This document shows, piece by piece, positions 1 through 24,074 of a stretch of 24,074 nt of DNA (positions are counted from its first letter, which is position 1; every line of letters begins with the position of its first letter). The position numbers and the translations under genes are program-made. The DNA lies in IMG/VR virus record IMGVR_UViG_3300021478_000110, positions 1-24,074 of that record; one strand, given 5' to 3'. The notes beneath the pieces are model-generated. The model was not told the DNA's origin, did no database searches, and saw only the letters and a list, made by a program, of their open reading frames with translations. The stretch is from a virus.

Positions 1-1
1 A

Positions 2-262
2 TATCTCGCGATCCATGAGACGGATGAGGCAGAGTGCATGGCGAAGGGGATGAGTTACCCCCAAGCCCACAAGGTGGCCACGGCGGCGGAGCGCAAGGCA
101 GTCGAGGCGGATGGCATATCCTGGCGGCATTACACGGCCGAGATCGACGGCTATCTGGCCAAGATTGAGCACGAGGCGAACACGAACCCGCCGAAGGTCA
201 AGCTCCATGTTGATCCCGCGAAGGCGATCGACCACCATCATTCGAGGAACAAGTCGAGATAG
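2..262 (+). CDS. Phage protein, C-terminal part (start lies before the window)
   Basis: The frame is open from the first full codon to a TAG at 260-262, so only the C-terminal 86 residues are visible. An internal ATG at 38 is unlikely to be the true start because the frame stays open upstream of it. The segment is charged and helical, with the pattern HETDEAECMAKGMSYPQAHKVA followed by AERKAVEADG and a DGYLAKIEHEANTNPP stretch. I recall this kind of sequence at the end of conserved hypothetical proteins just upstream of capsid genes in Rhizobiales prophages, where animal-like 'HE' motifs have no proven catalytic role. The position ahead of the capsid genes suggests a head-morphogenesis or structural role; this is inference. 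It ends in a His-rich then basic tail. Confidence 0.6.
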   Translation, partial: YLAIHETDEAECMAKGMSYPQAHKVATAAERKAVEADGISWRHYTAEIDGYLAKIEHEANTNPPKVKLHVDPAKAIDHHHSRNKSR

Positions 263-396
263 GCGCGGCGGCCTGGGAGGCGAAAGCCGTTAGGACCAGC
301 AGCCAAGGTTCCGCAACGACACAGGGCCTTGGTCCGTGGGGTGTATCCGTTCCCCCTGAGAGAGAGTAGCGCGCCGCCAATAGCCGGGGAATAGCC

Positions 397-561
397 GTGA
401 TCGAAACGAAAGCCGATCTGCTTCGCAAGCTTCGTCACACACCGCCAGACTGGCTAGATTGGCCGGAGTGGAAAAGGCGGCTATGGGAAAAGCTGATGAA
501 GCCAGCCATCGCTGCTGTTGAAGAATTGCCGGACGATTATCAGCAGGAAGTCCCTAATTAA
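397..561 (+). CDS. Small phage protein, 54 aa, GTG start
   Basis: This short frame begins with GTG and ends at TAA 559-561. A GGGGA Shine-Dalgarno-like sequence (386-390) sits 6 nt before the GTG, which decides the start. The product is charged and Trp-rich, with a PPDWLDWPEWKRRLWEKLMK segment that would form an amphipathic helix, followed by an acidic tail (EELPDDYQQE). I do not recognise a family. It lies alone between the upstream structural-type gene and the convergent moron at 629-1045. The composition looks like a real protein and third codon positions are GC-rich over its first half. Function unknown. Confidence 0.55.
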   Translation: MIETKADLLRKLRHTPPDWLDWPEWKRRLWEKLMKPAIAAVEELPDDYQQEVPN

Positions 562-595
562 AAGAGGCGCCGCGTCTGCAGCCGCAGCGCCCCTC
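559..595 (-). terminator. Candidate intrinsic terminator of the minus-strand gene at 629-1045
   Basis: Read on the minus strand, GGCGC pairs with GCGCC (plus coordinates 587-591 with 566-570) and the stem extends by GU/GC/AU pairs. It is followed directly by TTTTAATT. The hairpin begins about 38 nt after the stop codon of the minus gene. The loop is about 16 nt and can form a short inner stem, so this is not a textbook structure. On the plus strand no T-run follows, so it serves the minus gene. The A-run overlaps the stop codon of the plus gene at 397-561. Confidence 0.4.
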
Positions 596-596
596 C

Positions 597-628
597 AATA
601 TACATTTACATATGTTTACGTATGTACC
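597..628. repeat. AT-rich island with two tandem 10-bp units
   Basis: TTTACATATG (605-614) is followed immediately by TTTACGTATG (615-624), differing at one base, inside a strikingly AT-rich 30 bp of an otherwise GC-rich window. The units contain the palindromes CATATG and TACGTA. The period of 10 bp is about one helical turn, so a protein could bind both copies on one face. It lies between two convergent genes, next to the candidate terminator. Its role is unknown. Confidence 0.5.
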
Positions 629-1045
629 TTAGCCTATGGTCTCAACTCGTCGCTGGTCCTCACGCTCGGCGTCTGTCTTCGGCGTGGCCGGGAGCTGGAG
701 CACGGTCGCTTCCTGCCCCACGGGCAACAAGGTCAAAAGCGTGACCTCGCCGTCCGGTGTTTCGAGCGCATCGTGGTGGGTGTGCGGGATGTGCTTCTTG
801 ACCTGCCGGAAGATAGCGACGCTGTATTTGCTCTCTTCCGCGAACGGACTGAAAAAGAAACGAGGTAACCTGCGTTGCATTTTTTTGGCGAACGCAATCT
901 CAGTGCCCGGGAGCACGCACACCGCGACGTCAAGGTCGTTGACGTCGGCGAACCCGCTAGTGCCTAACCCGAAGTTCTTCGTGATGAGCTTGTCTCCGAC
1001 GGCGGCGGCACGGGACTTCACGGCGCTCAGCGAAAAGTCGCACAT
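629..1045 (-). CDS. Conserved hypothetical protein, moron within the head gene block (138 aa)
   Basis: This is the only clear minus-strand gene in the virion module. The start at ATG 1043-1045 is supported by GGAGAGG 6-7 nt upstream. The N-terminus MCDFSLSAVKSRAAAVGDKL, followed by a GFADVNDLDVAVCVLPGTEIAF segment, matches a pattern I recall from small conserved hypothetical proteins common in Bradyrhizobium and relatives. I know of no assigned function. No signal peptide or membrane segment is visible. The gene has its own candidate terminator (559-595), and operator-like repeats lie directly upstream (1070-1106). That layout is what one expects of an independently regulated moron, possibly expressed in the lysogen. 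The host-like family hints at acquisition from the bacterial genome; this is inference. Confidence 0.8.
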   Translation of the reverse strand: MCDFSLSAVKSRAAAVGDKLITKNFGLGTSGFADVNDLDVAVCVLPGTEIAFAKKMQRRLPRFFFSPFAEESKYSVAIFRQVKKHIPHTHHDALETPDGEVTLLTLLPVGQEATVLQLPATPKTDAEREDQRRVETIG

Positions 1046-1069
1046 TTTGACCTCTCCATATTGAGTTTG

Positions 1070-1106
1070 CGTCTCGATCGACGACCTCGATACACGTCTC
1101 GATCGA
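1070..1106. promoter_or_regulatory. Pair of 12-bp direct repeats, operator-like
   Basis: CGTCTCGATCGA occurs at 1070-1081 and again at 1095-1106, a period of 25 bp. Each copy contains the perfect palindrome TCGATCGA. The repeats lie between the start of the minus-strand moron (1045) and the -35 of the plus-strand promoter candidate (1116). A regulator bound here could control both directions. No matching regulator is identifiable; the ribbon-helix-helix protein at 13225-13458 is one candidate in the window. Confidence 0.5.
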
Positions 1107-1115
1107 GTCGCTGAC

Positions 1116-1145
1116 TTGACAAATAGATTGCGACTCTACTATGAC
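1116..1145 (+). promoter_or_regulatory. Candidate sigma70-type promoter for the capsid operon
   Basis: A perfect TTGACA (1116-1121) is followed after 18 bp by TATGAC (1140-1145), a 4/6 match to TATAAT. It faces the capsid genes and lies 220 bp before the first of them. The long leader between it and 1367 is otherwise nearly empty. The -35 overlaps, in inverted orientation, a TTGTCA that could serve the moron. Confidence 0.45.
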
Positions 1146-1272
1146 CTTTCCCCCAGAACTGCCGGCCCCCCATGCGCGGGTGCCGAAGGGCGAGCTTCCC
1201 GAGCCGGGACTTGATCGCCAGGGGGACGTGCCGAGCCCGGGCCGGGTGACGGCAAGATCCAAAAAGCAATGA
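1141..1272 (+). CDS. Possible 43-aa Pro-rich small protein
   Basis: ATG 1141 opens a 43-codon frame ending at TGA 1270-1272. The product is Pro- and charge-rich (starting MTFPPELPAPHARVPKGELP) and ends in basic residues. About 70% of its third positions are G or C by my count, which fits coding sequence here. Against it, no Shine-Dalgarno sequence precedes the ATG, no upstream alternative start exists, and the ATG overlaps the proposed -10 element. Either the promoter or this gene is likely wrong. No family recognised. Confidence 0.25.
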   Translation: MTFPPELPAPHARVPKGELPEPGLDRQGDVPSPGRVTARSKKQ

Positions 1273-1366
1273 TCGGTGCCGTCGCGGGCCGCGATGGCGG
1301 GGACCTCTAGGCTAAAGCTGTGCCGGGCTGGCTCAGTTTACGCCAAAGACTGGGGCAGCTATTCCC

Positions 1367-2014
1367 ATGGCTAACACCGCCGCACCCTATGGCTTCAAGC
1401 GCTGGGGGGGCCAGTCTTCCACGCCGCAGAACTTCGGGTTTGCGAGTGGACAGCCGGTCCCTGGTAGTGCCACCGCCTACGGCTACCGCATCCTGGCTGG
1501 CTTCGCGACCGCGATCTTCTTCGGCGATGCGGTCCGCATGGATGTGACCGGCCCAAACGGCTCCATCGTGCCATGGGCCAACGGCGATGGCGCGGCTGCC
1601 GCCACCAGAATCCTGGTCGGCATCTTCCTCGGCTGCGAATACTACTCAACCAGCCAGAGAAAGACTGTCTACAACAATTACTGGCCAGGATCAGACGCGA
1701 CCGGCGACGTGCGCGCCTACGTCGAGGACGACTCGAACTCGCTCTGGCAAGTGCAGGGCGGCGTCGGGACCGCCATCGGCGACGCCACGATCGGCCAAAC
1801 CGCCGACATTGTCGCCACCCCTGTCGGCAATACGAACACCGGCATTTCCGGCATGTCGCTGTCCACCCCGACCACCACGGTCACGCTTCCGTTCAAGGTT
1901 GTCGGGCTTGTCACTTCACCGCCTGGACCGAATGGGAATGACCCGACGACCCCCTTCAACAACGTGGTCGTCGCGTTCAATAACCAGATGTTCAAGGCAC
2001 TCTTGGGGGTCTGA
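1367..2014 (+). CDS. Phage head structural protein upstream of the major capsid protein (215 aa)
   Basis: The product starts MANTAAPYGFKRWGGQSSTP and carries FFGDAVRMDVTGPNGSIVPW, then a VGIFLGCEYYSTSQRKTVYN block and a DVRAYVEDDSNSLWQVQ segment. This layout resembles the 200-residue structural proteins next to the major capsid gene in many short-tailed phages, often listed as minor head or decoration proteins. The N-terminal part looks like beta structure with few charges. The gene ends 3 nt before the capsid start, so the two are likely co-translated in matched supply. The Shine-Dalgarno is weak (GGGGC about 12 nt before ATG). Role as head decoration or stabiliser is inferred from neighbourhood and composition. 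Confidence 0.75.
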   Translation: MANTAAPYGFKRWGGQSSTPQNFGFASGQPVPGSATAYGYRILAGFATAIFFGDAVRMDVTGPNGSIVPWANGDGAAAATRILVGIFLGCEYYSTSQRKTVYNNYWPGSDATGDVRAYVEDDSNSLWQVQGGVGTAIGDATIGQTADIVATPVGNTNTGISGMSLSTPTTTVTLPFKVVGLVTSPPGPNGNDPTTPFNNVVVAFNNQMFKALLGV

Positions 2015-2017
2015 GCC

Positions 2018-2944
2018 GTGGCAATCAACGTCGCAGCAGTCCGCGATCTTCTCGTCCCCGGACTTCGGGGGGTGGTGGGCGAGTACAAGCAATGGCCTGC
2101 GATCTGGCCTCGGCTCTACGATCAGGGCAAGTCAGATATGGCCCAGGAACGCACCGCTTCGATGCGCTTCCTGCCACTGGCGCAGCTAAAGACCGACGGC
2201 GGCCAGACCACGTTCGACAACAGCAGCGGCGAGGCCTGGGTCTACAACCAGCTTCACGTCGGCATCGGCCTTGGCTACGCGATCACCCGGAACACGATCG
2301 CGGACAATCTTTACAAGGCCCAGTTCCGGCCGTCGAACCTCGGCCTGCAGCGCTCGTTCGCTCAGACCAAGGAAATCTACGGCGCCGCCGTGTTCAACAA
2401 CGCTACCACCTTCGACCAGACGGTCGGCGGCGATGGCGTCTCGCTTCTGAACGCTGCCCATCCGCTGCCAGCGGGCGGCTCCGGTCCGGCGACATGGGCG
2501 AACCGTCCGACCGTCGATGTGGACTTGAACGAGTCCACTCTTCTGAGCGGCATGATCTCGATCCAGACCGGCTTCTACGACAACGCCGGACTGCGCATGA
2601 TGGCCACTGGCAAGTTGCTGGTGATCCACCCGAACAACGAGCCGGTCGCGCAGCGCCTGCTTCGCGCCGAGCTTCGTCCGGGCACCTCGCAGAACGACCC
2701 GAATGTCATCCCGACCACGGCAGGTGGGGTCACCGACTACGTGAAGAACGTGTTCTTCACCTCGGCGTTTCCCTGGTACATCAAGACGGATCAGCCCGGG
2801 CTTCTGTACCTTGAGCGCGAGCCCTTCGAGATCGACATGCAAGTCGATTTCACGACCGACAACCTGCTCGTAAAGGGTTGGGAGCGCTACAGTTTCAACT
2901 ACAATGACCCGCGTGCACTTTGGGGGACCGCTCCCACCAGCTAA
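2018..2944 (+). CDS. Major capsid protein, HK97-fold (308 aa)
   Basis: This protein would build the icosahedral shell. The 308-residue length is typical. The sequence runs through an N-terminal helix (residues 1-30), an acidic/Gln-rich E-loop-like region (about 40-75), a Mu gpT-like middle with LGYAITRNTIADNLYKAQFR and a FAQTKEIYGAAVFNNA helix, and a P-domain with MMATGKLLVIHPNNEPVAQR. It ends DNLLVKGWERYSFNYNDPRA, the closing pattern I associate with HK97-like capsid proteins. The start is GTG at 2018, 3 nt after the previous stop; GGGGG at about 2005-2009 acts as the ribosome site. No protease or scaffold is seen nearby, so maturation factors must be upstream or fused elsewhere. Gene call certain; the fold assignment is by pattern only. 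Confidence 0.88.
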   Translation: MAINVAAVRDLLVPGLRGVVGEYKQWPAIWPRLYDQGKSDMAQERTASMRFLPLAQLKTDGGQTTFDNSSGEAWVYNQLHVGIGLGYAITRNTIADNLYKAQFRPSNLGLQRSFAQTKEIYGAAVFNNATTFDQTVGGDGVSLLNAAHPLPAGGSGPATWANRPTVDVDLNESTLLSGMISIQTGFYDNAGLRMMATGKLLVIHPNNEPVAQRLLRAELRPGTSQNDPNVIPTTAGGVTDYVKNVFFTSAFPWYIKTDQPGLLYLEREPFEIDMQVDFTTDNLLVKGWERYSFNYNDPRALWGTAPTS

Positions 2945-2982
2945 GCGGTAGGTTGATCTCCGACGCAAAAGGGTAAGCAGCG

Positions 2983-4266
2983 ATGGCAATCGACCTGGAA
3001 ATTGGCCCCCTGATCTCGACGGGCCTCGCCATCTATCCGACGGATAGCAAGGGCAACCCCCTTCCTGGGACGCAGGAATCCGATCTCGAAGCGGGCCCGA
3101 ACCTCAGCTATCAGGGTGACGGCTTTCTTGACCCGCGCTTTTACGTCCAGAAGGACTATTGCGCGGGCCGCCAGGGCACGGTCACCTCGCACCTGAACAG
3201 CCCGTATGTCCTGTCGTGTGATCAGGCGCCTGCCGCCTCGGCGGCGACGCCGGTCAATATCGCTGCTGCCGCTGCTATCGTCAGCGGCACGCCGATGGTG
3301 CTCGCCGGCGCATCGGCCGGCATTTCGACCAACGTCCCGTTCTTCCCTTTCAAGTCATCGACGCTGGTGACGGCACCTATCGCGCTCGACTTCGGTTTCC
3401 TGGCGGCTGCTGCATCGGCCGGTGTCGAAACTTGCACGGTCACGACGACCAACGGCAACCAGCTCACCGCATCGAGCTTGCTGGCGGCCTCGAATTTCTA
3501 TGTCGGCCAGTGGGTGGTCATACCCAACGGTGCCTCGGCGACCACGCCCTTCATCGGCTATGTCACGGCGATCTCGGGCGTCACCATCACGCTTTCCGCC
3601 AATCTTGGCATCGCATCGACCACCGTCGTGATGGTCGGCTCGGCCAATATCCCGAACGTGACGTGGCCGGCCGGGTCGGCCGCCTCGGGGGCTTGGCCGT
3701 ATCTCGCGGGCGGCATCGGCGCCTTTCTCAATCCGAAGGAATCCATCTGCCGTGGGGTGGGCATTGTCTCCACCGCGGGCGGCACGGGTACGCTGCAGAT
3801 CCAGGGCTATGACCTTTACGGCCAGCCGCAGACCGAGAACATCGTCGCCAACGCCACCACGGTCGTCTACGGCAACAAGACCTGGAAGTACATCAGCGCG
3901 GTCGTTCCGCAGACCACGGATGCTGGCCATACCTACTCGGTCGGCACCTCCGACCTGTTTGGTTTTGCGGTGCGGTCGGACCGCTGGGAGTACACCAACA
4001 TCTTCTGGAACGGATCATTCACAACGGCGGCGGTTTCGGCGTCGGGCGCTTGGCTTGGTGGTGATCTGACCAATCCAGCAACAAGCACGACCAAAGATGT
4101 TCGCGGCGTTTTCCAGCCCAGTGCTCGCGGTCCGCTTGCGACTGCCGCTGCGACCGCCGCAAACGGCTCGATTCGCTTGGCCATGTTCTTGTCGTTGCCG
4201 CTCTACAACGTGATTTCGGCGACGCCTGCCAATCCGACGCCACTGTATGGTGTGATCCCGGCGTAA
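2983..4266 (+). CDS. Large Ala/Thr/Gly-rich virion structural protein (427 aa)
   Basis: The start ATG 2983 has AAAAGGG about 8 nt upstream. The product is rich in Ala, Thr, Ser, Gly and Val, almost free of Lys, and reads as repeated beta-strands with hydrophobic loops. A block around residues 150-230 (NFYVGQWVVIPNGASATTPF and onward) looks like an Ig-like or carbohydrate-binding insertion. The C-terminal third (LQIQGYDLYGQPQTENIVAN and onward) resembles structural proteins adjacent to capsid genes in podoviruses. Such proteins decorate the head or form part of the connector; I cannot choose between these. It follows the capsid gene directly. Downstream, CGCGAG/CTCGCG (4280-4285/4294-4299) can form a small hairpin without a T-run, perhaps an mRNA stabiliser. 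Confidence 0.75.
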   Translation: MAIDLEIGPLISTGLAIYPTDSKGNPLPGTQESDLEAGPNLSYQGDGFLDPRFYVQKDYCAGRQGTVTSHLNSPYVLSCDQAPAASAATPVNIAAAAAIVSGTPMVLAGASAGISTNVPFFPFKSSTLVTAPIALDFGFLAAAASAGVETCTVTTTNGNQLTASSLLAASNFYVGQWVVIPNGASATTPFIGYVTAISGVTITLSANLGIASTTVVMVGSANIPNVTWPAGSAASGAWPYLAGGIGAFLNPKESICRGVGIVSTAGGTGTLQIQGYDLYGQPQTENIVANATTVVYGNKTWKYISAVVPQTTDAGHTYSVGTSDLFGFAVRSDRWEYTNIFWNGSFTTAAVSASGAWLGGDLTNPATSTTKDVRGVFQPSARGPLATAAATAANGSIRLAMFLSLPLYNVISATPANPTPLYGVIPA

Positions 4267-4337
4267 AGCCTGACCTGATCGCGAGCGGGTTTTCTCGCGG
4301 CCGAGCCCACGGACCCGGGCCTTTGAGGACGAAGACC

Positions 4338-4691
4338 ATGAGCAGGGCGCGACACAAAGCCAAGAAGGCAAAGGGCGGCGTTGTCCATTGGGAAGCGGGC
4401 GAGCACACGCCGGAAGCCAAGGAAGCCGAAGAGAAGAAGCACGGTGGTCACGTCCACGGCGAGGGCGAGAAGGCCAAGCATCGCGCTGACAAGCGGGCGC
4501 GAGGCGGCGCAGTGTCTTCTGAGCTTCACGCGATCAAGCCGATGAGCATGCACCACAAGCACGGGATGAAGATCCCGGGCCGCAAGCGCGGGGGCGGGGT
4601 TGGCGCCGACAAGCATCCGCTGACTGAGGCCGCCAAGGTCAAGCACATCATCCCTGGCGAGATCGCGGAAGAGGGCGTCCCCTCCGATTGA
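4338..4691 (+). CDS. Small Lys/His/Gly-rich basic phage protein (117 aa)
   Basis: ATG 4338 is chosen because GAGGA (4325-4329) lies 8 nt upstream; an in-frame TTG 15 bp earlier overlaps that site. The protein is very basic and disordered-looking, starting MSRARHKAKKAKGG, with repeated 'RGG' and 'HGEGEKAKHRAD' elements and a 'GADKHPLTEAAKVKHIIPG' tail. Similar short basic proteins lie after capsid genes in phages of Rhizobiales as I recall. Possible roles are nucleic-acid binding in the head or a connector accessory; neither is shown. It shares a duplicated KHRAD module with the next gene (4719-4967). Confidence 0.75.
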   Translation: MSRARHKAKKAKGGVVHWEAGEHTPEAKEAEEKKHGGHVHGEGEKAKHRADKRARGGAVSSELHAIKPMSMHHKHGMKIPGRKRGGGVGADKHPLTEAAKVKHIIPGEIAEEGVPSD

Positions 4692-4718
4692 TGGGAGCGA
4701 GTCGAGGGGCGGCGAGCA

Positions 4719-4967
4719 ATGGCCAGGATTACTGCTGCGCGCCGCCACGCTCTTCCAAAGTCGGATTTCGTTTTCCCTGACGAGGAAGCCTATCCGGTTG
4801 ACACACCGGGGCGTGCGCGCAATGCCTTGTCCCGGGGCGCGCAGCACGCTTCGCCGGAGAAGCTCGCGAAGATCAAGCGGAAGGTTCACGCCAAGTATCC
4901 GTCGATCCACGTCAGCGGCGAGGGCGAGACGCCGAAGCATCGGGCAGACCGCCCAAGGCGGGGGTAG
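4719..4967 (+). CDS. DUF6582-like small phage protein (82 aa)
   Basis: The core RITAARRHALPKSDFVFPDE, then YPVDTPGRARNALSRGAQHA and IKRKVHAKYPSI, fits the pattern I associate with the DUF6582 family. That family occurs alone or appended to phage head-maturation and structural proteins; its function is unknown. The tail (residues 66-82) repeats the GEG..KHRAD module of the preceding gene. GAGGGG about 15 nt and a G-rich stretch nearer the ATG act as ribosome site. The stop is 1 nt before the next start region, consistent with one operon. Confidence 0.75.
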   Translation: MARITAARRHALPKSDFVFPDEEAYPVDTPGRARNALSRGAQHASPEKLAKIKRKVHAKYPSIHVSGEGETPKHRADRPRRG

Positions 4968-4970
4968 AAG

Positions 4971-5858
4971 ATGTCCACCGAGACTGTCTTCACCAAGCAG
5001 ATGGCGGCGGCCGTAGCGAACGGCATCTGCGTATCGCAATCTGGATCGGCGCTCACACCGCTCGTACTGAACGGCTCTCTCACTAATGCTCTTTCCACCA
5101 CGACCACCGCCGCGGTCGCCGCCGGTGGCGTCGTTCTGCCGCTCTCCTCGGTTGCCGGTCTCGTCGTCGGTCAAGTCGTCACCGATACGTCCGCTGTCGC
5201 CATTGCTGGTGGCACAACTATTGCGGCCGTCGGCGCCAGCAGCGTTACGCTCTCGCGTCCGGTTGGGGGCGTCGGCGTCGGCAACGGGGATACGATCGTC
5301 TTTCCCGGCACGGCGACGATCGACGTCGCGACTGCGACGAACTCGGCGATCGGGCGGCGGGTTGCTATTGCCTACACCGGCACCGACACCTCTTTCACGA
5401 TCGTCGGCACCAATTCGACCGGCAACGTCATCACAGACATAGCTGTCGGCGCGACCGGAGCGGCCCAGTCGAACCTCGACTTTGTGACGGTGACGAGCAT
5501 CACGCCGGTCGGCGGCGGTCTGACGGCCCTTACCGCCGGGACAAATGGTGTCGGCTCGTCCCCCTGGTGGACGGTCAACTGGCGCGGGAAGCCACCTCAG
5601 ACCGTCAGTGCTGGCGTTGAATTGGTGACCGGGACGGCGACCTATACCGTCGAGTACACTTTCGACGATCCCAATGCCCTGCAGGGGACGGTTCTGTTCC
5701 CGCTCGCGTTCAGCACTCAGACGCCGACGCTTCTCAAGGCGGTGTCGGCTACCGGCGACGGCGTCTTCAACTTCGCGTTCAAGGCCTTGAGGCTGAGCAT
5801 CACCGTCAACGGACCCGGCGAACTGCGCGCGAGATTTGTCCAGGCTGGGATCGGATAA
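4971..5858 (+). CDS. Ala/Thr/Val-rich virion structural protein (295 aa)
   Basis: ATG 4971 follows the previous stop by 3 nt with GGGGG at 4960-4964 as ribosome site. The protein has an N-terminal helix (TETVFTKQMAAAVANGICVS), then low-complexity beta-rich sequence to about residue 200, and a C-terminal domain with GTATYTVEYTFDDPNALQGT and closing NGPGELRARFVQAGIG. That ending recurs in structural proteins between the capsid and the adaptor gene of podovirus-type prophages as I recall. Likely a head fibre or decoration protein. Net charge is low and Cys is rare, as usual for virion proteins. Confidence 0.75.
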   Translation: MSTETVFTKQMAAAVANGICVSQSGSALTPLVLNGSLTNALSTTTTAAVAAGGVVLPLSSVAGLVVGQVVTDTSAVAIAGGTTIAAVGASSVTLSRPVGGVGVGNGDTIVFPGTATIDVATATNSAIGRRVAIAYTGTDTSFTIVGTNSTGNVITDIAVGATGAAQSNLDFVTVTSITPVGGGLTALTAGTNGVGSSPWWTVNWRGKPPQTVSAGVELVTGTATYTVEYTFDDPNALQGTVLFPLAFSTQTPTLLKAVSATGDGVFNFAFKALRLSITVNGPGELRARFVQAGIG

Positions 5859-5921
5859 GGGACACCAATCTGGGGTCTGACGTGATAGAAAGCCCCGGGC
5901 ACTCGTCGAGGGGCGATTCCT

Positions 5922-6611
5922 TTGGCTACCAGCGGCACCTTCACTTTCAATCCGGCGCTAGGCACGCTGTCGCTGCTGGCGTTCTCGCGCTGCGGGATCA
6001 AGCGCACTGAGGTGCTCTCCGAGCACATGCAGAACGCCTTCCTCGAAACCAACCTGATGCAGTCAGGCTGGGCGGCGGACGGGATCACGTTCTTTACGGT
6101 GCAGCTTAAGACCACGCTGCTCTCGCAAGGCCAGCAACAGGTAACGGTTCCGGCAGAAGCGATCGCGGTGCTCGATGTCTACATCAACAACGGAACGACA
6201 AACCGGCTTCTGTTCCCGTTCTCGCGCACTGATTTCGCGAGCTTGGCGGTGCCACAGCAACAGGCGCCGCCTACAAGTTTTTGGCTCAATCGCGGTCTGA
6301 CCCAGGTCATCAATCTGTGGCCGGTGCCGGACAACGCCGCCGTCTACACCCTGAATTATTACATCTATACCCAGGTGCAGGACGCCATCTTTCGCCAGGG
6401 CGGCCAAGCGGCAGTCCCGGAGTATTGGCTTGACGCCTACGTGGCGGACCTCGCGCACCGGCTATCCCGCCACCATGCTCCGGCGCTTGAGGCAATACGG
6501 AAGGTCGACGCCAAGGAAGCGTACGATCGGGCCTGCAAACAGGTCGAGAACGCGCCTCTCTACATCACGCCCGGGCTGTCCGGGTACTACCGGCCGGAGG
6601 GCGGCTACTGA
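5922..6611 (+). CDS. Head-tail adaptor / tail tubular protein A-like (229 aa)
   Basis: TTG 5922 is taken as start because GAGGGG (5908-5913) lies 8 nt upstream and no ATG fits. The protein opens with a helical N-terminus (LGTLSLLAFSRCGIKRTEVL), has a central beta region (VTVPAEAIAVLDVYINNGTT) and the signature ..LTQVINLWPVPDNAAVYTLNYYIY, then a YWLDAYVADLAHRLSR helix. This is the layout of T7 gp11/P22 gp4-type adaptor proteins, which bind the portal ring and start the short tail. The length of 229 fits the family (about 190-230). It is the best evidence in the window for a short-tailed virion. It overlaps the next start (TGATG). Confidence 0.75.
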   Translation: MATSGTFTFNPALGTLSLLAFSRCGIKRTEVLSEHMQNAFLETNLMQSGWAADGITFFTVQLKTTLLSQGQQQVTVPAEAIAVLDVYINNGTTNRLLFPFSRTDFASLAVPQQQAPPTSFWLNRGLTQVINLWPVPDNAAVYTLNYYIYTQVQDAIFRQGGQAAVPEYWLDAYVADLAHRLSRHHAPALEAIRKVDAKEAYDRACKQVENAPLYITPGLSGYYRPEGGY

Positions 6612-7009
6612 TGCGTTCGCAAATGACCAGGGCGCGTGTCGACCCCCAGAACCCATCGGCCTGGGCGGAATGCGACCATTGCGGCTTTTGGTTCAATCTG
6701 CGGAATCTTGCCTTCCAATACGAATGGGCGGGGACGCACCTCTACAACACCGGCTCGTTCCGATGCCCGAAGTGCATCGATGTCCCGCAAGAGCAATTGC
6801 GCACGATCATCCTGCCGCCGGACCCGCCGCCGATCTACAACGCGCGCGTTCCGAACTTCGCCTATGAAGAACAAACGCCGATGATTGCCGAAACCCCCGG
6901 GACCAGCTCGCGTGCTCCGGGGCAGCCATGGGGATACGGGCCGGAGTTGATTTTGTGCATGCAGGACGGCGAGACGCCGTTCCTGATGCAGTATCGATCG
7001 TCGTCGTGA
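6611..7009 (+). CDS. Zinc-ribbon phage protein (132 aa)
   Basis: Two CxxC knuckles are visible, C21/C24 (CDHCGFWFN) and C52/C55 (CPKC), giving a Cys4 zinc ribbon in residues 18-60. After it comes a Pro-rich tail (TIILPPDPPPIYNARVPNF). The pairing of a ribbon with 'QEQLRTIILPPDP' is a pattern I recall from a conserved protein immediately downstream of the adaptor gene in Rhizobiales prophages. It may be a virion or assembly protein; no catalytic residues are seen. The start ATG overlaps the adaptor stop (TGATG) and GGAGGG lies 9 nt upstream. Confidence 0.75.
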   Translation: MRSQMTRARVDPQNPSAWAECDHCGFWFNLRNLAFQYEWAGTHLYNTGSFRCPKCIDVPQEQLRTIILPPDPPPIYNARVPNFAYEEQTPMIAETPGTSSRAPGQPWGYGPELILCMQDGETPFLMQYRSSS

Positions 7010-7016
7010 GGGGGCT

Positions 7017-7616
7017 ATGGCGATCCCGGTTGATGGCCGATTGACCAGCCAGAACATCTTCGCGGGTCCGTTCAACGGCACCGAGGTGATGTATGTCGTC
7101 TCGCCCGGCAATGCCGCGCAGGGCCAGAGTTTCCAGGCTACGACCGGCACCCTGGCGTCGTTCTTTTCGACCTTCCCGGCGCGTGCCCACGCTTCGGTCT
7201 TTGCCGCCGCGCCCGCGGCGCTCACTCCGGGAATCACTACGGCGCAGATGCTGGGGCTTTCCTCGGGCGCCACGATCATCACGCCGAACGCAACCGGCCA
7301 AGTTGCGATCAGCATTGACGGCACGGTGCTGGTCGGCAGCACCACCAACGGTGCGATCATCCAATGCCGCTTTGCCACCGGCAACGGGCCTGCCAACGGC
7401 ACCAACGTGACCGGCAACGTATGCGGAGCGCCCAACTCCGGGCAGGTCTCCTATCTGGCTGGCTTGGCTACAGCGAAAACGCCGTTCCATGTCAGCGGCC
7501 TCCTTACGGGGCTGACCCTCGGCGTGGCGATCTGGATCGACCTTTCGGTGCTCAACACCACGGGTGCGCAGGCGGTAACGATCAGCAGCGTCACGATTGC
7601 GGCGCATGAATTTTAA
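7017..7616 (+). CDS. Tail appendage / fibre-associated structural protein (199 aa)
   Basis: ATG 7017 has GAGGGGG directly upstream. Residues 1-60 resemble the short N-terminal domains that attach fibres to the tail (VDGRLTSQNIFAGPFNGTEV, then VVSPGNAAQGQSFQ). The rest is a Thr/Ala/Gly-rich beta-sandwich ending VTISSVTIAAHEF. It follows the adaptor and zinc-ribbon genes, where tail-appendage genes usually lie. Length is short for a full receptor-binding fibre, so it may be an adaptor or a minimal fibre. No enzymatic (depolymerase) motif seen. Confidence 0.65.
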   Translation: MAIPVDGRLTSQNIFAGPFNGTEVMYVVSPGNAAQGQSFQATTGTLASFFSTFPARAHASVFAAAPAALTPGITTAQMLGLSSGATIITPNATGQVAISIDGTVLVGSTTNGAIIQCRFATGNGPANGTNVTGNVCGAPNSGQVSYLAGLATAKTPFHVSGLLTGLTLGVAIWIDLSVLNTTGAQAVTISSVTIAAHEF

Positions 7617-7632
7617 TTTTAGGAGGCGACCA

Positions 7633-8286
7633 ATGTTCTGCATCAAGACTGGCATGAAGAACGAGTCCGATGTGGCGATGAAGTACGCCGCGCCTAGCGC
7701 GCTTGTCCTCACCGGCATCCAGATGGTCGAGGATCTGGAAAAGAGCGTCCCGAAGGACTGCGAAGCGATCATGTCTTTCGGCATGTGCGGCGGGTTGCGG
7801 CCGGCTGCCCCGATCGTCGGCCAGACGATTATCGCCTCTAGGCTGATCGGGCCGGACGGCGAGACTTATGAAGTCGATCACGCCTGGAAACAGCGCCTCT
7901 TCGAGACCACGAGGTTCTTCGTCCAGCCGTACTATTCCTCCGGCAGGTACAACGAGGCGAACACCCCGGCACAGCGAGCGACGCTCTATGGCCGCACCGG
8001 CGCGTGGTGTGTGGATGATGAGAGTCTGTGGGTTGCGCGATTCGCCAAAGCGCGCAACATTCCCTTCGTGATCGCGCGCAACTGCTCGGACCAATGGGAC
8101 CAGGACGTCTCGGTCACGTCCGCGATGCTGACCTCGAAGGGCGGCGTTGATTTGGTGGCGATTTTCAAGGGTGTTGTCACGTCGCCAATCACGATGGGGC
8201 GGATCGCCCTCAGCTATGCGAAGTCACAGAGCGAACTGGAGAAGTTCGCGGAGAAAATAGCCCCGGGCTTTGGCTGGGAAAAATGA
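7633..8286 (+). CDS. HpnG-like nucleoside phosphorylase / nucleosidase superfamily protein (217 aa)
   Basis: The start ATG 7633 has a perfect AGGAGG (7621-7626) 6 nt upstream. The fold family cleaves or phosphorolyses the N-glycosidic bond of purine nucleosides. Visible family marks are TGMKNE (E11, the general-acid position of MTA/SAH nucleosidases), the Gly-rich MSFGMCGGLRPAAPIVGQTI loop (47-66), VDDES (127-131, matching the substrate-binding VDMES) and RNCSDQWDQD (D153 at the catalytic Asp position). The tail GGVDLVAIFKGVVTSPITMG resembles the C-terminus of hopanoid-associated phosphorylase HpnG, which removes adenine from adenosylhopane. At 217 aa it matches HpnG length. The Asp in place of Met at residue 129 is unusual. 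Substrate is unknown; MTA, SAH, a modified nucleoside or a hopanoid nucleoside are all possible. It lies inside the virion/lysis operon and overlaps the next gene by ATGA. Confidence 0.75.
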   Translation: MFCIKTGMKNESDVAMKYAAPSALVLTGIQMVEDLEKSVPKDCEAIMSFGMCGGLRPAAPIVGQTIIASRLIGPDGETYEVDHAWKQRLFETTRFFVQPYYSSGRYNEANTPAQRATLYGRTGAWCVDDESLWVARFAKARNIPFVIARNCSDQWDQDVSVTSAMLTSKGGVDLVAIFKGVVTSPITMGRIALSYAKSQSELEKFAEKIAPGFGWEK

Positions 8287-8693
8287 AAATAGGCCGTACC
8301 CTGAAATGGCTTGCTGTCCTGCTGTTGGTCTGCGGCTTGGCCATCTGTCTCGCGCTCCTGATCAGGCCAGCGTGGGCGCACGACAAGCAGCACCCAAGTC
8401 TCACCGACTGGTTCAAGTCACTGAACAATTCGCAGGGTACGCCATGCTGCGACGGCAGTGATGCCACGCGCATTGAAGATGTAGACTGGCAGACGGTATG
8501 CGAAGCTGGCACTGGCCAGTGTCACTATCAGGTTCGTTTAGAACAGGCGTGGTGGAACGTCCCGGACGAATCCGTCATAAAGACCCCGAACCGGGTCGGC
8601 CCCGCTCTGGTGTGGCCGATTTTCTACGGCACCAAAGGCAAAGCCGACTTCAATGTTCTCATCCGTTGTTTCATACCAGGATCAGGGGCTTAA
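8283..8693 (+). CDS. Secreted Cys-rich conserved hypothetical protein (136 aa)
   Basis: The gene overlaps the nucleosidase stop by ATGA (8283-8286). A basic start and hydrophobic stretch LAVLLLVCGLAICLALLIRP ending in PAWA|HD form a classical signal peptide with a signal-peptidase I site near residue 32, so the product is probably periplasmic. The mature part has TDWFKSLNNSQGTPCCDGSD with two adjacent cysteines, then EDVDW, WNVPDESVIKTPNRVG and LIRCFIPGSG. This CC(D/G)..DA...VPDE...CF pattern is one I recall in small exported proteins of Bradyrhizobium-like genomes and their phages. Function unknown. Five cysteines in the mature part suggest disulfides or metal binding. Confidence 0.75.
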   Translation: MKIGRTLKWLAVLLLVCGLAICLALLIRPAWAHDKQHPSLTDWFKSLNNSQGTPCCDGSDATRIEDVDWQTVCEAGTGQCHYQVRLEQAWWNVPDESVIKTPNRVGPALVWPIFYGTKGKADFNVLIRCFIPGSGA

Positions 8694-8701
8694 CAGCCCG
8701 C

Positions 8702-8726
8702 GTCCTTAATAAGGACACGCTTTCTT
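8702..8726 (+). terminator. Weak hairpin before the endolysin gene
   Basis: GTCCTTA and TAAGGAC form a perfect 15-nt palindrome (8702-8716) followed by acgc and TTTCTT. As an RNA hairpin only about four GC-rich pairs are possible around an AU-rich loop, so termination would be partial at best. It could instead be an operator. It sits in the 97-nt gap between the secreted-protein gene and the endolysin gene. Confidence 0.3.
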
Positions 8727-8790
8727 CAACTATCCGCCCTGATACTGATATGAGTGTCGAGCGCTTCAACCACCGAAAAGGTTAAGATTC

Positions 8791-9633
8791 ATGGGCGAGC
8801 TTCTCCCCCTGTCGGTTCTCAAGACCCTCTGGTCCCATGGGGATCAGCATGTGCCAGGGTTGATCGAGGGCATTGCGGCCTCAGCGCCTGCGGTGTTCGA
8901 AAAGTATGGCGTTACGACCACCTTGGAGGTTGCCCATATCATGGCGCAATTCTCCGAGGAATGTGGCGCCGGGTTGGAGATGGTCGAGAACTTGAACTAT
9001 TCCGCCGAAGGATTGCGGCGAACCTTCCCGACCCATTTCACCGAGTCCATGGCCGAGCACTATGCCCACAACCCGCGCATGATTGCCGACGTGGCCTATG
9101 GCGGGCGCATGGGCAACGCCCCGCCGCCCTCTGACGACGGCTGGAACTATCGCGGCAAGGGCCTGTCGCAATTGACCGGCAAGGCCAATTACACGCGCCT
9201 TGCGGTCGTTACCGGACTCGACGTGATCCACGACCCCGATATTCTTATTCGACCCGCCACGGCGCTCGAATGTGCCGTGGCTGATTTCGTCCGCATCTGC
9301 GGCTGCTTGCCGCTCGCCCGGCGCGACGACGTGCACGGGGTGACCCTCCATCTCAACGGGGGCTACAACGGCCTTGCGGAGCGCATACGCTGGCTTCGCG
9401 AATGGAAGGTGGCCCTGAAGCCGTTCTGGCAAACCGCACCAGCGGCCAAGCCACAGGCCTATACGCAGTCGTCAACGGGTACTCCCGTTCCCCTGAGTGG
9501 TGCGACCGATCCCCCGCCAGAAACGGCCGGCCAGGGGGTTTCCTGGGTCGGGCCGCCACCGCCGCCACCCAACCCGAGCCCGATCATGACGGCGCTGGCT
9601 AATCTCAAGGCCGAAGTCGAAAAGATCGTTTGA
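8791..9633 (+). CDS. Endolysin, GH19 chitinase-like muramidase (280 aa)
   Basis: The protein degrades peptidoglycan at the end of infection. The GH19 core runs to about residue 210: VAHIMAQFSEECGAGLEMVE with the catalytic Glu most likely E57 and the second acid E66, ENLNYSAEGLRRTFP, AYGGRMGN, and the hallmark DGWNYRGKGLSQLTGKANY (116-134). The end of the core (HGVTLHLNGGYNGLAERIRW) is also typical. The usual His before the first Glu is Glu here (EEC instead of HES), a minor departure. No signal peptide or SAR helix is seen, so export needs a holin. A Pro-rich linker (about 215-262) leads to a short helical tail (MTALANLKAEVEKIV). Start has AAAGG 9 nt upstream. Confidence 0.9.
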   Translation: MGELLPLSVLKTLWSHGDQHVPGLIEGIAASAPAVFEKYGVTTTLEVAHIMAQFSEECGAGLEMVENLNYSAEGLRRTFPTHFTESMAEHYAHNPRMIADVAYGGRMGNAPPPSDDGWNYRGKGLSQLTGKANYTRLAVVTGLDVIHDPDILIRPATALECAVADFVRICGCLPLARRDDVHGVTLHLNGGYNGLAERIRWLREWKVALKPFWQTAPAAKPQAYTQSSTGTPVPLSGATDPPPETAGQGVSWVGPPPPPPNPSPIMTALANLKAEVEKIV

Positions 9634-9646
9634 AAGGGAACCGTTT

Positions 9647-10219
9647 ATGACGATCAAAGGAGTGGTGCTGCTTTCCTACGGGATGGGCGGAGCGGCGATC
9701 GAGACATGGTCGACCGGCCTTCGCCTGCTGACGCAGCGGTGCAAGGCGGCCGGCCTTGAGACCTTCGCCTCGCCGTACAACTGGAGTCAGGTCAACGAGC
9801 TTGACGCGATCATCGCGCGGGTCCCAGCGGGCATCCCGATCGCGGTTGGCGGCTCAAGCCTGGGTGACGACAATGCGCCGGTCGTTGCGTCCCGCACCAA
9901 GCGGATCATCCGCTATCTGTTCGGGTTCCAGGACTCGATGTATGGCGTCAACGTCAAGGTGCCCGACAACGTCCAGTTCGCGGACAACATCTACAATCCA
10001 TCCTGGATCCAGACCCTCGGCCTTGGTTATCGCCAGTGGAAGCGCACCACGCCCCGCTCGGACGACACCAAGACGGGACGGCTTCGCAATATCCCGATCT
10101 ATGCGCCACACCCGGACGACTGGGGGGTCGCGCAGGATATCGTGTTCTCGCGCATTCATGCGCTGATTGCGACGGCGCCGCCGCCGGTTGCGCCGATCAC
10201 GGCAAGCTCGGGAGCGTAA
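9647..10219 (+). CDS. Alpha/beta-hydrolase-like protein next to the endolysin (190 aa)
   Basis: Start ATG 9647 has AAGGGA 8 nt upstream, 13 nt after the endolysin stop. The N-terminus KGVVLLSYGMGG resembles the first strand and oxyanion region of an alpha/beta hydrolase. A nucleophile elbow G-S-S-L-G lies at residues 69-73 (S71 candidate nucleophile). D96 (FGFQDS) and H155 (APHPDDWG) could complete a triad. Length is short for the fold but near small lipases and cutinases. The lysis location suggests an envelope-acting esterase, in the way LysB serves mycobacteriophages, but the host here is Gram-negative so the substrate would differ. Alternatively it could be a non-catalytic relative. No signal peptide is visible. 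Confidence 0.6.
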   Translation: MTIKGVVLLSYGMGGAAIETWSTGLRLLTQRCKAAGLETFASPYNWSQVNELDAIIARVPAGIPIAVGGSSLGDDNAPVVASRTKRIIRYLFGFQDSMYGVNVKVPDNVQFADNIYNPSWIQTLGLGYRQWKRTTPRSDDTKTGRLRNIPIYAPHPDDWGVAQDIVFSRIHALIATAPPPVAPITASSGA

Positions 10220-10221
10220 AA

Positions 10222-10482
10222 ATGGTAAACTCCGTGATATTAGCCCCGCTCGAACGGTGGGGCCTTCGCTTCGAGGGGTTCTCCGACGCGCAGATCACTC
10301 AACTCGAAGGGATCATGCCCGACATCGAGCACCTCGCGAACCTCGCCACCAAGGAGTTGCCGGCCGCCGAGAACTTGCTTAACCTCGTTGAGGCCGAGCT
10401 TCCGCGCATCAACCGCATCGTGCCGGTGATCGCGATGGCTATCCGCACCTTCAACGCCAAACAAAGGGGTTTAACGTCATGA
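10222..10482 (+). CDS. Small helical phage protein in the lysis region (86 aa)
   Basis: ATG 10222 lies 2 nt after the previous stop, with GGGAG (10210-10214) as ribosome site. The product is acidic and helical: LERWGLRFEGFSDAQITQLE, then a heptad-like IEHLANLATKELPAAENLLN and a hydrophobic end RIVPVIAMAIRTFNAKQRG. The last hydrophobic stretch is too short and charged at its ends for a sure membrane anchor. It overlaps the next gene by ATGA (10479-10482), so the two may act together. No family recognised. Confidence 0.7.
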   Translation: MVNSVILAPLERWGLRFEGFSDAQITQLEGIMPDIEHLANLATKELPAAENLLNLVEAELPRINRIVPVIAMAIRTFNAKQRGLTS

Positions 10483-10997
10483 CCACGACGCCTGCGAAGC
10501 CCGCTATCCCGGTTACTCCGCCGGCCGCGACCGGCTTGACCGCTTTCGTCCATAAGCTGGAAGTTGGGTTTGCGAAGGACGAGCAATGGGTCGTCGCCGA
10601 GTTCACCAAGGGCTGGCAGTTATTGCAGAGCGCCGAGAAGACGGCCCAGGTGGACATAGAGAACATTTTCCATTGGATTGCAGCGCACCAATCCACCCTC
10701 CTGGCCGCCCTCCAGGAAGCTCTCAGCGCGGCCTCGATTCTTGGGAACTTCATCCCTGGCGCCGGCCCGACCGTGGCAGCGGCCACGCTTGCGATCAACG
10801 CCGCCACCGAGGCCGTGAACGTGCTTTCAAAGTCGGTGCTCGCTGGGTCTACGCCGCTCTCAACGGCGGTCAGCGCCTATCACGCCGTGAAAGATGCACA
10901 AACGGCGGTCAACGCGGTCCTCAAAGCAAGCACGACCAAGCCGCCGACAGTCTCTGCGGCGGCGGCCGCGGCGCCAGTGACGCCCGTGAAGTCGTAG
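10479..10997 (+). CDS. Ala-rich phage protein, lysis region (172 aa)
   Basis: The start is fixed by the ATGA overlap with the preceding gene. Residues 1-20 are Pro/Thr-rich, then an amphipathic helix (KLEVGFAKDEQWVVAEFTKG), a hydrophobic Gly/Ala stretch (SILGNFIPGAGPTVAAATLA, about 85-105) and an Ala/Pro-rich end. The Gly/Pro-broken hydrophobic region could insert in a membrane like a pinholin or bacteriocin-type segment, but this is speculation. It is the last gene before the strong terminator at 11031, so it ends the endolysin transcript. No family recognised. Confidence 0.65.
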   Translation: MTTTPAKPAIPVTPPAATGLTAFVHKLEVGFAKDEQWVVAEFTKGWQLLQSAEKTAQVDIENIFHWIAAHQSTLLAALQEALSAASILGNFIPGAGPTVAAATLAINAATEAVNVLSKSVLAGSTPLSTAVSAYHAVKDAQTAVNAVLKASTTKPPTVSAAAAAAPVTPVKS

Positions 10998-11030
10998 GGT
11001 AGACGCTACGCAGCTAGATTAGGTACTGTG

Positions 11031-11062
11031 AAGCCGCCCCGAATCGGGGGCGGCTTTTTCTT
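11031..11062 (+). terminator. Strong intrinsic terminator
   Basis: AGCCGCCCC (11032-11040) pairs perfectly with GGGGCGGCT (11047-11055) around a 6-nt loop and is followed by TTTTT, a C, then TTT. It ends the transcript of the endolysin block, 34 nt after the stop of the Ala-rich gene. The holin candidate begins only 18 nt downstream, so holin expression depends on read-through or antitermination. Confidence 0.92.
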
Positions 11063-11079
11063 TGGTTCTGGGGGCGCAT

Positions 11080-11550
11080 ATGGCTGACGACGAGGTGAGG
11101 CCACAGACCTGGACTAATTCACAGCAGATCATTGCCTTTGCTGTGGTCGGCACGTTCATCGGGGTTATTTTAATCTGGCTGTTTCATCCCCCTCAGTCTT
11201 TGGACCAAGCGGCCCTCGGCATCATCAATATGCTGATCGGGGTCCTGGTCGCTAAATTTACGACTGTGGTGGACTACACCTTTGGCTCCAGCGCAGAATC
11301 GAAGAACAAGGGCGACTCTCAAAGCCGCACTATCGACCGCCTCACGTCATCGCTCACTGGCACCGGCCCCGGCGTCGTAGCCGCTGCTAAGGCAGCGGCA
11401 GCGGAGGTTGCCCCTGCCGCTGCCGCCGTGGCCGCCCCACCCGCCGCCGATGTAGCGGCACCGCCTGCAGCGGAGGTTGCCGTAGCGGAAGCGTTCGCCA
11501 AACGTGACGAAGATCACCCTGGAGGGAACAAAGATGGGTTTTCTCGCTGA
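11080..11550 (+). CDS. Putative holin, two membrane segments with an Ala/Pro-rich tail (156 aa)
   Basis: ATG 11080 is preceded by GGGGG (11070-11074). Two membrane helices are clear: IIAFAVVGTFIGVILIWLF (about 17-36) and ALGIINMLIGVLVAKFTTVV (about 47-67). The pattern INMLIGVLVAKFTT..YTFGSSAESKNKGD matches a holin-like family I recall from Rhizobiales prophages, where the second helix is followed by GSS.SK.K. A cytosolic tail follows: a charged linker, then Ala/Pro repeats (AAAEVAPAAAAVAAPPAADV) and a basic end. Such a protein would form inner-membrane holes releasing the endolysin. The repeats in DNA (gcggaggttgcc twice) suggest slippage expansion. It overlaps the next gene by 17 nt. Confidence 0.7.
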   Translation: MADDEVRPQTWTNSQQIIAFAVVGTFIGVILIWLFHPPQSLDQAALGIINMLIGVLVAKFTTVVDYTFGSSAESKNKGDSQSRTIDRLTSSLTGTGPGVVAAAKAAAAEVAPAAAAVAAPPAADVAAPPAAEVAVAEAFAKRDEDHPGGNKDGFSR

Positions 11551-11809
11551 TCTAAAGGCGCTGTTCACAACTGCGCCGACCTACGCCCAGAAAGTGCAAT
11601 ATCTCGATAACAAGGCGTCGACTGTCGGCGGCAATCTCAACTGGCGCAACTCCGTCGTTGATTTCCTCAAGCTGATGGGGATGGACAGCAGCATGAGTTC
11701 GCGAGCGACGCTTGCTAAAGAGTTGGGCTATGCAGGCGAGTACACCGGCACATCCGAGCAAAACGAATGGCTCAAGCAAAACCTCATGGATCATTTGGTG
11801 CGGAATTGA
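11534..11809 (+). CDS. DUF3597-type protein (91 aa)
   Basis: ATG 11534 has GGAGGG (11521-11526) 7 nt upstream, inside the end of the holin gene. The segment NLNWRNSVVDFLKLMGMDSS followed by RATLAKELGYAGEYTGTSEQ matches the DUF3597 family (L.WR.SIVDLMKLLGLDSSL..RK.LAKELGY), found in bacteria and phages. Full family proteins usually have an Ala/Pro-rich N-terminal half, so this is a minimal version. The domain may bind peptidoglycan or another envelope partner, but its function is not settled to my knowledge. Location between holin and further membrane-linked genes supports an envelope role. Confidence 0.8.
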   Translation: MGFLADLKALFTTAPTYAQKVQYLDNKASTVGGNLNWRNSVVDFLKLMGMDSSMSSRATLAKELGYAGEYTGTSEQNEWLKQNLMDHLVRN

Positions 11810-12030
11810 CGGCCGAGTTCGATCCGAGGCAAGAGGCTTTGGCAGCGGTGCGCGCGGCGTTCCATGAAAACATCAAGACTGTCTCGTCCGCTACCCTGGC
11901 CAGGGCGGCGGGGGGCGAACCTGTCGATAGCGTTATGGCCCACTTTCGCCTATCTCTTCATCTCGTCTTTTCGCTCTACGAGATGCACGTTAAAGAGATC
12001 GAAAGGCTTGGTGAGGCGAGAGCGGTATGA
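11767..12030 (+). CDS. Small helical phage protein (87 aa or 75 aa)
   Basis: The frame ends at TGA 12028-12030. ATG 11767 would overlap the DUF3597 gene by 43 nt and lacks a clear ribosome site. A TTG at 11806 overlaps that gene's stop as TTGA and gives a 75-residue product, so the true start may be there. The product is helical (DPRQEALAAVRAAFHENIKT, then FRLSLHLVFSLYEMHVKEIE). No membrane segment or known family. It is part of the lysis-region operon by spacing. Confidence 0.55.
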   Translation: MAQAKPHGSFGAELTAEFDPRQEALAAVRAAFHENIKTVSSATLARAAGGEPVDSVMAHFRLSLHLVFSLYEMHVKEIERLGEARAV

Positions 12031-12058
12031 AGGTTGAGAGGAGAAGGGGGGGCAAGCA

Positions 12059-12814
12059 ATGGTCAGGCGAGTACCAAGCGCCGACGAATCCAACGGCGGT
12101 GCTCTGCGCTATAACACTGGTGTCATGGCAGACCCGACACCGCTGACTACGCAGCAATTGCTGCGCGAGAACTTCTGGCTTCGCGAGCTTCTTGAAGCGC
12201 AACTCGGTGCGATCGAAGCTCGTATAGACGCGAGCGACAAAGCCGTCAAACTGTTGCAGGCATTTGCCGACCGGACCCCGACAACCATGGACGTGCAGCA
12301 TGAGGTATTCGCGCTTCGCGAGGTTCTGTCGGAGAAGCTGGCCGGGGTAAAGACGCAAATCTCCGAGCGCGACAACCAGGGCGACAAGGCTACCAAGGTC
12401 GTCGAGGCTGCGGTCGCCAACGCTTTTGCGGCGGCAAAGGAGGTTGTCAACAAGAGCGAGGGGCAATTCAAAGAGCAGATCAATGGGATCACTTCTCAGA
12501 TCAACACCATAACGAAAAACTATGACGACAAGATCGGCGGCATCGCAAAGTCCTATGAGGGACAGGTCGGCGACATCAAAGAGCGGCTGACCATAATCGA
12601 GAGCAAGACATCGATCAGCGATCCTTCTACGGCGATCACGCTGGCGAAGCTCGACGCAACGGTGGCGCGGTTGACATCGACCGGGGACGTCTCCAGCGGC
12701 CGCTCGGCTGGCGCGATTGCTTTGTGGGGGATCATTTTGGGATGCCTTGGTGCTGCTGTTTCGATAGGCACTCTCATCGTCGTCGCCATGAGCGTCATGA
12801 AGGCCCATGGCTAG
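12059..12814 (+). CDS. Coiled-coil protein with C-terminal membrane anchor (251 aa)
   Basis: The long middle part (about residues 35-190) is a charged coiled coil, with DVQHEVFALREVLSEKLAGV and repeated KEQINGITSQINTITKNYDD-type heptads. A single membrane segment ends the protein (IALWGIILGCLGAAVSIGTL, about 222-245). This tail-anchored layout is common in phage proteins of Rhizobiales that begin ..MDVQHEVFALREVLSEKL.., whose function is unknown. A spanin-like or membrane-tether role in lysis is possible. ATG 12059 has a G7 run about 8 nt upstream; ATG 12125 (MADPTPLTTQQ) is an alternative, and then a 39-codon frame at 12027-12146 would be free to be real. Its stop shares CTAG with the stop of the convergent gene. 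Confidence 0.7.
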   Translation: MVRRVPSADESNGGALRYNTGVMADPTPLTTQQLLRENFWLRELLEAQLGAIEARIDASDKAVKLLQAFADRTPTTMDVQHEVFALREVLSEKLAGVKTQISERDNQGDKATKVVEAAVANAFAAAKEVVNKSEGQFKEQINGITSQINTITKNYDDKIGGIAKSYEGQVGDIKERLTIIESKTSISDPSTAITLAKLDATVARLTSTGDVSSGRSAGAIALWGIILGCLGAAVSIGTLIVVAMSVMKAHG

Positions 12815-13080
12815 GTGACGGCGTCGCCGGGCGGCTTAGTCCGCATCTCCTGGAGAATTTCGGCCAAGGCCTGACAGGTCAAGCTCCACGTCAACTCATC
12901 CCCCCGCATCAACGCGGCCACCAGACTTCGCCGGGCATTATCTATTAGTCTGCGTTCTTCCGGCGTTGCGGGACGGTAAGGGGTCGGGTTGCGGCCCTTA
13001 AAGCACTCGTAACACAGCCCCGTCGTGTTCTTACGCTGCCGAAGCATCCTTCCGCAGCGCACGCATGCCCGTCTTCTCAT
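12811..13080 (-). CDS. Zinc-ribbon protein, possible regulator (89 aa)
   Basis: Start ATG 13080 is preceded on the minus strand by GAGGGACGGCAGG. A Cys4 ribbon is formed by C6/C9 (CVRCG) and C23/C26 (CYEC) in a very basic N-terminus (MRRRACVRCGRMLRQRKNTT). A Pro-rich hinge (RNPTPYRPATPEE) and a helical C-terminal half (RSLVAALMRGDELTWSLTCQ) follow. Ribbons followed by helices suggest nucleic-acid binding or a protein adaptor. It converges with the coiled-coil gene, the two TAG stops sharing the palindrome CTAG (12811-12814). The region upstream contains the plus-strand sRNA candidate, antisense to this gene's leader. Confidence 0.7.
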   Translation of the reverse strand: MRRRACVRCGRMLRQRKNTTGLCYECFKGRNPTPYRPATPEERRLIDNARRSLVAALMRGDELTWSLTCQALAEILQEMRTKPPGDAVT

Positions 13081-13093
13081 CCTGCCGTCCCTC

Positions 13094-13122
13094 TTGCCCT
13101 CGCTTGCCGGGCCGGCTATAAA
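13094..13122 (+). promoter_or_regulatory. Candidate sigma70 promoter of a small RNA
   Basis: TTGCCC (13094-13099) and TATAAA (13117-13122) are separated by exactly 17 bp. The predicted start is near 13129. It points toward a perfect intrinsic terminator 70-100 nt downstream with no plus-strand gene between, which is why I read it as an RNA-gene promoter. Confidence 0.55.
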
Positions 13123-13128
13123 TCAACG

Positions 13129-13227
13129 GTGGCGCCCGGACATTCGGAGCGCTGCATGAGCGTCCTCCTTGGACGTTTCCTCCCAGTAGTCTCAGACTGG
13201 GCCGCGCGCGCAGCGGCCCATTTTTTA
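13129..13227 (+). ncRNA. Candidate trans-acting small RNA, about 98 nt, with anti-Shine-Dalgarno motifs
   Basis: The transcript predicted from the promoter at 13094-13122 ends at the terminator 13198-13226. It can fold into a 5' hairpin (GCGC-CCG 13132-13138 with CGG-A-GCGC 13145-13152), a second hairpin (13159-13165 with 13171-13177) whose loop UCCUU belongs to CCUCCU (13164-13169), a single-stranded UCCUCCC (13178-13184), and the terminator stem. Exposed CCUCC motifs are complementary to ribosome-binding sites and are the mark of the CcsR/'cuckoo' and alpha-r14 sRNA groups of alphaproteobacteria; membership is inferred. CCCAGU (13182-13187) can also pair with ACUGGG (13196-13201), which competes with the terminator stem. 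It is antisense to the leader of the minus-strand gene at 12811-13080, so a cis role is also possible. Confidence 0.55.
13198..13226 (+). terminator. Perfect intrinsic terminator (plus strand)
   Basis: TGGGCCGC (13198-13205) pairs with GCGGCCCA (13213-13220) around a 7-nt loop, followed by six T (13221-13226). Both flanking genes are on the minus strand, so it must end a plus-strand transcript. Its T-run overlaps the stop codon of the ribbon-helix-helix gene (13225-13227). Confidence 0.9.
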
Positions 13228-13458
13228 TTCGCCGAGCAGGGCGTTAAGGTCGCGCACGACCTCGGTGCCAAGCATCGTGAGTACGAAGTCTCGGGCAAGC
13301 GCCCCACGAGTTATATTCCGATCGCGAGCTATGCGATCGAGCGCCGCGAACTGCTCGTGGGTCAGGTGGATCGAGACGTGACGTATCTTCCCTGTGGTCA
13401 CCCTGGCGTAATCACCGCGATAGGTGCTTGCCGCCCGAGAGTGTGGGGCGCTCGTCAT
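13225..13458 (-). CDS. Ribbon-helix-helix DNA-binding protein (77 aa)
   Basis: ATG 13456-13458 is chosen because it overlaps the stop of the upstream gene as ATGA, indicating translational coupling; an in-frame TTG at 13548 would give an implausible extension inside that gene. Residues 26-32 (RHVSIHL) form the beta-strand that enters the DNA groove. THEQFAALDRIARDRNITRG and ALARDFVLTML form the two helices of an Arc/MetJ/CopG-type fold. It is likely a dimeric repressor, either of phage genes or of its own operon. The inverted repeat at 14042-14057 in the operon's promoter region is a natural candidate operator. A toxin-antitoxin role is less likely, because the partner gene does not resemble a toxin. 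Confidence 0.75.
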   Translation of the reverse strand: MTSAPHSRAASTYRGDYARVTTGKIRHVSIHLTHEQFAALDRIARDRNITRGALARDFVLTMLGTEVVRDLNALLGE

Positions 13459-13994
13459 AGCGGCATCGGACCAGAATAGCTGATCGGGTGCGACGCTGGT
13501 GCGCGCACGAACACCAAGCCAGTCGTTCTCACGCGATGCGTTGCCCAACTGTCGGCGACAAGCACGCTGCGACCGTCATAAGAACCGGGAACGACCGGGG
13601 CGACATGCCGCCCTGGCCTCACGGCTGCATTTGCTGCTGCAGGCTCAACGTGGGGGAACTTCCTCCAATCATCCGCCCACCAGAGATTGACGCCCCTCCA
13701 GAACTGATCGACGACGCCGAGCACCTTCCACCCCGCCCAGCATCCGCAGGGACCGCCCATCGAGGCGGCCCGCCAGAAGCAAGCCGGCTTGCCGCCGCTC
13801 CCGACGTGAACAGGGTCTCGGTGCCTAACGTAGTGGCGCTGATGGTGATACCGGAAATGCCGCATCGCCAGATAGCGGCCGAAGTGAACGTGTCGGTGAT
13901 AATGGTGTCGCAGGTGTCGGTAGCTCGCGTCTGCCTGGGAACTCAACATCGTGATGGCGGACGCAATAGTGCCAATGAGTAGTAAGACTCTCAT
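13455..13994 (-). CDS. Secreted His-rich phage protein (179 aa)
   Basis: ATG 13994 has GAGAGGG about 5 nt upstream and is preferred to earlier in-frame starts. Residues 1-23 form a signal peptide (MRVLLLIGTIASAITM, with A-D-A near 21-23). Residues 27-58 are extremely His/Arg/Tyr-rich (RHLRHHYHRHVHFGRYLAMR). The C-terminal domain has ACFWRAASMGGPCGCWAGWK, WADDWRKFP and RTTGLVFVRAPAS. That domain faintly recalls the AWCGW..R..LG.. / V.R...S..GA..F pattern of small exported envelope proteins in Rhizobiales that resemble CHAP-type amidases, but the amidase His/Cys pair is not evident here. Metal binding by the His-rich part is likely. It heads a two-gene operon with the ribbon-helix-helix gene. 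Confidence 0.7.
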   Translation of the reverse strand: MRVLLLIGTIASAITMLSSQADASYRHLRHHYHRHVHFGRYLAMRHFRYHHQRHYVRHRDPVHVGSGGKPACFWRAASMGGPCGCWAGWKVLGVVDQFWRGVNLWWADDWRKFPHVEPAAANAAVRPGRHVAPVVPGSYDGRSVLVADSWATHRVRTTGLVFVRAPASHPISYSGPMPL

Positions 13995-14036
13995 TTCACC
14001 CTCTCTGTTCCGGCCCTTCAACGGGGCCGCCCCAAA

Positions 14037-14064
14037 CCTATAGGGAAAAGTTTCCCTTGCGCAA
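14037..14064 (-). promoter_or_regulatory. Promoter with operator-like inverted repeat in the spacer
   Basis: On the minus strand TTGCGC (14064-14059) is followed after 16 bp by TATAGG (14042-14037). The spacer holds a perfect inverted repeat, AGGGAAA (14042-14048) and TTTCCCT (14051-14057), two bases apart. A repressor bound here would cover the promoter. It faces the His-rich/ribbon-helix-helix operon, and the divergent plus-strand gene starts 50 bp away. GGCCC/GGGCC in the 14012-14028 leader can form a hairpin. Confidence 0.45.
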
Positions 14065-14113
14065 CCCGCAATTTTCCGTGTAGTTTTCCACAGGCTTTGT
14101 GGAGGGGGATCGA

Positions 14114-14380
14114 GTGTTTGCCATCCCGGTTTTCCTGATCGCCATTGCTGCATTTTTGGCACCAATAGCTCCGGTCCTTAGCGCCGTGGGCGCGAGCGCC
14201 GGGCTCTACGGCGACTACCAGCGGACCCACTCGGTCAGCGTCAACCGCAAACAGTTCAACGCCATGCGGCGCGACATCGCTAGCCTCAAGCGCGAGGTGG
14301 CGCAGTTGCGCTTGCTTGTTCGCAAGCAGCATGCTGGCGGCACAAAGATCGCCCATCGGAGACACCGAGTCAGATCGTAA
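14114..14380 (+). CDS. Small membrane-anchored coiled-coil protein (88 aa)
   Basis: GTG 14114 is chosen because GGAGGGGG (14101-14108) lies 5 nt upstream; an earlier GTG at 14099 would overlap that site. A hydrophobic N-terminus (FAIPVFLIAIAAFLAPIAPV) acts as a membrane anchor or uncleaved signal. A basic coiled coil (FNAMRRDIASLKREVAQLRL) and a strongly basic tail (RRHRVRS) follow. A single N-terminal TM plus coiled coil resembles inner-membrane spanin subunits, but no partner lipoprotein is visible. It is divergent from the His-rich gene. Confidence 0.65.
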   Translation: MFAIPVFLIAIAAFLAPIAPVLSAVGASAGLYGDYQRTHSVSVNRKQFNAMRRDIASLKREVAQLRLLVRKQHAGGTKIAHRRHRVRS

Positions 14381-14404
14381 TCCCCGTAGTGTAGGAGTAG
14401 CGCA

Positions 14405-14803
14405 ATGAGTGAGTATCTTTCTCGTCGGAAGCGTGACGTACTGATTGATCACCTCGACGGGCGTCTGGTCGTCATCCGCAACAAGCACGCCGCCGTTCTC
14501 AAGGGGGTAGAAGCCACCGAGTGGGAAAGGAATCGGGTATCCACGAAGAGCCTTGTTGGCGATGGATACCTGGAAGAAGTTGGCGACATTCACACCCAAA
14601 TCACCCAGAAGGGGCGAGAAGCCCTGGCCGAGCTTCTGGCGGATCACGCCGAAGCGCTGATCCAAGCTGGCTGGGATGCAGAGGCCGTTCCGCGCACGCC
14701 TGCGATATGGCTCCATCTGATCGAGCGGAAGATCAAATCATCCTTCAGGCCAGGACCAGATACGGCGATGTCGACCTTGTCCTCGGCGGCCGGATCGACG
14801 TGA
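14405..14803 (+). CDS. Putative winged-helix-like protein (132 aa)
   Basis: ATG 14405 has AGGAG about 7 nt upstream. The sequence LSRRKRDVLIDHLDGRLVVI, then RNRVSTKSLVGDGYLEEVGD and ITQKGREALAELLADHAEAL reads as helices plus a beta-wing followed by the 'LT.KGR.AL..LL' helix seen in MarR-like phage proteins. It may be a DNA-binding regulator. The last 50 residues lie opposite a plausible minus-strand gene (14644-14871), and the final 20 (MSTLSSAAGST end) look non-conserved. The real function-bearing part is probably residues 1-90. It follows the small membrane gene by 24 nt. Confidence 0.6.
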   Translation: MSEYLSRRKRDVLIDHLDGRLVVIRNKHAAVLKGVEATEWERNRVSTKSLVGDGYLEEVGDIHTQITQKGREALAELLADHAEALIQAGWDAEAVPRTPAIWLHLIERKIKSSFRPGPDTAMSTLSSAAGST

Positions 14804-14871
14804 ATCACGACGGCGTCCCATGTGTCGCCCGCGATCGAACAGTAGACGCATCGCTCGTTAATCGCGCGCAA
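14644..14871 (-). CDS. Possible small protein overlapping the winged-helix gene antiparallel (75 aa)
   Basis: TTG 14869-14871 has AAGGCGG 6 nt upstream, placed right after the stop of the micro-membrane gene. The product begins MRAINERCVYCSIAGDTWDA with a CxxC, then alternating hydrophobic residues (VVIHVDPAAEDKVDIAVSGP) and LIFRSIRWSHIAGVRG, which reads like a small beta-alpha protein. About 160 nt overlap the plus-strand gene 14405-14803 on the opposite strand. One of the two tails may be non-functional. No family recognised. Confidence 0.4.
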   Translation of the reverse strand: MRAINERCVYCSIAGDTWDAVVIHVDPAAEDKVDIAVSGPGLKDDLIFRSIRWSHIAGVRGTASASQPAWISASA

Positions 14872-14883
14872 ATCAAGCCGCCT

Positions 14884-14955
14884 TTATCCTTGTATGGCTG
14901 CCACGGCTAAGATGCCTATGGCACCGACAAAAACAGCAATGGCAATACGGCGCAT
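14884..14955 (-). CDS. Micro membrane protein, 23 aa
   Basis: ATG 14953-14955 opens a 23-codon frame ending at TAA 14884-14886. After MRR the product is one hydrophobic helix (IAIAVFVGAIGILAVAAI), ending in QG. A CCGGAAG sequence lies close upstream. Length, positive-inside start and spacing between two minus-strand frames (14988-15197 and 14644-14871) support a real small transmembrane protein, similar in kind to the products of 17035-17187 and 17195-17314. Function unknown. Confidence 0.45.
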   Translation of the reverse strand: MRRIAIAVFVGAIGILAVAAIQG

Positions 14956-14987
14956 GACTTCCGGCCCTCGGTTAATCACAAGCTGGG

Positions 14988-15197
14988 TCAACGGGGCTTA
15001 CTCAATTCGCGAGCGCGGAGCCACAGCTTACCTTCTGGTAGCGCCGTTCCAATTCCGCGATCTAGATTTGTGTAGTCATACAGGGCAACGATCTGGGCCA
15101 AAACCTGATAAGCTTCGCGAAGCTTCTTGGCTTCTACACCGTCCAAGACCGGCCTGTCGTCGCGAAGTTTTAGTACGGGGCCGGGGCTACTTTCCAA
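14988..15197 (-). CDS. Small helical hypothetical protein, TTG start (69 aa)
   Basis: An in-frame TAG lies 36 nt upstream of TTG 15195-15197, and no ATG or GTG lies between, so TTG is the likely start although the ribosome site is weak. The product LRDDRPVLDGVEAKKLREAY, QVLAQIVALYDYTNLDRGIG and KLWLRARELSKPR forms convincing amphipathic helices. No family recognised. Its leader would include the three hairpins at 15234-15347. Confidence 0.5.
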   Translation of the reverse strand: MESSPGPVLKLRDDRPVLDGVEAKKLREAYQVLAQIVALYDYTNLDRGIGTALPEGKLWLRARELSKPR

Positions 15198-15233
15198 GTT
15201 TTCACGGCCGTGGCAGTGCGCCCCGGTCCCCTA

Positions 15234-15347
15234 CGGCTGTCGCGACAGCCGATTTCTTCACCGGCAACCCTGAAGGCGCGGCCTCACACCGTGCTTCAGG
15301 GCGCCAGTTGAGGTCGGACGCACAGAGGAAGCGCCTCTAATCGTCCG
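15234..15347. other. Three consecutive stable hairpins in a non-coding stretch
   Basis: CGGCTGTCG/CGACAGCCG is a perfect 18-bp palindrome (15234-15251). CCCTGAAG (15268-15275) pairs with CTTCAGGG (15294-15301), with an inner stem CGCGG/CCGTG (15277-15281/15289-15293) and a 7-nt loop. CGGACG (15315-15320) pairs with CGTCCG (15342-15347), with inner AGAGG/CCTCT (15324-15328/15334-15338). No convincing frame covers them. They could form a structured leader of the minus gene at 15197, a stand-alone RNA, or protein-binding sites. Strand is undetermined. Confidence 0.5.
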
Positions 15348-15674
15348 GCGCGAGATATTCCCTTTGACACAGCGATCCATTGGAGGCAAGAGAGGCACCG
15401 AGGCTACCGGCGCGGCACAGCCGCACTCAATCGCACTCACCGAACCGTCATGCTTCTCCGATGTGGGCGGATGTTCTATGCGAGGTAACAGCTCTCATGC
15501 TCGTGTCAAATGCTGCTAGGCCCATGAGAGTGATCCGTCGGTGACGGCGGATTGCCGGCATAGAGATCGGTGGCGCTAAGATCGGTGTAGGGGAAGTGGC
15601 TCCCTGGTGCGAGGTGATGGCCGCTGCCGGTTACAGATTGCGTCGCCCAAATGAAGAATTGGTGGCTGCCTTTC
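15348..15674. other. Apparently non-coding stretch with repeats
   Basis: No frame on either strand in this interval has both a ribosome site and protein-like composition. It contains an 8-bp inverted repeat CTCTCATG/CATGAGAG (15492-15499/15523-15530, 23 nt apart), a small hairpin CCGTC/GACGG (15535-15539/15543-15547), and a direct repeat AGATCGGTG at 15564-15572 and 15579-15587 (period 15 bp). TTGACA occurs on the plus strand at 15364-15369 without a fitting -10. It may be regulatory or an origin-like region; nothing proves either. Confidence 0.35.
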
Positions 15675-16538
15675 TTAATCGTCGGCGTATTTATTTGCTG
15701 GCTGTGTGCCGACATTGTGTTTCTTTCCGTGAATTAGCGCCGGGCGCGCCCAGCGTCTTTGAAACGCACGCCAGTTAGATCCCGGCGCATGCTTCTCTTG
15801 GCTCTTAGTGTCCGGCCGCCACAGCATAGCGAACGGCGTGAACCCGATCGACATCAAGTCGGTAAGCCGCTTTGTAGCGGCGTCGAACGTGTCCTTGGGA
15901 TAACCGATCAGACAGTACGATCGCAGACGATGGGATCGAGCGGTGAAGCCTGCTGCCAGGAGCTTGCTGGCGGCAACAGCCAGAGTCTCAAACTCGTCCT
16001 GGGGATCGTAGGCAAAGAACATATTCGGCCGGGGCGTCAGGCTCGCTAGCAGATCCACTTGGTAGTCCTGCAGCGATAGAGCTTCCAGGCCGCCGGTGAA
16101 CTCGACCCTGCGCTTTTGCCGCCGTAACATTTGGAAAACCGCCTCGACGTGCGGGCGCGGGCAGGCGAGCAAGTTATCGTCGAGGATGTTCCAGGCGTCA
16201 TGGATTGGCAGCAAGTTGACGGTCGGCCACATCTTGGGGACCTTGCAGAACCAGCATCGGCGCGGACAGCCCCGCGAGGTGATCGTGTAGCCGGGCTTGA
16301 TGTAGCGGCCGGGGATAAATTCGAGGCTCGTGTCATTAAAGGCCACGCCGCCGATCTTCACGGGTGCCACCGACTTCCATTGTTCGGCAAGTCCCTCGGC
16401 CCGCGCCTTGTCATAGGTGAACGTGACCGAGACGTGCACCTCGTCGGCTTCATCGAAAAATCCAGGTGGTCCGAAGCGGACAAGATCGTCGTCCGGTGTG
16501 GCCTTTGTCTTTCGCGGGAAGACGCGGATCAGTCTCAT
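15675..16538 (-). CDS. Radical SAM protein of the B12-domain-like type (287 aa)
   Basis: The core TITSRGCPRRCWFC gives C91-x3-C95-x2-C98, the 4Fe-4S motif that cleaves S-adenosylmethionine to a 5'-deoxyadenosyl radical. Upstream, residues 30-70 (ADEVHVSVTFTYDKARAEGL, then VAPVKIGGVAF) read like a reduced version of the Rossmann region before the radical core in cobalamin-type members, but no DxHxxG cobalamin motif is seen. Downstream, VEFTGGLEA (145-153), FFAYD and SYCLIGYPKDTFDAATKRLT (207-226) are the usual TIM-barrel strands. The start overlaps the preceding gene as ATGA. I recall near-identical layouts in uncharacterised phage radical-SAM proteins. The substrate is unknown; a nucleobase or peptide modification are options. 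It ends the SNF2 operon. Confidence 0.85.
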   Translation of the reverse strand: MRLIRVFPRKTKATPDDDLVRFGPPGFFDEADEVHVSVTFTYDKARAEGLAEQWKSVAPVKIGGVAFNDTSLEFIPGRYIKPGYTITSRGCPRRCWFCKVPKMWPTVNLLPIHDAWNILDDNLLACPRPHVEAVFQMLRRQKRRVEFTGGLEALSLQDYQVDLLASLTPRPNMFFAYDPQDEFETLAVAASKLLAAGFTARSHRLRSYCLIGYPKDTFDAATKRLTDLMSIGFTPFAMLWRPDTKSQEKHAPGSNWRAFQRRWARPALIHGKKHNVGTQPANKYADD

Positions 16539-16846
16539 TTTAGTTCTGGTTTAACTATTGTCTCGATCATTTGCCGGAGGCCCGGCGCTGGTGTTATCTC
16601 CATACAATCCAGGTTGACGTTTGTCTGCGCGGTATAAAAAGCCATGGCCTTCGCCGCCCTATGGATTGTTGATTCGGGGGTGGTGCCGCCGTGGTGCTTG
16701 CGCAAAATTTGAAGCGTGGTCCTCCCTTCACGCAAGCAATCATTGATGATCTTCAAGCAGACCTTCTCGTAGAATTTTTCGTCACCTGGGTCTATGTCGT
16801 CAAACTCGCGGGCGGCTTCCGAGAGGTCTTGTTGGGTGAACCTCAT
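16535..16846 (-). CDS. Hypothetical helical protein upstream of the radical SAM gene (103 aa)
   Basis: ATG 16846 is preferred because GGGAGGGAGG lies 3-4 nt upstream and it overlaps the preceding stop as ATGA. The product is helical and charged: TQQDLSEAAREFDDIDPGDE, then KIINDCLREGRTTLQILRKH and an ending APGLRQMIETIVKPELK. The middle (REGRTTLQILRKHHGGTTPE, then STIHRAAKAMAFY) suggests a helix-turn-helix-like fold. No family recognised. Translational coupling with the radical SAM gene hints at joint action. Confidence 0.7.
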   Translation of the reverse strand: MRFTQQDLSEAAREFDDIDPGDEKFYEKVCLKIINDCLREGRTTLQILRKHHGGTTPESTIHRAAKAMAFYTAQTNVNLDCMEITPAPGLRQMIETIVKPELK

Positions 16847-17031
16847 TTGTCCTCCCTCCCTTTGCGGCACATCTCGCGTATGAACATCGCCTCTTCGTTG
16901 TCACCATAGTCTGAGTCGCCACAGATCGCGCAGGTAAAGACTGGCACGGAGCAACCGCAGTCGTCGCCCTGGCCGCATCCGGCGTTGCAGCGGCCGACGT
17001 GGCGCATGTCGTGCTCGCGCTCGCATCCCAT
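16843..17031 (-). CDS. Cys-rich zinc-binding microprotein (62 aa)
   Basis: The product has nine cysteines in 62 residues: CEREHDMRHVGRCNAGCGQG, then DDCGCSVPVFTCAICGDSDY and MCRKG. CxxC with surrounding Cys/His can hold one or two zinc ions. AGGCGC lies about 7 nt before ATG 17031; an internal ATG at 17007 is possible. Stop overlaps the next start as ATGA. 'TCAICGDSDYGDNE' is a pattern I recall from short phage proteins of unknown function. Confidence 0.65.
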   Translation of the reverse strand: MGCEREHDMRHVGRCNAGCGQGDDCGCSVPVFTCAICGDSDYGDNEEAMFIREMCRKGREDK

Positions 17032-17034
17032 GAT

Positions 17035-17187
17035 CTAGCGCCTATCGCAACGGGTGGCAGGAATCGTGGAGCAACGCAGCCCGCGTGGGTAGTCGGTGCC
17101 ATATACGACAAAAGCGGTGCTGATGGTCCCGGTTAGTGCCGCGATGATGATGACAGCAATAGCAAGGCGTGTCTTGGCGTATTTCAT
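17035..17187 (-). CDS. Small single-TM protein (50 aa)
   Basis: ATG 17187 begins MKYAKTRLAIAVIIIAALTG, a basic start and one hydrophobic helix to about residue 28, followed by a short polar tail with two cysteines (GLRCSTIPATRC). The ribosome site is weak (GAAGCG). The stop lies 3 nt before the next start, so it is part of the same operon. It could be a membrane anchor or an uncleaved signal. Function unknown. Confidence 0.5.
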   Translation of the reverse strand: MKYAKTRLAIAVIIIAALTGTISTAFVVYGTDYPRGLRCSTIPATRCDRR

Positions 17188-17194
17188 TGGCGCT

Positions 17195-17314
17195 TCAATA
17201 TCGCCACGGCGTGCTAACCCACTTGCAGATCCGCCCGACCGCAAAGCCGAAGAGCAAGCTTAACAGGCACCCAAGAGCGAACGCCAACGCAAATTCAAGT
17301 GGTGTCATGTGCAT
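17195..17314 (-). CDS. Small single-TM protein (39 aa)
   Basis: GGAG lies 6 nt before ATG 17314, which fixes the preferred start (MHMTPLEF); ATG 17308 two codons later overlaps the stop of the frame 17305-17493 as ATGA and is equally possible, and ATG 17326 is a third choice. The product is one helix with Gly/Leu faces (FALAFALGCLLSLLFGFAVG) and a short basic end (RICKWVSTPWRY). Function unknown. Confidence 0.5.
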   Translation of the reverse strand: MHMTPLEFALAFALGCLLSLLFGFAVGRICKWVSTPWRY

Positions 17315-17493
17315 CTGTGTCTCCATTTTGATTTCAAAAGCGCCTGCGGGTTGGGGCACCATGCCCCCTTCCTCACGCAACCTTTGCAGATTTCGTCGGG
17401 CGAGGACGCGAAACCACCTCCCTCGTTGCCAACATCCCGTAGGCGCTTAAGTCGAAGGGGCGCCGTGTTGGGCGATATGCCCGTTCGACTCAA
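17305..17493 (-). CDS. Possible small Cys-containing protein (62 aa)
   Basis: The frame begins at TTG 17493, with AGGGAG about 11 nt upstream (a long spacing), and ends at TGA overlapping an ATG of the membrane microprotein (ATGA). The C-terminal half has CKGCVRKGAWCPNP and a basic end with a last Cys (KWRHRCT), so a zinc site is possible. The first half is less protein-like. It fills the gap between 17538 and 17314 in the operon. Confidence 0.35.
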   Translation of the reverse strand: MSRTGISPNTAPLRLKRLRDVGNEGGGFASSPDEICKGCVRKGAWCPNPQALLKSKWRHRCT

Positions 17494-17537
17494 TCGCGCC
17501 CGAACTCCCTGCTAGGGGTTTCACGGCGCCCCAAATG

Positions 17538-17768
17538 TTAAACTTCCTCATGCCGACGATCACCAAGCGGATCGATGCTTCGAAGCCGCGCCGCCCACGC
17601 ACACTCTGGACACTGCGCACGTCTGGGCACACCTGCACTCGCCTTGCGGACCACCTTGTGTCCGCACTCAAGCTTGAGCCTGATCGATTTAGGCTGGTAG
17701 CCGGTGTAGCGGCAGGCGCCGACGTACTCGTGGTCGATGACCCAGCGGGATGGCATATTCGGATTCAT
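17538..17768 (-). CDS. Zinc-ribbon protein (76 aa)
   Basis: ATG 17768 overlaps the stop of the upstream gene as ATGA, with GGGAG 8 nt before. C35-G-H37 and C53-P-E-C56 form a CxH...CxxC zinc site (LKLECGHKVVRKASAGVPRR). The N-terminus has a Tyr/Pro-rich beta region (RWVIDHEYVGACRYTGYQPK). A small one-ribbon protein like this may bind nucleic acid or a polymerase; no specific family recognised. Confidence 0.65.
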   Translation of the reverse strand: MNPNMPSRWVIDHEYVGACRYTGYQPKSIRLKLECGHKVVRKASAGVPRRAQCPECAWAARLRSIDPLGDRRHEEV

Positions 17769-18211
17769 AGCGAGGGCTCCCGATCCTTCGGGCGCTGAAC
17801 GCGAGCGGCCTTCTTCGCAAGCCACTCGCGCTGCCGCTCGATGATTTCAACGAGGCTCAAAAACTCCTGCCGGTGCGCACCGATCAGTTTCTCGATAGCG
17901 ACAAGCTCGCTCCTAAGACGGTCGCCACGATCATTGTGTCGCCGAAAATAATATGTTCCGCGCTCCCACTCGATCTCGCGCGCGAGAGCAAGGCGGGGAT
18001 CGTCGTTCCAGTCACGCCACCGCGTCGCGGCATCGGAGCACGTCATGCAGGTCAGCATGGCTGTCCTTTGTCGGCCAAGGTCCTTCAGGCGCCGGTCGTA
18101 CGTTTCCCGTGTAATCACGCGGTTCGCCTCTGTGAGACCGCATTCGGTGATGTCGGCCGAGTCCCGCCATGGCAGCCTCGGCCGCAGGATGTGGTCGACC
18201 GGGTCCTTCAT
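17765..18211 (-). CDS. Conserved phage protein with C..CxxC motif (148 aa)
   Basis: ATG 18211 overlaps the SNF2 stop as ATGA and has GGAGG within that gene's end. The pattern LPWRDSADITECGLTEANRV, then RLKDLGRQRTAMLTCMTCSD (C24, C55, C58) recurs in phage proteins of Rhizobiales as I recall, next to helicase or replication genes. A long charged coiled-coil helix (RGDRLRSELVAIEKLIGAHR, then QEFLSLVEIIERQREWLAKK) fills the C-terminal half. The location suggests a partner of the SNF2 ATPase. Function unknown. Confidence 0.7.
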   Translation of the reverse strand: MKDPVDHILRPRLPWRDSADITECGLTEANRVITRETYDRRLKDLGRQRTAMLTCMTCSDAATRWRDWNDDPRLALAREIEWERGTYYFRRHNDRGDRLRSELVAIEKLIGAHRQEFLSLVEIIERQREWLAKKAARVQRPKDREPSL

Positions 18212-20301
18212 GCCTCCACCCCGAAGATCGTCTGGTAGAGGTGACTGTCGTACTGCCGCCGGTACTTGCGGATCATCTTCATGGCGGCGGCAGCCTGCCG
18301 GGGCCGCAAGCTGGCCTGGGCGGCAAGCTCGCCCCCGAAGATTGTGTCCAGCTTCGAGAAGCCCACCCCGTTCTCGTAGCGAGCGTGATCCTCGTCGTAG
18401 GCCGCTACGGTCCGCAGGGCGGCGTGGATCGCGGCAATCCGCTCGGGGGTGAGGGTAGCCGCCACCTCATCCAACCGCGCTCTGCGATCGTCCTTGGCCT
18501 GCTGCTCGGCCATCTGCTCGGGAGCCAGCGGGACTACCGAGACCTCGATCTCGGGCCGCTCCTTCTCGGTGCCCTCGGTCTTCTGGTTCAGGGCCCGATC
18601 GATCACCTCCTGCTTCTGGACGACCATCTTCGCCATCCTGGCGTCCAGGCTGTCGTCGAGCACGAGGTGCTGCACCAGGACACACTCGGTCTGGCCGATC
18701 CGGTGCGCACGGTCCTCGGCTTGGCTGATCCGCGCCGGGGTCCAGTCGAGTTCCGCGAAGACCACATGGGAGCTTGCCGTCAGGGTCAGCCCCTCGCCGG
18801 CCGCCCGGATGTTGCCGACGAAGAACCGGATGTTCGGGTTGGTCTGGAAGGCGTCCTTGATACCGTCCCGCTTCTCCTGGGGCGTCTTGCCGGTGATCGA
18901 GACCACACCCTGGTCCCGGACCGCATCGCAGATCGCGTCGACGACGTCCTGGTGCCAAGCGAAGCAGAGAATTTTTCCGGTTGTCTCCTTGAGGTGCTCG
19001 ATCACGTAGGGCACCTTCGCGATGGCGGTCTCGTGGCGGGCCTTGGCCATCTCCGAGAAGGCAATCCCACTTACCTCGTTCAGCGCCTTGACCGCGATCT
19101 TGTAGGCTTCCTCGTCGCCCTCGGCCTCGGCCCGCTGCTTCGCGGCGTTTGCTTGGGCGATCGCGTTCTCGGTCTTCTCGTAGACGTCCTTCTCCCGCTT
19201 GATCGCCGCCGTAATGGTCGCGTCGTCCTCGTCGTAGGTCAGCGGAACCACCTGCCGCCGCTTCGCGGGCAACTCGGTCAGCACCTCGTTCTTGAGACGC
19301 CGCACCATCACCGTCTCCCGCAGCCGCGCGTTCAGTTCGTCGAGCCGCGAGTCGCCGCTGGTGTCATAACCGAAGCCGTTGTACTGGGCTGCGCAGTAGC
19401 GCCGGGTGAAGCTCGACCAGGAACCCCACCGCTTCGGATCGAGGTTGTGCAGCAAGGGGTAGAGTTCGGCGGGCCGGTTCAGGATCGGCGTGCCGGTCAG
19501 CATCAGGCGCTTCCGCGCCGTCACCCCCGCTACGGTCACCCGCTTCTTGGTCTCCTTGTCCAGCTTGGTGCCGCCGAGCAAAGTCAAGGTCCGCTGCGCC
19601 GTGCGGGTCTTCATGTTGTGGCACTCGTCGTAGACCGCCAAGTCCCAGTCGGTGCTGGTCAGTACGGCCGCGTACCGGGTCACGATGTCGTAGTTGATCA
19701 CATACCAGCCGTCCGGCTTGCCGGTGAACACCAAGCCCGGCCGGATGATGTGGACCGGCATGTCGGCCAAGGTCTGCCACTTGTTGATTTCGTTCCGCCA
19801 GTTCGCCAGCAAGCTCGCTGGCGCAACCACCAGGATTTTCTTCGGCGCCGGCACCATCGCATTGGCCACCGCGATGGCCTGGATGGTCTTGCCGAGTCCC
19901 ATTTCATCACCGATCAGGGTGCCCGCGCGCGGCATCGCGTAGGCCACGCCGGCCTTCTGGAAGGGCATCAGGGCGAGGCCCTCGGGGATGGGGATTTCGA
20001 TCGCCGCGTCGGTCGCCCGGCTGGCAGCCGCAGCCTGCTCACGATCGACCGCGCTCATGGTCGACACCCAGTGGGTCACCTCCCATCTGCCCTCGCCGTC
20101 GAAGTTGTTCTTGCCACAACCGAAGCCCGCAGCCTTCAGGAGGGGTTTGCGAGAGTTCCAAACCTCCCACCATTTATCTTTGATTTTCTCGGTAATCGGG
20201 GCGGTGCATAACTGGCGCTCGCCGAACTTGGTCATGACAATTTTGGGCTTGGAGAAGGCCAGCCCGACCTCGGTCTCCAGGCGCTCGATGGTCTCTGTCA
20301 T
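18208..20301 (-). CDS. SNF2-family (SMARCAL1-like) DNA translocase/helicase (697 aa)
   Basis: This superfamily-2 ATPase moves along or remodels DNA. Motifs: Q/I region LMPFQKAGVAYAM (111-123), Walker A GDEMGLGKT (131-139), Ia VVAPASLLANW, II DECH (225-228, a DEAH variant), III LTGTPILN (268-275), IV/V FVGNIRAAGEGL (494-505), VI SQAEDRAHRIGQ (526-537). The Arg- and Gln-rich motif VI is diagnostic of SNF2. Residues 365-420 are a charged helical insertion. No nuclease or methyltransferase domain is fused, so it probably acts in annealing, fork remodelling or recombination; a role in host-defence evasion is also conceivable. ATG 20301 has GGGG 8 nt upstream. A strong promoter (20330-20358) lies before it and it leads an operon to 15675. 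Confidence 0.92.
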   Translation of the reverse strand: MTETIERLETEVGLAFSKPKIVMTKFGERQLCTAPITEKIKDKWWEVWNSRKPLLKAAGFGCGKNNFDGEGRWEVTHWVSTMSAVDREQAAAASRATDAAIEIPIPEGLALMPFQKAGVAYAMPRAGTLIGDEMGLGKTIQAIAVANAMVPAPKKILVVAPASLLANWRNEINKWQTLADMPVHIIRPGLVFTGKPDGWYVINYDIVTRYAAVLTSTDWDLAVYDECHNMKTRTAQRTLTLLGGTKLDKETKKRVTVAGVTARKRLMLTGTPILNRPAELYPLLHNLDPKRWGSWSSFTRRYCAAQYNGFGYDTSGDSRLDELNARLRETVMVRRLKNEVLTELPAKRRQVVPLTYDEDDATITAAIKREKDVYEKTENAIAQANAAKQRAEAEGDEEAYKIAVKALNEVSGIAFSEMAKARHETAIAKVPYVIEHLKETTGKILCFAWHQDVVDAICDAVRDQGVVSITGKTPQEKRDGIKDAFQTNPNIRFFVGNIRAAGEGLTLTASSHVVFAELDWTPARISQAEDRAHRIGQTECVLVQHLVLDDSLDARMAKMVVQKQEVIDRALNQKTEGTEKERPEIEVSVVPLAPEQMAEQQAKDDRRARLDEVAATLTPERIAAIHAALRTVAAYDEDHARYENGVGFSKLDTIFGGELAAQASLRPRQAAAAMKMIRKYRRQYDSHLYQTIFGVEA

Positions 20302-20329
20302 TTTTCAACCCCTATGTCTTCCGGGGCTA

Positions 20330-20358
20330 AAAATATCAATCGGGAAAAACAGTGTCAA
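20330..20358 (-). promoter_or_regulatory. Strong sigma70-type promoter of the SNF2 operon
   Basis: Read on the minus strand: perfect TTGACA (20358-20353), 17-bp spacer, TATTTT (20335-20330). It lies about 30 bp before the SNF2 start and is AT-rich against the background. This is the best-formed promoter in the window and implies separate early expression of genes from 20301 leftward. Confidence 0.7.
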
Positions 20359-20365
20359 GGGGTAG

Positions 20366-20389
20366 AAGGGGAAAATCCGCCCCTTTTTT
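20366..20389 (+). terminator. Terminator-like hairpin (plus strand)
   Basis: AAGGGG (20366-20371) pairs with CCCCTT (20380-20385) around an 8-nt loop and is followed by T-run 20384-20389. Both flanking genes are on the minus strand, so it would end an unidentified plus-strand transcript, or act on the minus strand as a hairpin just after the stop codon of 20388-20633. The T-run overlaps that stop codon. Confidence 0.5.
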
Positions 20390-20633
20390 AACTGGCTTCG
20401 GCGTGGGGCACGGCTGGGCAGGGATTGGTGAGCACCTTGAACTCTTCCGGCATGACCAGCGTCGTTTTGCAATCGCGGTGTGTGCAATAATACCAGCGCG
20501 AGTAGTAGAACGGCTGCCGCAAGTGCCTCTCACGGATTTGGTCGTGCTCGCGGATTTGCGTCGGACGATGGCAGCGCGGGCAAGGCGGACCATATTCGCC
20601 GACGACGATGTGGTGCTTGTGTTTTTTGCTCAT
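20388..20633 (-). CDS. Zinc-binding phage protein (81 aa)
   Basis: ATG 20633 shares one base with the upstream stop (TAATG). C18/C21 (CPRC) and C50/C55 (CTHRDC) form a zinc site around a Tyr/Arg-rich middle (QPFYYSRWYYC). The basic start SKKHKHH is consistent with nucleic-acid contact. It ends in PEEFKVLTNPCPAVPHAEAS. The family is unknown to me, but this CxxC..YYC....C layout resembles Ogr/Delta-like zinc proteins in a loose way. Confidence 0.65.
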   Translation of the reverse strand: MSKKHKHHIVVGEYGPPCPRCHRPTQIREHDQIRERHLRQPFYYSRWYYCTHRDCKTTLVMPEEFKVLTNPCPAVPHAEAS

Positions 20634-20974
20634 TACAATGCAGCGGCCTTCCGCAGCATGGCCACGACCTCGGCCTTGGTTCGTCCTGGCACGTCGTTCC
20701 ACAAATGGACATAGCGCGTGCTAACAAGCCCCGACAGTTTATTGCAGAGGGCGCTTCTGAGAACGTAAGAATGCGGGCACGCTAAAAACAAAGCTCGCGA
20801 GACGCAAACGGGGCCGGGCTTGTCGGGGGTGCCGGGTTCTTCTGCCGTGCCCTGGCACCAGCCCCTTTGCTCGATAAGGTCAATGGCGTCGAGGCACACT
20901 TGCGCCTGCGTCCTGACCGAGACCCAGGCAGCGGCTTGCGCGTTTGCTGGCTTGCATTGCGGGTCAAAAAACAT
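20633..20974 (-). CDS. DUF6197-like protein (113 aa)
   Basis: ATG 20974 has GAGG 6 nt upstream. The pattern AIDLIEQRGWCQGTAEEPGT, SRALFLACPHSYVLRSALC and WNDVPGRTKAEVVAMLRKAA matches the DUF6197 family as I recall it (L...GW.QG......A.....WND.PGRT..EV...LR.A), common in actinobacterial and phage genomes, with unknown function. It is followed by the zinc protein with a TAATG junction. Confidence 0.65.
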   Translation of the reverse strand: MFFDPQCKPANAQAAAWVSVRTQAQVCLDAIDLIEQRGWCQGTAEEPGTPDKPGPVCVSRALFLACPHSYVLRSALCNKLSGLVSTRYVHLWNDVPGRTKAEVVAMLRKAAAL

Positions 20975-21016
20975 TGATCACCTCGCGCTCAACCTGATCG
21001 GACATCGGGGGCTTAC

Positions 21017-21205
21017 TCAAAACCCCGGCACGCCAAGCGCGGCAACTCTGACTACTTCGGCTTGCAGGCGCTCGTTCTCGTGCAACAGGTCCGAGGCCGC
21101 CTTTGATATTTCGGCCTTGTCAGCCTCAAGCCGATCGATCTCATCGGCGGCTTCCACCATCAGCTGGCTGCCGCGCAACCGCAGCCGCTCCACGAGGCTG
21201 TTCAT
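21017..21205 (-). CDS. Small coiled-coil protein (62 aa)
   Basis: ATG 21205 overlaps the preceding stop as ATGA, with AAGGAG about 9 nt upstream. The product is one long helix with heptads (VEAADEIDRLEADKAEISKA, then ASDLLHENERLQAEVVRVAA). This 'AA.EI.RL' form occurs in many short phage proteins of unknown role. It likely forms dimers. Confidence 0.65.
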   Translation of the reverse strand: MNSLVERLRLRGSQLMVEAADEIDRLEADKAEISKAASDLLHENERLQAEVVRVAALGVPGF

Positions 21206-21414
21206 GATACGTAGACTCCTTGGGTTATGAAGGTGTGGTACGACACCCACAGGTGCCCATGGTTATCCCAGCGCCATGCTCGCTTGTCGAGCTTCCCGCT
21301 CTCGCAGATCGCGCGGATGTCGGCGTACTGCGGAGCTTCGGGCAGGATCTTCACCCGAGCCCATTGGCCGGGGTAATCGTCGGCTAGACTGTACTCGCTG
21401 AAGCCATCACCCAT
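21202..21414 (-). CDS. Small hypothetical protein (70 aa)
   Basis: ATG 21414 is chosen because GAGGA lies 4 nt upstream and 7 nt separate it from the previous stop; a longer in-frame version to 21591 would overlap that gene. The product MGDGFSEYSLADDYPGQWAR, then YADIRAICESGKLDKRAWRW and HLWVSYHTF is acidic then Trp-rich. No family recognised. Confidence 0.55.
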   Translation of the reverse strand: MGDGFSEYSLADDYPGQWARVKILPEAPQYADIRAICESGKLDKRAWRWDNHGHLWVSYHTFITQGVYVS

Positions 21415-21421
21415 CTTTTCC

Positions 21422-21598
21422 TCAGTCTGGAGAAGTTGCGCATGGGGGGTCTCGCACGATAGGAATGATCCGCCAGTCAGACCCAAAATCCCCATGCCTG
21501 GAATTGATATACTCCCGAGCCTTATCCTCTGACGAGAACACAGCACGTATCCAAGGCTCATCGTTATCAGTATGAACCACCAAATACTCATATTCCAT
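21422..21598 (-). CDS. Small hypothetical protein (58 aa)
   Basis: ATG 21598 has GAGAGG about 7 nt upstream. The product begins MEYEYLVVHTDNDEPWIRAV, then FSSEDKAREYINSRHGDFGS, an alpha/beta pattern. An in-frame ATG 21652 or GTG 21658, with AGAGGG upstream, would add 18-20 residues. The repeat CGATAGGTG (21612-21620) lies in the leader. No family recognised. Confidence 0.55.
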   Translation of the reverse strand: MEYEYLVVHTDNDEPWIRAVFSSEDKAREYINSRHGDFGSDWRIIPIVRDPPCATSPD

Positions 21599-21731
21599 GA
21601 TCACTACCTCTCGATAGGTGAGGGCTGCGCCTACCGCGCGAATTACGGTCATGGGCACAGCCCTCTAGCGGGCTTCTGATCGCTCCCACTATCGCCACCG
21701 CTTCATGAGACGGTGTGGTGGGCAGCGCCCG

Positions 21732-21896
21732 CTAACTTGTTGGCTTGGCGGGCCATGGTCCAGTTCTAAGCACCTGCATGGCGTGCGCCGCGTTAAGGGC
21801 GGCCTGGGTGAACCGCATGGCGTCCGTTGAATCGCTTGCGGTCAAGGCCCTGTCTACGAGCTTGTGGACTTTTTCGTTATCGTTCACTTCGGTCAT
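21732..21896 (-). CDS. Small helical protein (54 aa)
   Basis: ATG 21894-21896 opens a 54-codon frame ending at TAG 21732-21734. The product MTEVNDNEKVHKLVDRALTA, then SDSTDAMRFTQAALNAAHAM forms two helices; the S.DAMRFTQAALNAAHA segment is a pattern I recall from short phage proteins. GGAG lies 10-11 nt upstream. The leader carries a second copy of CGATAGGTG (21910-21918). Downstream, an inverted repeat AGCGGGC/GCCCGCT (21667-21673/21727-21733) encloses a smaller hairpin. Confidence 0.6.
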   Translation of the reverse strand: MTEVNDNEKVHKLVDRALTASDSTDAMRFTQAALNAAHAMQVLRTGPWPAKPTS

Positions 21897-21969
21897 CGGG
21901 TTCTATCTCCGATAGGTGGTGGCGCTTGTTTGGTGTTTCAGCGGTGCGCCAACCTAGCCCGCCGTTACC

Positions 21970-22191
21970 TCACTGAACGCGACTAATTTTGATTTGGCAA
22001 ACGCGCTCGCCCTCCGCGGTTGGGCGGTAATGTACGAGATGATCGTTTTCGCGCTCAGCCAAACCCTGCGCGCAAAGCTTGTCGCATTGTTCGAGCAATT
22101 GATCTGGCGGCGAGGACCACCCTTCAAAACCCGCCTCGCGCTCCGCTCGCGCGGCCATGATCAATCCCGCCAAGACCTCGTCGTCAGTCAT
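21970..22191 (-). CDS. Small winged-helix-like protein (73 aa)
   Basis: ATG 22191 overlaps the preceding stop as ATGA. The product MTDDEVLAGLIMAARAEREA, then PPDQLLEQCDKLCAQGLAER and HYRPTAEGERVCQI reads as helices followed by a short beta-wing, like a small winged helix. DNA binding is inferred only. An intervening region to 21896 holds no further gene. Confidence 0.55.
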   Translation of the reverse strand: MTDDEVLAGLIMAARAEREAGFEGWSSPPDQLLEQCDKLCAQGLAERENDHLVHYRPTAEGERVCQIKISRVQ

Positions 22192-22349
22192 TGAGATACC
22201 GAAGCGAAGAGGCAGCGCACACCAAGCTTGAACATCTCCCACTGGCTCATGCGCCACTGCATCCTCGTCTCCGGGTTCAGATCCTCGATGAACAATACGC
22301 CGCCCAAAAAGCGTATGCGAGGGCCGGTCGGGTGCCAAAACAGGGTCAT
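22188..22349 (-). CDS. Small conserved phage protein (53 aa)
   Basis: ATG 22349 overlaps the preceding stop as ATGA and has GGAGG 10 nt upstream. The product has LGGVLFIEDLNPETRMQWRM and SQWEMFKLGVRCLFAS, a pattern I recall from short proteins next to phage replication genes in Rhizobiales. It may be membrane-associated through the amphipathic C-terminus. Function unknown. Confidence 0.6.
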   Translation of the reverse strand: MTLFWHPTGPRIRFLGGVLFIEDLNPETRMQWRMSQWEMFKLGVRCLFASVSQ

Positions 22350-22912
22350 GAGACTTTCGCCTCCAGAAGCCTGCGCGCGCGATCGTGAGCGGCGCGGTAG
22401 GGCTGTACGAGCGCGCGGACGACGGTGGCTAGCTCGGCATCGTTCGGCGGCCAGTGCGGGTTGATAACGCCAGCGGCAGCCTTCCCGCAGGTCGCCTGGA
22501 TGGCCCAGGCCGGGAACTTCCGCAGCACCCCGAGCGTGATCATGACCGTGGTCGCTACCGTATCGCCCTGCTGGCGCATCGACCGGAATCCGGCAAACAT
22601 CGTACCCAAGCACGCCTCTAAATCTGTTCGGTCGTCCGGGCCGTAGGGTTCAATCACGGGGTCGAGCGCCGCCTTGCGCGCCTCAATCGCATCTCGTTCC
22701 TCCGCCGACAACGGCCGGCGTATCTCGATGTCACCGTTATTTTCCCGGAAACAAACCAGCGTCTGGAACTTCCGGTCCACTGTTGGGTCGAAGATCGGCG
22801 GCAGTTCGTCTGGATCGGGCCTCGTGTGCTTCACGAGTTTTTTCGAGGGCGTAGTCTGCGAAGGTTTTACGTGCTGCAGAACCTGCTGTACCGGATTGCC
22901 GATGGTGTCCAT
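22346..22912 (-). CDS. Phage replication-associated conserved protein (188 aa)
   Basis: ATG 22912 has GGGAGG 8 nt upstream, so this start inside the upstream gene is well supported. Residues 1-55 are basic and Pro-rich (SKKLVKHTRPDPDELPPIFD). The C-terminal part, with RRPLSAEERDAIEARKAALD, LGVLRKFPAWAIQATCGKAA and NPHWPPNDAELATVVRALVQ, resembles a family beside replication initiators in Rhizobiales prophages (..LPAWA...AC......NP..PP..AEL..). Such proteins may load a helicase or support initiation; this is inference. Its first 176 nt overlap the end of 22737-23663 in another frame. Confidence 0.7.
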   Translation of the reverse strand: MDTIGNPVQQVLQHVKPSQTTPSKKLVKHTRPDPDELPPIFDPTVDRKFQTLVCFRENNGDIEIRRPLSAEERDAIEARKAALDPVIEPYGPDDRTDLEACLGTMFAGFRSMRQQGDTVATTVMITLGVLRKFPAWAIQATCGKAAAGVINPHWPPNDAELATVVRALVQPYRAAHDRARRLLEAKVS

Positions 22913-23663
22913 TCACCAATCCTCCCTTTTTGTCCGCCCGTCTCCGCAGGAAGCCATCGAACGTCGCGTTCCAGTCGGCCTTGCGAGCTATCTGCCGGTT
23001 CGAGTTCGCCGTCGCCCACTCACGCATCCGGTCCGCGTCGTCTTGGATTTCAAAGTCGGCCAAACCAAGGCGGTGCCCGAGTGCGATCGAACCGATGCTC
23101 GGTTGCCAGTCGGCTGGTAGCGTGGCCCCCCGGTTCCGAGGTTCCTTTTTCGATGGCGACTCCTGGCGCGCGCTCGCCCCCCCGGAGGGGGGTAGGGGGG
23201 TTCTTTCTTTCTTTCCTTCTTTATCTAAATCTGAGTCTAGAATCTGCATTGCAACCGCATGCGTCTGCAATGCGGATGGTATGCGGCCCGCATGCCCGTT
23301 TTGTTGAATCTGTTGAGCTTTTTCCCATCTTGCGCGAGCTGCCTTTTCAGCCGCCAATTTTTTGGCCACAATTTGGTTTTCGCGCTCCTCTAAAAGAGCG
23401 TTTGCGATCGGGTTGAAATAACCCTTATCTATCAACAAAAGGCGGTTGCAGGCGCATAGCGTATGCAATGCGTTCGCAGTCACGCGCTTTGCAAGCCCTG
23501 TGCGCACCGCAATGGCGTCGACGCTGTCCGGACAGCAGGTGCCATTCTCATAGATGCGTAGGAGGACGATCAGGTAGACGAGCTTCTCGGGCGCTGGCAT
23601 GCCGGCGAGGGCCCCAAGGAGTTTTGTGGGAAAGCATTTGAACCACGGGAGCTTGTCTGCCAT
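22737..23663 (-). CDS. Phage replication protein with YdaU/DUF1376-like N-terminus (308 aa)
   Basis: ATG 23663 has GGAGG 7-8 nt upstream. The N-terminal domain LPWFKCFPTKLLGALAGMPA, EKLVYLIVLLRIYENGTCCP, AIAVRTGLAKRVTANALHTL and KGYFNPIANALLEERENQ has the shape of DUF1376/YdaU proteins, which act near replication initiation in prophages. A basic coiled coil (KLAAEKAARARWEKAQQIQQ) and a low-complexity Lys/Glu/Pro/Gly linker (around residues 145-170, coded by the tract 23177-23220) lead to a second domain (LPADWQPSIGSIALGHRLGL, then WATANSNRQIARKADWNATF). The last 57 residues lie in the dual-coding overlap and look like a late extension. Confidence 0.75.
   Translation of the reverse strand: MADKLPWFKCFPTKLLGALAGMPAPEKLVYLIVLLRIYENGTCCPDSVDAIAVRTGLAKRVTANALHTLCACNRLLLIDKGYFNPIANALLEERENQIVAKKLAAEKAARARWEKAQQIQQNGHAGRIPSALQTHAVAMQILDSDLDKEGKKERTPLPPSGGASARQESPSKKEPRNRGATLPADWQPSIGSIALGHRLGLADFEIQDDADRMREWATANSNRQIARKADWNATFDGFLRRRADKKGGLVNGHHRQSGTAGSAARKTFADYALEKTREAHEARSRRTAADLRPNSGPEVPDAGLFPGK
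23177..23220. repeat. Homopolymer and tetranucleotide tract inside the replication gene
   Basis: C7 (23177-23183), G6 (23187-23192), G6 (23195-23200) and then about three TTTC repeats (23202-23213) follow one another on the plus strand. The C7/G6 pair can form a hairpin. On the coding minus strand this reads as GAAA repeats then C runs. Such tracts are prone to slippage. Confidence 0.7.
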
Positions 23664-23687
23664 GGGCGTTCCTCCGCCTTGTGTGCG

Positions 23688-23864
23688 TCACGCTTTGTCC
23701 CCGCTATCCTTGTTCCCCCACAGGATTTCTGAAGCGGGTCGCGACTCAAACGTCGCCAGTAGATCCCTCCATGATCGGGCGGTTGCCCGCAAGCCGCGTG
23801 CTTCGGCTATTGCGATTCGTTGTTTAATGTCACGGATGGCTGCGGTCTTCTGGGGTTCCGTCAT
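23688..23864 (-). CDS. Small helical protein (58 aa)
   Basis: ATG 23864 begins MTEPQKTAAIRDIKQRIAIA, then EARGLRATARSWRDLLATFE and closes NKDSGDKA; the stop is TGA 23688-23690. The composition is helical and protein-like although the ribosome site is weak. It lies 24 nt before the replication gene in the same direction. No family recognised. Confidence 0.5.
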   Translation of the reverse strand: MTEPQKTAAIRDIKQRIAIAEARGLRATARSWRDLLATFESRPASEILWGNKDSGDKA

Positions 23865-23895
23865 GATGCCATCTTAGAGGCGAGCGGACTGACTC

Positions 23896-24074
23896 TTAGC
23901 CTCCTCGCACTCGTTCCATGAAAGCAGATTCGCAACCAGGGTGCAGCCAGCGCAGGAAACTCCCGACGAGAATCTCGCGCTCAGTGCCGTCGTGCGGCTT
24001 GTTGCATTGGTGGCAAGTGCGGACGGCTGGCGAAAGTGTGTCGATTGTGCTGACTTCGGGAGGATAGATCGTAA
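23896..24074 (-). CDS. Zinc-binding phage protein, C-terminal part (runs off the window)
   Basis: The minus-strand frame enters at the window edge and ends at TAA 23896-23898, leaving 58 residues. RTCHQCNKPHDGTEREILV followed by WLHPGCESAF gives C-x2-C ... H-x2-C, a treble-clef or zinc-ribbon-like site. The 'HPGCESAF' ending is a pattern I recall from short zinc proteins of phages. Start not visible. Confidence 0.6.
   Translation of the reverse strand, partial: TIYPPEVSTIDTLSPAVRTCHQCNKPHDGTEREILVGSFLRWLHPGCESAFMERVRGG

What the first reader, a model, noticed from the sequence alone, without database searches (positions are those of the whole stretch)
13094..13227. Complete small-RNA gene candidate with anti-Shine-Dalgarno loops
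A TTGCCC-N17-TATAAA promoter, a non-coding 98-nt stretch and a perfect terminator align on the plus strand between two minus-strand genes. The RNA exposes CCUCCU in a hairpin loop and UCCUCCC in a linker, which would pair with ribosome-binding sites. That is the signature of the CcsR ('cuckoo') and alpha-r14 RNAs of alphaproteobacteria. A phage copy could reprogram host or phage translation. A competing hairpin (CCCAGU/ACUGGG) could modulate the terminator.
Basis: partly seen in the sequence, partly recalled or inferred. Interest (0 to 1): 0.72.

Follow-up and report, generated by a model that had tools for sequence, protein, structure and literature searches.

The report
Phage-borne alpha-r8 (MmgR/SisA-type) small RNA
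A bacterial virus carries its own version of a small regulatory RNA that its host bacteria use to switch off nutrient-related genes, and many other viruses of the same bacterial group carry one too, some of them right beside the likely switch for their late genes.

Summary
The small-RNA gene looks real, but the proposed family is wrong. The RNA at 13129-13226 (+) is a divergent relative of alpha-r8 (Rfam RF00519, MmgR; SisA-D in Caulobacter): 38.6 bits (curated cut-off 41), E 1e-6. A model built from 62 other viral RNAs, window excluded, gives 42.7 bits, E 1.8e-9. It keeps 9 of 10 letters of the seed UUUCCUCCCU; CCUCCC is predicted unpaired, UUU mostly paired. The ar14 model does not match. 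One seed pattern hits at least 119 IMG/VR stretches, so such RNAs are common in viral contigs. In 16 of 100 viral contexts a NusG/RfaH-like gene lies just upstream on the same strand, with HNH/terminase genes downstream. Starting from that protein, 17 of 20 contigs carry the RNA. This recalls the Shiga-phage StxS late-leader RNA. The window phage has no detected NusG paralog; its RNA lies beyond the late genes and holds the strongest nearby terminator. Best mechanism, inferred: an Hfq-type RNA blocking ribosome-binding sites. Transcript and targets are not shown.

The parts
13094..13122 (+). putative promoter TTGCCC-N17-TATAAA
   Evidence: sequence; consensus match at near-chance level
13129..13226 (+). 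alpha-r8-like small RNA (inferred 98 nt)
   Evidence: RF00519 38.6 bits over 13155-13234; model R1 42.7 bits over 13135-13227; fold z -3.69; ends inferred, no transcript data
13129..13155 (+). stem-loop 1 at the inferred 5' end (GUGGCGCC...GCGCUGC)
   Evidence: fold; by eye resembles the first stem of some other viral alpha-r8 RNAs (GGUAGCGCC...GCGCUAUCGCUGC)
13158..13178 (+). stem-loop 2, with GUCC/GGAC in place of the consensus GCCC/GGGC; its stem extends into the UUU of the seed
   Evidence: folds; Rfam alignment
13176..13185 (+). seed linker UUUCCUCCCA (9 of 10 letters of the alpha-r8 10-mer UUUCCUCCCU)
   Evidence: sequence; CCUCCC unpaired with probability 0.89-0.99, UUU 0.05-0.22
13182..13201 (+). 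competing hairpin CCCAGU/ACUGGG, favoured only before the terminator is complete
13198..13226 (+). intrinsic terminator; strongest of three terminator-like + sites in 12000-14500 and the only one before 14057
12811..13080 (-). neighbour gene, 89 aa, cysteine-containing; the RNA is antisense to its upstream region
   Evidence: no family match
13225..13458 (-). neighbour gene, 77 aa from an ATG, ribbon-helix-helix-like by eye only; its stop codon overlaps the T run of the terminator
   Evidence: no Pfam, PHROG or PDB match
12059..12814 (+). last gene of the + strand side of the window that holds the endolysin (8791-9633)
   Evidence: no PHROG match for this gene itself

Best explanation
The feature is a phage gene for a trans-acting small RNA that is a divergent relative of the alpha-r8 (MmgR/SisA) family. 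Shown by computation: family resemblance, a predicted unpaired CCUCCC, a hairpin before it, a strong terminator after it. Inferred: it is transcribed from about 13129, by its own weak promoter and/or as the 3' end of late-gene transcripts that stop at the same terminator. Inferred: it loads on host Hfq and pairs with GGGAGGAAA-like ribosome-binding sites to block translation of host mRNAs, as SisA does. The likely benefit is to impose or mimic the host's own alpha-r8 programme (nutrient uptake, carbon storage) during infection.
For: RF00519 is the only family of 4227 with a significant match: 38.6 bits, E 1e-6 in the 301-nt search; E 8.4e-8 in the 102-kb record, searched with that family alone. 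Model R1, built without the window, gives 42.7 bits, E 1.8e-9; the next site in the window has 13.6 bits. Related viral RNAs are widespread: at least 119 stretches for one pattern; after adding variant scans, 144 loci in 112 groups. 100 of 110 have a strict terminator within 75 nt against 38 of 1100 random segments of the same loci; by a looser rule 102 of 110 against 217 of 1100. Five sequenced phages carry one. Ten alphaproteobacterial genomes, chosen because they hold the pattern, have 1-8 RF00519 matches each. SisA represses a receptor mRNA through the same 10-mer at the ribosome-binding site, with Hfq and compensatory mutations (PMC12559287, sections 7-9 and part of the discussion read).
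Against: The Rfam score is below the curated cut-off (38.6 < 41). At E<=0.01 two non-alphaproteobacterial control genomes also ring with this family, none at 1e-5. The 10-mer has one change (last U to A), its UUU is predicted mostly paired, and the linker has an insertion. The promoter is at chance level. No transcript, Hfq or target data exist. No second lineage of this phage was found, so selection on this copy cannot be tested. Hairpin covariation is weak support: in the variant scans 2 of 27, 0 of 3 and 3 of 3 rows pair fully. Pairing to the phage's own start regions is unremarkable. The host is not identified.
Confidence: 0.7

Rival explanations
1. It is an alpha-r14/CcsR ('cuckoo') RNA.
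For: It has CCUCC letters in a loop region and a linker.
Against: No ar14 match at E<=10 (no positive control); CCUCCUCCC absent from the sequence; two stem-loops plus terminator rather than three hairpins with the identical motif.
Confidence: 0.03
2. It is mainly the terminator and 3' untranslated end of the phage late operon; any small RNA is a processed 3' fragment rather than the product of its own promoter.
For: It is the only terminator-like + site listed between 12000 and 14057. In phages Mwe-JY08 and vB_MweS-yong2 the alpha-r8 RNA follows the last + gene directly. The promoter here is weak.
Against: A - strand gene (12811-13080) lies between the last + gene and the RNA; stem-loop 1 starts 7 nt after the TATAAA box, as expected of a start site. 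Compatible with, not opposed to, an alpha-r8 function.
Confidence: 0.3
3. It is a cis-antisense regulator of the - strand neighbours (12811-13080, 13225-13548).
For: It overlaps their intergenic region on the opposite strand.
Against: It does not explain the match to a trans-acting family.
Confidence: 0.12
4. It is an attachment site or captured 3' end of a host alpha-r8 gene.
For: Integrating elements often use small-RNA genes (recalled). In vB_MweS-yong2 the RNA lies beside a gene annotated integrase, which the PF00589 search did not confirm.
Against: No PF00589 integrase domain in the window or the 102-kb record at E<=0.01 (serine integrases were not searched). In ppBeUSDA76-1 and ppBdUSDA122-1 the integrase lies more than 11 kb from the RNA. 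The longest alignment with 120 host loci is 23 nt with one mismatch.
Confidence: 0.04

Closest known systems
alpha-r8 family: MmgR (Sinorhizobium), SisA-D (Caulobacter), Rfam RF00519 suhB
   Same: Short hairpin, CCUCCC-bearing linker, GC-rich terminator, similar length, stand-alone gene.
   Different: In a phage; below the Rfam cut-off; last letter of the 10-mer changed and its UUU predicted paired; linker longer; a 5' stem-loop outside the Rfam match; host copies here often lie next to an inositol monophosphatase gene (29 of 72 scanned upstream neighbours), this one does not.
StxS (Shiga-toxin phage late-leader RNA; PMC7873438, passages read)
   Same: A phage small RNA that pairs with ribosome-binding sites and is tied to late transcription; for the NusG-linked relatives the gene order is similar.
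   Different: StxS comes from PR' with termination at tR'; nothing here says it is an alpha-r8 RNA. In the window phage no antiterminator was detected.
alpha-r14/NfeR1 and CcsR ('cuckoo') RNAs
   Same: Anti-Shine-Dalgarno pairing logic.
   Different: Different motif and structure; no model match.
alpha-r15/AbcR
   Same: Partial homology to RF00519 is reported for that family (PMC7143759, passages read), and S. meliloti loci later called AbcR carry RF00519 labels (PMC2873474, passages).
   Different: AbcR RNAs are 114-120 nt with two CU-rich unpaired motifs; not shown to fit better here.

Membership tests
alpha-r8 / RF00519 | covariance-model score at or above the curated cut-off (41 bits) | tested here: not met
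   38.6 bits, E 1e-6 in 301 nt. Phages BDU-MI-1 (37.0) and ppBdUSDA122-1 (32.0) also fall below; 9 of 12 viral records searched, all chosen as carriers, pass
alpha-r8 / RF00519 | 10-mer UUUCCUCCCU, single-stranded, after a weak hairpin | tested here: inconclusive
   UUUCCUCCCA, 9 of 10; CCUCCC unpaired 0.89-0.99 but UUU only 0.05-0.22. vB_MweS-yong2 also has CCCAG and passes the cut-off
alpha-r8 / RF00519 | Rho-independent terminator after the linker | tested here: met
   13198-13226; strict rule met by the window and by 100 of 110 viral relatives against 38 of 1100 controls
alpha-r8 / RF00519 | Hfq binding and repression at ribosome-binding sites | not testable with these tools
   shown for SisA in PMC12559287
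alpha-r14 / CcsR (cuckoo) | CCUCCUCCC in each of three hairpins | tested here: not met
   absent from 13129-13226; definition
alpha-r14 / CcsR (cuckoo) | match to Rfam ar14 (RF02344) | tested here: not met
   0 of 2 records at E<=10; no control genome passes the cut-off, so no positive control
alpha-r15 (AbcR) | better match to an alpha-r15 model than to RF00519 | tested here: inconclusive
   not listed at E<=10, but only the best of overlapping clan members is kept there; RF00519 itself also labels AbcR loci
StxS-like late-leader RNA | antiterminator gene upstream and late operon downstream on the same strand | tested here: not met
   no NusG-domain gene found in the window or 102-kb record; neighbouring genes judged to lie on the - strand. 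The order is seen in 16 of 100 other viral contexts

The most novel reading that the evidence does not exclude
Alphaproteobacterial phages have repeatedly placed a host-type alpha-r8 RNA at the border of their late genes. In one large group the RNA is the terminated leader of the late promoter. A phage-encoded NusG/RfaH paralog just upstream converts that short transcript into the full late mRNA, so a lysogen constantly makes a host-mimic regulator from the idle late promoter. This would be a StxS-like design built independently from a host core regulator and a different antiterminator. The window phage shows a detached version at the far end of its late operon.
Probability: 0.5. Interest if true: 0.82.

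Novelty: new variant of a known kind. Interest (0 to 1): 0.62.

Why it matters
MmgR in Sinorhizobium limits carbon storage and SisA in Caulobacter represses nutrient-related genes. If phages carry functional copies, infection or lysogeny could reset that network, and some 'extra' alpha-r8 copies in genomes may be prophage-borne. The NusG-linked group offers a directly testable late-gene switch in temperate phages of Bradyrhizobium, where the RNA is not annotated in the two records looked at.

Tried and rejected
Rejected: alpha-r14/CcsR. Attachment site. Hairpin covariation as proof: in the variant scans, 2 of 27, 0 of 3 and 3 of 3 rows pair fully, and alignment A6 shows no pair changed on both sides because the search pattern fixed the stem. 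An RfaH 'ops'-like reading of CGGTAGC in the leader: present in 4 of 16 NusG-linked, 9 of 91 other viral and 20 of 125 host sites, so not specific. Self-targeting of phage start regions: mean -11.7 against -10.0 kcal/mol for random 36-mers, not persuasive. Close relatives of the window phage: only one record found. A first ORF picker was replaced by one using codon bias. One search was meant to look for more phages with the RNA, but its query lay on flanking DNA, so it says nothing about the RNA. The window's own sequence found no such phage or plasmid by blastn.

Rows dropped: of 152 viral loci L002-L153, 8 did not fit the regular expression; 144 were pooled to 112 groups. L121 (the window's own phage) was left out of the downstream list and of the terminator count but is in the upstream list. 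Of 45 downstream proteins of the NusG-linked loci, 40 were scanned. Of 111 host upstream neighbours, 72 (about 350 nt or longer) were scanned. A6 used 62 of 100 available RNAs. One search scanned 18 of 20 loci. The TAGG box was chosen after looking at the sequences.

Full report
What is there. The window is a virus record of 24,074 bases with matches to endolysin, DNA helicase, primosomal and radical-SAM families. A 102-kb IMG/VR record holds nearly the same DNA (99.8% over 12.3 kb). The named interval contains TTGCCC-N17-TATAAA (13094-13122), a 98-nt stretch and a terminator ending at 13226. The RNA folds well beyond shuffles (-46.4 kcal/mol, z -3.69). The promoter is weak evidence on its own: sites of that quality, this one included, occur 13 times in the window on both strands. 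Terminator-like sites are not in excess as a class (3 against 2.4 in shuffles), though this is the strongest. The competing hairpin is real but probably transient: it is the best fold while the transcript ends near 13201, and the complete RNA prefers the terminator by 3.5 kcal/mol.

What it is. Against 4227 Rfam families the only significant match is RF00519 suhB, described as MmgR, the alpha-r8 family: 38.6 bits, E 1e-6. Searched with that family alone, the 102-kb record gives E 8.4e-8; at the looser limit of 0.01 two unrelated control genomes also ring, at 1e-5 only Caulobacter does. The curated cut-off is 41 bits, so Rfam's own rule does not list it. I built a second model from 62 viral RNAs without the window; it has only four base pairs, so it scores mainly sequence. 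It gives the window 42.7 bits, E 1.8e-9 (rough calibration), against 13.6 bits for the next site. The window keeps CCUCCUUGG-ACG-UUUCCUCCC and differs from the consensus by GUCC/GGAC in the hairpin, the last letter of the 10-mer, and a longer linker. In its predicted fold CCUCCC is free but UUU is mostly paired in an extended stem. I therefore call it a divergent relative that should work like alpha-r8, not a certified member. The ar14 model does not match, and the CCUCCUCCC motif described for alpha-r14 is absent.

Relatives in phages. With variant scans 152 loci were held; 144 fitted the context script and fell into 112 groups. Strict terminators follow the core in 100 of 110 against 38 of 1100 random segments from the same loci; by a looser rule 102 of 110 against 217 of 1100. 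Among 50,697 phage records one query (from L045) found five phages with such an RNA: Bradyrhizobium phages ppBeUSDA76-1, ppBdUSDA122-1 and BDU-MI-1, and Microcystis phages Mwe-JY08 and vB_MweS-yong2; all five match RF00519 at E<=0.01 and three pass its cut-off. The window's own sequence did not find them. None of the five has an RNA annotated there; in Mwe-JY08 a hypothetical gene is drawn across it.

Context. In hosts, 29 of 72 scanned upstream neighbours are inositol monophosphatase genes, as the name suhB suggests. In viruses, the commonest upstream family is PHROG 6386, 'transcription antiterminator' (14 of 100). BLASTP links 16 of 100 upstream proteins into one group. All 16 genes lie on the RNA's strand, ending 115-476 nt before the core. 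In a subset of 12, all 12 match Pfam NusG at E<=0.1 (best 4e-13) and 4 also KOW. A predicted structure (mean pLDDT 78.8, pTM 0.58) has NusG and RfaH as its best PDB matches (E down to 3e-10), but whole-chain TM-scores are only about 0.4. Downstream, 9 of 101 first neighbours of all viral RNAs match HNH families. Among 40 downstream proteins of the NusG-linked loci 6 match HNH, and large-terminase families match up to 5 each. A TAGG-type box, chosen after seeing the sequences, precedes the RNA in 14 of 16 of these, 21 of 93 other viral and 7 of 119 host copies. Most viral groups therefore do not show this arrangement. Starting from the protein instead, 20 contigs were found and 17 carry the RNA at E<=0.01: 15 with the core 167-306 nt after the gene, one about 160 nt away and weak (L304, 25 bits), one about 900 nt away (L308). 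In three (L295, L299, L301) none was found in the stretch held. At least four of the 20 contigs had been seen before, and the four query proteins all come from RNA-bearing phages, so this is a consistency test and not a census. In L302 and L309 the hairpin is rebuilt with other letters while GGGCGUUUCCUCCC stays.

The window's own place. No NusG-domain gene was found in the window or the 102-kb record (Pfam search, controls ring in 11 of 14; alignment search without a positive control). The RNA follows the + strand side that holds the endolysin and supplies the only terminator-like + site listed before 14057, with a - strand gene in between. In Mwe-JY08 and vB_MweS-yong2 the RNA comes directly after the last + gene of that run. 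So the RNA seems to sit at the far border of the late unit here and at the near border in the NusG-linked group; that the units are 'late' rests on gene content.

How it probably works. For SisA, Hfq-dependent pairing of the 10-mer to a ribosome-binding site was shown with compensatory mutations for a TonB-dependent receptor mRNA, and other targets were confirmed with reporters (PMC12559287, sections 7-9 and part of the discussion read). MmgR limits polyhydroxybutyrate storage (PMC7143759, passages). The window RNA exposes CCUCCC of that 10-mer. The step from family resemblance to function is inference. Whether it mimics the host RNA, competes with it, or is soaked up by a CrfA-like sponge is open. 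A role in lowering phage receptors before lysis is speculation.

What is in print. I saw no report of phage-borne alpha-r8 RNAs in the open-access library, with these limits: alpha-r8 plus phage gave 3 papers, two looked at by passages; RF00519 gave 10, three looked at by passages; mmgR/suhB RNA with phage words gave 7,146, of which 20 listings were seen; alpha-r8 synonyms gave 4; Bradyrhizobium phage with small RNA gave none. The founding paper noted multiple copies per genome and no fixed neighbours, and the word phage does not occur in it (PMC1273637, passages). A 2025 review of phage small RNAs was searched by term only and has no hit for rhizobia or alphaproteobacteria (PMC12197685). The phylogenetic paper on the family cited as reference 42 in PMC12559287 was not opened, so prior mention there cannot be excluded.

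Noticed in passing
L007, L011, L022, L027, L031, L154, L155 and others: Phages carry a NusG/RfaH paralog (PHROG 6386) directly upstream of an alpha-r8 RNA and, in several, HNH/terminase genes downstream; possible late antiterminator.
   Followed up: partly
window 15564-15633: 70 bp, 84% identical to L015 2487-2556, another contig with an alpha-r8 RNA; no Rfam match, no match in named phages; may be a short open frame.
   Followed up: partly
L156 5024-5290 (Microcystis phage Mwe-JY08): A hypothetical gene is annotated across part of an alpha-r8 RNA (RF00519 match 4995-5078); the annotation may be wrong.
   Followed up: partly
L302 and L309, downstream of the NusG-like gene: Hairpin before the seed is rebuilt with other letters (for example CCCUUC-GCU-GAAGGG) while the linker is unchanged, suggesting the linker is the functional core.
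   Followed up: no
L156, L157: Two phages recorded as infecting Microcystis carry an RNA whose listed host loci here are Alphaproteobacteria or unresolved Proteobacteria; their host assignment may deserve a check.
   Followed up: no
L123, L127, L130, L133, L139, L141: Viral RNAs with CUUGGACGUUUCCUCCCU and a terminator whose GGAC does not pair fully with the usual 5' arm; perhaps a sub-family.
   Followed up: no
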